This document shows, piece by piece, positions 1 to 49,559 of a DNA stretch of 49,559 bases. The stretch is from positions 1 to 49,559 of the forward strand of contig CALXSR010000032.1 of NCBI GenBank assembly GCA_944391215.1. The letters are read 5' to 3'. The stretch is from an uncultured Clostridia bacterium (GTDB lineage: Bacteria; Bacillota; Dehalobacteriia; UBA4068; CALXSR01). Under the pieces are notes generated by a model, which worked only from the letters and a program-made list of their open reading frames with translations, had not been told where the DNA came from and did not search any database. The position numbers and the translations under genes were made by a program. The number at the start of each line of letters is the position of its first letter. Within the stretch, counting starts at the first letter, position 1.

Positions 1-657
1 GGCAAAAGAGGGGTAGAAGACGGCATTTGTGAAAATTGTCGCAGCAAACCGTGGCTAAAGAAATATCATATTTGTACTTCTTGCGCCGCCTTTGTGGAAG
101 AAGGCTTGGAACATTGTGGAAACTGTCGGGATGGTATGCGGTTTTGTTTCGACGATGTCATTGCTTTTGCCCCTTATGAAACGGAATTGCGCAAAGCCAT
201 TTTACAATTAAAATTCCATAATCGCAAAGGGTTGGTGCGGCCCATGGGCAAATTGTTAGCAGCCAAAATTGCCGATAGTTTCGATCTAACTGCTATCGAC
301 GCTTTGGTTCCTGTTCCCATGTATGAAAAGAATAGGAAAGAGAGAGGCTATAACCAGGCCGCTTTGTTGGCGGAGCAAATTGGCGAAATTTTGTCAATTC
401 CGGTATGGGAAGACGCCATAATTCGCAGTAAAGAGACAAAGAAACAATCCAAATTAGGGCGGCGGGAAAGATTCCTAAATTTAAAGGATGCGATGTCTGT
501 CGGAACGCGCGATTTGACTGGGAAACATGTGTTACTGATAGATGATATTTTCACTACCGGGGCAACTGCTTCTGCCTGTGCGTTTGTGTTAAAGAAAGCG
601 GGCGCAGAAAAAGTTTCGGTGGCTGCTTTGGCCGCCACCGTTTGGCGTGTTTCGTGA
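1..657 (+). CDS. comF: ComF family phosphoribosyltransferase-like protein (5' truncated)
   Basis: The frame is already open at base 1, so the start lies outside the window. The N-terminal part carries paired cysteines (CENC, CTSC, CGNC) in the manner of the ComF zinc ribbon. The C-terminal half is a type I phosphoribosyltransferase fold with the PRPP-binding loop LLIDDIFTTGAT near the end. ComF proteins take part in DNA uptake and recombination during competence in naturally transformable bacteria; here only the family, not competence, can be inferred. The first internal ATG is at 94, but the zinc-ribbon residues upstream show that this is not the start. Confidence 0.9.
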   Translation, partial: GKRGVEDGICENCRSKPWLKKYHICTSCAAFVEEGLEHCGNCRDGMRFCFDDVIAFAPYETELRKAILQLKFHNRKGLVRPMGKLLAAKIADSFDLTAIDALVPVPMYEKNRKERGYNQAALLAEQIGEILSIPVWEDAIIRSKETKKQSKLGRRERFLNLKDAMSVGTRDLTGKHVLLIDDIFTTGATASACAFVLKKAGAEKVSVAALAATVWRVS

Positions 658-731
658 GAATTCGACAATCTTTTTATTATCTACAAACAAATTCACAAGA
701 AAATGCTCCAGATAGCAGGTTATTAACAGAC

Positions 732-740
732 TTATCCACA
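732..740 (+). other. Single perfect DnaA-box sequence
   Basis: TTATCCACA, the consensus DnaA box, occurs once in the 235-bp gap between comF and hpf. No cluster of further boxes or AT-rich unwinding element surrounds it, so it is not an origin. It may be a titration or regulatory site, or chance. Confidence 0.25.
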
Positions 741-892
741 GTATGCACAGAAATTGGGACAACTTATGCTTTTCTTCCTGCCCATTTTCGACAATTTTTA
801 GGAGAATTTCACCAGCAATAGTTTTTTAGAAAAAGAAGGATTTATTTCCCAATTAGGGAATAATTAAGTACCAAGACTTCTAAGGAAGGGTA

Positions 893-1435
893 GTGAGGCG
901 AATGAACGTTAAAATTCGAGCTCGTAATCTGGAAATCACCCCCAGTATCAGGGAGCATATCGAAAAAAAACTATCTAAATTTGATCGTCTCTTGGGAGAA
1001 GATACGGAAGCAAATGTTAGCTTATTGGTGGTAAAAGACCGGCAAAGGGTGGAAGTTACCATTCCTTTAAACGGTTTCCTGTTGAGAGGCGAGGAAGAAA
1101 CGGACAGTATTTACTCAGCAATGGACCTGGTGCTAGAAAAGCTGGAAAGACAAATTCATAAATATAAAACGCGTCTTTCGCGCAAAGGCAAAAAAGGCTT
1201 ATCCGTTAAAGATATTGAGGATTGGTCCCCCAGTATGGAAGCGGAAGAAACGGATTTGGCGCCGGTACGCGTAAAACGGTTTTTGGTAAAACCGCTGGCA
1301 GTGGAAGAAGCCATTATGCAAATGAATTTATTGGGCCACAACTTTTTTGTATTTGCCAACCAGGAAACGGATTCCGTGAATGTGGTTTATCGTCGTAATG
1401 ATGGCGGCTATGGATTGTTGGAACCCGAATTATAA
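893..1435 (+). CDS. hpf: Long-form ribosome hibernation promoting factor
   Basis: The 180-residue protein has the long-HPF layout: an N-terminal S30AE/YfiA domain (about residues 4-100, beginning NVKIRARNLEITPSIREH) that sits in the 30S decoding region, a linker, and a C-terminal dimerisation domain (about 125-180, with VKRFLVKPLAVEEAIMQMNLLGHNFFVF) that joins 70S ribosomes into inactive 100S dimers. It acts in stationary phase or stress. The GTG at 893 has an AAGGA motif at 882-886 six bases upstream; the in-frame ATG at 902 is an alternative start that loses three residues. It is monocistronic, with a terminator directly after it. Confidence 0.95.
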   Translation: MRRMNVKIRARNLEITPSIREHIEKKLSKFDRLLGEDTEANVSLLVVKDRQRVEVTIPLNGFLLRGEEETDSIYSAMDLVLEKLERQIHKYKTRLSRKGKKGLSVKDIEDWSPSMEAEETDLAPVRVKRFLVKPLAVEEAIMQMNLLGHNFFVFANQETDSVNVVYRRNDGGYGLLEPEL

Positions 1436-1473
1436 AAGGATAAAAAAGAACCAAAATAAGACAAATAATACCA

Positions 1474-1503
1474 ACCGCACCCTGTTTAGGGTGCGGTTTT
1501 TCA
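1474..1503 (+). terminator. Rho-independent terminator after hpf
   Basis: Ten-base arms ACCGCACCCT and AGGGTGCGGT around a GTTT loop, followed by a T run. Confidence 0.93.
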
Positions 1504-1623
1504 TTGTTCTTTCACCAAAGCAACATCTTTTTTCACACAGAGAACATGATAAAGTCACCTCCATTTTGTAAATTGGTATTGTGAAACGGAAAGAAACAGA
1601 TTGCAACTTAGGGAGGAATTTTT

Positions 1624-3480
1624 GTGAAAATAGGTTGGAAGAAAAAAAACGATGAGAATACGGAAGAAAAATTGGTGGTTCCGCGAGAGATGTCCAAAAA
1701 GAAAAAATGGATTATCATTGGCGGCGTTTGTGTGTTAGCGGCGGCTGTTTTGTTTGGTCGCACCATGCTTTTTCCGCAAAAGGCCAGTGCACAAATAAAT
1801 ACCGGTTTAGTTACCAGGGGTAATATTGAAGTTTCCATCAGCGGTTCCGGTACGGTGCAGCCTTTGGAACAATATGATGTGGTGCCTTTGGTAAAAGGTG
1901 ATATTTTGGCGGATTATTTTGATGAAGGGGATTATATTGAAAAGGGCGCACCTTTATATAAAATCGATTCCTCCGATATTCAAAACAGCATAGAAAAAGC
2001 GCAGCTCAATTTAACCAAAGCCAAATTAAGTTATAATCAAGTTGTAAATAGTTATGATAATTTGCAAATTAAAGCGCCTTTTAGCGGTACTTTAGAAAGT
2101 ATGGAATTAAAAGAAGGCAATAAAATCAATAACGGCACTACGGTAGGCCAGTTGATTGACCATTCTTATGCTACGGTAACGGTGCCTTTTTTGCCTAATT
2201 TAGCGGAAAATTTTTATGTGGGGCAAAGTGCGACTGTCACTTTAACTGATAGTTTTGCTACTTTAAACGCCACGGTAAGCCGCATTGCCACTAGCACCAG
2301 GGTGGTGGATGGCTATACGGCTTTAACCGATGTGGAATTGCGGGTAGAAAATCCGGGCAATATTATGGAAGGGCAAACTTGCCAGGTAAAAGTGGGCGAA
2401 GATGCCAGCTATTGGGAAGGCTCCTTCGCTTATGGACAACAGAAAACAGTAACGGCGGAAACGAGCGGCACAGTAAATAAAATTTATTATTATGCCGGCG
2501 ATTATGTGGAAAAAGGCGATGTCATTGCAGAATTAGTGAGCGACGACGCCGCTACGAATTTGCAAAACAGTAAAATGTCGGTAACCGACGCCGAACTTTC
2601 TTTGCAAAATTTACAAGATCAGTTAAAAAATTATAATTTAACTTCTCCCATTTCCGGCACGGTGATGGAAAAGAGCGTAAAAGCCGGCGATACTATGGAT
2701 AACAGCAATAGTACCACGGTGATGGCGGTCATTGCCGATTTGAGCAAATTGACATTTGAAATATCGGTAGATGAATTAGATATTGCTAATGTCAAAGTGG
2801 GGCAAAAAGTAACGGTAACGGCCGACTCCACCCCCGATGTGATTTATGAAGGTACGGTGACCAACGTTGGCTTAATTGGAACGGCGCAAAATGGGGTAAC
2901 CAGCTATCCGGTAGAAATTACCATTGACGAGCCGGGCGATTTATTGCCGGGCATGAATGTGAGTGCTAATATTATTGTGAATGCGGTAAACGATGTTTTA
3001 ATGGTACCAGTATCGGCCGTACAACGCGGCAACTGGGTGGCAGTAAAAGACGGCGGTAATACGATGGGAACCGCTTTGCAAACGGATCAACAAAAGCCGG
3101 AAAATGCGCAAAAGCAAGAGCAACAAGAACAGCAAGGACAACAAGACCAACAAGGACAGCCAGAAGGACGGCCAGGCGCCGCAGGGGATGGAAGTATCGT
3201 TACTACGCCAAACGGGAAAAGCCAAAAACAAGCGCCTACCGATGCGCCGGAAGGCTTCACCTATGTACAAGTGGAAATCGGTTTAAACAATGCGGACTAT
3301 ATTGAAATTAAAAGCGGTTTAAAAGAAGGGGATACGGTTTATTTGCCACGTTCCTCCAATAATAATACTGGTGGCGGTATGAATATGGTGGACTACGCTG
3401 GCGGCGGCACTGTTACGGTTACTACTATGCCGGAAAGCGGAGCAGGTGCGCCTCCCGGCGGCGGGCCCGGTGGCAGATAG
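1624..3480 (+). CDS. HlyD/MacA-type adaptor subunit of an ABC efflux system (YknX-like)
   Basis: This is the extracytoplasmic adaptor of a tripartite MacAB/YknXYZ-like exporter. A lysine-rich cytoplasmic N-terminus is followed by one membrane segment (about 29-50). Two lipoyl/biotinyl-type half motifs and an alpha-helical hairpin follow, then beta-barrel and membrane-proximal domains (GMNVSANIIV, VLMVPVSAVQ). At 618 residues it is longer than most relatives because of a Gln/Glu-rich low-complexity insert around residues 490-525 and a Gly-rich C-terminal tail. GTG start with GGGAGG seven bases upstream. The ATPase and permease genes follow within a few bases. No outer-membrane TolC-like gene is present, as expected for a monoderm. 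Substrate is unknown. Confidence 0.88.
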   Translation: MKIGWKKKNDENTEEKLVVPREMSKKKKWIIIGGVCVLAAAVLFGRTMLFPQKASAQINTGLVTRGNIEVSISGSGTVQPLEQYDVVPLVKGDILADYFDEGDYIEKGAPLYKIDSSDIQNSIEKAQLNLTKAKLSYNQVVNSYDNLQIKAPFSGTLESMELKEGNKINNGTTVGQLIDHSYATVTVPFLPNLAENFYVGQSATVTLTDSFATLNATVSRIATSTRVVDGYTALTDVELRVENPGNIMEGQTCQVKVGEDASYWEGSFAYGQQKTVTAETSGTVNKIYYYAGDYVEKGDVIAELVSDDAATNLQNSKMSVTDAELSLQNLQDQLKNYNLTSPISGTVMEKSVKAGDTMDNSNSTTVMAVIADLSKLTFEISVDELDIANVKVGQKVTVTADSTPDVIYEGTVTNVGLIGTAQNGVTSYPVEITIDEPGDLLPGMNVSANIIVNAVNDVLMVPVSAVQRGNWVAVKDGGNTMGTALQTDQQKPENAQKQEQQEQQGQQDQQGQPEGRPGAAGDGSIVTTPNGKSQKQAPTDAPEGFTYVQVEIGLNNADYIEIKSGLKEGDTVYLPRSSNNNTGGGMNMVDYAGGGTVTVTTMPESGAGAPPGGGPGGR

Positions 3481-3492
3481 AAGGTGGGCGCA

Positions 3493-4218
3493 ATGATGAT
3501 AAAATTACAAGACGTTTATAAAATTTACGGTAACGGGGAAAATGAAGTGCGCGCCTTAAACGGGATCAACTTAGAAATTGACAAAGGAGAATTTGTGGCG
3601 ATTGTGGGGCAAAGCGGTTCTGGGAAATCTACCTGTATGAATATGATAGGATGTTTGGATGTACCGAGCAAAGGCCATTATTTTCTGCAAGGGACGGATG
3701 TTAGTACCATGTCGGAAGACCAATTAGCCAGTATTCGCAATAAAACATTGGGCTTTATTTTTCAACAGTATAATTTAATTAGCAAATTAAATGTGTTTGA
3801 AAATGTTGAATTACCATTGCTATATGGAGGCTATACGGCTGCCGAACGTTATCGCATGGTGCAGGAAGCTTTAACAAAGGTCGGTATTTGGCATAGAAAA
3901 GACGCCATGCCCAATCAGTTATCCGGCGGGCAGCAGCAAAGGGTATCTATTGCCAGGGCTTTGGCAGCCCGTCCTCCTGTTATTTTAGCCGATGAGCCAA
4001 CAGGGGCCTTGGATAGTAAAACCGGTTTGGAGGTAATGGCTTTTTTGAAGGAATTGCATGCGGAAGGGAAAACAATTGTTTTAATTACCCATGATAATGC
4101 CATTGCCCATAATGCGAAAAGAATTGTGAAAATTGCTGACGGTAATATTGTAGAGGATCTGCCTAATATCAATAACCAGCCATTTGTTGCCTCAGAGGCA
4201 AAAGGAGGGGTTGCTTAA
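3493..4218 (+). CDS. MacB/YknY-type ABC transporter ATPase
   Basis: A 241-residue nucleotide-binding subunit with Walker A (GQSGSGKST), Q-loop (FIFQQYNLI), signature (LSGGQQQR), Walker B (VILADEPTGALD) and switch histidine (ITHD). It belongs to the LolD/MacB/FtsE-like ATPases that power mechanotransmission-type export. ATG at 3493 is chosen because AAGGTGG (3481-3487) sits five bases upstream; a GTG at 3484 lies inside that site. It ends TAATG, overlapping the permease start by one base, so the two are translationally coupled. Confidence 0.93.
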   Translation: MMIKLQDVYKIYGNGENEVRALNGINLEIDKGEFVAIVGQSGSGKSTCMNMIGCLDVPSKGHYFLQGTDVSTMSEDQLASIRNKTLGFIFQQYNLISKLNVFENVELPLLYGGYTAAERYRMVQEALTKVGIWHRKDAMPNQLSGGQQQRVSIARALAARPPVILADEPTGALDSKTGLEVMAFLKELHAEGKTIVLITHDNAIAHNAKRIVKIADGNIVEDLPNINNQPFVASEAKGGVA

Positions 4219-5393
4219 TGTCCATCAAGCAAGCCTTCCGCATGGCCTTTAAAAGTTTAAACAGTAGTAAATTACGTTCTTTTTTGACCATGCTTGGGAT
4301 CATTATTGGGGTTTCTGCCGTCATAATGATTGTAAGCCTAGTCGGCGGCATGAGCAAAGATATTACCGATCAGTTTGAGGGAATGGGTACTAATTTGGTT
4401 AATGTTATGGTCATGGGCCGTAATAGTAACCGTAGTTTTGAACCGGAAGATATGCAAACTTTAGCGGATGAAAATTCGGATAGTATTGCAGCAGTCACCC
4501 CTTCGGTGAATGTAAGTTTAACGGCTAAATATGGAACTGAAAACATGTCTACCAGCGGCATAGGGGTCAACGAGTATTATCAACAAATCCGCAATTATGA
4601 AATGAACAAAGGGCGATTTTTGGAATATGTGGATGTGGAGAGAAGACAGCAGGTTTGCGTCATTGGCAGTTATGTGGCGGAAGAATTGTTTGCCGGGGCG
4701 GACCCAATAGGGAAAACCATGAAATTGAATGGGGAAACCTATACCGTCGTCGGTGTTTTAGCAGAAAAATCAGGTGCCGGGGAAGGCAGTGACGACGACG
4801 TGGTCATTTTACCCTATACCTTAGCCATGCGTATGGGCCGCAATGGGCGGGTGAGTTCTTATACTGTGCAGGCAGCTTCAGCAGATACGACAGAGCAAGC
4901 AATAGCAGTAATTGAGAATGCCTTATATCAAACATTCGGCAGCGATAATGCTTACAATGTATTCAATCAGGCGGCTATGGTGGAACAATTAAATGAAATG
5001 ACCAATACCATGAGTTTAGTTTTAGGCGGGATTGCGGCGATTTCTCTTTTGGTAGGTGGTATTGGTATTATGAACATCATGTTGGTATCAGTGACCGAGC
5101 GTACGAAGGAAATTGGTATTCGAAAATCCTTAGGCGCCAGACGCAAAGATATTATGAGCCAATTTATTATTGAAGCGGCTACCACTAGTGCAACTGGTGG
5201 GGTAGTTGGTATTTTATTAGGCTTTTTAGGTTCCTTTGCTTTAGGGCGAGCCTTAGATATGACAGTAGTATACTCCATGTCGGCAGTTTTATTGGCCTTT
5301 GGGGTATCTACCGGCATTGGGATGATATTTGGTTATTTCCCAGCAAATAAAGCGGCAAAGCTTCATCCTATTCAGGCTTTGCGACAAGAATAG
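4218..5393 (+). CDS. MacB/YknZ-type ABC permease (FtsX-like)
   Basis: A 391-residue protein with the MacB fold: an N-terminal membrane helix (about 21-45, LTMLGIIIGVSAVIMIVSLVGG), a large extracytoplasmic MacB_PCD domain (about 50-240), then three C-terminal FtsX-type helices beginning near residue 270. The conserved cytoplasmic loop VTERTKEIGIRKSLGARRKDI is present and the protein ends in the usual HPIQALRQE. With the two preceding genes it forms a complete exporter for a peptide, antibiotic or toxic compound that cannot be specified from sequence. Confidence 0.93.
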   Translation: MSIKQAFRMAFKSLNSSKLRSFLTMLGIIIGVSAVIMIVSLVGGMSKDITDQFEGMGTNLVNVMVMGRNSNRSFEPEDMQTLADENSDSIAAVTPSVNVSLTAKYGTENMSTSGIGVNEYYQQIRNYEMNKGRFLEYVDVERRQQVCVIGSYVAEELFAGADPIGKTMKLNGETYTVVGVLAEKSGAGEGSDDDVVILPYTLAMRMGRNGRVSSYTVQAASADTTEQAIAVIENALYQTFGSDNAYNVFNQAAMVEQLNEMTNTMSLVLGGIAAISLLVGGIGIMNIMLVSVTERTKEIGIRKSLGARRKDIMSQFIIEAATTSATGGVVGILLGFLGSFALGRALDMTVVYSMSAVLLAFGVSTGIGMIFGYFPANKAAKLHPIQALRQE

Positions 5394-5412
5394 TAAAAAA
5401 GGAGGCATTTTT

Positions 5413-5538
5413 ATGTGGGAATGGATTTTACAAGGAGCAATTTATCTTTTTATTGTTTCCTTTATCTTATATTTATATTTTTCTTTTCGGGATCGAGAAG
5501 AAAAAGAGCTAGCACAAAGCACATCGCATTCTGATTGA
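5413..5538 (+). CDS. 41-residue single-span membrane protein
   Basis: A small open frame, MWEWILQGAIYLFIVSFILY then YFSF and a charged tail, preceded by a very strong GGAGG site (5401-5405) seven bases before the ATG. One hydrophobic helix (about 5-26) is followed by a charged, probably cytoplasmic tail. It lies 19 bases after the permease and before the operon terminator, so it is probably the last gene of the efflux operon and could be a small transporter accessory subunit. No family recognised. Confidence 0.6.
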   Translation: MWEWILQGAIYLFIVSFILYLYFSFRDREEKELAQSTSHSD

Positions 5539-5591
5539 TTTTACCCCCAGCGCGAGGGGAAAATTCTCCCTAATTTCCCCTTGTTTCCCAG

Positions 5592-5620
5592 GAGACGGGC
5601 TTTGGTCCGTCTCTTTTTTT
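5592..5620 (+). terminator. Rho-independent terminator of the efflux operon
   Basis: GAGACGG and CCGTCTC arms with an eight-base loop and a run of seven Ts. Confidence 0.92.
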
Positions 5621-5632
5621 CTTGCGCTTTGC

Positions 5633-5661
5633 TTGCAGTGAAATACAAGTAATGATACAAT
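5633..5661 (+). promoter_or_regulatory. Sigma-A-type promoter for secA
   Basis: TTGCAG (5633-5638), 17-bp spacer, TACAAT (5656-5661), directly after the upstream terminator and about 50 bases before the secA start. Confidence 0.6.
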
Positions 5662-5710
5662 TAAAAGATATTGTAGGAACCGTTTCGGTTCTTTTTAGGA
5701 GGGTATTTTC

Positions 5711-8338
5711 TTGTTTAAATTTTTGAATAATTTATTGGATGATAATGCCAAAGATATAAAACGTTATCAAAAAAAAGTTGAACAAATCAACGCTTTAGAA
5801 CCACAAATGAAAGCATTAACAGATGCTGAGCTGCAGGCGAAAACACCGGAATTAAAACAAAGATTGGCCAATGGGGAAACTTTGGACGACTTGCTGCCGG
5901 AAGCCTTTGCCGTAGTAAGGGAAGCTTCCAGTCGTGTTTTGAATATGCGTCATTTTGATGTGCAGTTAATAGGCGGTATGGTTTTGCATGATGGCCGTAT
6001 TGCGGAAATGAAAACTGGGGAAGGGAAAACTTTGGTGGCAACTGCTCCCGTCTATTTGAATGCATTGACGGGCAAAGGCGTACATGTTGTTACCGTAAAT
6101 GATTATTTAGCGACTCGTGACAGCCAGTGGATGAGCAAACTATATAATTTCTTGGGGATGTCCGTTGGCTTGATTGTGCACGACTTGGATTTTCCTATTC
6201 GCAAAGCCGCCTATGAAGCCGACATTACCTATGGGACCAATAATGAATTGGGCTTTGACTATTTGCGCGATAATATGGTGGTCAGTCCGGAAAATTTGGT
6301 GCAAAGACCGCTTTCTTATGCGATCGTCGATGAAGTGGATAGTATTTTAATTGATGAAGCCAGAACCCCTTTGATTATTAGTGGAATGGCGGATAAACCG
6401 ACTGATATCTATTATCAGGTTGCTAAAATTATGCCTCGCTTAAAAGCGGAAGAAGATTATGTGGTGGATGAAAAACTCAAAACCGCTGCCTTAACGGAAA
6501 GCGGGGTCGCCAGAGTGGAAAACATGCTGGGAGTTGAAAATTTATATGCCGACGGTGATAATACGCAGTTGGCCCATTATGTAACGCAGGCTTTAAAAGC
6601 TTATACTTTATTTAAAAAAGACCGCGATTATGTGGTAAAAGACGGCAAAGTGATTATTGTTGATGAATTTACTGGTCGTTTGATGTTTGGTCGTCGCTAT
6701 AGCGAAGGGATTCATCAATCCATAGAAGCTAAGGAAAATGTGAAAATTGAACGGGAAAGTCAAACTTTGGCTACCATCACATTCCAAAACTTTTTCCGTA
6801 TGTATGATAAATTAGCCGGTATGACCGGTACTGCTTTAACGGAAGAAGCAGAGTTCCGGCAAATTTACAAGTTAGACGTGGTTGTTGTTCCCACCCATAT
6901 GCCGATGGTGCGTAAGGATTTTCCAGATGCTGTTTACCGCACGCGGGCGGCAAAATTAAAAGCAATTGTAGAAGAAATTGCTGAAATTCATGAAACGGGC
7001 CGCCCCATTTTGGTAGGCACCATTTCCATTGAAAAATCCGAAGAATTGAGCCGTATGCTGAAAGCACGTGGTATTAACCATCAGGTTTTAAATGCCAAAT
7101 ATCATGAAAAAGAAGCGGAAATCATCGCGCAAGCCGGTCGTTTAGGCGCCGTTACCATTGCTACCAATATGGCTGGCCGTGGTACCGATATTATGTTGGG
7201 CGGTAGCCCGGAAGCCATGGCTCGCCAGGAGATGCAAAGAAATGGCGGAGAATATACGGCACAAGAAGAGAATGCTTTAATTGAAAAATATCGGCAACAA
7301 ACCAAAGCGGAGCATGAACAGGTGGTAGCTTTGGGCGGTTTGCATATTATTGGGACGGAACGCCATGAAAGCCGCCGGATTGACAATCAGTTGCGAGGAC
7401 GTTCCGGTCGTCAAGGTGACCCGGGCAGCAGTCGTTTCTTTATAGCGATGGAAGATGATCTGATGCGTTTATTCGGCGCGGACAATCTAACCAATATATT
7501 GGATAAAATTGGCATGGATGAAACAGTCAATATCGATTCGCCGATGGTGACCAAGTCCATTGAAACGGCCCAGAAAAGGGTGGAAGCAAGACATTTTGAC
7601 GCCCGTAAATCGGTATTGGATTATGACGACGTCATGAACCAACAGCGGGAAATTATTTATAGCCAAAGACAAAAAGCATTGCGTGGGGATGATTTAAAAG
7701 ATCAAATAGAGCATATGATAGAAGAGACGATTGAAGCTACCATTGCTCGTTTTGAAGCGGTCAGTCAGTATCCGGAAGAATGGGATATGACGGCCTTTTT
7801 AGAGGAAGCAAAATTGTTTTTACCGCAAGAAGAATTGCAGGCTGAAAGCTTAAAGAAAATGACGGCGCAAGAGGTAAAAGACATGTGCCTGCAAAAAGCG
7901 TTTGATTTTTACCATGACAAAGAAGAACGGATTGGTTCTGATACCATGCGGCAGATGGAACGCTTTGTGATTTTGAAAATTGTAGATGCGAAATGGATGG
8001 ATCATTTGGACGCCATGGATCAGTTACGGCAAGGGATCGGTTTACGCGCTTATGCGCAAAAGGATCCTTTGGTGGAATATAAATACGAAGCTTACGATAT
8101 GTTCCAGGCTATGATTGCTGAAATTCAGGCAGAGGTGGTACGTTTTGTTTTCCGGGTAGAAGTTGTGGAACAACCCAAAGAACAAGCGAAAGTGACTGCT
8201 ACCCACGGTGGGGAAGAAACGCCGGCGCAGGTGAAAAAAACGTTGGTAAAAGACAAACAACATGAGGTAGGCAGAAATGACCCTTGTCCTTGCGGCAGCG
8301 GTAAAAAATATAAGAAATGCTGCGGCAAAGACCTATAA
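5711..8338 (+). CDS. secA: Protein translocase ATPase SecA
   Basis: Full-length 875-residue SecA, the motor that drives preproteins through SecYEG. Visible parts are the Walker A motif KTGEGKT (101-107), the DEAD-motor segment with [16 protein letters not shown] (about 207-222), the second nucleotide-binding fold with MAGRGTDI and [11 protein letters not shown], the scaffold and wing region, and a C-terminal SEC-C zinc motif ([13 protein letters not shown]) that binds SecB or ribosomes. TTG start with AGGAGGG at 5697-5703. The order secA-prfB is common in Firmicutes. Confidence 0.98.
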
Positions 8339-8388
8339 ACAGTTGGGCGCCGCCTGATAAAATAAAAAGGAAGAGATGTGAAAATAGT

Positions 8389-9493
8389 ATGCTAGTTGTA
8401 GATTATAAAAACGATTTACTGGAAGCAAGCAAAAAACTAGAAGATTTGAGGGTTTCTCTTTGACGTTGCTGGCAAAGAACAAGAAGTACAGCAATTAGAG
8501 GAGAAAATGGCGGCTGCTAACTTTTGGGACGACCAGGAGCTAGCGCAGGATACAGTGGCTAAAGCCGCCCATATAAAAGAAGAAATTAAAACTTTTTTTG
8601 ATTTGCAGGCCCAGTTAGAAGAAATTGCCGCTACTTGGGAATTGGCAAAAGAAGCGGATGACGAAGAGTTGGCGGCCGAAACGGAAAAAGGATTGGTTGC
8701 TTTAAAGAAGGCGCAAGAAAAACTGGAATTATCCAGAATGCTTTCCGGCCCTTATGATAATCATAATGCTATTTTGGCTTTGCATGCTGGTGCCGGTGGG
8801 GTGGAAGCGCAGGATTGGGTTTCTATGCTTTCTCGTATGTATACCCGTTATTGTGAACGTAGTGGCTATAAAGTGGAAGTTTTGGACTTTTTAGACGGGG
8901 AAGAAGCTGGGTTGAAAAGTATAACCATTGGCGTTTCCGGATACAATGCCTATGGCTATTTAAAAGCGGAAAAAGGGGTCCATCGTTTGGTGCGTCTATC
9001 TCCTTTTGACGCGGCGAATCGGCGGCATACCTCCTTTGCCTCGGTGGAGGTGATGCCAGAAGTTGCGCATGATAATGAAATTGAAGTGGATAATGAAGAA
9101 TTGCGCATTGATACCTATCGTTCCGGCGGCAAAGGTGGCCAACATTTAAATAAAACCGATTCTGCGGTACGCATTACGCATATTCCGACCGGCATCGTTA
9201 CCAGTTGCCAGGAGGAGCGATCGCAGCACGCCAATAAAGAGCGGGCCATGCGTATGTTAAAAGCAAAATTATTGGAAAGAAAAATAGAAGAGCAGGAAGC
9301 AGAACTGGCCAAAATTCGTGGTGTACAACAGGAAATTGGCTGGGGAAGCCAAATTCGTTCCTATATTTTCCAACCGTATCAGTTGGTCAAGGATCATCGA
9401 ACCAACTTTGAGAATGGTAATATCGGGGCGGTTATGGATGGCGACTTGCAGGATTTTATCGATGCTTATTTAAAAATGCAAATGAATACTTAA
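8389..9493 (+). CDS. prfB: Peptide chain release factor 2, expressed through a programmed +1 frameshift
   Basis: RF2 recognises UGA and UAA stops. The gene is in two frames: 8389-8460 encodes 24 residues ending RVSL, then TGA at 8461-8463. Slippage at CTTTGAC by one base moves reading to GAC at 8462 and continues DVAGKEQEVQQLEEK to 9493, giving 367 residues in all, a normal RF2 length. An upstream GAGGG acts as the internal Shine-Dalgarno-like stimulator. The SPF anticodon tripeptide (RLSPFDAANRR) specifies RF2, and the GGQ catalytic loop (SGGKGGQHLNKTDSAVR) is intact. Low RF2 causes a pause at UGA and more frameshifting, so the gene is autoregulated. The ATG at 8389 has only a distant AAGGAAG. 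Confidence 0.96.
8458..8464 (+). promoter_or_regulatory. prfB programmed +1 frameshift site (CTTTGAC)
   Basis: The canonical slippery heptamer CUU UGA C, with AGGG a few bases upstream. Leucine tRNA slips one base forward at the in-frame UGA when RF2 is scarce. Confidence 0.95.
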
Positions 9494-9512
9494 TGAGGAA
9501 AGGAGCCTGAAA

Positions 9513-10406
9513 ATGGAGCAAGTGCAAAAGCAGGAAACAAAAAACTTGCATAAAACGCTCTGGTGGGAGTATCCGCTTATTTTGTTGGGCGCTTTTCTTA
9601 TCGCTTGGGGATTAAATGCTTTTTTAATTCCCAATAAAATTGCATCCGGGGGGCTTTCCGGGCTTTCTACTATTGTTTATTATATGACCGGTTTCCCGGT
9701 GGGTACTTTTGTTTTACTATGTAATATTCCTATTTTTATTGCCGCTTATCGGGTTTGGGGCAAAAAAATGTTATTGCGTTCTTTTGTGGGTACTGTTGCT
9801 TTGTCTATTTTCATCGATTTGCAAGCCGCTTTTATTTTACCGGAACCCTGGACGGAAAATTTGCTTCTGGCTGTTTTGTATGGCGGGATTTTCACTGGTT
9901 TGGGGACTGGTTTGGTATTTCGAGGCCGTGGGACGACGGGCGGCACCGACATTTTAGCTAAAATCGTACACCGTTATACGCAAGCGAATGTGGGAAACTG
10001 TATTTTGGCGATCAATGGTTGCGTTATTGTTTTGGCGGCTATTGTTTTTAATATTGAATTAGCTTTATACGGCTTAATTGCCGTGTATGTCAATAGTCGT
10101 ATGGTAGAGCTAGTGCAAGAAGGCATTAGCTATTCCAAAGAGGTTTTGATTATTTCCGATCATTATTTGGAAATTGGCGCGGAAATTATGAAGCAGATGG
10201 AACGTGGCGTGACAGGGATGCAAGGGCGCGGCTATTTTACCGATCAAAAGAGAGAGGTTTTGCTTTGCGTCATTCCGCAATCGGAAATTACGCAGTTGAA
10301 AAGAATTGTATATGCTATTGATGATCGAGCTTTTGTGATTATTGCCAATGCTCAGGAGGTTTTAGGCAAAGGATTTCGATCCTTAGAAAAAATAAATGAG
10401 TCGTAA
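9513..10406 (+). CDS. YitT family membrane protein (DUF161 plus DUF2179)
   Basis: A 297-residue protein with five or six hydrophobic helices in the first about 205 residues (PLILLGAFLIAWGLNAFLIP is the first, and the glycine-rich loop GLVFRGRGTTGGTDIL is typical). A soluble C-terminal DUF2179 domain of ferredoxin-like type follows (about 215-290, with GVTGMQGRGYFT and KREVLLCVI). YitT-family members are abundant in Firmicutes; their function remains unclear, with transport or nucleotide sensing proposed. AAAGGAG precedes the ATG. Confidence 0.9.
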   Translation: MEQVQKQETKNLHKTLWWEYPLILLGAFLIAWGLNAFLIPNKIASGGLSGLSTIVYYMTGFPVGTFVLLCNIPIFIAAYRVWGKKMLLRSFVGTVALSIFIDLQAAFILPEPWTENLLLAVLYGGIFTGLGTGLVFRGRGTTGGTDILAKIVHRYTQANVGNCILAINGCVIVLAAIVFNIELALYGLIAVYVNSRMVELVQEGISYSKEVLIISDHYLEIGAEIMKQMERGVTGMQGRGYFTDQKREVLLCVIPQSEITQLKRIVYAIDDRAFVIIANAQEVLGKGFRSLEKINES

Positions 10407-10420
10407 AGGGGAGGTTTATT

Positions 10421-11242
10421 TTGCAAAGGGAAGAAAAAATTTCCTATTTAGAAAAACAAGCAAAGGAATGCCGGCGGTCTATCATTGAGATGTTAACCGA
10501 ATCCAAAAGCGGGCATCCAGGCGGTAGCCTTTCTAGCGTGGACATGCTGACGGCGCTTTATTTTGCGGAAATGAATATTGATCCGCAAAATCCGCAAAAA
10601 GAAGATCGCGATCGTTTTGTGCTATCCAAAGGGCATGCCGCTCCGGCTTTATATGCAGTATTAGCGCAAAAAGGCTTTTTCCCCAAAGAACAATGCCATA
10701 CTTTGCGTAAAATGGGCAGTCCCTTGCAAGGCCATCCGGATATGCATAAGGTGCCTGGTGTAGATATTTCCACCGGTTCTTTGGGACAAGGATTATCTGC
10801 TGCTTGCGGAATGGCCTTGGCTGCTAGATTGGCACAAAATGGGGCCAGGGTTTATGCTGTTTTAGGTGATGGCGAAAGCCAGGAAGGCCAGGTTTGGGAA
10901 GCGGCCATGTTTGCTGCTCATTATCAATTAGACAATTTAGTAGTATTTTTGGATCATAACCATTTGCAAATTGACGGTAATATCAGCGATGTGTTATCTC
11001 CGGAACCTTTAGATGCCAAGTGGAACGCTTTCGGTTGGTATGTTTTGCCCATCAATGGGCATGATATGGGTCAAATTTTAGACGCTTTCGAAAAAGCCAG
11101 AACCATCAAAGGACAACCGGTTATGATTTTGGCGGAAACCGTAAAAGGCAAAGGCGTTTCTTTTATGGAAAATCAGGCCTCTTGGCATGGCGTAGCACCC
11201 AAAGTGGAAGAGCGCGACCAGGCTTTGCAGGAACTGGCATAA
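10421..11242 (+). CDS. Transketolase, N-terminal (thiamine pyrophosphate-binding) subunit
   Basis: This 273-residue subunit holds the TPP/Mg-binding half of transketolase: SGHPGGSLSSVD near residue 30, SKGHAAPALYAVL near 70, and the TPP motif GDGESQEGQVWEA near 145 ending in the N of LDHNHLQID. It works with the next gene as a two-polypeptide enzyme of the non-oxidative pentose phosphate pathway, transferring two-carbon ketol units. TTG start with GGGGAGG upstream. Split transketolases are usual in Clostridia and archaea. Confidence 0.95.
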   Translation: MQREEKISYLEKQAKECRRSIIEMLTESKSGHPGGSLSSVDMLTALYFAEMNIDPQNPQKEDRDRFVLSKGHAAPALYAVLAQKGFFPKEQCHTLRKMGSPLQGHPDMHKVPGVDISTGSLGQGLSAACGMALAARLAQNGARVYAVLGDGESQEGQVWEAAMFAAHYQLDNLVVFLDHNHLQIDGNISDVLSPEPLDAKWNAFGWYVLPINGHDMGQILDAFEKARTIKGQPVMILAETVKGKGVSFMENQASWHGVAPKVEERDQALQELA

Positions 11243-11254
11243 GGAGGAGAAAAC

Positions 11255-12196
11255 ATGGTAGAAAAACAAGCAACCAGAGATGCTTATGGGAAAACTTTGG
11301 TGGAAATTGGCCGGGAGAATACAAATATTGTTGTTTTAGATGCTGATTTATCTAAATCGACCAAAACGGCGGGTTTTGCCAAAGCTTATCCGGAACGTTT
11401 TTTTAATTGCGGCATCGCGGAACAAAATATGCTGGGGGTAGCGGCTGGTTTGGCTGCTGCTGGGAAAAAACCTTTTGTTAGTTCTTTTGCTGTTTTTGCA
11501 ACCGGCCGGGCTTTTGAACAAATCCGCAATGGTATTTGTTATGCCAATTTGCCGGTGGTTATTGCCGCTACCCATGCTGGAATTAGTGTTGGGGAGGATG
11601 GCGGGACGCACCAATCGATTGAGGATATGGCAATTATGCGTTCTCTGCCTAATATGACGGTAATCTGTCCAGCGGATGGCCCAGAAACTGCGCAAGCAGT
11701 CCGCGCAGCGGCACAAGCCAAGGGGCCGGTTTATTTGCGTATGGGACGTTCTGGCCTACCTGTTTTATATGAAGAACAGGATAGACATTTTCAAATTGGC
11801 AAAGGTCACTTATTAAAAGAAGGTGCCGATGTCGCTTTAATTGCTTGTGGTTTAATGGTAGAAAAAGCATTGGCAGCTGCCGCGCTTTTGGCAGAAAAAG
11901 GAATCCAAGCTGCTGTTTGTAATATGGCTAGTATTAAGCCTTTGGATGAAGAACTATTGGGCCAGCTAGCCGAATACTGCGGCGCCTTTGTTACTTGTGA
12001 AGAGCATAGTGTTATTGGCGGTTTGGGCAGCGCAGTTAGCGAATATTTGAGCAAAAATAATCCTTGTCCGGTGGCAATGGTTGGTGTGCAAGATCAATTT
12101 GGCCAAAGCGGTAGCCCAGCAGATTTAATGGAGTATTATGGCTTAACGGCAGAAAAAATTGTAGGAGCTGCACAAGCAGTAATGCGCAAAAAATGA
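11255..12196 (+). CDS. Transketolase, C-terminal (pyrimidine-binding) subunit
   Basis: A 313-residue subunit with the transketolase pyrimidine-binding domain (about 5-165, including FNCGIAEQNMLGVAAGLA and THAGISVGEDGGTHQ) and the C-terminal transketolase domain (about 185-305, with CEEHSVIGGLGSAVSEYL). It is encoded 12 bases after the first subunit with AAGGAGG between them, so the two are made together. A hairpin terminator follows. Confidence 0.95.
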   Translation: MVEKQATRDAYGKTLVEIGRENTNIVVLDADLSKSTKTAGFAKAYPERFFNCGIAEQNMLGVAAGLAAAGKKPFVSSFAVFATGRAFEQIRNGICYANLPVVIAATHAGISVGEDGGTHQSIEDMAIMRSLPNMTVICPADGPETAQAVRAAAQAKGPVYLRMGRSGLPVLYEEQDRHFQIGKGHLLKEGADVALIACGLMVEKALAAAALLAEKGIQAAVCNMASIKPLDEELLGQLAEYCGAFVTCEEHSVIGGLGSAVSEYLSKNNPCPVAMVGVQDQFGQSGSPADLMEYYGLTAEKIVGAAQAVMRKK

Positions 12197-12256
12197 AAAA
12201 ATTTTTTAAAATAGAAGAAAATTCCAGCAATTATCGCTAAATTTTCACGTTGATTC

Positions 12257-12287
12257 AAGGCTTTTCCTACAGGAAAAGCCTTTTTTG
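12257..12287 (+). terminator. Rho-independent terminator after the transketolase genes
   Basis: AAGGCTTTTCCT pairs with AGGAAAAGCCTT around a two- to three-base loop, followed by Ts. Confidence 0.9.
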
Positions 12288-12342
12288 TGTCGAAAAATTG
12301 ATAGTTATGAAGCAGTATCGTGTGAAGGGGGCAAGAAGTGAT

Positions 12343-13026
12343 TTGATTATTCAGATGGTTAACGTTTGCAAAGAATATCCTAAGCAACAAGTAACGGCCC
12401 TGAAGGATATCAATATCAATGTGGAAAAAGGCGAATTCGTATTTTTAACGGGAAAAAGCGGTGCTGGGAAATCCACCATGATCAGCTTATTGTTTCGAGA
12501 AGAGTTGCCAACCAATGGACAAATTGTGGTGGCCGGGCGTAGTCTTTCTCGTTTGAGTAATAAAGAAATTACGGTATTTCGGCGTAATGTAGGAATGGTT
12601 TTTCAGGACTCTCGCTTAATGGCGGACAAAACCGTTTTTGAGAATGTGGCTTTTGCTATGAAAGTCATCGAACGTCCTTGGGCGCAAATTTGCGAGGAAG
12701 TGCCGAAAGTATTGGAACGGGTAGGACTAAAAAACAGAGAAAAGCATTTTCCGCACCAGCTATCTGGCGGGGAACAGCAAAGGGTGGCGGTAGCAAGGGC
12801 AATCATCAATAAACCTTTAATTGTATTTGCCGATGAGCCTACCGGCGATTTGGATCCGGATACTTCTCGAGAGTTGATGGGTTTATTACAAGAAATCAAT
12901 GCTGCCGGAACCACCATTATTATGGCTACCCACGACAAGGAGATTGTGAATCGCATGCAAAGAAGAGTGCTTGTTTTGCAGCATGGACAATTGGTTGATG
13001 ACCAGGTGGGAGGGTGGCTATTATGA
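12343..13026 (+). CDS. ftsE: Cell-division ABC transporter ATPase FtsE
   Basis: A 227-residue FtsE with Walker A (GKSGAGKST), signature LSGGEQQRVAVARA, Walker B IVFADEPTGDLD and switch histidine ATHD. With FtsX it forms a membrane complex at the division site that activates peptidoglycan hydrolases rather than transporting a solute. The frame is open back to 12250, but that lies in the preceding terminator; the TTG at 12343 (LIIQMVNVCKEYP) gives the usual length and has AAGGGGG 11 bases upstream. The ATG of MVNV at 12355 is another option. Confidence 0.94.
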   Translation: MIIQMVNVCKEYPKQQVTALKDININVEKGEFVFLTGKSGAGKSTMISLLFREELPTNGQIVVAGRSLSRLSNKEITVFRRNVGMVFQDSRLMADKTVFENVAFAMKVIERPWAQICEEVPKVLERVGLKNREKHFPHQLSGGEQQRVAVARAIINKPLIVFADEPTGDLDPDTSRELMGLLQEINAAGTTIIMATHDKEIVNRMQRRVLVLQHGQLVDDQVGGWLL

Positions 13027-13910
13027 AATTGAGCAGCTGGCGTTATATTTTGCCAGAGCCCTTTATTTCTTTAAAACGCAATGGCTGGATGAGTTTTGCC
13101 GCTGTTGTTACCATGGTAATTTCTTTATTTCTTTGCGGCATTTTTTGGCTTTTGGTGATGAATATTGACAATATGGCCTATGATGTGGAATCGGATATTG
13201 AAATTATGGCTTATTTGGATGATACCGTAACAGAAGACCGATTCACCGGTATTGCGGACTTGGTAAAAACTTTTGATCATGTGGAAAGCGTTACTTTGGT
13301 ATCCAAAGAAGAAGGACTAGCGGAAATGGCGCAAAAATTAGGGGATGTGGATACGGTTTATGCTGCTTTAGATGGGGAGAATCCATTACCGAATGCTTTT
13401 CGCATTCGTGCTACGGAAGCGCAATATGTTGTGGATGTGGCACAACATCTTTCCGGCATGGATCAATTTGAAGAAATTAATTATGGACAGGGTACGGTAG
13501 AAGATCTGTTGAATTTTACCGGTATTTTACGCAATGCAGGATTTGCTATTATGGCTTTACTAGGGGTAGCTGCGGTAGTGCTTATTATGATGACAATTCG
13601 TTTAACCGTATATTCCAGGCGCAAAGAAATTGAGTTGATGAAATATATTGGCGCTACCAACTGGTTTATTCGTTGGCCCTTTATTTTGGAAGGCGCGATA
13701 TTAGGCCTTATTGGAGCACTGATTGCTTTTCTCTGTTTGGTTGTTTCTTATGACCATATTGTAGCTTACGCTGCCAGCAAAATTTCTTTTGTTTCTTTCT
13801 TATCTTTATCTACTGTGTTAGGACCTCTGGCGGTGGGACTATTGGGAGCTGGCATTTTATTGGGAATTCTTGGTAGTGTTGTTGGTGTAATTCGTTTCTT
13901 GAAAGTATAA
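13023..13910 (+). CDS. ftsX: Cell-division permease-like protein FtsX
   Basis: A 295-residue FtsX. A short cytoplasmic N-terminus and the first helix (about 22-45) are followed by an extracytoplasmic domain (about 50-165, with IMAYLDDTVTE and PLPNAFRIR), then three helices. The conserved loop YSRRKEIELMKYIGATNWFIRWPFILEG is interrupted only by expected variation. The ATG overlaps the ftsE stop (ATGA); GGAGGG lies eight bases upstream. The GTG at 13014 falls inside that site and is rejected. The M23 hydrolase downstream is the likely partner regulated through the extracytoplasmic domain. Confidence 0.95.
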   Translation: MKLSSWRYILPEPFISLKRNGWMSFAAVVTMVISLFLCGIFWLLVMNIDNMAYDVESDIEIMAYLDDTVTEDRFTGIADLVKTFDHVESVTLVSKEEGLAEMAQKLGDVDTVYAALDGENPLPNAFRIRATEAQYVVDVAQHLSGMDQFEEINYGQGTVEDLLNFTGILRNAGFAIMALLGVAAVVLIMMTIRLTVYSRRKEIELMKYIGATNWFIRWPFILEGAILGLIGALIAFLCLVVSYDHIVAYAASKISFVSFLSLSTVLGPLAVGLLGAGILLGILGSVVGVIRFLKV

Positions 13911-13924
13911 AAGGAGGGTCTTTG

Positions 13925-15085
13925 TTGTCTAAAGCGAAAAACAAGAAAAAAATAATTCTTTTTTCCTTGCTTGCCGTTTTTTTATTAATTTTAGGCTTGC
14001 AACCGGCCTTTGGGGGTTCCGACGATCCTTTGACGCAGTTCCAGGAAGAGCAAAAAAAATTGCAACAAGAAATGGACGCCAAATTAAAGGAAATCAATGC
14101 CAGCAAAGACAAACAGAGGTCTTTGCAAACGGAAATTGAACAGATCGAAGCGCAAACCGACCGCATTGAACAGGAATATTATAGTGCGCAAAAACAATTA
14201 ACGGTTGCCCAAACTCAGGTGGAGGAAGCCAGCAAACAGCTAGAAGAAACAAAAGCAACTTTGGCGCGCCGGCAAGAGGCTTTTCAAGGCAGATTACGGG
14301 CTAGTTATATGCAGGGCGAAGTGAATTATATGGACGTCCTTTTCGACTCTACCAGTTTTACGGATTTTATCACCCGTTTTGATATGTTGGATCGGCTATT
14401 GGGTCAGGATAAAAAAATGTTGGAACAAATTAAAACGGATATGGCTAAAGTAGAAGAAGAGAAGAAAATATTAGAAAAAAAACGGGATGATTTACAAGCT
14501 TTAAAAAATAGCAAACAAAAAGCCATGGATGATTTGAATGCGATCGCCAATCAAAAATCCGCATTGGTGAAACAAATAGAAGATGATAAAGAGTTACAGT
14601 TAGCAGCCTATGAAAAAATGGAAAAAGCTTCGCAGGAATTGGCAGTAAAAATTCGTCAGTTACAAGAAGAAAGTGGTTATCAGGCTGAATTTAGCGGTGT
14701 GTTTGCCTGGCCAACCCCTGGGTATAAAACGATAACGGATGATTTTGGTCCGCGTACTCATCCGGTAACTGGTGCATACAAAAACCATACAGGTATTGAT
14801 ATAGCGGCTAAAGGTGGTACCAATATTCATGCAGCGGATGCTGGAGAAGTTATTTTTGCCGGTCCTTACGGTGTTTGGGGCAATGCCGTTATCATTAATC
14901 ATGGTAGCGGGATGACCACTTTATATGCACATCAATCCAAAATTCTTTGCGCAAAAGGCGATATCGTCGCTAAAGGCGACGTCATTGGGCTGGTTGGAAG
15001 CACTGGCTGGAGCACGGGCAACCACTTGCATTTTGAAGTGCGTTTGAATGGTACGCCGGTGAATCCTTGGAATTATTTGAAATAA
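13925..15085 (+). CDS. Secreted coiled-coil M23 metallopeptidase (EnvC/PcsB-like position)
   Basis: A signal peptide or anchor (about 9-28, IILFSLLAVFLLILGLQPAF) is followed by long charged coiled coils (about 35-240) and a C-terminal LytM/M23 domain (about 265-385). Zinc ligands are visible: H in GPRTHPV, D in GIDIAAKGG and the HLHFEVR motif, so the peptidase looks active, unlike EnvC. The family cleaves peptidoglycan cross-links. Coiled coils of this type in EnvC and PcsB contact FtsX; position six bases after an ftsEX SD region supports the same here. TTGs at 13922 and 13925 compete; 13925 is seven bases from GGAGG. Confidence 0.92.
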   Translation: MSKAKNKKKIILFSLLAVFLLILGLQPAFGGSDDPLTQFQEEQKKLQQEMDAKLKEINASKDKQRSLQTEIEQIEAQTDRIEQEYYSAQKQLTVAQTQVEEASKQLEETKATLARRQEAFQGRLRASYMQGEVNYMDVLFDSTSFTDFITRFDMLDRLLGQDKKMLEQIKTDMAKVEEEKKILEKKRDDLQALKNSKQKAMDDLNAIANQKSALVKQIEDDKELQLAAYEKMEKASQELAVKIRQLQEESGYQAEFSGVFAWPTPGYKTITDDFGPRTHPVTGAYKNHTGIDIAAKGGTNIHAADAGEVIFAGPYGVWGNAVIINHGSGMTTLYAHQSKILCAKGDIVAKGDVIGLVGSTGWSTGNHLHFEVRLNGTPVNPWNYLK

Positions 15086-15098
15086 TAGGCATACATCC

Positions 15099-15123
15099 TC
15101 TTTTTATGGATACGATAAAAAGA
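15099..15123. repeat. Perfect 9-bp inverted repeat before ctpA-like gene
   Basis: TCTTTTTAT and ATAAAAAGA are separated by seven bases, in the 65-bp gap between the M23 peptidase and S41 protease genes. It may be an operator or a weak attenuator. Confidence 0.4.
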
Positions 15124-15150
15124 AGATATTTGCAGAATAGGAAGTAAAAA

Positions 15151-16278
15151 ATGAACTGGACAAAAAGAATCCTTGCTTTTTCTCTAACCGTTTCTTTGGC
15201 TATAAGTGGTATTTTACTTGTTGATAGGCCGGTACAAGCGGCGCAAAAGGTGGATTTTGCTGCTTGGGGTAATCAAGTGGTAAAAACGTTTACTGTTTTT
15301 CAAGAAGAAAATAAAGATCCTTACGCGATGTATTATACCCCGGAAGAATATAATACCATGTTAGAAAGCGTCCTTGGTACTTTTGCCGGTGTTGGTGCGT
15401 ATATGACGACGAATCCAGAAAGCGGGGCTACGGTTATTGTTTCGCCGATTAAAAATACGCCAGCTTTTAAGGCCGGATTACAAGCTGGAGATGTGATTGT
15501 AGCCGTCAATGGGGAAGATGTGCAAAATCAGGATTCCGATTATATCGTATCCCTAATTCGCGGTAAAGCTGGAACGAAGGTGGATTTGACAGTATCACGC
15601 GAAGGGGTCGGCGAAATTACCTTCCATTTAAAAAGGGAAATGATTACAGAGCCTTCCATGGAAGGGCATCTTATAGAAGGCCATCCGCAAATTGGTTATA
15701 TTTATATCAGTAATTTTACCGAACAAACGGGTGAGGAGTTTACGGATGTTTGGCGGGAATTAAACCAAAATGGCCCGATAGAAGGTTTGATCCTTGATTT
15801 GCGCTATAATCCTGGCGGTAGCTTATATGGGGCGGTTGATTTTATTAACCACTTTTTACCGGCAGATAGCGTGGAAGTCACATTAAAAGGAAAAGATACG
15901 CAGGATGATTACTTGGCGGTAAAAGGCGATAAGATAGAAGTACCGATTGTGCTTTTGCAAAATGGCGATTCGGCAAGCGCTTCGGAAGTTACCATTGGCG
16001 CTTTAAAGGACCACAATCGGGCGATTAGCGTTGGCACTACCTCCTTCGGCAAAGGCATTGTCCAATCTTTGGTGGGCCTAAAAAGTGGCGCCGGGTTTAA
16101 ATCGACTGATGCCAGATATTTTACTCCTAGTGGGCATGATATTCATGGCGCAGGCATTGAGCCGGATTATGAAGTGGCTTGGGATGAGTCCGTACCGGCA
16201 ATTGCTATTTTTGACCTGGATGTGAAAGTGGATGCACAATTAGCCAAGGCTATTGCATTGCTGGAGGCTACAAAATAA
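15151..16278 (+). CDS. Carboxy-terminal processing protease, S41 family
   Basis: A 375-residue secreted protease with a signal peptide (to about residue 30, ending VQA), a PDZ domain (about 85-160, with AGLQAGDVIVAVNGEDV) and an S41 catalytic domain. The catalytic serine is in NGDSASASEVTIGAL and the lysine in TTSFGKGIVQ. CtpA/CtpB enzymes trim C-termini and, in spore formers and at the cell wall, process signalling or hydrolase proteins. Its position after FtsEX and an M23 hydrolase suggests turnover of division-site hydrolases, which is inference. A terminator follows. Confidence 0.94.
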   Translation: MNWTKRILAFSLTVSLAISGILLVDRPVQAAQKVDFAAWGNQVVKTFTVFQEENKDPYAMYYTPEEYNTMLESVLGTFAGVGAYMTTNPESGATVIVSPIKNTPAFKAGLQAGDVIVAVNGEDVQNQDSDYIVSLIRGKAGTKVDLTVSREGVGEITFHLKREMITEPSMEGHLIEGHPQIGYIYISNFTEQTGEEFTDVWRELNQNGPIEGLILDLRYNPGGSLYGAVDFINHFLPADSVEVTLKGKDTQDDYLAVKGDKIEVPIVLLQNGDSASASEVTIGALKDHNRAISVGTTSFGKGIVQSLVGLKSGAGFKSTDARYFTPSGHDIHGAGIEPDYEVAWDESVPAIAIFDLDVKVDAQLAKAIALLEATK

Positions 16279-16280
16279 AA

Positions 16281-16304
16281 AAAGGCCGCTTAGGCGGCTT
16301 TTTT
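16281..16304 (+). terminator. Rho-independent terminator after the S41 protease
   Basis: GCCGC and GCGGC arms around TTAG, flanked by A and T runs. Confidence 0.9.
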
Positions 16305-16320
16305 AGTTGGTGGTGTTTGA

Positions 16321-17217
16321 ATGATCGATTTTCGACTGATGACTTTTTTACAATTATGTCAAACGATGAATTATACCAAAACGGCAGAGCAATTACACTT
16401 AACGCAACCTACTATAACCCAGCATATTCAATATTTGGAAAAGCAGTATGGGAAAAAGCTGTTTCATTATGAGGGGAAAAAACTTTCTTTAACCAAGGAA
16501 GGGGCCTTGTTGCAGCAATATGCAGCTACACTACAAGCAGATAGCCGGCAAATGCAGGAAAAACTGATGCATTGTGATGAGGCCTGGCAGAGTATTCGTT
16601 TTGCCGCTACCTTAACCATTGGGGAATATGTTATGCCGTTTATTTTGGCTCCTTATTTGCAACAAAACCCACGTACCACTTTACGGATGTTGGTGGATAA
16701 TACCAAAACCATTTTGCAACTGTTGCAAGCGGGGGAAATTGATTTTGCTTTTGTGGAAGGAAATTTCCCGAAAAGAGAGTATGGGCATCGTCTCTTTTCG
16801 GAAGAATCGTATGTGGCGGTTTGTTCGCCGAGTCATCCATTGTCCACCGGGGTGTATGAAATTGAAGACCTTTTATCGCAACGCCTTTTATTGCGAGAAA
16901 AGGGCTCCGGTACCAGAGCAGTATTAGAAAATGCTTTAAAAGAACGAACTTTAGCCATTGATGATTTTTCTTCCTTTGCTGAAATTGGTAATTTAAATGT
17001 GGTGAAACAACTGGTTGCGCAAAATTTTGGCATTGCTTTTTTTTACGAAGCGGCGGTAAGGGAAGAACTGCAACATGGGGTACTGAAAAAGATACAAATA
17101 AAAGATTGGCAAATGAGTCATGAGTTTAATTTTATTTATTTAAAAGATACCATGTTTGCAGAAGAATATCTTTCTTTTTATGATTATAGTAAAAAGATTT
17201 GGAGAAAAAGAAAGTAG
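16321..17217 (+). CDS. LysR-family transcriptional regulator
   Basis: A 298-residue protein with the LysR winged helix-turn-helix at 1-60 (NYTKTAEQLHLTQPTITQHIQYLE) and a periplasmic-binding-like effector domain (about 90-290, beginning FAATLTIGEYVMPFIL). The weak upstream signal GGTGGTG before the ATG is the only candidate SD. It is encoded on the same strand as its neighbours rather than divergently from a target, so its regulon and ligand cannot be guessed. The effector domain resembles the CysB/CbbR-like group rather than a specific pathway regulator. Confidence 0.92.
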   Translation: MIDFRLMTFLQLCQTMNYTKTAEQLHLTQPTITQHIQYLEKQYGKKLFHYEGKKLSLTKEGALLQQYAATLQADSRQMQEKLMHCDEAWQSIRFAATLTIGEYVMPFILAPYLQQNPRTTLRMLVDNTKTILQLLQAGEIDFAFVEGNFPKREYGHRLFSEESYVAVCSPSHPLSTGVYEIEDLLSQRLLLREKGSGTRAVLENALKERTLAIDDFSSFAEIGNLNVVKQLVAQNFGIAFFYEAAVREELQHGVLKKIQIKDWQMSHEFNFIYLKDTMFAEEYLSFYDYSKKIWRKRK

Positions 17218-17308
17218 TCCTTTTTTTTCGCCCAGGCACTGTTTATAGCATGGATTCATAACATAGTAGCAAAAGCGAGCAAGCATTACTTGAAAAAGGA
17301 GCGTTGTT

Positions 17309-18400
17309 ATGAAAAAAGGTTCTGTAAAACAAGTGTATCCTGGCGGTAATACGTCTGAAGGTTTTCACTCTTATTATTATGGATGTTTAGAAGGGTTAGA
17401 AAAAGTGTATATTTTAAAAGGTGGCCCAGGAACAGGAAAATCAACCTTAATGCGTAAAATAGGGCAATCGATGATAGAAAGAGGCTATGATGTAGAATTA
17501 TGGCAATGTTCTTCTGATAATGACTCTTTGGATGGTGTTTTTATTCCCTCTTTAAAAGTTGCGGTTGTTGATGGTACCTCGCCGCATGTTGTGGATCCTA
17601 TGTATCCGGGGGTGGTGGGGGAACTGGTGAATTTAAGCCAATACTGGGATAGGGAAACTTTGCTATCCGGAAAAAAAGAGATCAAAGAATTACATGATGA
17701 GATTTCTGCTTATTTTAAAACTGCTTATGAACAATTAGCAGCAGCCGAAAATGCTTTTGCCCAAAATGAAGAACTGTTGCAGCAAAAAATGAAAGAGGAA
17801 GAAGTAGCTACTTTTACAGATCAATTTGTAAAAGACATTTTCCAGGCGGCGGCGCCGAAAGAAAGGCATTTGTTTGCCGCAGCTTTTACCCCGCGGGGGC
17901 CGGTAGATTATCAGGAAATCCTAACAGAGGATTGTAAGTTTCGCTATATTTTAAAAGGAGGCAGCCGTTCTTTTAAAAGCTTTTTATTAGATCAAATTGT
18001 GCAAGCAGCAAGACAAAAAGGGCATAGTATGGATATTTTCCACAATCCTTTAAATACCAATGCCATTTCTTTTGTTTTATTACCTGCTTTGGGGATTGCG
18101 GTGTTGGATGGCGATTTGTATCAGGTAACGGAAAATCGTCCCGGCGATCAAACCATAGATTTGTCCAACTGTTTTGCGCCTTTTAACGAAGAGGAAGAAA
18201 AAGAATATTGCATTCAAATGGAACAATATAAAAACCGCTTGGCGGGTGGCATTGAGAAAATTGCCAATGCCAAAGCCAAACACGATCAGCTAGAAACATT
18301 CTATATTCGGGCAATGGACTTTGAAGCGGTGGATGAAGCACGTCGTCAGCTATTCGACCAAATTTTAGCTTTGGCGACTGCGGAAACAGAGAAAAAATAA
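17309..18400 (+). CDS. P-loop ATPase-like protein of the PRK06851 type
   Basis: A 363-residue protein with two similar halves. The first has a perfect Walker A (GGPGTGKST, about 37-45) and DNDSLDGVFIPSLKVAVVDGTSPHV. The second has a P-loop-like KGGSRSFKSFLLDQI near 215 and a matching NPLNTNAISFVLLPALGIAVLDG, showing internal duplication in which the second P-loop lost the usual GKS/T. Families of this kind are common in spore-forming Firmicutes with no settled function. It sits directly upstream of spore-coat-type genes. AAAGGAG precedes the ATG. Confidence 0.75.
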   Translation: MKKGSVKQVYPGGNTSEGFHSYYYGCLEGLEKVYILKGGPGTGKSTLMRKIGQSMIERGYDVELWQCSSDNDSLDGVFIPSLKVAVVDGTSPHVVDPMYPGVVGELVNLSQYWDRETLLSGKKEIKELHDEISAYFKTAYEQLAAAENAFAQNEELLQQKMKEEEVATFTDQFVKDIFQAAAPKERHLFAAAFTPRGPVDYQEILTEDCKFRYILKGGSRSFKSFLLDQIVQAARQKGHSMDIFHNPLNTNAISFVLLPALGIAVLDGDLYQVTENRPGDQTIDLSNCFAPFNEEEEKEYCIQMEQYKNRLAGGIEKIANAKAKHDQLETFYIRAMDFEAVDEARRQLFDQILALATAETEKK

Positions 18401-18404
18401 GTAT

Positions 18405-18434
18405 GACATAGCAATTGCGGAAGCTGCATAGTTT
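18405..18434 (+). promoter_or_regulatory. Possible sporulation (sigma-E-like) promoter of the LysM protein gene
   Basis: GACATAGC, 14-bp spacer, CATAGTTT compares with the sigma-E consensus GTCATATT-14-CATACAAT at most key positions. It lies 39 bases before the start of a gene whose homologues in Bacillus and Clostridioides are sigma-E dependent. Confidence 0.35.
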
Positions 18435-18472
18435 AAAAATGAAGCCTTGATAGATAAAGGGAGGGGAAAAAC

Positions 18473-19180
18473 ATGGAAAAAGTAAGGATTCATGTCTCTA
18501 AGACAGTTTTCTTGCCCAAAAGCGAACCGGATATGGGGAAAATTCAGGAAATTACCGTTACACCCCATTTAGAAAAATGTGATGAAGAAAGTAAAATATG
18601 CAAAGGCACCATAGATTTGAAGATTAATTATACTTTGCCGGAATGTATGTGTGAAGAAGTGGCCAGTACTTGGCAGGCTAATTTAAAATTAGATTGGCAG
18701 GATGAAATTGCTTACCCCTGTGCTATTGAGGGAACGCCTGATATCAGTTTGGAGGATTTGAATTGGCAGCAGCTGGAAGAAAGAGCACTTGAACTTGACT
18801 TAACCATGATTTTAGCCATTGCAGAACAAGAAAAAGAGCAATTGGTGGTGATTGATGCGGCGGAAGATACCAGCGTGCCGCAAATTAAAATAGAAAGTAA
18901 AGAGGAAGAAAAGGAGAAAGTAATTCCTGCACCAAAAACAGAACAAAAAGCGGTAGAGGGAAAAGCGCAGGTAACCTATCGTAAGGATAGTTTGGATTTG
19001 GATGCCCTTGCTTCTAGTGTGGCAACTTACCGGCTTTGTTTTTATCGCGTGCAAAATGGTGAAGATTTAGATGCGGTGGCGGAAAAACATGCTTTAAGCC
19101 GTGAAAGCATTATCGCGGCCAATCGGGTTGGTGAGGAGGACATCAAAACGGGGATGTTGCTTACCATTCCTACCAGATAA
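18473..19180 (+). CDS. DUF3794/LysM spore-coat morphogen-like protein (SpoVID/SipL type)
   Basis: A 235-residue protein without signal peptide. The N-terminal about 110 residues resemble one DUF3794 unit (VRIHVSKTVFLPKSEPDMGKI). An acidic/lysine-rich linker (about 140-170) follows, and the end (about 185-235) is a LysM domain (YRVQNGEDLDAVAEKHALSR and IKTGMLLTIPTR). DUF3794 plus LysM is the architecture of SipL and SpoVID, mother-cell proteins that tether the spore coat. Only one DUF3794 copy is seen here, so it is a shortened version. A strong GGGAGGGG SD and a following terminator mark it as its own unit. Confidence 0.72.
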   Translation: MEKVRIHVSKTVFLPKSEPDMGKIQEITVTPHLEKCDEESKICKGTIDLKINYTLPECMCEEVASTWQANLKLDWQDEIAYPCAIEGTPDISLEDLNWQQLEERALELDLTMILAIAEQEKEQLVVIDAAEDTSVPQIKIESKEEEKEKVIPAPKTEQKAVEGKAQVTYRKDSLDLDALASSVATYRLCFYRVQNGEDLDAVAEKHALSRESIIAANRVGEEDIKTGMLLTIPTR

Positions 19181-19190
19181 AAGCGAAGTA

Positions 19191-19217
19191 AAAAGCCGGC
19201 TAAGGCCGGCCTTTTTT
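19191..19217 (+). terminator. Rho-independent terminator after the LysM protein gene
   Basis: GCCGGC and GCCGGC arms (self-complementary) around TAAG, with flanking A and T runs. Confidence 0.88.
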
Positions 19218-19247
19218 GTCACTAAAATAAGCCTTATGGCATAGATT
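19218..19247 (+). promoter_or_regulatory. Possible sporulation (sigma-E-like) promoter of the CotS-like gene
   Basis: GTCACTAA, 14-bp spacer, CATAGATT, located 26 bases before the TTG start and after a terminator. It resembles the mother-cell sigma-E consensus and has the same 14-bp spacing as the candidate upstream of the LysM protein gene. Confidence 0.35.
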
Positions 19248-19272
19248 GGGCAATAGATAAGGGGGGAGGCAT

Positions 19273-20262
19273 TTGCCGGATTATGAAGAGATTTTGCGCT
19301 TTTACCATGTGCAGGCGCAGGAAATCAAAAATATTCAGGCGGGTGTGGCGAAAGTCATAACCCCACAAGAAAACTTCTGTTTAAAAGAGTGTAAAATTTC
19401 TTCCAGCAAATTGTTTTTTATCCAACAAGAATTGTCGTTTTTACCGCAACGCGGTTTTTGCCATCTTTCTTTACCTATTTTAAATAAGGATCATGCCTTA
19501 TGGACTTTTCACGCGGGAAAATATTATTCCCTTTTTCCGTGGATCAACGGTTCTGCCTGCGATTTTCATAATTCGCATCATCGGCGGGCAGCGGCGAAAA
19601 ATTTAGCCCGTTTCCATAAAGCGGCCAAAGGGGGCGGCCCTATGCGGGGGATGCGCCGGATGTATGATAGCTGGCCTTATTATATGCAAGCGAAGGAACA
19701 GGATTTATGGAATTGGCGGGAACAAACAGCCAAGCCAAAAAATGCTTTTGAACGATATTTTCATTATGTAACACCCTATTATTTGCAAAGAGCGCAAAAG
19801 TCCAGACAAATGTTGGCAAACTCTGCTTATACGCAAATTGCCCAAAAGGCAGCCGCGGAAAATACCTTTATCCATTGGGATGTGGCGCCGCGCAATTTTA
19901 TGATTGGCGGCGATGGAGAAGCCTGGCTGATTGATTTTGACTATTGTCGTTATGATTTGCCATTACAAGACATCATTCGTTTATTGCAAAGAGGAATGAA
20001 AGCAGTTGATTTTGATTTGCGAGCTTTCGATGAATTATTGATGTCTTATCACCGCATACAGCCAATCAGCTGGGAAGAATTACAGGTTATTGCGGCTTTT
20101 TTAATTTTTCCCCAACGGTTTTGGCGTTTGGCGGAACGCTATTTTAATCAAAAGGAGCCACGCAATGTTTCTGCCTTTTGTAAAAAAATGGAAGAAACGG
20201 AAATTCGTTGCTGCAAAGAAGATGAACTAGATAATTATTTTCTTGCATATTATTGTCTTTAA
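19273..20262 (+). CDS. CotS-like spore protein with aminoglycoside phosphotransferase fold
   Basis: A 329-residue kinase-fold protein. The catalytic loop is present as FIHWDVAPRNFMI (Asp and Asn) and the metal motif as WLIDFDYCRYDLP. The N-terminal lysine is in CLKECKISSSKLFFIQQEL. CotS-family proteins lie on the spore coat in Bacillus and may phosphorylate a glycan or protein; the substrate is unknown. TTG start with GGGGGGAGG upstream. The next gene, a GT4 glycosyltransferase, follows by 13 bases; the CotS/glycosyltransferase pairing also occurs in Bacillus (cotS with cotSA), which supports the call. Confidence 0.82.
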   Translation: MPDYEEILRFYHVQAQEIKNIQAGVAKVITPQENFCLKECKISSSKLFFIQQELSFLPQRGFCHLSLPILNKDHALWTFHAGKYYSLFPWINGSACDFHNSHHRRAAAKNLARFHKAAKGGGPMRGMRRMYDSWPYYMQAKEQDLWNWREQTAKPKNAFERYFHYVTPYYLQRAQKSRQMLANSAYTQIAQKAAAENTFIHWDVAPRNFMIGGDGEAWLIDFDYCRYDLPLQDIIRLLQRGMKAVDFDLRAFDELLMSYHRIQPISWEELQVIAAFLIFPQRFWRLAERYFNQKEPRNVSAFCKKMEETEIRCCKEDELDNYFLAYYCL

Positions 20263-20275
20263 AAGGAGGAGTAAC

Positions 20276-21394
20276 ATGAAAGTTGGCATAGATGCTCGTG
20301 GAGCTGTTTGGTATCGGGGGACTGGTATTGGTACCTATACCTATCAGCTTTTGCATCATTTAAAACAAAGGCCGGAAAAGGATAGTTACCGCTTATTTTG
20401 GCCGGGAGAGGAATATGTGTCTTTGGACATTTCTAGCCGTAAGGATTTTAGCGAAGTGGAAGGGGAAGAGCATTATTGGGAGCAGACTTATTTGCCCAAA
20501 GCCATTGCTAAAGAAAAGCTGGACTTGTATCATGTGCCGCAAAATGGTATTGGTTTGCCGCAGGTAAAAAAATGCAAACAGGTGGTTACCATTCACGATT
20601 TAATCCCTTATGTTTATCCGGAAACCACCGGCAAAAAATATTTACAAACCTTTTTGAACGATATGCCACATATCGTGGAAAGTTGCGATCGGATCATTAC
20701 CGTATCGCAGTGCTCCAAAAAGGATATTACCAATATTTTTGGGTATCCGGCAGATAAAATTGATGTCATTCCGGAAGCGCCGGAACCATTTTACCGTTTA
20801 ATGTCTAAAGAAGTGGCCAGAAAGAAATTAGCCGAAAAATATGGCATTGCTGGTAATTTTGTGCTTTATGTAGGAGGTTTTGGGCCTCGTAAAAATGTAC
20901 GCGGTTTATTGGTTGCTTTCTCCTTAGCGCAAAAGGAATTACCGGCTCAGTTTAAATTGGTTTTACCAGGTCGTTTGCAAAAAGAAGCCGATCCGACAGA
21001 GGGTTTGGTAAATGCTTTGAAATTGGAAGACCGGGTGGTTTTCCCCGGTTTTATTCCCCCAGAAGATTTGCCTTGCTTTTATCGGGCTTGTTCTTTATTT
21101 GTGTATCCTTCTTTTTATGAAGGATTTGGCTTGCCGCCATTGGAGGCCATGGCCTGTGGAGCGCCCGTTTTGTGCGCCAATACTTCTTCTTTGCCGGAAG
21201 TAGTAGGGGATGGAGCGGAAATGATCAATCCCTTTGATACCATAGCCATGGCGAAAAAAATATATCATTTATTATTAAGCAGAGAAGAGGCGGCGCAGTT
21301 ATCGGAGCGGGGCATTAAAAGGGCCAAAGAATTTACTTGGGCCAGAACTGCGGCGCAAACAGCAGAAGTTTATAAAAAAATTTGTAATGCATAG
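20276..21394 (+). CDS. GT4-family glycosyltransferase (CotSA-like context)
   Basis: A 372-residue GT-B glycosyltransferase. It has an N-terminal Rossmann half starting MKVGIDARGAVWYRGTGIGTY, the interdomain PVS-type segment DVIPEAPEPF, and a C-terminal nucleotide-sugar site (LYVGGFGPRKNVRGLLVAF and the E-x7-E motif EGFGLPPLEAMACG). It transfers an activated sugar to an unknown acceptor, perhaps a spore-coat glycan given the CotS-like gene 13 bases upstream. ATG 20276 is chosen because AAAAGGAGGAG lies directly upstream. Confidence 0.9.
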   Translation: MKVGIDARGAVWYRGTGIGTYTYQLLHHLKQRPEKDSYRLFWPGEEYVSLDISSRKDFSEVEGEEHYWEQTYLPKAIAKEKLDLYHVPQNGIGLPQVKKCKQVVTIHDLIPYVYPETTGKKYLQTFLNDMPHIVESCDRIITVSQCSKKDITNIFGYPADKIDVIPEAPEPFYRLMSKEVARKKLAEKYGIAGNFVLYVGGFGPRKNVRGLLVAFSLAQKELPAQFKLVLPGRLQKEADPTEGLVNALKLEDRVVFPGFIPPEDLPCFYRACSLFVYPSFYEGFGLPPLEAMACGAPVLCANTSSLPEVVGDGAEMINPFDTIAMAKKIYHLLLSREEAAQLSERGIKRAKEFTWARTAAQTAEVYKKICNA

Positions 21395-21395
21395 A

Positions 21396-21421
21396 AAGGA
21401 GAAGGGTTCCCTTCTCCTTTT
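21396..21421 (+). terminator. Rho-independent terminator after the glycosyltransferase
   Basis: AAAGGAGAAGG and CCTTCTCCTTT form an eleven-base stem around a GTTC-like loop, ending in Ts. Confidence 0.9.
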
Positions 21422-21519
21422 GCCGTAACAGGCAAAAATAAAATAGCAAAATAATGTTTGAAAAAAATCTTTTTTGGACAAAATAGGACAAATCATAAGA
21501 ATTTGTGAGGTTTTGTCAA

Positions 21520-21972
21520 ATGTCTTGGTTTGTTTTTTTAATTGTAGCGGCGATATCTGGTGTTTGCATGGCGGTACAGGGAAGTATCAATACGGCTGCT
21601 GGTAAAATTGTTGGTCTTTTAGAAGGGAATTTTATTTTACATGTGGTTGGTTTGGCTTTGGTGTCTCTTTTGTTGTTTGTATTTGGTTTAGGCAAAGGAG
21701 ATTTGAGTAAATTTACGCAAATTCCTTGGTATGGATATTTGGGCGGCATCATCAATGTGGCCATTATTTATGGCGTTATGTATGCAATGAAAGGAGCTGG
21801 CGTGGCCAATGCCACTACGGCAATTATTGTCGGACAAGTTGGCATGGCCTTAATTGTTGATTGTTTTGGACTTTTTGGTATGGAAAAGGTACCGTTTACT
21901 TATTTAAAAGCGTTGGGCATTGTTTTGCTGGCAGTAGGCGCCAAATTATTATTAAATTCTCCTGTAAAATAG
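21520..21972 (+). CDS. DMT-superfamily small membrane protein (YdcZ/DUF606 type)
   Basis: A 150-residue protein with five hydrophobic helices (first FVFLIVAAISGVCMAVQGSINTA). The motifs MAVQGSINTA and GGIINVAIIYGVMYA match the DUF606 half-size members of the drug/metabolite transporter superfamily. Such proteins usually act as dimers; substrate unknown. ATG at 21520 has GAGG nine bases upstream; the GTG at 21505 lies before that site. Confidence 0.82.
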   Translation: MSWFVFLIVAAISGVCMAVQGSINTAAGKIVGLLEGNFILHVVGLALVSLLLFVFGLGKGDLSKFTQIPWYGYLGGIINVAIIYGVMYAMKGAGVANATTAIIVGQVGMALIVDCFGLFGMEKVPFTYLKALGIVLLAVGAKLLLNSPVK

Positions 21973-21975
21973 TAC

Positions 21976-22004
21976 TTGACAAATGCCTATGAATCCTTTA
22001 AAAT
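21976..22004 (+). promoter_or_regulatory. Strong sigma-A promoter of the tRNA pair
   Basis: TTGACA (21976-21981), 17-bp spacer, TAAAAT (21999-22004), 19 bases before the first tRNA. Confidence 0.85.
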
Positions 22005-22023
22005 CGATAAAGCAAAGTACTAT

Positions 22024-22100
22024 GGCGGTGTAGCTCAGTTGGTCAGAGCACTCGGTTCATACCCGGGGTGTCATTGGTTCAAATCCAATCACCGCTACCA
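22024..22100 (+). tRNA. tRNA-Met (anticodon CAT)
   Basis: A full 77-base cloverleaf. The acceptor GGCGGTG pairs with CACCGCT, with a G-U at the first pair. The D arm is normal, the anticodon stem CTCGG/CCGGG encloses loop TTCATAC, the T arm contains GGTTCAAATCC, and CCA is encoded. The CAT anticodon could also mean the lysidine-type isoleucine tRNA, but the body resembles elongator Met tRNA. Confidence 0.93.
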
Positions 22101-22103
22101 TAC

Positions 22104-22180
22104 GGCGCGTTGGAGAAGTGGCTTAACTCACCAGCCTTTCACGCTGGCATTCATGGGTTCGAATCCCGTACGCGTCACCA
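22104..22180 (+). tRNA. tRNA-Glu (anticodon TTC)
   Basis: A 77-base cloverleaf three bases after tRNA-Met. The acceptor GGCGCGT pairs with ACGCGTC, the anticodon stem CCAGC/GCTGG encloses loop CTTTCAC, the T arm is GGGTTCGAATCCC, and CCA is encoded. It is cotranscribed with tRNA-Met. Confidence 0.95.
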
Positions 22181-22182
22181 AA

Positions 22183-22207
22183 AACCTGCTGATTAGCAGG
22201 TTTTTTT
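22183..22207 (+). terminator. Rho-independent terminator of the tRNA pair
   Basis: AACCTGCT and AGCAGGTT arms around GATT, then a T run. Confidence 0.93.
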
Positions 22208-22275
22208 ATTTTATCTACAGGCTTTTTGTAACAATAAGTCTGTTTTTTGTTTATTAAGGAGAAATTGCTGCCTTT

Positions 22276-22283
22276 TGTCGTAA
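22276..22283 (+). promoter_or_regulatory. Spo0A-box-like site upstream of spoIIE
   Basis: TGTCGTAA differs by one base from the 0A-box core TGTCGAA over its first seven positions. It lies about 30 bases upstream of the -35 element of the spoIIE promoter. Confidence 0.5.
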
Positions 22284-22308
22284 TTTTATGGCTATGGACA
22301 AGCCTAAT

Positions 22309-22341
22309 CTGACAAGTTTTGCGCTTCCTTCGTCTTATAAT
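22309..22341 (+). promoter_or_regulatory. spoIIE promoter with 21-bp spacing
   Basis: CTGACA (22309-22314) and a perfect TATAAT (22336-22341) are separated by 21 bases. This is the abnormal spacing known for the Spo0A-activated sigma-A promoters of spoIIE and spoIIG in Bacillus subtilis. The spoIIE start is 40 bases downstream. Confidence 0.65.
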
Positions 22342-22381
22342 CTAGAAAAGGAAAGAAAAATGAAGCCGGGAAGGTGAAACT

Positions 22382-24787
22382 ATGTCAGAAAATCCACAAG
22401 TATATCCTTTTAAGCGCCAGGAAGAGGCAAGTGATTTGGCTTATGTCCCCTTGCATGCGCCCGGCAAAAAAATTTGGCAAGCCGTTACTCAATTTAATGT
22501 ACAAGTTGTTTTTTTTATTGCCGCTGCTTTTTTGTTTAGCCGTGCGCAGTTATTGGGCGGTCTATATCCTTTTGGCCCTGCCTTTATTGGCGCTGTAGCC
22601 ACTTTATATAGAAGACAGGGCTTTTTGGTTGCGCTGCCGGTTTTAGCCGGTTATTATACCATTGTTTCGGGTATGGAATTTTACCCTTACTTGGCAATTT
22701 GTGTTTTATTGGCGATTATTTTTTTCTTTTATCAGGTAGATAGCCATAAACAATGGATGTTAACACCCTTATTGGTGGGTTGTACGGTTTTAATTTGTAA
22801 AGGACTGTTTTTGGTGTTTTATGGGGCTACTGGTTATGAATTAACGGTAGCTTTGTTTGAAAGTTTATTTGCGGCTGCCCTTTCTATTGTATTTTTGGTT
22901 GTTTTGGGCGGTTTGCGCCGATTGGATTTTAATCGACATTTTAATCCGGATGAAACAGTTTGTTGTTTTGTTGCTTTATTGGGTTTGGTAAGCGGCTTTG
23001 GTACCTGGTCTATAGCTGGCATTGGCATGAATCAGGTGGCAAGTTGTTTGGTGATTTTATTGGCTGCTCTATTAGGGGGAGCGGGGACCGGAGCTGGTAT
23101 TGGGGCATTGGTGGGAGTTGCTCCCAGTTTATCGGCTCTGGTTGCCCCTTCGGTTATTGGTACCTATGCCTTTTGTGGACTTTTGGCCGGCGCTTTTCGT
23201 ACTTTTGGCCGCATTGGCACTGCGATTGGTTTTATTTTGGGAAATTTGATTTTATCTTTATACTTGTTTAGTCAAACACAAATTACCCAGGCAATTTTGG
23301 CAAGCGTTGCGGCGGCCTTTTTGTTCTTTTTGGTGCCGAACAAATATGTGGTACAACTGGAACGTATTTTTAGCCCGCGTTCTTTAAAAAGCAGCAGAGA
23401 AGAGAAAGAGCAGCGCCTATTGCGGCTATCCGCGCGCAAGCTGCGCAATGCCGGTTTGGTTTTTAAAGATTTGGCTTTATCCTTACAAGAATTATCGCAA
23501 GATGATAAGGAGCCTTTAGAAGAAAGCGTCAATACGGTTTTAAATCATCTTTCCCGTCGCATTTGCGCCGATTGTTCCGTACGAGATATTTGCTGGAAAA
23601 TAGACTTTTCCGATACCTATCGAGGGGTGATGGGCTTATTTAAAGCAGCGGAAGAACATGGGGCGGCCGCTATGAATGATGTGCCGGAAAACTTTAAAAA
23701 ACGCTGTCCACATATGAAAGAGTTATTGGCAACCATAAATTGTTTATATGAAATGTATTGCCAAAATAATTATTGGCAGGCGCAAAGGCAAAGCAGCCGT
23801 AGTTTATTAGCCAGCCAGTTACAAGGTAGCGCACAGGTATTAGAGGGGTTGGCAAGAGATTTAGGCGTCGGCAATCCGGATCGCGATATTCTTGAAAAAG
23901 AATTGGGATTGTCTTTGGCCAGACGCGGACTGCCGGTAGAATCCATTGCTGTTAACCATTGTAAAGATAAAATGGTTTCGGTTTGTGTTAATTTTAACCA
24001 TTGTCCGGGGGAAGGCATGTGCCGGGAAGGCGTAACCAGAGAGATATCTCGTCTTTTAGGCAGAGAATTCCGCTTGCAGGAACTAACTTGTTCTACAGGG
24101 TGTACGGAAAATTGTCGTTATACGTTATTAGAGGAAGGCGCTCATCAATTGGCGGTGGCCAAAGCGCAGCTGGCTAAAGATGGCAAAGGGATTTGCGGGG
24201 ATTGCGGTGGAACGGTGTTATTAGAATCCGGCTTGCAGTTGATGATGATTAGCGATGGAATGGGCGCCGGGGCCACAGCGGCCAGAGAGGCCAATGCCGC
24301 TTTATCGATGTTATCGCGCCTTTTGGAAACCGGTTTTACAAGAGATACGGCGATTGATACCGTAAATGCGGCGATGGCTTTGCGTAGTCCTTCGGAAACT
24401 TTTGTCACTTTAGATTTGTGCATGGTGAATTTATATAATGGGCAAGCGGAGTTTGTAAAAACCGGAGCGGCGCCCAGTTTTATGAAGCGAGGCAATGAGG
24501 TAAAAGTAATTGAGGGCAGAAGCCTGCCGGTGGGTATGCTAACGGCAGTGGAAAAAGAGGTTATTGAAGAGCAAATCCAAGTAGGTGATATGATTGTTAT
24601 GGCTAGCGATGGTTTATTGGATGTAGGCAATAAAACGGATACCGAATGGTTAGCTTCCGTATTAGCGCAGTATCAAGGCCAGGACCCGCAAGGATTGGCG
24701 GAATATTTATTGCATCGAGCCGTGGACATTTCCGGCGGTCGGCTGCGGGATGATATCACCGTATTGGCAGTGCAAATGACTGCCTAA
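22382..24787 (+). CDS. spoIIE: Stage II sporulation protein E (PP2C phosphatase)
   Basis: SpoIIE dephosphorylates SpoIIAA to activate sigma-F in the forespore and interacts with FtsZ at the polar septum. The 801-residue protein has about ten hydrophobic helices in residues 37-325, a central regulatory region with cysteine pairs (CADCSVRDICWK), and a C-terminal PP2C domain (about 600-800). Metal-binding motifs are visible in MISDGMGAGATAAREAN, MASDGLLDVG and the final LRDDITVLAV. The length and layout are normal. This gene is the strongest proof that the organism is an endospore former. Confidence 0.97.
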   Translation: MSENPQVYPFKRQEEASDLAYVPLHAPGKKIWQAVTQFNVQVVFFIAAAFLFSRAQLLGGLYPFGPAFIGAVATLYRRQGFLVALPVLAGYYTIVSGMEFYPYLAICVLLAIIFFFYQVDSHKQWMLTPLLVGCTVLICKGLFLVFYGATGYELTVALFESLFAAALSIVFLVVLGGLRRLDFNRHFNPDETVCCFVALLGLVSGFGTWSIAGIGMNQVASCLVILLAALLGGAGTGAGIGALVGVAPSLSALVAPSVIGTYAFCGLLAGAFRTFGRIGTAIGFILGNLILSLYLFSQTQITQAILASVAAAFLFFLVPNKYVVQLERIFSPRSLKSSREEKEQRLLRLSARKLRNAGLVFKDLALSLQELSQDDKEPLEESVNTVLNHLSRRICADCSVRDICWKIDFSDTYRGVMGLFKAAEEHGAAAMNDVPENFKKRCPHMKELLATINCLYEMYCQNNYWQAQRQSSRSLLASQLQGSAQVLEGLARDLGVGNPDRDILEKELGLSLARRGLPVESIAVNHCKDKMVSVCVNFNHCPGEGMCREGVTREISRLLGREFRLQELTCSTGCTENCRYTLLEEGAHQLAVAKAQLAKDGKGICGDCGGTVLLESGLQLMMISDGMGAGATAAREANAALSMLSRLLETGFTRDTAIDTVNAAMALRSPSETFVTLDLCMVNLYNGQAEFVKTGAAPSFMKRGNEVKVIEGRSLPVGMLTAVEKEVIEEQIQVGDMIVMASDGLLDVGNKTDTEWLASVLAQYQGQDPQGLAEYLLHRAVDISGGRLRDDITVLAVQMTA

Positions 24788-24811
24788 AAAAAGGAAAATG
24801 GCAAAAAAGAG

Positions 24812-24848
24812 AGAAAGAAGCACGGTAACGATTCCGTGCTTTCTTTTT
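24812..24848 (+). terminator. Rho-independent terminator after spoIIE
   Basis: GAAAGAAGCACGG pairs with CCGTGCTTTC around an eight-base loop, followed by TTTTT. Confidence 0.9.
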
Positions 24849-24865
24849 GGGAGGAATGCGAAACT

Positions 24866-26224
24866 GTGGACAGTTTGGAACAAAAAGTAAAAAAATATAT
24901 TAAAGAACAGGGCTTATTGCAAAGTGGCGATAAAGTGTTGGTAGCGGTATCCGGTGGGGCGGACTCCATTGCTTTGTTGCAATCTTTATATTCCTTAAAA
25001 GATGAGCTGCAAATTGAAGTTTGCGCCGCGCATTTAAACCATATGTTAAGAGGGGAAGAATCGGCCGGCGACGCGGTGTTTACCCGTTCTTTTTGCGATA
25101 GTTTGCAAATTCCTTGTCAGGTAGAATCCATTGCTGTAGCGCAGGAGGCGAATGGCGAAAATTTGGAGGATACCGCGCGTAAAATCCGTTATGATTTTTT
25201 GCGTAGAGCACAAAGATTGTTTGGGGCGCAAAAAATTGCTACCGCCCACCATGCCGACGACCAAGCAGAAACGCTATTGTTGCATTTAGTGCGCGGCGCA
25301 GGCTTAGAAGGCTTGGCTGCTATTGCCCCGCAGGAAAAAGATTTAATTCGCCCTTTTTTATGTGTCGATAGGGAGGAAATTTTGGCTTATTTAGTGCGAC
25401 AAGATTTAGCGTATCGCACGGATTCCAGCAATTTTTCCGATAGGTATCGACGCAATCATATGCGAAAATATCTATTACCGATGTTGCGGCAATATAATCC
25501 ACAGGTTGTGATGGCTTTAAACCATACCGCCTCAATTTGCCGCGAGGACAATACTTATTTGGAAGAGCAGGCAACAAAAGTTTATCATGCAATGGTGCAA
25601 AAAACAGAAGGCGGTGTGCAATTACCTTGGCATAAATTACAGGAATTGCCTTTGTCTTTGCGCAGAAGGGTTTGCAAATTGGCTTTTTGGCAAGCAGCGC
25701 AGGAGCCTTTATGGTTAAGTTATGAACATCTGCAGGGTTTTTGTGAAATGAAACCAGGGATGGAATTGGCTTTGCCCGGGCATATTTTTGCTTGGCGAAA
25801 AGAAAAAAACTTATATATTGGGACGATAAGACAGCCGCAAAATATTTGGCCGGAGGAACAGTATCCTTTGTCTGTGCCGGGAGAGGTTTTTTTACCGTAT
25901 TTTCATAAAAAAGCGTATGCTTATATTGGCAATGCGCCGGACAAAGAATTACCTGCAAATGGCATGGAGTTGGTTTTGCCTTTGCGTTTTTCTCGTGATT
26001 TATATTTTCGTACCAGAAAAGCAGGCGATACTTTTTCTCCTTGCGGCATGCAAGGGCGAAAAAAATTGAAGGAATATTTTATTGATGAAAAAATCCCAAT
26101 CAAGGAAAGGAATCAAATTCCTTTGCTTTTTGCCGGGGAGGAATTGCTTTGGATTCCTGGTAAAAGAAGAAGTGCTTTGACGCAAAGCGCACAGGAAAAA
26201 GTAATTTGGGTGTCGATTCGTTAA
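24866..26224 (+). CDS. tilS: tRNA(Ile)-lysidine synthetase
   Basis: TilS attaches lysine to C34 of the CAU-anticodon isoleucine tRNA, so that it reads AUA. The PP-loop ATP motif SGGADS is at 29-34, followed by HLNHMLRGEES and the TAHHADDQAETLLLHLVRG segment. The C-terminal about 180 residues form the tRNA-recognition domains, ending in the usual GRKKLKEYFIDEKIP and LLWIPGKRRS motifs. GTG 24866 is chosen because GGGAGG is 11 bases upstream; the open frame back to 24836 lies inside the spoIIE terminator. The gene hpt, often found between tilS and ftsH, is absent. Confidence 0.95.
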   Translation: MDSLEQKVKKYIKEQGLLQSGDKVLVAVSGGADSIALLQSLYSLKDELQIEVCAAHLNHMLRGEESAGDAVFTRSFCDSLQIPCQVESIAVAQEANGENLEDTARKIRYDFLRRAQRLFGAQKIATAHHADDQAETLLLHLVRGAGLEGLAAIAPQEKDLIRPFLCVDREEILAYLVRQDLAYRTDSSNFSDRYRRNHMRKYLLPMLRQYNPQVVMALNHTASICREDNTYLEEQATKVYHAMVQKTEGGVQLPWHKLQELPLSLRRRVCKLAFWQAAQEPLWLSYEHLQGFCEMKPGMELALPGHIFAWRKEKNLYIGTIRQPQNIWPEEQYPLSVPGEVFLPYFHKKAYAYIGNAPDKELPANGMELVLPLRFSRDLYFRTRKAGDTFSPCGMQGRKKLKEYFIDEKIPIKERNQIPLLFAGEELLWIPGKRRSALTQSAQEKVIWVSIR

Positions 26225-26260
26225 AATTGTATAAAATTTCCCAGATATTAAGAGAAAGAT

Positions 26261-26289
26261 TTGAAAAGCCTGCAACGGTATGATAAAAT
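26261..26289 (+). promoter_or_regulatory. Sigma-A-type promoter of ftsH
   Basis: TTGAAA (26261-26266), 17-bp spacer, TAAAAT (26284-26289), 70 bases before the ftsH start. Confidence 0.7.
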
Positions 26290-26358
26290 ATTAAAATATT
26301 CATCCTATTTTTTTAGTGGAAAGAGTAATAATTTGGTTTACTCGGAAGGAGGATACTG

Positions 26359-28329
26359 TTGAACCGAGTTTTTAAAAATGCATCGATTTTTATCATGATT
26401 TTGCTCCTAGTTTTAGTGGCCTATTCTTGTAGCAGTCCTTTAAATAGCACTCCTTCTGCTTTGGATTATAATCAGTTTATGACCAGAGTGGAAAATGGGG
26501 AAGTGGCAAAGGTAACTGTTGTGGCGGAAGAAAGCCGTTATGTGGTATCCGGTACTTTAACGGATGGAACCAATTTTACGGCTACTGTGCCTCCGGTCCC
26601 AGATCTGTTAAATACATTAAGAGAAATGAATATTCCTACCTCTTATGATAAAGCGGAGGGTAGTCCGTGGTGGGCTAACCTTTTGGCTACTTTATTGCCG
26701 ATGTTGTTGCTGATTGGGTTCTTTATGCTGATGATGCAGCAGAGCCAGGGCGGCGGCGGCAAAGTGATGCAATTTGGTAAAAGCCGGGCTCGTTTGGCCA
26801 ATGATGAGAAGCAGAAAGTAACCTTTAAAGATGTTGCAGGTGTGGACGAGGCCAAAGAAGAGTTGGCGGAAGTGGTAGACTTTTTAAAAAGCCCCGGGAA
26901 ATTTACCAAAATGGGTGCTAAAATTCCAAAGGGTATTTTATTATATGGCCCTCCCGGTACTGGGAAAACATTATTAGCAAAAGCGATTGCCGGGGAAGCT
27001 GGGGTTCCTTTTTTCACCATTTCCGGTTCGGATTTTGTGGAAATGTTTGTCGGGGTTGGTGCTTCCCGGGTACGGGACTTATTTGAACAGGCGAAAAAAC
27101 ATGCTCCCTGCATTATTTTTATTGATGAAATTGATGCGGTAGGGCGGCAAAGAGGCGCCGGTTTGGGCGGCGGACACGATGAAAGGGAACAAACCTTAAA
27201 CCAACTTTTGGTAGAAATGGATGGCTTTGGGGTTAATGAAGGGATTATTGTTATTGCCGGTACCAATAGACCGGATGTTTTGGATCCTGCTTTACTACGG
27301 CCAGGTCGTTTTGATCGTCATATTGCTGTTGATGTGCCTGATGTGCTAGGTCGAAGAGATATTTTGAAAGTGCATATTAAGGGAAAACCTTTGGCAAAAA
27401 ATGTGGATTTAGATGTGTTAGCACGGCGTACGCCCGGTTTTACCGGGGCTGATTTAGCGAATATGCTGAATGAAGGAGCGCTTTTGGCGGCCCGTCGTGG
27501 TAAAACGATTATCGAAATGGATGATTTGGAAGATGCGATTGAAAGAGTGATTGCCGGTCCGGAAAAGAAATCTCGTATGGTAAATGAAAAAGAAAAGAAA
27601 ATTGTAGCCTATCATGAAGCGGGCCATGCCGTACTTTCTTATTATTTACCAAATGCGGATCCCGTGCATAAGGTTTCGATTATTCCACGCGGTCGTGCCG
27701 GCGGTTATACTTTATTATTACCGGAAGAAGACAAAAACTTTGTTACCAAATCGATGATGGAAGATGATATCGTCATGCTTTTGGGCGGGCGAATGGCGGA
27801 ATTGCTTGTGTTAAAAGATGTGAGCAATGGCGCGCAAAACGACCTGGAAAGAGCGACGCATATTGTTAGAGAAATGATAACCCGTTATGGCATGAGCGAG
27901 GAATTGGGACCCTTGACTTTTGGTAAACAGCCTGAACAAGTATTTTTAGGGCGTGATATCTCCCAAGAAAGAAATTATAGCGAAGCGATTGCTTATAGTA
28001 TCGATAAAGAAGCGCGGCGTATGATCAATGAAGCTTATGAAAGAGCGCGTACAATACTAGAAACGCATATGGATAAATTAGTAGAAGTCGCGGAAGTTTT
28101 GATGGTGAAAGAAACCATTGATAAAGATGAGTTTTATCGCATTATGCGCGGTGATACCGAAGCAGAACTGCAAAATACGGAAGGAAATTCCCAAAACAAA
28201 AATGGCAAAATAGAGCATGACAAAACAGAAAATGCAGTGGAACAGGAAGTGCTTTCTGACCCAAAGCCGGCGCCGCCGACGGAGGAACAAAACTTCGTAG
28301 GCGGTATACAGACTCCTGAAAAGAGGTAA
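26359..28329 (+). CDS. ftsH: ATP-dependent zinc metalloprotease FtsH
   Basis: FtsH is a membrane-anchored hexameric AAA+ protease that degrades misfolded membrane proteins and short-lived regulators and is needed for sporulation in several Firmicutes. Two membrane helices (about 8-27 and 105-126) flank an extracytoplasmic domain. The AAA module has Walker A GPPGTGKT (197-204), Walker [12 protein letters not shown] and the [19 protein letters not shown], and the zinc-protease motif HEAGH is at 419-423. The 656-residue protein ends in a long polar tail. TTG start with AAGGAGG upstream. Confidence 0.98.
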
Positions 28330-28334
28330 CACTT

Positions 28335-29351
28335 TTGCGTATGAAAGAATTTTTGGCTAAGAAAAATATCGTTTTCACAGTTGACCGGTATTTTATAAAA
28401 GCCCTGAGCTCCATGGCTTCAGGGCTTTTTGCTTCTCTTTTAATTGGACAAATACTAAAAGTAATCGGCCAACAGTTCCAAATTGGGTTTTTAGTAACCT
28501 TTGGCACGCAAGCCATGGATATGATGGGGCCGGCAATTGGGGTGGCGGTGGCTTATGGGCTGCAAGCGCCTCCTTTGGTTCTTTTTGCTTCTGTAATAAC
28601 CGGTATGGCGGGTGCGGAGGCGGGAGGTCCTGCCGGAGCTTTTGTGGCAGCGGTTATTGGGGCGGAATTTGGGAAATTGGTTTCTAAAGAAACCAAAATA
28701 GATATTATTATTACGCCGGCGGTAACCATTTTAATGGGATCGGCAATTGCTGCCTTGGTGGGCCCGGCCATTAACGCCTTTATGCTTTGGCTGGGTGAAA
28801 TTATTATGTGGGCGACTGCACAACAACCTTTTCTTATGGGTATTTTATTGGCGGTTATTGTTGGCATAGTACTTACCCTGCCAATTTCCTCTGCCGCTTT
28901 AATGATTATGCTGCAACTGGGCGGTTTAGCGGCTGGAGCGGCTACGGTTGGTTGTTGTGCGCAAATGGTGGGTTTTGCGGTAATTAGCTTTAAAGAAAAT
29001 GGCTGGGGTGGTATTTTTAGCCAGGGATTGGGAACCTCCATGCTGCAGATGCCAAATATTATTCGCAATCCGCGCATTTGGTTGCCGCCTACTTTGGCAG
29101 CGGCAGTATTGGGTCCGATGGCCACCTCTTCTTTCTTTTCCATGGTGAATAGTCCTGCCGGAGCCGGCATGGGCACTTGTGGTTTGGTGGGACAAATTAC
29201 TACTTTAGAAGCGATGGGTTTTACCCCTATTGTATTTGGTAAAATTTTAATATTACATTTTGTATTGCCGGCGCTTTTATCTTTATTATTTGCTGCTTTG
29301 TTGCGTCAATGGCATTGGATAAAAGATGGGGACATGAAATTAGATGTGTGA
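28335..29351 (+). CDS. PTS EIIC-like membrane protein (PTS_EIIC_2 type), orphan
   Basis: A 338-residue polytopic protein with about nine hydrophobic stretches and glycine/alanine-rich loops (GMAGAEAGGPAGAFVAAVIG, NSPAGAGMGTCGLVGQ). It resembles the PF13303-type proteins annotated as PTS sugar transporter subunit IIC. No EIIA or EIIB domain is fused or encoded nearby, and no sugar catabolism gene is adjacent, so a role as a classical PTS permease is doubtful. TTG start six bases after ftsH, with AGAGG upstream; the ATG at 28341 is an alternative. Cotranscription with ftsH and the HD/folate genes is likely. Confidence 0.75.
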   Translation: MRMKEFLAKKNIVFTVDRYFIKALSSMASGLFASLLIGQILKVIGQQFQIGFLVTFGTQAMDMMGPAIGVAVAYGLQAPPLVLFASVITGMAGAEAGGPAGAFVAAVIGAEFGKLVSKETKIDIIITPAVTILMGSAIAALVGPAINAFMLWLGEIIMWATAQQPFLMGILLAVIVGIVLTLPISSAALMIMLQLGGLAAGAATVGCCAQMVGFAVISFKENGWGGIFSQGLGTSMLQMPNIIRNPRIWLPPTLAAAVLGPMATSSFFSMVNSPAGAGMGTCGLVGQITTLEAMGFTPIVFGKILILHFVLPALLSLLFAALLRQWHWIKDGDMKLDV

Positions 29352-29844
29352 AAGCCGTTTTTTAGAAAAAATCAATGGTATTTTGCAACATGCGGACTTC
29401 CAAAAGTATATGCGCCAAAATAGGCAGGCGGAAAAAGATCGTGTTTTTTGCCATCATGATTGGCAGCATGCTTTGGATGTGGCCAGGATTTGTTATATTT
29501 TATGTTTAGAAAAGGGCATTTTTACCCAGAGTAAATTGGATGGGAAGCTCCTTTGTTATGCGACCGCTCTTCTGCATGATATCGGCCGCTTTGCGGAGGC
29601 GGCAGATACGCATTGTGACCATGCTTTGATGAGCACCCTTTTGGCGCAGCCAATTTTAGAAGAATTATCCTTTGAGCAAGAGGAACAAATGCTTATTTTA
29701 GAGGCCATCCGTTTACACCGCCACAAGGGACAATGTGGTTTTGCAGGAGTTTTTTATGAGGCGGATAAAAAAAGCCGCACTTGTTTTTTTTGCGAACAAA
29801 GGGAGTTCTGTAAAAAGAAACCGCCGGTTACACTTTTTTATTAG
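29344..29844 (+). CDS. HD-domain phosphohydrolase in the folate operon
   Basis: A 166-residue protein of the HD superfamily. The metal ligands are visible as HHDWQHALDV, the HD pair as ALLHDIGRFAEA, and a later histidine/aspartate region around CDHALMS. HD proteins hydrolyse phosphate esters or nucleotides. The C-terminal CFFCEQREFCKKK adds three cysteines. It overlaps the preceding stop by eight bases and is followed after 11 bases by folP, so a part in pterin metabolism is possible but unproven. Confidence 0.8.
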   Translation: MCESRFLEKINGILQHADFQKYMRQNRQAEKDRVFCHHDWQHALDVARICYILCLEKGIFTQSKLDGKLLCYATALLHDIGRFAEAADTHCDHALMSTLLAQPILEELSFEQEEQMLILEAIRLHRHKGQCGFAGVFYEADKKSRTCFFCEQREFCKKKPPVTLFY

Positions 29845-29855
29845 GGAGGATGGCA

Positions 29856-31058
29856 ATGCAAGATTTCAATGTACGCCCTATTTATTTAAAAACAGTGGAG
29901 GAGTTACATCAAGTTGCCGACGCGCTGCATATTAGCCGGGCCGGGCAAGCAATTATGGCCGGCAAGGCCTTTTTTTGTATCTTGCAGGTAGATCATGTAA
30001 AGCCAATAGCGGCCAATATTTTAAAGCAAGAGCTTTTAGCCAGAGGCGGGGAGGCTATGGTTCATGAATTGGTGATTGTGCATGGTATTGAAGAAAGTTC
30101 TTGTTTACTTTGCGGGACTGAACAACAATTGCTTAGTTTAGCTATTAAGCTGAAAGGGCAGCAATTTGGCTTACCTGCTTTAGCGGTACAGATAGAAGAA
30201 GCTTTGGCAAATATAAGGCGAAAAAAAGTTTGGCAAATCCCTTGCGGTAAAAAACAGTTGGTTTTAGGGAAAAAAACTCTTATTATGGGTATTTTAAATG
30301 TTACCCCGGATTCCTTTTCGGATGGTGGTACCCATGATTGTTTACCGCAAGCCTTGGCGCATGCCCGCAAAATGATTGCTGAAGGCGTAGATATCATCGA
30401 CGTTGGTGGGGAGTCTACGCGGCCCGGTTATGTGCAAGTAAGCGCCCAGGAAGAAAAAGCCAGAGTTTTACCAGTGATACAGGCTTTACGTAGGGAAACC
30501 TCTTTGCCGATTTCTATTGACACGTATAAGGCTGAGGTTGCGGACGCCGCTCTTTTGGCGGGAGCTGATATTATGAATGATATTTGGGGTTTACAAAAAG
30601 ACCCGCAAATGGCGTTGGTGGCGGCCCGGCATCATTGTCCTGTTATTGTGATGCATAATCAAGAGGGGACAAGCTATACCGATGTAATGGGTGATATGTT
30701 GGCATTTTTCCGCCGTAGTAAAGAAATTGCTTTGCAAGCCGGCATGGTGGAAGAGCAAATTATTTATGATCCGGGCATTGGCATTGGTTTTGGCAAAAAT
30801 ACGGAACAAAATTTGCAAGTGTTGCGCCGCTTAAATGAGTTAGCGGTTTTGGGCCGGCCTGTTTTGGTTGGTACTTCTCGCAAACGTTTTATTGGCGATA
30901 CCACAAAGCAGCCGATAGAAGAACGAGAATGGGGCACGGCTGCAAGCGTTGTTTGGTCTATTGCGCAGGGAGCACAAGTGATTCGGGTGCATTCTGTACA
31001 AGAAATGAAGCAAGCGGTAGCAGTTGCCGATGCAATCAGGGGGGAATGGAATGGATAA
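29856..31058 (+). CDS. folP: Dihydropteroate synthase with N-terminal extension
   Basis: FolP condenses dihydropterin pyrophosphate with p-aminobenzoate. The catalytic TIM barrel occupies about residues 140-400, with MGILNVTPDSFSDGG, IIDVGGESTRPGY, ISIDTYKAEVADAAL, NDIWG and IRVHSVQEMKQAV. The first about 130 residues are extra compared with the about 270-residue standard enzyme and carry no motif I recognise, though extended forms occur in Clostridia. ATG 29856 has GGGAGG six bases upstream; ATG 29850 abuts the SD and is rejected. It overlaps folB. Confidence 0.95.
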   Translation: MQDFNVRPIYLKTVEELHQVADALHISRAGQAIMAGKAFFCILQVDHVKPIAANILKQELLARGGEAMVHELVIVHGIEESSCLLCGTEQQLLSLAIKLKGQQFGLPALAVQIEEALANIRRKKVWQIPCGKKQLVLGKKTLIMGILNVTPDSFSDGGTHDCLPQALAHARKMIAEGVDIIDVGGESTRPGYVQVSAQEEKARVLPVIQALRRETSLPISIDTYKAEVADAALLAGADIMNDIWGLQKDPQMALVAARHHCPVIVMHNQEGTSYTDVMGDMLAFFRRSKEIALQAGMVEEQIIYDPGIGIGFGKNTEQNLQVLRRLNELAVLGRPVLVGTSRKRFIGDTTKQPIEEREWGTAASVVWSIAQGAQVIRVHSVQEMKQAVAVADAIRGEWNG

Positions 31059-31428
31059 AATCTTTTTGCCAAATCTTGCTTTTTGGGGAACCCATGGCGT
31101 ATTGCCGCAGGAGCGCAAAAACAAACAAAAATTCATCATCGACGCTCAAATAGAAGGGGATTTTAGCGCTGCTTGCGCCAGTGATGATTTAAACGACGCG
31201 GTTGATTACAGCAAGTTTTACGAAATCATTCGGCAAACGGTGGAAGAAGAGTCGTATTATCTGCTAGAGGCTTTGGCTGGTGCGATTTGTCAAAAAAGTT
31301 TTGTTTTTCCGCAAGCGCAAACAGTGCGTATTGGGGTAGAAAAAGTAAAAGCGCCCATTATTCCCACGGGCATTCCGGCTCGGGTAGAAATAGAAAGAAG
31401 CAGGAAATTTTATGAAAAGGATAAATAA
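31051..31428 (+). CDS. folB: Dihydroneopterin aldolase
   Basis: A 125-residue FolB that cleaves dihydroneopterin to 6-hydroxymethyldihydropterin and glycolaldehyde. Typical features are FLPNLAFWGTHGVLPQERKN at the start (residues 4-23), the conserved AVDYSKFYEII, and the catalytic lysine region VKAPIIPTGI near the end. The start ATG 31051 overlaps the folP stop and has GGGGGAATGG just upstream. The gene overlaps folK by 17 bases. Confidence 0.94.
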   Translation: MDKIFLPNLAFWGTHGVLPQERKNKQKFIIDAQIEGDFSAACASDDLNDAVDYSKFYEIIRQTVEEESYYLLEALAGAICQKSFVFPQAQTVRIGVEKVKAPIIPTGIPARVEIERSRKFYEKDK

Positions 31429-31924
31429 AAAACAAGAAACCGTTTTTTTGGGCTTAGGCGGCAATATGGGCGATCGCGAAGCTTATTTAACAGAAGCGGT
31501 AGAAAAAATAAAACAGTTGCCGCAAACATTGCTAGAGAAAAAGTCTCCTTTGTATGAAACAGCTCCTTTGGTGCCAAAGCAAGACTTTTTTTTGAATGCG
31601 GTAGTGCAAATTAAAACATTTTTAAATCCCCAGGAATTGTTAAGGCAATGCCAAAGAATTGAAAAGGAATTGCACCGTGAACGTTTGATTCATTGGGGAC
31701 CGCGTACAATAGATATTGATATTTTGCTATATGGGGGCCATAAAGTGCATCAAGAAAATTTGGTGATCCCGCATGCAGAAATGACCAATCGCTCTTTTGT
31801 ATTAGTACCGTTATTGGCGATTGCGCCGCAAATTGAAATACCGGGCATTGGCAAGGCAAACCAATTGGCCGCCTCCAAAGGGGCACATCCGCAAGAAATT
31901 TGCGTTTATCGTGAAGTTTGGTGA
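31412..31924 (+). CDS. folK: 6-hydroxymethyl-7,8-dihydropterin pyrophosphokinase
   Basis: A 170-residue HPPK that activates hydroxymethyldihydropterin with ATP for FolP. Motifs are FLGLGGNMGDRE at the start, a central SPLYETAPL and the signature GPRTIDIDILLYGG, followed by IPHAEMTNRSFVLVPL. The folP-folB-folK genes overlap one another and must be one transcript. Confidence 0.95.
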   Translation: MKRINKKQETVFLGLGGNMGDREAYLTEAVEKIKQLPQTLLEKKSPLYETAPLVPKQDFFLNAVVQIKTFLNPQELLRQCQRIEKELHRERLIHWGPRTIDIDILLYGGHKVHQENLVIPHAEMTNRSFVLVPLLAIAPQIEIPGIGKANQLAASKGAHPQEICVYREVW

Positions 31925-31945
31925 ACAGAAAGGAAGTTGACTACA

Positions 31946-32803
31946 ATGGAAATAATCAGCAGTTGCGAAAAGATGCAGGAATTAGCAAAAACTTGGCAGA
32001 AAGAAGGATTTGTGGTAGGTTTGGTACCTACTATGGGCTATTTGCATGAGGGGCATTTGTCTTTGGCTCAAGCGGCTAGAAAGAAATGCGATATTGTGGT
32101 TATGAGCATTTTTGTAAATCCAACCCAGTTTGGGCCCAATGAAGATTTTGCTGTTTATCCGCGTGATCTAGCGCATGACACCAAACTGGCGCAAAGCGTG
32201 GGAGTGGATTATATTTTTCATCCGCAGGCGGAGGATATGTATCCGGAACATTATTCTACTTATGTGCAGGTAGAGGGCCTAACTGAAACATTGTGCGGAA
32301 AGGCCAGACCAGGTCATTTTCGTGGGGTAACAACGGTGGTAAGCAAGTTATTCCATCTGGTTTTGCCGCAAATGGCCTTTTTTGGCCAAAAAGATGGGCA
32401 GCAAGTTGCGGTGGTGGAAAGAATGGTAAAGGATTTGAATTTCCCCGTTACAATTGTTCGGGTTCCGATTCAAAGGCAATCCGATGGCTTGGCTTTAAGC
32501 TCGCGCAATATTTATTTGAGTGAAGAAGAAAAAAAACAGGCTACTGTTTTATCCCGTTCTTTGCGAATGGCGCTAAAAGCGGCCCAAAATGGGGAAAAAA
32601 ATGCAGCCGCTTTAAAAGAATTGATTTATCAGGAAATTAGCCGACAGGATTTGGCCAAAATAGAATATGTGGAAATTGTAGACGCAGTTACCATGCAGCC
32701 AGTAACAGAATTAAAAGAACAGGTAATGATTGCCCTAGCGGTACGCTTTGGCAAAACGCGTTTAATAGATAATATTATGATACCGCAAAACTGCGAAGAT
32801 TAA
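31946..32803 (+). CDS. panC: Pantothenate synthetase
   Basis: PanC joins pantoate and beta-alanine using ATP. The 285-residue protein has the nucleotide-binding motif PTMGYLHEGHLSL, IFVNPTQFGPNED, the GHFRGVTTVV segment and FFGQKDGQQ. ATG 31946 is nine bases after AAGGAAG; the TTG at 31937 directly abuts that SD. panB and panD are not adjacent, which is unusual since panBCD normally cluster; coaX, a later CoA-pathway gene, lies 6 kb downstream. Confidence 0.96.
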   Translation: MEIISSCEKMQELAKTWQKEGFVVGLVPTMGYLHEGHLSLAQAARKKCDIVVMSIFVNPTQFGPNEDFAVYPRDLAHDTKLAQSVGVDYIFHPQAEDMYPEHYSTYVQVEGLTETLCGKARPGHFRGVTTVVSKLFHLVLPQMAFFGQKDGQQVAVVERMVKDLNFPVTIVRVPIQRQSDGLALSSRNIYLSEEEKKQATVLSRSLRMALKAAQNGEKNAAALKELIYQEISRQDLAKIEYVEIVDAVTMQPVTELKEQVMIALAVRFGKTRLIDNIMIPQNCED

Positions 32804-32816
32804 AGGAGGACTACAT

Positions 32817-33848
32817 ATGCCCGGTTCTTTAAAGGATGAAAGGATTCAGTTTATTGTTAATCCCCGTGCTAATTGCGGTCGCAGCGGCAGAGTATGGACT
32901 GTGTTGGTATCCGAAATTAGCAAGCTAGATGATATCCATTTTATTTGGGATATTTGTCGCAAAGCCAAAGATGCCCGTACGGTGGTAAAAAGGGGTATTA
33001 AAAAAGGGTGCACTACCATTATTGTAGTAGGGGGCGACGGTACTTTTTTTAATATTTTAAATGCCGTTATTGAAGAAGATGCTATGCGCTACCCTGATTT
33101 AAAAATGGGTTTTTGGCCCACTGGTACCGGCACTGACTTGGCCCGTAGTATGGCTTATGGAGACAATTATAAAGTGCAAACATATTTGGCGGAAGCCGTT
33201 TGTCAAAAAATTGATATTGGCCGAGCGGAGATGCTAGAGCTGGGTAAAAATAAAGATGAAGTGATGACCAAAGAATTTGGAGAAGAAGACGACGAAGACG
33301 ACGATGATGTCAAAGAAGAAAGAAAAATCGTCCGTTATTATGCGAATTCTGCTAGTGTTGGTTTTACAGCAGAAGTGGCTAATAAGGTGAATAAAACCCC
33401 TAAAGTGGTAAGCGCTAAAGCGCTTTTTACTTTGGGAACTCATTTAGTGGGGAAAAACTATCAAGCGCGCGATATGGAAATTACGGCGGATGAGAAGCAA
33501 ATAGCCAATGGCAAAACATTATTGGTTACAGCCGATAATGGTTCTAGGCGCAGTGGCGGTTTGCTTTTTGCTCCTGATGCTGCATTAAATGACGGCCTTT
33601 TGGATATAGTAACCGTAAAAGAACCGAATGCGCAAAAAATAAAACAAACGATGCGTATGGCTTATAAAGGGGAGCATGTGAAAGAGGATACGGTTTCTTA
33701 TTGCCAAGCAAAAAAAGTAATGGTGGATAGCGCCTCTTCCTGTTTTGTGGAATTGGATGGGGAAATACCAGGTAAAACACCTGTTACTTTTCAAGCTTTG
33801 CCACAATTTTTGCCATTTTGGTTACCGCCGGCGTATAACCAAAAATGA
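32817..33848 (+). CDS. Diacylglycerol/lipid kinase family protein
   Basis: A 343-residue DAGK-catalytic-domain protein. IQFIVNPRANCGRSGRVW starts the fold, the nucleotide-binding VVGGDGTFFN is near residue 70, and GFWPTGTGTDLARSM follows. Such enzymes phosphorylate diacylglycerol, sphingosine-like lipids or undecaprenol. An acidic low-complexity insert (about 155-168, EEDDEDDDDVKEE) interrupts the region between the two domains. A very strong AAAGGAGG precedes the ATG, and the gene follows panC by 13 bases. Confidence 0.9.
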   Translation: MPGSLKDERIQFIVNPRANCGRSGRVWTVLVSEISKLDDIHFIWDICRKAKDARTVVKRGIKKGCTTIIVVGGDGTFFNILNAVIEEDAMRYPDLKMGFWPTGTGTDLARSMAYGDNYKVQTYLAEAVCQKIDIGRAEMLELGKNKDEVMTKEFGEEDDEDDDDVKEERKIVRYYANSASVGFTAEVANKVNKTPKVVSAKALFTLGTHLVGKNYQARDMEITADEKQIANGKTLLVTADNGSRRSGGLLFAPDAALNDGLLDIVTVKEPNAQKIKQTMRMAYKGEHVKEDTVSYCQAKKVMVDSASSCFVELDGEIPGKTPVTFQALPQFLPFWLPPAYNQK

Positions 33849-33875
33849 TTGTGCTGTATATAATATAAAAAGGCT

Positions 33876-33892
33876 ATTCTTTTGTTAAGAAT
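33876..33892. repeat. Inverted repeat before the Rrf2 gene
   Basis: ATTCTT and AAGAAT are separated by TTGTT, with flanking AAAAGG and CCTTTT able to extend the stem past a two-base bulge. It lies 27 bases before the Rrf2 start. It could terminate the lipid-kinase transcript or be an autoregulatory operator. Confidence 0.4.
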
Positions 33893-33918
33893 CCTTTTGT
33901 CAAAATTTAGGAGGAACG

Positions 33919-34347
33919 ATGAGTATTTCAACCAGAGGTCGTTATGGGTTAAGAGCGCTGTTGGATTTAGCTGCGCAAAAGGCTGGGAAGCCGGTTCCTT
34001 TGAGTGACATTGCGCAAAGGCAGGCCATTTCCGAGGGGTATTTGGAGCAGCTGATGGCTTGTTTAAAAAAGGCCGGTTTGGTGCAAAGCACACGGGGAGT
34101 TCAAGGCGGTTATGTACTAACGCGCAAGCCAGATGAGATTACGGTCTTACAGGTTTTGACGCCTTTGGAAAATTCTTTAACGCCCGCTACTTGTGTCAGT
34201 GAAGAAAGTGCGTTTTATTGCGAGCGCCAGGAGTATTGTCCTACTCGCTTTTTATGGCAAAAGGTAAAAGAAGCTATGGATCATGTGCTTTCCTCTTATA
34301 CGTTAGCTGATTTATTGCAAAAAGGAAAAGAGCAAAAGGAGGCCTAG
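33919..34347 (+). CDS. Rrf2/IscR-family iron-sulfur-type transcriptional regulator
   Basis: A 142-residue Rrf2 protein with a winged helix at 1-75 (YGLRALLDLAAQK and EGYLEQLMACLKKAGLV, then the wing GVQGGYVLTRKP). Three cysteines, C92, C101 and C107, sit where IscR binds its Fe-S cluster. With the cysteine desulfurase gene 30 bases downstream it is a likely IscR-type sensor of Fe-S status controlling this operon. AGGAGG precedes the ATG. Confidence 0.93.
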   Translation: MSISTRGRYGLRALLDLAAQKAGKPVPLSDIAQRQAISEGYLEQLMACLKKAGLVQSTRGVQGGYVLTRKPDEITVLQVLTPLENSLTPATCVSEESAFYCERQEYCPTRFLWQKVKEAMDHVLSSYTLADLLQKGKEQKEA

Positions 34348-34377
34348 CGAAGCACATTCATTGAGGAGGATTTGCAA

Positions 34378-35553
34378 ATGGCGAATAAACAATATGTATA
34401 TGTAGATCATGGTGGCACGACACCAGTTTTCCCGGCTGTTATTGAATCAATGGCGCATTGTATGGCGGAAAACTGGGGTAACCCTTCTAGTGTTCATTAT
34501 ATAGGGAGACAGGCCAATGCCGCTTTAAATAGAGCGCGGGCAGAGGTAGCTTCTTTAATTGGCGCCAAACCAGAACAGATATATTTTACTAGCGGTGGAA
34601 CAGAAGCGGATAATTTGGCTATTTTGGGGATGGCCGGGGCTAGACGAGAAAAGGGGCATATTATTACATCTATGGTGGAGCACAAAGCGGTGTTAGCGCC
34701 TTGTGATTATTTAGAAAAAATAGGGTATGCTGTTACTTATTTGCCGGTGAACGAATTGGGGCAAGTAAGTGTGGAAGATTTTAAAAGGGCTATTCGCAAA
34801 GATACTTTTTTGGCTACCATTATGATGGTTAATAATGAAGTAGGCGCCGTTATGCCCATTAAACAAATGGCGGCGATTGCCAAACAAAATCATATTGTTT
34901 TCCATACAGACGCTGTGCAGGCGGTAGGGAAAATACCTGTTAATGTGAATGATTTGGGTGTAGATATGTTAACCATGTCTTCTCATAAAATTAATGGTCC
35001 CAAAGGGGCGGGCGCTTTATTTAAGAAAAATAGCGTGCATTTGGCGTCCCGTAATATGGGTGGTGGGCAAGAGCATAATTTGCGTGGCGGTACGGAAAAT
35101 ATGCCCGGTTTTATCGGTTTTGGGGAAGCTGCTCGCATTACCAGACAAATTTGGCCTACTGAAAGCAAACGATTAAAAGAAATGCAGGATTATTTGATAG
35201 AACGCGTGTTAACCGAAATTCCTGATACCGTTTTAAATGGTCCTCGCAATGCGCGGGCGCCGCATAACTTAAATTTTGGTTTTAAATATGTGGATAGTGA
35301 AAGTTTATTATTACAGTTAGATGCAGTTGGTATTTCGGCTTCTATCGGTTCAGCTTGTAATGCCGGCGGTTTTGCCCATTCCCATGTTTTAGAAGCGATG
35401 GGCGCGCCGCGGGAAATTTCGCAAGGCTCTTTGCGTATTACTTTAGGCATGGGCAACAGCAAAGAACAAATGGATTATATTGTAGAAATGTTGAAAGAAA
35501 AGGTTGCAAAGCTGCGGCAAAATAATCCGCATTATGTACCAAAAGAATCTTAA
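34378..35553 (+). CDS. Cysteine desulfurase (NifS/IscS family)
   Basis: A PLP enzyme that releases sulfur from cysteine for Fe-S clusters or thiolated tRNA. The 391-residue protein shows DHGGTTPVFP at the start, the PLP lysine K204 in SSHKINGPKG, and the catalytic cysteine C327 in IGSACNAGGFAHSHV. The loop after the cysteine reads ACNAGG rather than the more usual ACSSG. GAGGAGG precedes ATG 34378. No scaffold gene (nifU/iscU) or mnmA is adjacent, which is less usual for this pair. Confidence 0.93.
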   Translation: MANKQYVYVDHGGTTPVFPAVIESMAHCMAENWGNPSSVHYIGRQANAALNRARAEVASLIGAKPEQIYFTSGGTEADNLAILGMAGARREKGHIITSMVEHKAVLAPCDYLEKIGYAVTYLPVNELGQVSVEDFKRAIRKDTFLATIMMVNNEVGAVMPIKQMAAIAKQNHIVFHTDAVQAVGKIPVNVNDLGVDMLTMSSHKINGPKGAGALFKKNSVHLASRNMGGGQEHNLRGGTENMPGFIGFGEAARITRQIWPTESKRLKEMQDYLIERVLTEIPDTVLNGPRNARAPHNLNFGFKYVDSESLLLQLDAVGISASIGSACNAGGFAHSHVLEAMGAPREISQGSLRITLGMGNSKEQMDYIVEMLKEKVAKLRQNNPHYVPKES

Positions 35554-35690
35554 AAGAATTTCATTTGCTTGCGATAGCAGAAAATTCTTTGTGACGGATC
35601 ATCAATTCCTCTGGGTTAGTAATTTTATTTACGGAAATAATATCTATTAAAATATAATCATTGGTTTATTTAAAGAAACAATAAAAATAA

Positions 35691-35719
35691 AAAGCCGGGG
35701 AATGATTTCCTCGGCTTTT
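35691..35719 (+). terminator. Hairpin terminator after the cysteine desulfurase
   Basis: AAAGCCGGGGA pairs with TCCTCGGCTTT around a seven-base loop; a T-rich stretch follows after a short gap. The preceding 35554-35690 is AT-rich with no gene. Confidence 0.7.
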
Positions 35720-35765
35720 GACAATTTTTTTCTTATAGCGCATAAAATGGAGCGGAGGGGAGAAT

Positions 35766-35954
35766 ATGTTAAAAGTATTTGCTTTGCTCTTATGGGCTTT
35801 TTTTCTTTTTGTGCCTACTGTTTTATGCTTACAAATGGGTGGATTTTATGTTTTTTGGGGTGTTTGCGCCCTTTTTTGCTGGTTTCTTTTGCTTGGTATT
35901 TTATTGCGCTTAATAGTACAGGCCAAAGGGGACGAGCAAGGAGATATTTTTTGA
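35766..35954 (+). CDS. 62-residue membrane protein
   Basis: Two hydrophobic helices (about 3-24 and 27-50) fill this small protein, which ends in a charged tail KGDEQGDIF. The ATG has GGAGGGGAG directly upstream, the main reason to accept it. It precedes the secreted amidohydrolase by 95 bases. No family recognised. Confidence 0.5.
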   Translation: MLKVFALLLWAFFLFVPTVLCLQMGGFYVFWGVCALFCWFLLLGILLRLIVQAKGDEQGDIF

Positions 35955-36049
35955 TTTTGCCACTTCGTGGAAAAAATTTGTTTTTCTGCTGAAAAATATG
36001 TTAGAATAAGGCTACGTTAACTATTTTTTGTGGAAAAGAGGGACATGCT

Positions 36050-37477
36050 TTGTCGAAAAAAAAGGATAAAATAGCTTTTTTGCTGGTAACCTGTTTTTTA
36101 CTTTGTGTATCAGTGCTAAGCATGGGTTATTTTTTAAGAAGCAACGCCTATGCCTTTCCTTCTTTAAAGGAAGTGCAAATGAAAATATTTGGGGAGGAAA
36201 AAGTTCCGGTACATATTCCTATTGATTTATCCGTTTTAGACCCTGTTGTTAAAATTGAATGTGATTATGTATTAAAAGGCGGTTTCATTGTAGACGGTAG
36301 CGGTTCGGAGCCGTATCTTGGAGATGTAGCAATTCAAGATGATAAAATTGTAGCGGTTGGAGAATTTGAAACAGTAGAAGGTGCGCAAGTGATTGACGCA
36401 ACTGGCCTTTACGTAGCACCTGGTTTTATCGATCTACATACCCATACAGAGGACTATTGGCGCCAAGGCGGTTCGGGCGCTATGGTGTTGCGGCAGGGAA
36501 TTACTACCCAAATTGCCGGTAATTGCGGTACCTCTGTGCAAGATATGTCTTCTTATTTGGATAACTTAACAGATTTGCCAATCAATGTAGGGATGTTTAC
36601 TGGCTATAAAACACTGCGCCGTGAGTTTTTAGCGGACGGAAAAGCCATGAACGAAACTGCCCTTAGCCAAATGAAAGAAAAGTTGGCTATTACCATTGAA
36701 AACGGGTCTTTTGGTCTTTCAGTAGGACTGGGCTATTATCCGCAGACAAAGGCAACCATGGAAGAGCTGGTTGATTTAGCTGGGGTGGTAAAGGAGCATG
36801 ATGCGCTTTTTGCTTTGCATATTCGGGATGAGGGCAATAATGTGATTCCTGCGGTAAAGGAAGCCATTGCAATTGCTGAAAAATCCGGTGTTCGTCTGCA
36901 GTATAACCATATTAAAACTTGGAAAAAACAAAATTGGGACAAGCAGGATACAGTTTTGCAGCTTTTTAATGAAGCGATTGCGCGTGACATTGATATTATG
37001 GGCGATGTTTATGGATATCCCTTTTCGAGTAATGATATTGGAGGGAATCAAGTTACCATATCGGAAGATAATATCAAAAAGATTATGCAAAATCCTAATG
37101 TGATGATTGCCAGCGATTCTGGTTTGAATTCTTCCGGTCGGGCGGTTCATCCGCGGGCTTATGCCCATGCCAGTCGTATTTTAGCGCACTATGTGCGTGA
37201 TGAGCAGGTATTGACCGTGCAGGAAGCGGTTCATAAAATGACAGAAATGCCGGCAGTACGATTGGGTTTGCATCGTAGAGGATTATTAAAAGAAGGTTAT
37301 CAGGCTGATATTTCTGTTTTTCGTTTGGAAGCGGTAAAGGATAATGCGCAAAGAAATGCCCCAAATCTGCTGGCGGAAGGGATGTCCTATGTTTTTGTTA
37401 ATGGGAAGCCAGCCATTTTTGAGGGCGGTATAACCGGCGAACGCGGAGGGATTGCTTTACGGTTTGGGCAAGAATAA
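36050..37477 (+). CDS. Secreted amidohydrolase, D-aminoacylase-like
   Basis: A 475-residue amidohydrolase. A hydrophobic N-terminus (about 9-28) suggests membrane attachment or secretion, which is unusual for the family. The metal-binding pair is FIDLHTHTEDY (about 121-131), with the TQIAGNCGTS loop, the carboxylated/metal cysteine-type region, LHIRDEG and MIASDSGLNSSGR. N-acyl-D-amino-acid deacylases and dihydroorotase-like enzymes share these. An extracytoplasmic position would suit hydrolysis of peptidoglycan-derived D-amino acid conjugates, an inference. TTG start after AGAGGGA. Confidence 0.85.
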   Translation: MSKKKDKIAFLLVTCFLLCVSVLSMGYFLRSNAYAFPSLKEVQMKIFGEEKVPVHIPIDLSVLDPVVKIECDYVLKGGFIVDGSGSEPYLGDVAIQDDKIVAVGEFETVEGAQVIDATGLYVAPGFIDLHTHTEDYWRQGGSGAMVLRQGITTQIAGNCGTSVQDMSSYLDNLTDLPINVGMFTGYKTLRREFLADGKAMNETALSQMKEKLAITIENGSFGLSVGLGYYPQTKATMEELVDLAGVVKEHDALFALHIRDEGNNVIPAVKEAIAIAEKSGVRLQYNHIKTWKKQNWDKQDTVLQLFNEAIARDIDIMGDVYGYPFSSNDIGGNQVTISEDNIKKIMQNPNVMIASDSGLNSSGRAVHPRAYAHASRILAHYVRDEQVLTVQEAVHKMTEMPAVRLGLHRRGLLKEGYQADISVFRLEAVKDNAQRNAPNLLAEGMSYVFVNGKPAIFEGGITGERGGIALRFGQE

Positions 37478-37863
37478 TGTAAATATTAAAATGTAGCAAA
37501 AAATAATAGAGTAAATGAAAATAAAGATAAAGATCACCAGGGATTATATTAGAAAAGGCAGGTTTTCCTGCCTTTTTTGTTAATGGATTGTAAATCGCTT
37601 GCAGCTAATCTTTGTAGTCCAAATAGGGTTCATAGGTAAAAATGCTGGGTGGAGCAGATAACAGGAAGAGAAAATATCTGTTTGGCTAATATTAGTTCCA
37701 TGTTATTTTTTTATATCGCAGGTTTTTTTATCGCATCGTGGGCAGGGCATGGTTTTTAAATGGAATAAAACGCTTTTTCTTTTTTATTCCAGTTTTGTCT
37801 GACAGGCACCAATCTATAAGGCTTTTAATAAATTATAGCATAGCCAGGAGAGGAGGAAATGGC
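37478..37863. other. 386-bp intergenic region
   Basis: Apart from the terminator at 37553-37579, the region is AT-rich and has no gene. The frame of the ferritin-like gene is open back to 37738, but no ribosome binding site supports that start. Confidence 0.6.
37553..37579 (+). terminator. Rho-independent terminator after the amidohydrolase
   Basis: AAAAGGCAGG and CCTGCCTTTT around a short TTTT loop, then Ts. Confidence 0.92.
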
Positions 37864-38376
37864 ATGTCGAGACATAGGGAAGAAGAAAAATCAAGTTGCG
37901 CATACTATGGCTTAGATGTGATGATGGGCAAGGTGACAATGGACAGTAAAGAAATGATAAAAAGAGCGATGCAGGATGAAAGAAATGCAGCCCGTTATTA
38001 CCGCTATTTAGCAGAAAAAACACATTGCCGAGAAGAAAAAGATATTTTGATTTGTATTCGTACTGATGAGCAAAGGCATTATTGTATGTTGCGTGATTTA
38101 TATGAAGAAGAAACCGGAGAAAAATATGAGATCAATAAAATAAGAGTCAAAAGGCCTGCTGAATATGAGGAAGGACTACGAAATGCGGTATGCGAGGAAT
38201 TGGATGGTATTGCTTCTTATGAAAGATTAGCCTACGCTTTGCCCAGCATAAAGCAAAAAGAAGTGATTTGCTGTATTTTAAACGAGGAGCGGGAACATGC
38301 ACAGAAATTAGCTGCTATTTGTAAAAGGGCAAAAAAATATTGCACCTGTGATAAATGCCGGCATACCCATAGCTAA
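37864..38376 (+). CDS. Ferritin-like (rubrerythrin-type four-helix) protein
   Basis: A 170-residue all-helical protein with two repeats of iron-type motifs: MIKRAMQDERNAARYYRYLA with IRTDEQRHYCMLRDLYEEE, and GLRNAVCEELDGIASYERLA with ILNEEREHAQKL. Glutamates and ExxH pairs match the di-iron site of rubrerythrin-like proteins, which detoxify peroxide or store iron. The C-terminus KKYCTCDKCRHTHS is a cysteine/histidine cluster, too short for a rubredoxin. GAGGAGG precedes ATG 37864. Confidence 0.78.
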   Translation: MSRHREEEKSSCAYYGLDVMMGKVTMDSKEMIKRAMQDERNAARYYRYLAEKTHCREEKDILICIRTDEQRHYCMLRDLYEEETGEKYEINKIRVKRPAEYEEGLRNAVCEELDGIASYERLAYALPSIKQKEVICCILNEEREHAQKLAAICKRAKKYCTCDKCRHTHS

Positions 38377-38397
38377 AAGGAAAAATAGAAAAGAAGC

Positions 38398-38423
38398 GCG
38401 GCTCTGCTCAGAGCCGTTTTTTC
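38398..38423 (+). terminator. Rho-independent terminator after the ferritin-like gene
   Basis: CGGCTCTG and CAGAGCCG arms around CT, then TTTTTT. Confidence 0.9.
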
Positions 38424-38452
38424 TTGCTTAATCATATGGTTCTCGTTATAAT
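38424..38452 (+). promoter_or_regulatory. Sigma-A-type promoter of coaX
   Basis: TTGCTT (38424-38429), 17-bp spacer, TATAAT (38447-38452), 35 bases before the coaX start. Confidence 0.7.
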
Positions 38453-38486
38453 AATGATGTCGTATAAGTCAAAAGAGGTGGAAAAA

Positions 38487-39251
38487 TTGTTTTTAGCAAT
38501 GGATATTGGCAATACCAATATTATGATTGGTATTTATGATAAGGATTGCTTGGTTGCGCATTGGCGATTGGGAACGGATCGTTGTCGCACAACGGATGAG
38601 TATGGTTTAATGTTGCGGCAATTGTTTTCTGTCAGCCATATTAAAGTGGAAGAAATCGAAAAAGTGATCCTCGGTTCGGTCGTGCCGCCGTTGACTACTA
38701 TTATTTTGCAAACCATTGAAAATTATTTAAAAGTTCCTTTTTTGCTGGTAGATTATAAAACCAAAACGGGCATTACCATTAAGGTGGACAACCCCGAAGG
38801 GGTAGGCGCGGATCGTATTATCAATGGTGTCGCCGGCTTGGCTTTTTATGGTTCTCCTTTAATTGTAGTGGACATGGGAACAGCCATTACGTTCGACTAT
38901 TTTTCAGCGCAAAGAGAATATTTAGGGGGAGCCATTGTCCCTGGGATGGGCATTGCCATGGAAGCCTTGTTCCAAAGAGCGGCCAAATTACCGCGGGTGG
39001 AAATGAAAGCGCCGGAACAGGTGGTAGCCAATAATACGGTGGCCTGTATGCAATCCGGTTTGGTTTATGGTTATGCTTCCTTAATAGATGGATTAGTGGA
39101 AAAGATGTGGCAAGAGCGTGGGGAAAAAACGCATGTCGTGGTAACAGGCGGTATGGCTTCTATTATTAAGCCGCATTGTCATGTGGTGGAATATGCCGAT
39201 GAAATGTTGACATTGGAAGGATTACGCCTTATTTATGAGCAAAATGGCTAG
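38487..39251 (+). CDS. coaX: Type III pantothenate kinase
   Basis: CoaX phosphorylates pantothenate, the first step from pantothenate to CoA. The 254-residue protein has the ASKHA phosphate-1 motif DIGNTN (6-11), the adenosine/phosphate-2 segment VVDMGTAITFDY, GVGADRIINGVAG and the pantothenate-binding GGAIVPGMG. TTG 38487 is six bases after GAGGTG; the frame is open upstream to 38424, but that overlaps the terminator and promoter. Confidence 0.95.
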   Translation: MFLAMDIGNTNIMIGIYDKDCLVAHWRLGTDRCRTTDEYGLMLRQLFSVSHIKVEEIEKVILGSVVPPLTTIILQTIENYLKVPFLLVDYKTKTGITIKVDNPEGVGADRIINGVAGLAFYGSPLIVVDMGTAITFDYFSAQREYLGGAIVPGMGIAMEALFQRAAKLPRVEMKAPEQVVANNTVACMQSGLVYGYASLIDGLVEKMWQERGEKTHVVVTGGMASIIKPHCHVVEYADEMLTLEGLRLIYEQNG

Positions 39252-39272
39252 GCGATCAATAGGAGAAAATGC

Positions 39273-40256
39273 ATGAAAATAGGCAATTTGCTTTTGGATG
39301 GACAAGTTTGCACAGCGCCGATGGCCGGTATTACGGATAAAGCTTTTCGGGAAATTTTAGCGCGGCAAAAGCCGGCCTTGATCATGACGGAAATGATTAG
39401 CGATCAGGCTTTATTATATGAGAATGAAAAAACCCATTTTTTGGCTGATTTAACCGGGGAAAATTATCCGGTAGGCATACAGCTTTGCGGAAGTAATCCA
39501 GCCTATCTGGCGGATGCAGCGCGTATATTGGCCCAAAAAGGTGCGTGTTTGATTGATATTAATATGGGCTGTCCGGCGCCTAAAATTGTAAAAAATGGCG
39601 AAGGAAGCCAAATTATGCGGCATCCTGCCTTGGCAGCGGAATTGGTAACGGCTGTAAAAAACGCGGTTTCCATTCCTGTTACGGTTAAAATGCGCAAAGG
39701 TTGGAGTGCGGAAGAAGAAAATTTTTTACAAGTTGGAAAAGCGGTGGCTAAGGCTGGCGCCGATGCGATTACTCTGCATGGGCGGTATCGGGAACAGTTT
39801 TATAGTGGCAATGCCGATTGGGAGTCCATTGCCCGTTTGGTGCGGGAAGTGCCCGTTCCGGTTATTGGCAATGGGGATATTTTTTCTCCACAGGATGCAC
39901 AAAAAATGCTGATGGAAACTGGTTGCGCCGGTATTATGATTGGCCGCGGTATGCTTGGCAATCCCTGGTTGGTTGGAGATACGGTAACATTTTTGCAAGA
40001 TGGAAAAATGCCAGAGAATCATAGGCAACAAGAACTTTTCCTTACGATGCGCGATCATTTGCAGCGACATGTACAGCTGTGGGGAGAAAAAAAAGGTATT
40101 CCGCAAATGCGGAAACATTTGGCTTGGTATGTAAAAGGGTTGCCAAAAGCAGCCCAGTTTCGCCAGGAACTAAATAATCAAACTTCTTTGCAGGAAGTTT
40201 TAATTCTTTTGGCAAATTATGAAGAGGAGTTGGCAAAAAGGAGGCTGCATACATGA
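39273..40256 (+). CDS. dusB: tRNA-dihydrouridine synthase
   Basis: A 327-residue FMN enzyme that reduces uridines in tRNA D arms. It shows APMAGITDKAFREI at the start, the catalytic cysteine C100 in INMGCPAPKIVKNGEGS, VTVKMRKGW, TLHGRYREQFYSG and the FMN phosphate-binding GCAGIMIGRGMLGNPWL. The C-terminal helical tRNA-binding region is present. The subfamily assignment as DusB is from general similarity. It follows coaX by 21 bases and overlaps the next gene by four (ATGA). Confidence 0.92.
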   Translation: MKIGNLLLDGQVCTAPMAGITDKAFREILARQKPALIMTEMISDQALLYENEKTHFLADLTGENYPVGIQLCGSNPAYLADAARILAQKGACLIDINMGCPAPKIVKNGEGSQIMRHPALAAELVTAVKNAVSIPVTVKMRKGWSAEEENFLQVGKAVAKAGADAITLHGRYREQFYSGNADWESIARLVREVPVPVIGNGDIFSPQDAQKMLMETGCAGIMIGRGMLGNPWLVGDTVTFLQDGKMPENHRQQELFLTMRDHLQRHVQLWGEKKGIPQMRKHLAWYVKGLPKAAQFRQELNNQTSLQEVLILLANYEEELAKRRLHT

Positions 40257-41152
40257 AAAAAGTGGTTAGTGTATCTTTGGGGTCCTCAAAGCGTAATCAT
40301 AAAGTAGAAACCACCATTTTGGGGGAAGAATTTTCCATAGAGCGCATTGGTATGGATGGCGATATGAATAAAGCAATGGCGAAAATGCGGGAACTGGATG
40401 GTAAAGTGGATGCCATTGGTTTAGGCGGGACAGATTTATATTTACATGCTGGCGGGCGTCGCTACTCCTTTCGAGAATCGAAAAAATTCCTGACCTGTTT
40501 GCCCAATACCCCTTTGGTTGATGGTAGCTATTTGAAAAATACCATTGAAAGAAGGGTTATTTATTATGTGGAAGAGGAATTGGGCTACCGATGGGCCGGG
40601 CGCAAAGTGTTGCAAATGGCAGCAGTGGACCGTTTTGGGATGGCGGAAGCTTTGGTAAGCCGGAAAGCAGATGTGATTTTTGGCGATATTATGTTTGCAT
40701 TGGGCTTAAATATTCCGATTCGTTCTTTAAAAACATTGAGTCGAGCCTTTCGCATCGTAGCGCCTATTATCATGAGTATGCCTATTAGCTGGATTTATCC
40801 CACCGGGGAGGCGCAAGAAAAGACAAGCGATAAATATTATTCTCTATTTCATGACATAGAAGCGATTACTGGCGACTATTTATTTATTAAGAAGTATATG
40901 CCGCCCGATATGACCGGTAAAGTGATCATTACCAATACCGTAACTGCCGATGATGTAGAAGAGTTGCGGAAAAGGAAAGCCAAAATGCTGATTACGGCAA
41001 CGCCCGAAATGGAAGGTCGTTCGTTTGGAACCAATGTGATGGAGGCCGTTTTGGCTGCCTTAGCAGGAAAAGCGCCGGCTGACATGACGCCACAGGAATT
41101 GGATGCGCTTTTGGCAAAAGTGGATTTTAAACCACGGGTGGTAGAATTTTAA
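40253..41152 (+). CDS. Conserved protein annotated in relatives as quinate 5-dehydrogenase-like
   Basis: A 299-residue protein that I recognise only as a member of the Clostridia family often labelled quinate 5-dehydrogenase. Visible features are an N-terminal KVVSVSLGSSKRNH, IGLGGTDLYLHAGGRRY, a KADVIFGDIMFALGLNIPI segment and a GKVIITNTVTADDVEELRKR stretch that looks like a Rossmann-type beta-alpha unit. No quinate or shikimate pathway gene is nearby, so the label is probably wrong. Translational coupling to dusB is clear from the ATGA overlap. Confidence 0.6.
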   Translation: MKKVVSVSLGSSKRNHKVETTILGEEFSIERIGMDGDMNKAMAKMRELDGKVDAIGLGGTDLYLHAGGRRYSFRESKKFLTCLPNTPLVDGSYLKNTIERRVIYYVEEELGYRWAGRKVLQMAAVDRFGMAEALVSRKADVIFGDIMFALGLNIPIRSLKTLSRAFRIVAPIIMSMPISWIYPTGEAQEKTSDKYYSLFHDIEAITGDYLFIKKYMPPDMTGKVIITNTVTADDVEELRKRKAKMLITATPEMEGRSFGTNVMEAVLAALAGKAPADMTPQELDALLAKVDFKPRVVEF

Positions 41153-41164
41153 AGAGGGATAACG

Positions 41165-41974
41165 ATGAAACAGGAGAAAGTGCTTTTTTTGACGATTGAT
41201 GGAAATTTGCCTAAAAAGCCTTTCTTTTCTTTTTTACAACTTGTCCCACAAGCTATTTTAATCCGGGAAGAAAAAGAAATATTGGTATATCAAATTACCT
41301 GTGGCCCATATGTATCGGATTTAAACCGTCTTTTTAAAAAAGCAGTTAAAATTGGCATTTCTTTTGCCGGTGTTTTTGGTCCCATGCCGCGCGGCGTTAA
41401 CAGGCGCGGTATTTTTCTAACAGCCGGATTAGGTCTAAGAGAGGCGATAGCTCTGCGTGAGATCATTTCTTTGGCAGAGCAAAAGCCAGCTGTTTGTATG
41501 CTTGCTGCCGATGAAAAACCGGGGCAAAAGTTAGTAAAAGAATTGTTGCCTTACTTTCATTTTATTAGCTTATATGGGAATAAAAAAGAAAAATTGGAGC
41601 GTCTGGCGGCGGAAATTTATGATCATTCCGGTTTGGCTTGTCCTGTTTTCGACCATAAAGTGCCGCAAGCGGACTACTATTTTTATTATGGGGATGCATT
41701 GCCTTCCTCCTGGCAAAATTTATTTGACAAGCCTGTTTTTTCTTTGCAAAAAGAACAGTTTTTTATTTTTCGTCATCCGGAACAAAATATGCCTTTTCGG
41801 CTACCTTCTGCTTTTGCTGCAGCATTTTGTTTGGCGGTGGCTGATAAGGATTATGGTATTGTTTGGCAAGCCATGCCAGAAGAGGCTAAAAGAAAAAGTT
41901 GGAATTTGTTGTTAAATAAAGCACAATTGGTTCCACGGCGCAGACAAATAGAAAAGAGAAGCTATATAACTTGA
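41165..41974 (+). CDS. Unrecognised 269-residue protein
   Basis: I do not recognise this gene. The protein is soluble, with alternating beta/alpha character. The N-terminus reads [20 protein letters not shown], and a central [20 protein letters not shown] and [17 protein letters not shown] could be nucleotide- or sugar-binding loops; a basic tail RRRQIEKR ends it. It lies 12 bases after the quinate-dehydrogenase-like gene with AGAGGGA as SD, and its stop overlaps the -35 of the greA promoter. It is probably the last gene of the coaX-dus transcript. Confidence 0.6.
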
Positions 41975-41999
41975 CAAAAGCCTGTTGAACGCATATAAT
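41971..41999 (+). promoter_or_regulatory. Consensus sigma-A promoter of greA-lysS
   Basis: TTGACA (41971-41976), 17-bp spacer, TATAAT (41994-41999): both hexamers are perfect. A leader of about 130 bases follows before greA. Confidence 0.92.
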
Positions 42000-42079
42000 T
42001 TTAAAAAGAATTCTATAAAGCTGCCAAGCAAGCATGCGCTTTTTCGGCGGATGCTTCTTATTAGTATAAACACAAGAAG

Positions 42080-42117
42080 TTTTAAGGCGGCTTTGTTTCT
42101 TGTAAGCCGTTTTAAAA
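42080..42117 (+). promoter_or_regulatory. Long hairpin in the greA leader
   Basis: TTTTAAGGCGGCTT (42080-42093) pairs with AAGCCGTTTTAAAA (42104-42117) over 14 positions, including two G-U pairs, around a ten-base loop. It ends 18 bases before the greA ATG. A second, smaller stem AAGCAT/ATGCTT lies at 42030-42056. They could regulate greA translation or transcription. Confidence 0.5.
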
Positions 42118-42134
42118 TGAAAAGGGGTGGACAA

Positions 42135-42611
42135 ATGGTTGATAGAGAAGAAATGATGACCAAAGAGGGCCTGCAAAAGCTAGAGGATGAGTTGGAATAT
42201 TTAAAAACAACCAGAAGAAGAGAAGTTGCGGATCGCATTAAACAGGCCAGAGAGTTTGGCGATATTAGCGAAAACTCGGAATATGAAGATGCAAAAAATG
42301 AACAAGCTTTAATTGAAGGCTCTATTTTAACGATTGAGCAAAAATTGCGGAATGCCAAAATTATTGACGATTCTGATGTTACGATAGATATCGTTTCGAT
42401 TGGTTCTACTGTGCATTTGCAAGATATGAAGACAAATCGAGAATTTGCCTATACGATTGTTGGTTCGGTAGAAGCAGATCCGGTGAACAATTTGATTTCC
42501 AATGAAAGTCCTGTGGGCAAAGCCCTTTTGGGACATTTTATTGGCGATGTGGTAGAAATTGCTGTTCCTGTGGGTACTTTGAATTGGAAAATCGTATCGA
42601 TCAATAAATAA
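42135..42611 (+). CDS. greA: Transcript cleavage/elongation factor GreA
   Basis: GreA rescues backtracked RNA polymerase by stimulating transcript cleavage. The 158-residue protein has the N-terminal coiled coil with [17 protein letters not shown] and the acidic tip motif [16 protein letters not shown] that reaches the polymerase active site, then the globular C-terminal domain ending [21 protein letters not shown] 42135 after AAGGGGTGG gives the family length; the open frame extends upstream through the promoter leader and is not coding. Confidence 0.96.
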
Positions 42612-44552
<1,941 letters not shown>

Positions 44553-44670
44553 AACGAGGTGTACTTCATTTTCTAAAATCCTGAGATTTTCGGGATTTAC
44601 ACCATTTTTACACCAATCGGTGCAGAAAAATGTGCAGAAGTAGAAAAATCGAATATTAAGCAAATGAAAA

Positions 44671-44705
44671 GGGCAGTCCCAGATAAAATGGGGCTGCCTT
44701 TTTTC
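44671..44705 (+). terminator. Rho-independent terminator after lysS
   Basis: GGCAGTCCCA pairs with TGGGGCTGCC around a short A-rich loop, followed by TTTTTTC. Confidence 0.88.
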
Positions 44706-44802
44706 ATCAGCGCTAAACAAATTATAAAGCATCTTTTTTCAAGCTTCAATATTTCAAGAAGAAATCTCGCGCCGACCGATACGTCATACGATCAATCTTA
44801 AC

Positions 44803-45009
44803 TTGATGAAAAGCTGTCCTGAAAGAACGATAAAGAACCGCCAGAAGTATGAGAATAAGATTGACAGTAACGGTATTTTAACGCCTTATGTACTTCTTTC
44901 AAGTCCTTCATCAACTGCTGAATTTGTTGGCGGAGCTTCCTTAAGCGGGAATGACGGGAATGCACTCTGGAAAGATGCTGAAGGAAAAACATCGAAAGGG
45001 ACTCCTTGA
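44803..45009 (+). pseudogene. DUF4357-like gene fragment
   Basis: The frame encodes a fragment with NGILTPYVLLSSPSSTAEFV and NALWKDAEGKTSKG. This matches the C-terminal DUF4357 module (SPSxAAxFV...GRSANGWxEWK...GKTL) found after GIY-YIG or methyltransferase-like domains in restriction and mobile contexts. No upstream catalytic domain and no SD are visible, so it is a remnant. Confidence 0.5.
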
Positions 45010-45327
45010 AACAGATTGAATCTTTTAATTATTCCAAAGTTACCATACCGCAAGACTACCGCCCCGCCACATTGCAAGGCGCAGCAGGATAATCGAATAC
45101 ATAAAACACGGGCTTCCAATGTCAGTGAATGACCTTGGAAGCTCCTATTTCAAGCCTTTTTCGACGACTTTTGCCCCGGAGAGATTTTTTCTTTGTATCA
45201 AAATCAGTAGGAACATAGAAATAATCATACCGAGTTTGATACAAAGGGCAGGAATAATTAAAAAGTGTGTTGTTGGGGGTAAAATTAGAAACGGTTGTTT
45301 TTATTTGTAACATTTCATTGAACCTCA
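45010..45327. other. Non-coding remnant DNA
   Basis: Short open frames on both strands, none with a ribosome binding site or recognisable product. Probably decayed element sequence. Confidence 0.5.
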
Positions 45328-45356
45328 TTGACAGCAATCTCGATTAGGTATATTAT
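45328..45356 (+). promoter_or_regulatory. Promoter of the PstA-MarR-MATE unit
   Basis: TTGACA (45328-45333), 17-bp spacer, TATTAT (45351-45356), immediately before a palindromic operator. Confidence 0.85.
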
Positions 45357-45357
45357 T

Positions 45358-45377
45358 ATAGTCCCGAATAGGACTAT
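45358..45377. promoter_or_regulatory. Palindromic operator, probably for the MarR regulator
   Basis: ATAGTCC and GGACTAT, seven-base perfect arms with a six-base centre, begin two bases after the -10 and so overlap the transcription start. The position would block initiation when bound. Confidence 0.7.
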
Positions 45378-45389
45378 GGAGGTAATGAT

Positions 45390-45722
45390 ATGAATAATAC
45401 AACAATATACGATAAAATGATTTTCGCTGTTTTACAAGAAGATGACTATCGTGATATTGTTGAGGAACTATCCGAAAACAGTATCTGCTCAACACTTCTG
45501 AACTCCACAGGCGGTTTTTTGAAGAAAAAAAGCGTTACTATTATGATAGGTATTGAGCATGAAAAACTCGATATGGTTCTTGGCATACTTAAAACTCATA
45601 CAGGAAAACGAATGGCGACCGAATTTGTTGTCGGCGGAGTTGGACTAACAGTACCCAAGGAGACACCTAAGGGTGGCATTGTTATTTTTATTATGAATGT
45701 GGAAAGATGTGAGAAGTATTGA
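45390..45722 (+). CDS. Cyclic-di-AMP receptor-like protein (PstA/DarA family)
   Basis: A 110-residue protein. The PII-like PstA fold is indicated by MIFAVLQEDDYRDIVEEL at the start, the ligand-loop motif STGGFLKKK (39-47, TTGGFL in canonical members), TIMIGIEHEKLDMVLGIL, and the terminal GGIVIFIMNVERCEKY. Canonical members bind c-di-AMP as trimers. The protein is encoded on the element, in front of MarR and MATE genes, where a chromosomal PstA would not normally sit. GGAGGT is seven bases before the ATG. Ligand binding by this divergent copy is inferred. Confidence 0.8.
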   Translation: MNNTTIYDKMIFAVLQEDDYRDIVEELSENSICSTLLNSTGGFLKKKSVTIMIGIEHEKLDMVLGILKTHTGKRMATEFVVGGVGLTVPKETPKGGIVIFIMNVERCEKY

Positions 45723-45731
45723 GGTCTTGGA

Positions 45732-46175
45732 ATGGGTAAGAAAAAGCAGCAACTATTTGATGAAGTCAATCGAGCAATTATTAAATTTCGCGGGACTTAT
45801 TCCGAATGGTCAACAAGGCACGGAATCTCGTACAATGAAATGCTGGTGCTATATAGCATACGAGAAGCCGGGTATTGTACACAGAAGCAGATATGCGAAA
45901 ATTATCTTCTTCCGAAGCAAACAATCAATAATGTGATTACTCCCCTGCGCAACGAGGGGATTTTGGAATACGACGAAACGCACAGCAGAGGCCGCGAGAA
46001 AGCGTTTGTTCTTTCTGCGAAAGGAAAAGCGTATGCTGCTCCTTTTTTGGAATCTCTGGATGCGGTAGAGTCAAAAGCATTGAAGTTGCTTGGTGAAAAA
46101 AAGCTCAAAGCGTTGACAGCTCTTTTGTTGGAATATGATACCGCATTGAATCGGGCTTTAGAAGAAACGAGGTGA
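45732..46175 (+). CDS. MarR-family transcriptional regulator
   Basis: A 147-residue MarR with dimerisation helices at both ends and a central winged helix (YNEMLVLYSIREAGYCTQKQ, then LLPKQTINNVITPLRNEGIL and the wing DETHSRGREKAFVLSAKG). MarR proteins repress efflux genes and release DNA on ligand binding. It lies nine bases after the PstA-like gene and eight bases before the MATE gene, with its likely operator at the unit's promoter, so autoregulation of the whole unit is expected. Confidence 0.93.
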   Translation: MGKKKQQLFDEVNRAIIKFRGTYSEWSTRHGISYNEMLVLYSIREAGYCTQKQICENYLLPKQTINNVITPLRNEGILEYDETHSRGREKAFVLSAKGKAYAAPFLESLDAVESKALKLLGEKKLKALTALLLEYDTALNRALEETR

Positions 46176-46182
46176 TCTCCAA

Positions 46183-47526
46183 GTGGACACAACAGAATTT
46201 TTCAGTACTGAGAAAATAAGCAAAATATTATTCAAGCTTGCACCACCTGTCATGCTGGCACAGCTCATTCAAGCGCTTTACAATATTGTCGACAGCCTGT
46301 TCATCGGAAGATATTCCGATTCCGGTCTGACGGCTCTGTCCATCATTTATCCTATCCAGCTTCTGATGATTGCGCTGGCTGTTGGAACAGGTGTTGGTAT
46401 CAATACGATTATGGCGGCGAAACTGGGCGAAGGGAAAAAGGATAAGGCAGGCGAGTATGCCGGTGTCGGCACACCCCTCGCCATTGTTTTGTGGTTTTTG
46501 TTTGCCGCTATTTGCTGGTTCGCTATGCCTGCTTATGCCAGAATGTCTACAAGCTCCGAAGCGGTTATTTGTGATATCGTTTCGTACGGTAGGATCGTTT
46601 GCGTGTTTAGCTTCGGCTTGTTTCTGGAAAGCATCTGGACAAAGATATTGCAGGCAAGCGGGGATATGAAAACACCTATGTTTGCACAAATCATGGGTGC
46701 TGTAACGAATATCATTATTGACCCGTTGCTGATCTTCGGTATGTTTGGATTGCCCGAAATGGGCATTGCCGGTGCTGCCGTAGCAACTGTAGCTGGACAG
46801 ATCGTTGCCGCAGCTATCGTCGCAAGAAAAGGCTTCCGCAAGTCGCCTGCAAAAGAACTCTATCCCGGCTATATCGCACGAATTTTCCGTTTAGGATTGC
46901 CGAACATTCTGATGCAGTCGGCATATACATTTTACATCTTCGGATTAAACCTGATTTTAGCAGGGTTCTGCGATCAGGCGGTTACCGCATTAGGGTTGTA
47001 TTATAAATGGCAGACATTTTTCTTTATCCCCCTTGGAGCCATGCAGACCTGTATCGTACCTGTGATTAGCTTCAACTATGCGGCAAGAAATATTGACCGC
47101 TGTAAAAAAACGCTGTCCACATCAGTAAGCTTTGGATTGGTATTGATGGCGGTGGGAATGCTTTGCTTTGTTTTTATTCCATCACAGATGCTCCGTGTGT
47201 TTACTTCGGATGCGCTTGTGGTGGAGATCGGAAGCATTGGTTTTCGATTTATTGGCCTCAGCTTTTTACCACTGGTAACATCGTTGATATTTCCTGTGTT
47301 CTTTCAGGCCGTTGGTTCCAGTTTGAAAAGCTCACTGTTGACAATCATCCGCACCGTGACATTGTTCGTGCCTCTCGGTTTCCTGTTTTCCCGTTTCGGA
47401 CTGAACTGGTTTTGGCTGACATTCCCTGTAACAGAGCTGATTACCAGTGCGGTTGGGATGCTGTATTATCGCCGATTTCTTGCCAAAGATTACGTGCGAA
47501 CAAAAAAAGCCTATTCTGCCGGATGA
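46183..47526 (+). CDS. MATE-family efflux transporter
   Basis: A 447-residue, 12-helix multidrug and toxin extrusion protein. It has two homologous bundles; LAPPVMLAQLIQALYNIVDSLFIGRYSD starts the first fold in the usual way and GLPNILMQSAYTFYIFGLNL the second. MATE proteins export cations or drugs using Na+ or H+ gradients. GTG start eight bases after the MarR stop; GAGGTG precedes it. Codons are richer in CTG, ATC and GAC than the chromosomal genes upstream, in line with horizontal origin. The substrate is unknown. Confidence 0.95.
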   Translation: MDTTEFFSTEKISKILFKLAPPVMLAQLIQALYNIVDSLFIGRYSDSGLTALSIIYPIQLLMIALAVGTGVGINTIMAAKLGEGKKDKAGEYAGVGTPLAIVLWFLFAAICWFAMPAYARMSTSSEAVICDIVSYGRIVCVFSFGLFLESIWTKILQASGDMKTPMFAQIMGAVTNIIIDPLLIFGMFGLPEMGIAGAAVATVAGQIVAAAIVARKGFRKSPAKELYPGYIARIFRLGLPNILMQSAYTFYIFGLNLILAGFCDQAVTALGLYYKWQTFFFIPLGAMQTCIVPVISFNYAARNIDRCKKTLSTSVSFGLVLMAVGMLCFVFIPSQMLRVFTSDALVVEIGSIGFRFIGLSFLPLVTSLIFPVFFQAVGSSLKSSLLTIIRTVTLFVPLGFLFSRFGLNWFWLTFPVTELITSAVGMLYYRRFLAKDYVRTKKAYSAG

Positions 47527-47539
47527 AGGAGAAATTGCT

Positions 47540-48122
47540 TTGAAACCTTCCAAACCGGGCGTGATTATCACCATTGCTAGGGAACATGGTTTCTCCGGCA
47601 AACAGATTGGCAAGCTGATAGCGCAGAAGCTTGGTATTCCGTTCGACTATAAGGAAAGGATGGCCTTGCCGACCACGAAAGCGGTTTAGATAAGGAGTTC
47701 ATTTCTGACATTCATAAGAACTCGCCGGATGTGCTTCGTGACCTGTATCTGAATTCCGATGTGGTACGTTATGCTATCAAAGCACAAAATCAGATCATCC
47801 GAAAAATTGCGGATAACGGAAGCTGTGTGATTGTTGGCAGAGCCGCAGATTATTTGCTGAAGGATTATGACAATGTGGTGTATGTCTTTGTCCATGCTCT
47901 GAAGGAATACCGCATCGGAAGAGTGATGGAGGTTTAAGGGGACTCAAGAAAAGAAGCAAAACGCAATATCCGTTGTTCTGATAATGCAAGAGTATCCTAT
48001 TACCGACATATTTCCGGAAAACGTTGGGTGATGCAAAGAATTATGAACTTACGGTGGACTCTTCGGTCAGCCTTGAAAAAGCATCTAAAATAATCATAGA
48101 GCATCTCTCTTGCCATCGATAA
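47540..48122 (+). pseudogene. Cytidylate-kinase-like gene, frameshifted
   Basis: AAGGAG and TTG at 47540 begin a protein with VIITIAREHGFSGKQIGKLI, the P-loop-like start of the cytidylate-kinase-like family that often follows MATE genes in gut Clostridia. The frame breaks near 47668 (one base), continues as ADHESGLDKEF to VFVHALKEYRIGRVMEV, meets a stop near 47935, resumes as GDSRKEAKRNIRCSDNARVSYYRHISGK, and breaks again near 48025 before GDAKNYELTVDSSVSLEKAS. At least three lesions make it non-functional. Confidence 0.78.
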
Positions 48123-48148
48123 TCAGCCACATGAAGAATTAACGCAAA

Positions 48149-48181
48149 AACTCCTTACCACCAAAATAGCAGCGAGGAGTT
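48149..48181 (+). terminator. Possible hairpin after the kinase pseudogene
   Basis: AACTCCT and AGGAGTT arms with a long loop, followed by CTGTTTT. Confidence 0.4.
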
Positions 48182-48195
48182 CTGTTTTATAGTAA

Positions 48196-48227
48196 GACCG
48201 CAAAATTTATGTGGTTTTGCGGTCTTT
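48196..48227 (+). terminator. Rho-independent terminator
   Basis: GACCGCAAAA and TTTTGCGGTC form a ten-base stem around a nine-base loop, ending in TTT. Probably the end of the MATE unit transcript. Confidence 0.82.
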
Positions 48228-48265
48228 GGTACACCTTTGCGGTATTGCGACCTTGCGCCTAAGCC

Positions 48266-48910
48266 CTTGATGAATTTTGTTATAAAGAGGAGCAGATAGC
48301 GAAAAATAAAAGTGATGGAAGAAAAGCTGAGACACGATATACGACTCTGAATGATTTGTTCGACTTATGGATTGTGCTGAAGCGAGGTTTGAGAAACAAT
48401 ACCTTTGAGAATTATAAATATATGTATGAAACTTTTGTCTACCCAACCTTTGGTGAACGAAGGGTTTCAATAATGAAAAAATCCGATATAAAAAGTACTA
48501 TAACTCCCTTGTTGACGAAAAGTGTTTGAAGTCATCAACAATAGACAGAATCCATACAGTTCTCCATCAGGTATTGAATATGGCGGTAGATGACGATTGC
48601 ATCAAAAACAACCCGTCTGATAAGGTCTTGAACTCTTAATAAGGCGTTCCGCTGTATTATACGAGACTGCCATGATGAACAACTTCTGAAAAATGAAAAC
48701 GCAGAGACACTTTTACCGCACTTTAGCTGTCATTCACTCCGCCATACATTTACGACGAGAATGTGCGAGGCGGGCGTAAATGCCAAGGTTATTCAGGACA
48801 CCCTCGAACAAAAAGATATTTCTACAACATTAAACATTTACACCGATGTTACGAAGGAATTGAAGCGGGCAGAGTTTGAAGACCTTGACTTATACTTCAA
48901 AAACAAGTAA
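48266..48910 (+). pseudogene. Tyrosine recombinase (integrase), decayed
   Basis: The frame shows EEQIAKNKSDGRKAETRYTT and NNTFENYKYMYETFVYPTFG, typical of the N-terminal core-binding region of conjugative-transposon integrases. A base is missing near 48495, after which YYNSLVDEK-type sequence continues as SSTIDRIHTVLHQVLNMAVD to a stop near 48638. Most of the catalytic core, including the first arginine, is deleted. The end is intact: CHSLRHTFTTRMCEAG (HxxR) and the catalytic tyrosine in LNIYTDVTKE, finishing at 48910. It cannot encode an active integrase. Confidence 0.85.
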
Positions 48911-48916
48911 AACATA

Positions 48917-48959
48917 AAAGCTCTAATGTTCTCTTGCGATGAGAGTATTAGAGCTTTTT
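48917..48959 (+). terminator. Rho-independent terminator after the integrase pseudogene
   Basis: AAAGCTCTAAT and ATTAGAGCTTT arms with an inner GTTCTC/GAGAG stem, followed by Ts. Confidence 0.85.
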
Positions 48960-49034
48960 CGATTAACGGAATCTTTTTGTTTTGGGGGTACACCACTTAT
49001 ACCAATTTTTATCCCACTCTATGCTCAATCAACA

Positions 49035-49170
49035 CCGATTTACACGCAAGTACATCTACTGCAAGATAAAGTGTGAAAACGGGCGTAAGTATATGTAAGC
49101 GATTGCTCTTAAGCTATCGTGCGTTCCGACCTTACGACCAAGCAAAAATGATGGCGGGATAGAAAAAAGG
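49035..49170 (+). pseudogene. Possible 5' fragment of a second integrase
   Basis: The + strand reads RKYIYCKIKCENGRKYM, then after a stop a SYR-like segment, which resembles the basic N-terminal arm-binding region of such integrases. Within it CGACCTTACGACCAAGC resembles CGACCTTGCGCCTAAGC at 48249-48265 upstream of the first integrase remnant. The match is short and the frames are broken. Confidence 0.3.
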
Positions 49171-49216
49171 AAATAAAAGAGTAATGTCCTATAGTTGTGG
49201 AAAATGATGTATGATA

Positions 49217-49253
49217 AAATGGGAATGTTTCTTAATATTCCCATTTTTTTGTA
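49217..49253 (+). terminator. Rho-independent terminator upstream of the rRNA promoters
   Basis: AAATGGGAAT and ATTCCCATTT arms around an eight- to ten-base loop, then TTTT. It may insulate the rRNA operon or be the original terminator of lysS. Confidence 0.85.
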
Positions 49254-49311
49254 TAATTTCCTGCAAAGTGGAAAAGATAGCATAAAAGTGAAAAGTTTTT
49301 ACAAAATTTAG

Positions 49312-49341
49312 TTGACAGCAACTGTTTGATTGTGATATAGT
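49312..49341 (+). promoter_or_regulatory. rRNA operon promoter P1
   Basis: TTGACA (49312-49317), 18-bp spacer, TATAGT (49336-49341), preceded by an A/T-rich AAGTTTTTACAAA upstream element. Confidence 0.85.
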
Positions 49342-49395
49342 AAATGACGCCGTTAAAAAATGTAAAAAAGTTTTTACAAATTAGCAAAAAAAACA

Positions 49396-49424
49396 TTGAC
49401 ACAAGATGGGCGGCATGGTATTAT
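49396..49424 (+). promoter_or_regulatory. rRNA operon promoter P2
   Basis: TTGACA (49396-49401), 17-bp spacer, TATTAT (49419-49424), preceded by a second copy of AAGTTTTTACAAA at about 49369. Confidence 0.87.
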
Positions 49425-49430
49425 AACTCT

Positions 49431-49559
49431 TGCGGTCTTTGGAAACTAAACAGTGATAGAAGCAACCGAAGGGGGCCTACTTGCAGGGGCCTTTTAAAGA
49501 AAAGTGCAAGGGACGCTAATTCTTCGTTGAAGGATTTGAGTTTAAAAGAAGCTAGTAAG
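49431..49559 (+). ncRNA. Leader of the rRNA operon (5' part; 16S begins beyond the window)
   Basis: TGCGGTCTTTGGAAACTAAA at 49431-49450 matches the boxA-containing leader sequence (TGCTCTTTGAAAACTAAAC-like) of Firmicute rRNA operons. A GGGGGCC/GGGGCC-containing hairpin region and an AT-rich stretch ending in AAGCTAGTAAG follow, as is usual directly before the mature 16S 5' end. No mature 16S sequence is yet present. Confidence 0.85.

Follow-up and report, generated by a model that had tools for sequence, protein, structure and literature searches.

A spoIIE promoter layout with 2 putative 0A boxes and a 21-bp spacer recurs across families of the Bacillota

In Bacillus subtilis, a −35-like hexamer lies 21 bp from the −10 element of the spoIIE promoter, which York et al. 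reportedly described in 1992 as a sigma-A/Spo0A promoter. The spoIIG promoter of the same species is also served by sigma-A and Spo0A, with Spo0A located at the −35 region and an over-long spacer, and Spo0A binds to tandem boxes as a dimer. Control of spoIIE by Spo0A is already known in both B. subtilis and C. difficile. In the latter, according to the accessible part of the source, the Spo0A DNA-binding domain bound the region upstream of spoIIE with low affinity in EMSA (PMC3485338), and the accessible part of a study from 2026 gives predicted boxes at spoIIE, one of them near the −35 region, and likens their position to that in B. subtilis (PMC13395437). In C. difficile, spoIIE is further controlled through methylation at a neighboring CAAAAA site (PMC13395437; PMC3485338). 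Since these excerpts report direct binding of Spo0A upstream of C. difficile spoIIE (PMC3485338; PMC13395437), that part is not new. A spoIIE promoter geometry that is fixed across the phylum was not found in the literature searched, most subscription journals lying outside the scope of the search.

The window examined here, by which we mean the whole analyzed stretch of 49,559 bp, belongs to a genome of 1.79 Mb in 53 contigs, which alone represents its family in the sample. Its spoIIE gene (22382 to 24787, forward strand) encodes 801 amino acids and matched the TIGR02865 profile with 579.3 bits at a cut-off of 490.8 bits. Upstream of the ATG at 22382, we read from the sequence a ribosome-binding site, GGGAAGGTG (22368 to 22376), a consensus sigma-A −10 element TATAAT (22336 to 22341), which is conserved in position and ends 40 bases before the start codon, the hexamer CTGACA (22309 to 22314), and a 0A box, TGTCGTAA, on the forward strand (22276 to 22283). 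The original prediction had placed CTGACA and TATAAT 21 bp apart, which is exact (the spacer covers 22315 to 22335), and a 0A-box-like site about 30 bp further upstream, which agrees with a box that starts 33 bp before CTGACA and is separated from it by 25 bp. Transcription is predicted to start at 22346 to 22350, on the assumption that the general rules for sigma-A promoters apply.

The layout resembles that of the B. subtilis spoIIE promoter in that the same gene is preceded by a sigma-A −10 element, a −35-like hexamer at 21 bp and 0A boxes, activation by Spo0A being predicted here. It differs from that promoter in that the hexamer in the class of the host is usually a reversed 0A core and not TTGACA. 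Like the C. difficile promoter, as far as the excerpts describe it, it has predicted 0A boxes upstream with one close to the −35 region, whereas the letters CAAAAA are absent from both strands of 22276 to 22341.

We consider it very probable that the segment from 22276 to 22341 is the promoter of spoIIE and that it is activated by Spo0A~P on 2 facing 0A boxes, the second of which would replace or re-aim the contact of sigma-A with a −35 element. Box 1 (TGTCGTAA), whose aligned position is conserved, has 1 mismatch to the core TGTCGAA, and box 2, TGTCAGA on the reverse strand (22308 to 22314), which contains the −35-like CTGACA, has 2, so that each box is weak alone. Their centers are 32 bp apart, which corresponds to about three helical turns. 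A conventional −35 element at 16 to 18 bp from the −10 element was rejected as a candidate, the best match to TTGACA at these distances being 1 of 6 letters, and with no −35 element at a usable distance the sigma-A polymerase should start poorly alone. In the proposed mechanism, Spo0A~P would occupy box 1 (22276) and box 2, facing each other, and box 2 would sit at the −35 location, 21 bp from the consensus −10 element. Spo0A~P on box 2 would then most likely touch or re-aim region 4 of sigma and seat the polymerase on the −10 element, with box 1 assisting from the same side of the helix at a distance of three turns, and Spo0A would in this way lead to SpoIIE, the phosphatase on the path to the release of sigma-F. 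We infer Spo0A binding, the use of sigma-A, the polymerase contact and the start site at this promoter.

The genome also encodes a Spo0A protein (L001, 1072 to 1830) in which the residues NTTASRVERAIRHAIE, which we take to be the recognition helix, were unchanged in an alignment with 1fc3 and 1lq1, two solved Spo0A DNA-binding domains. The geometry is of the spoIIE type, and its recurrence in the phylum sample described below, as expected of an ancestral promoter activated by Spo0A, supports the original interpretation, as does the presence of this protein. We have assumed that this protein is the acting regulator of spoIIE, alongside 2 further Spo0A-type proteins. One is a second full-length Spo0A-like protein (L003, 1480 to 2253, reverse strand) in which the region of the recognition helix differs (NQTTVECVESAIRKAIE), and the other is an orphan Spo0A-type DNA-binding domain of 119 amino acids (L002, 1471 to 1830, forward strand).

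To the class of the host belonged 43 sampled genomes with 41 SpoIIE loci, of which 2 lacked upstream DNA and 39 had readable upstream regions. A GACA core preceded a TATAAT-like −10 element in all 39 loci, at 21 bp in 35 and at 22 bp in 4, in a search that required GACA and left the spacing free from 14 to 25 bp. The best match to TTGACA at 16 to 18 bp reached at most 2 of 6 letters in 37 of the 39 loci. Box 1 (TGTCGNAA, at least 6 of 7 letters) started 32 to 33 bp before the hexamer in 28 loci, was displaced in 3 (best at 27 to 28 bp, with a mismatch), and was degenerate in 8, all of which belonged to family f4. The class loci cannot be counted as independent, since a single genus accounts for 9 of the 10 f4 genomes.

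A SpoIIE match was identified in 230 of 249 genomes from the phylum, and 126 loci from 57 families, all outside the class (10 class members were excluded), were used. These were the loci in which the match began near the start of the profile, rows that started inside the profile or were unlisted being dropped. The pattern GACA-N21-TATAAT (at least 5/6) preceded the gene at 86 of the 126 loci, which represent 44 of the 57 families, and was seen on the reverse strand in 1 family. Spacings of 20 and 22 bp occurred in 3 and 11 loci, respectively, and shuffles, which preserved single-base composition only, gave about 1.75 per spacing. When all four-letter words were compared at spacings from 8 to 69, GACA at 21 was the top pair (44 families). 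The words that overlap it came next, and after them GTCG (at 55) and TGTC (at 56), each in 22 families, which together with GACA make up the 2 boxes.

A blind motif search by EM on the 126 regions, to which neither GACA nor TATAAT was supplied, converged on TGTCGAAAA...TGACAAATTTT...TATAAT, although no site could be assigned with confidence in 5 regions and several weaker sites are apparently wrong. The resulting matrix, trained with no member of the class, had its best match on both strands of the window at 22276 on the forward strand (31.3 bits; next 15.2 bits), and it recovered the site found by hand in all 39 class loci, if one base is allowed for the 22-bp spacer. In the spacer of the window, a T-tract (22318 to 22320) and the C at 22322 correspond to the conserved motif positions 42 to 44 and 46. 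The blind search had picked the 21-bp match itself at 77 of the 86 loci, which represent 38 families, and the other 9 matches may represent chance or other promoters. No GACA was present at 21 or 22 bp in 12 of the 57 families; in many of these the EM site fell on TACA, AACA or GCCA variants, and in f51 on a different-looking site. A search of a named genome collection with the SpoIIE protein of the window yielded 8 loci, 5 of them partial. Just upstream of SpoIIE, the matrix scored 31.0 and 21.7 bits in 2 of these (L005 and L006) and 10.8 to 13.7 bits in 4, the other strand scoring higher in L009, and it gave nothing at L008 and L012.

The identity of CTGACA can be judged from which bases are conserved. 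The opposite strand shows a core of the 0A type, TGTCAGA, and in the 0A consensus TGTCGAA the specifically contacted bases are G2, C4 and G5, according to the accessible part of the source (PMC3485338). In the family-weighted motif, conservation across the phylum was highest, at 2.17 bits, for the C that pairs with G2 (position 37), followed by A38 (1.74 bits), with A36 (1.30 bits) and G35 (1.11 bits) comparable to the bases of the −10 element. The class hexamers were GCGACA in 19 loci, CTGACA in 6, CCGACA in 6 and others in 8, with TTGACA in 1 of the 39; their first two bases, which are important for a −35 element, vary, and what is kept is GACA, which corresponds to TGTC in the core of a 0A box. 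These sequences favor reading CTGACA as another 0A box, in reverse orientation, over a mis-spaced −35 element. A conserved C at motif position 27 (22303 in the window), ten bases upstream of the partner of G2, hints at a second weak half-site, as needed by a Spo0A dimer on tandem boxes. This putative half-site (22298 to 22304, reverse strand) lies 10 bp upstream of box 2, and its only conserved base is the C at 22303, the partner of G2 of a 0A box.

The most serious alternative, to which we give a distinctly smaller but real chance, is that box 2 is a true −35 element to which sigma-A binds first, after which Spo0A~P displaces the polymerase downstream by about 4 bp and onto the −10 element; such a repositioning model is known for B. 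subtilis spoIIG, and it would leave the promoter unchanged and differ only in the step at which Spo0A acts. CTGACA matches TTGACA in 5 of 6 letters, 21 equals 17 plus 4, and the hexamer is TTGACA in 11 families outside the class. Moreover, 7 loci outside the class carry a further −10-like word, such as TATACTATAAT, which overlaps TATAAT and follows the very same GACA at 16 bp, so an ordinary promoter spacing is possible there. Against a −35 element that is bound first stands the class hexamer, which is GCGACA in about half of the loci and TTGACA in a single one, with GACA kept and the first two bases variable; GACA was demanded in the class search, but not in the blind EM search. In the window, the spoIIE promoter has no second −10-like word at 16 bp. 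Among the 126 loci, GACA at 16 bp (12 matches) and at 17 bp (10 matches) was likewise above the shuffles, most of the other such matches being separate TTGACA promoters further upstream within the 400-bp regions. It was also noted that the 7 loci with overlapping −10 words at 16 and 21 bp (L070, L071, L074, L079, L123, L134 and L137) could possibly combine an ordinary and a Spo0A-dependent start from one box.

The layout most probably descends from an ancestor that lived early in the history of the endospore formers. A single genome could not show the ancestry of Spo0A activation, as the original prediction had proposed, but support for it comes from the 57 further families surveyed. We lean slightly toward the stronger proposal that the two-box, 21-bp promoter is a single orthologous element that has stayed in register since that ancestor, its fixed part being the footprint of Spo0A, which would permanently replace the contact between sigma-A and a −35 element. 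Repeated origin, with the common geometry being the sole layout that allows Spo0A to activate the sigma-A polymerase, appears improbable to us. The layout can evidently arise at other genes, since the spoIIGA genes of the class share GACA-N21 in 12 of 30 loci and family f11 has the full layout before 2 unrelated genes. However, it occurs upstream of the orthologous gene in most of the sampled families, with the spacing locked within about 1 base, and it lies behind a tRNA-Met/tRNA-Glu pair in 22 of the 126 phylum loci and in 7 of the 39 class loci; descent would be the simpler explanation of these sequences. The shared tRNA neighborhood as such was rejected as proof of descent, because in 81 of the 126 phylum loci no tRNA lies on the same strand within 900 bp.

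It is very unlikely that spoIIE is transcribed mainly from another promoter, either a sigma-H promoter or a sigma-A promoter with a spacer of 16 to 18 bp, or by read-through from tRNA genes, and that the 21-bp site is minor. In the window, genes for tRNA-Met (cat, 22024 to 22100) and tRNA-Glu (ttc, 22104 to 22180), both on the forward strand and identified by ARAGORN and the Rfam tRNA model, are located just upstream and are preceded by TTGACA-N17-TAAAAT at 21976 to 22004. Read-through is nevertheless unlikely because a terminator-like hairpin of 11 pairs followed by a T-run (22180 to 22205, forward strand) intervenes, which should terminate the tRNA transcript ahead of the spoIIE promoter; the hairpin is a consensus match in a pattern scan, and matches of this type are also given by chance (6 per 2.5 kb compared to 4.5 expected from shuffles). 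A scan between the hairpin and spoIIE showed no promoter-like site with a spacer of 16 to 18 bp, and the blind search settled on the 21-bp site alone. The sigma-H-like GCAGG of a spoIIA-type promoter was absent between box 1 and the start of spoIIE. A sigma-H-like AAGGAGAAA at about 22256 had no matching −10 element and no conserved counterpart, and was rejected by inspection only.

Chance resemblance can be dismissed, for although GACA-N(20-22)-TATAAT gave 11 matches in the genome of the host compared to 15 for the reversed control pattern, so that the short pattern alone proves nothing, the results of the class and phylum surveys refute it. The short-pattern matches near other genes in the same genome, of which 3 of the 10 outside spoIIE (L178, L185 and L187) were inspected, were taken as chance. 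A composite pattern, GTCGNAA-N(20-32)-GACA-N(20-22)-TATAAT, which allows 13 box distances and 3 spacers (39 geometries), was matched 26 times in the 43 class genomes, each time just upstream of the spoIIE gene of that genome, compared to 1 match for the reversed control. This is far beyond chance. The composite pattern was absent from 17 of the 43 genomes, a group that includes the genomes with TATACT and those whose box 1 is degenerate. In the 249 phylum genomes it gave 65 matches versus 33 for the reversed control, which shows that the pattern is specific in the class, but not everywhere. The exact geometry of the window (27, 21) was seen in 37 of the 65 matches, and a gap of 26 to 27 with a spacer of 21 to 22 in 59. 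By position, 34 of the 65 matches were at spoIIE, and 12 more by the Pfam domains of the downstream gene; 6 from the same families as verified matches are left outside this count. The remaining 13 could not be placed at spoIIE and comprised 1 match each at an antitoxin-like ORF, at a gene for a signal peptidase and at one for an SLH protein, 4 cytochrome-like places (2 of them tested), 3 sites without an ORF in the tested stretch, and 3 on contigs other than, or far from, the listed spoIIE.

The example in the window is ordinary, and the wider interest lies in the depth and exactness of the conservation. If the stronger proposal made above is correct, the spoIIE promoter would rank with the oldest promoters for which base-by-base conservation is known, and it would provide a near-signature for true spoIIE genes and for sporulation competence in uncultured genomes. 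The age of the link from Spo0A to spoIIE thereby becomes testable from sequence. Within the class, the one composite pattern finds spoIIE promoters only, in those genomes where it matches. With a spacing that is constant within about 1 base across distant families, the alignment also shows which bases to mutate. The results suggest that the 21-bp spacing is not an oddity of Bacillus, but a constant property through which spoIIE stays silent in the absence of Spo0A~P.

As controls within the class, we examined 30 spoIIGA and 30 spoIIAA loci from the 37 and 38 genomes, respectively, in which a match was found. GACA was present at 21 bp in 12 of the 30 spoIIGA loci and in none of the 30 spoIIAA loci, whereas GCAGG occurred within 200 bp upstream in 29 of the 30 spoIIAA loci. 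In B. subtilis spoIIG, Spo0A is likewise located at the −35 region with an over-long spacer; in comparison, the box sequence and the upstream box are looser in many class loci, and in family f3 the box lies within a hairpin. No clear 0A box was seen in the spoIIGA promoter of the host genome (L198). The control patterns are as expected from the split in B. subtilis, in which sigma-A serves spoIIG and sigma-H serves spoIIA, according to the accessible part of the source (PMC12090719).

We noted a strong hairpin in 12 of the 30 class spoIIGA promoters, all in family f3, where it was present in 12 of 14 loci (L190, L192, L193, L196, L201 to L204, L208 and L212 to L214), and in none elsewhere. The z values ranged from −3.9 to −6.8 against single-base shuffles, and changes on both sides were seen in 3 of the 9 consensus pairs. 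The inner 5′ arm consists of the 0A box, TTGCGA, and the T-run merges into the −10 element, so that the hairpin looks like a putative terminator fused to a Spo0A promoter. We also noted that one genome (G046, with the same matched strings in G088) has the full two-box, 21-bp layout before 2 genes (L252 and L253) for proteins with secreted-looking first residues, and with cytochrome-c-like plus fibronectin-III/Ig-like or IPT/TIG domains. Here the layout may possibly reflect Spo0A control of extracellular electron-transfer proteins.

Some further observations concern the surroundings of spoIIE. At locus L043, a long palindromic repeat that contains TGTCGCAAAATTTGCGACA, with 2 facing 0A-like cores, was located between tRNA-Glu and spoIIE, upstream of the promoter. 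Downstream of spoIIE in the window are tilS (24836 to 26224; TIGR02432/TIGR02433) and ftsH (26359 to 28329; TIGR01241), both on the forward strand. The ftsH gene follows directly after tilS, with no hprT between them, whereas in Bacillus the hprT gene is located between the two. On the other side, at 18473 to 20262, the window encodes a LysM protein with a weak match to the C-terminal part of SpoVID (25.7 bits at a cut-off of 169.85), adjoined by a protein with a phosphotransferase fold (APH family) that is reminiscent of the CotS group.
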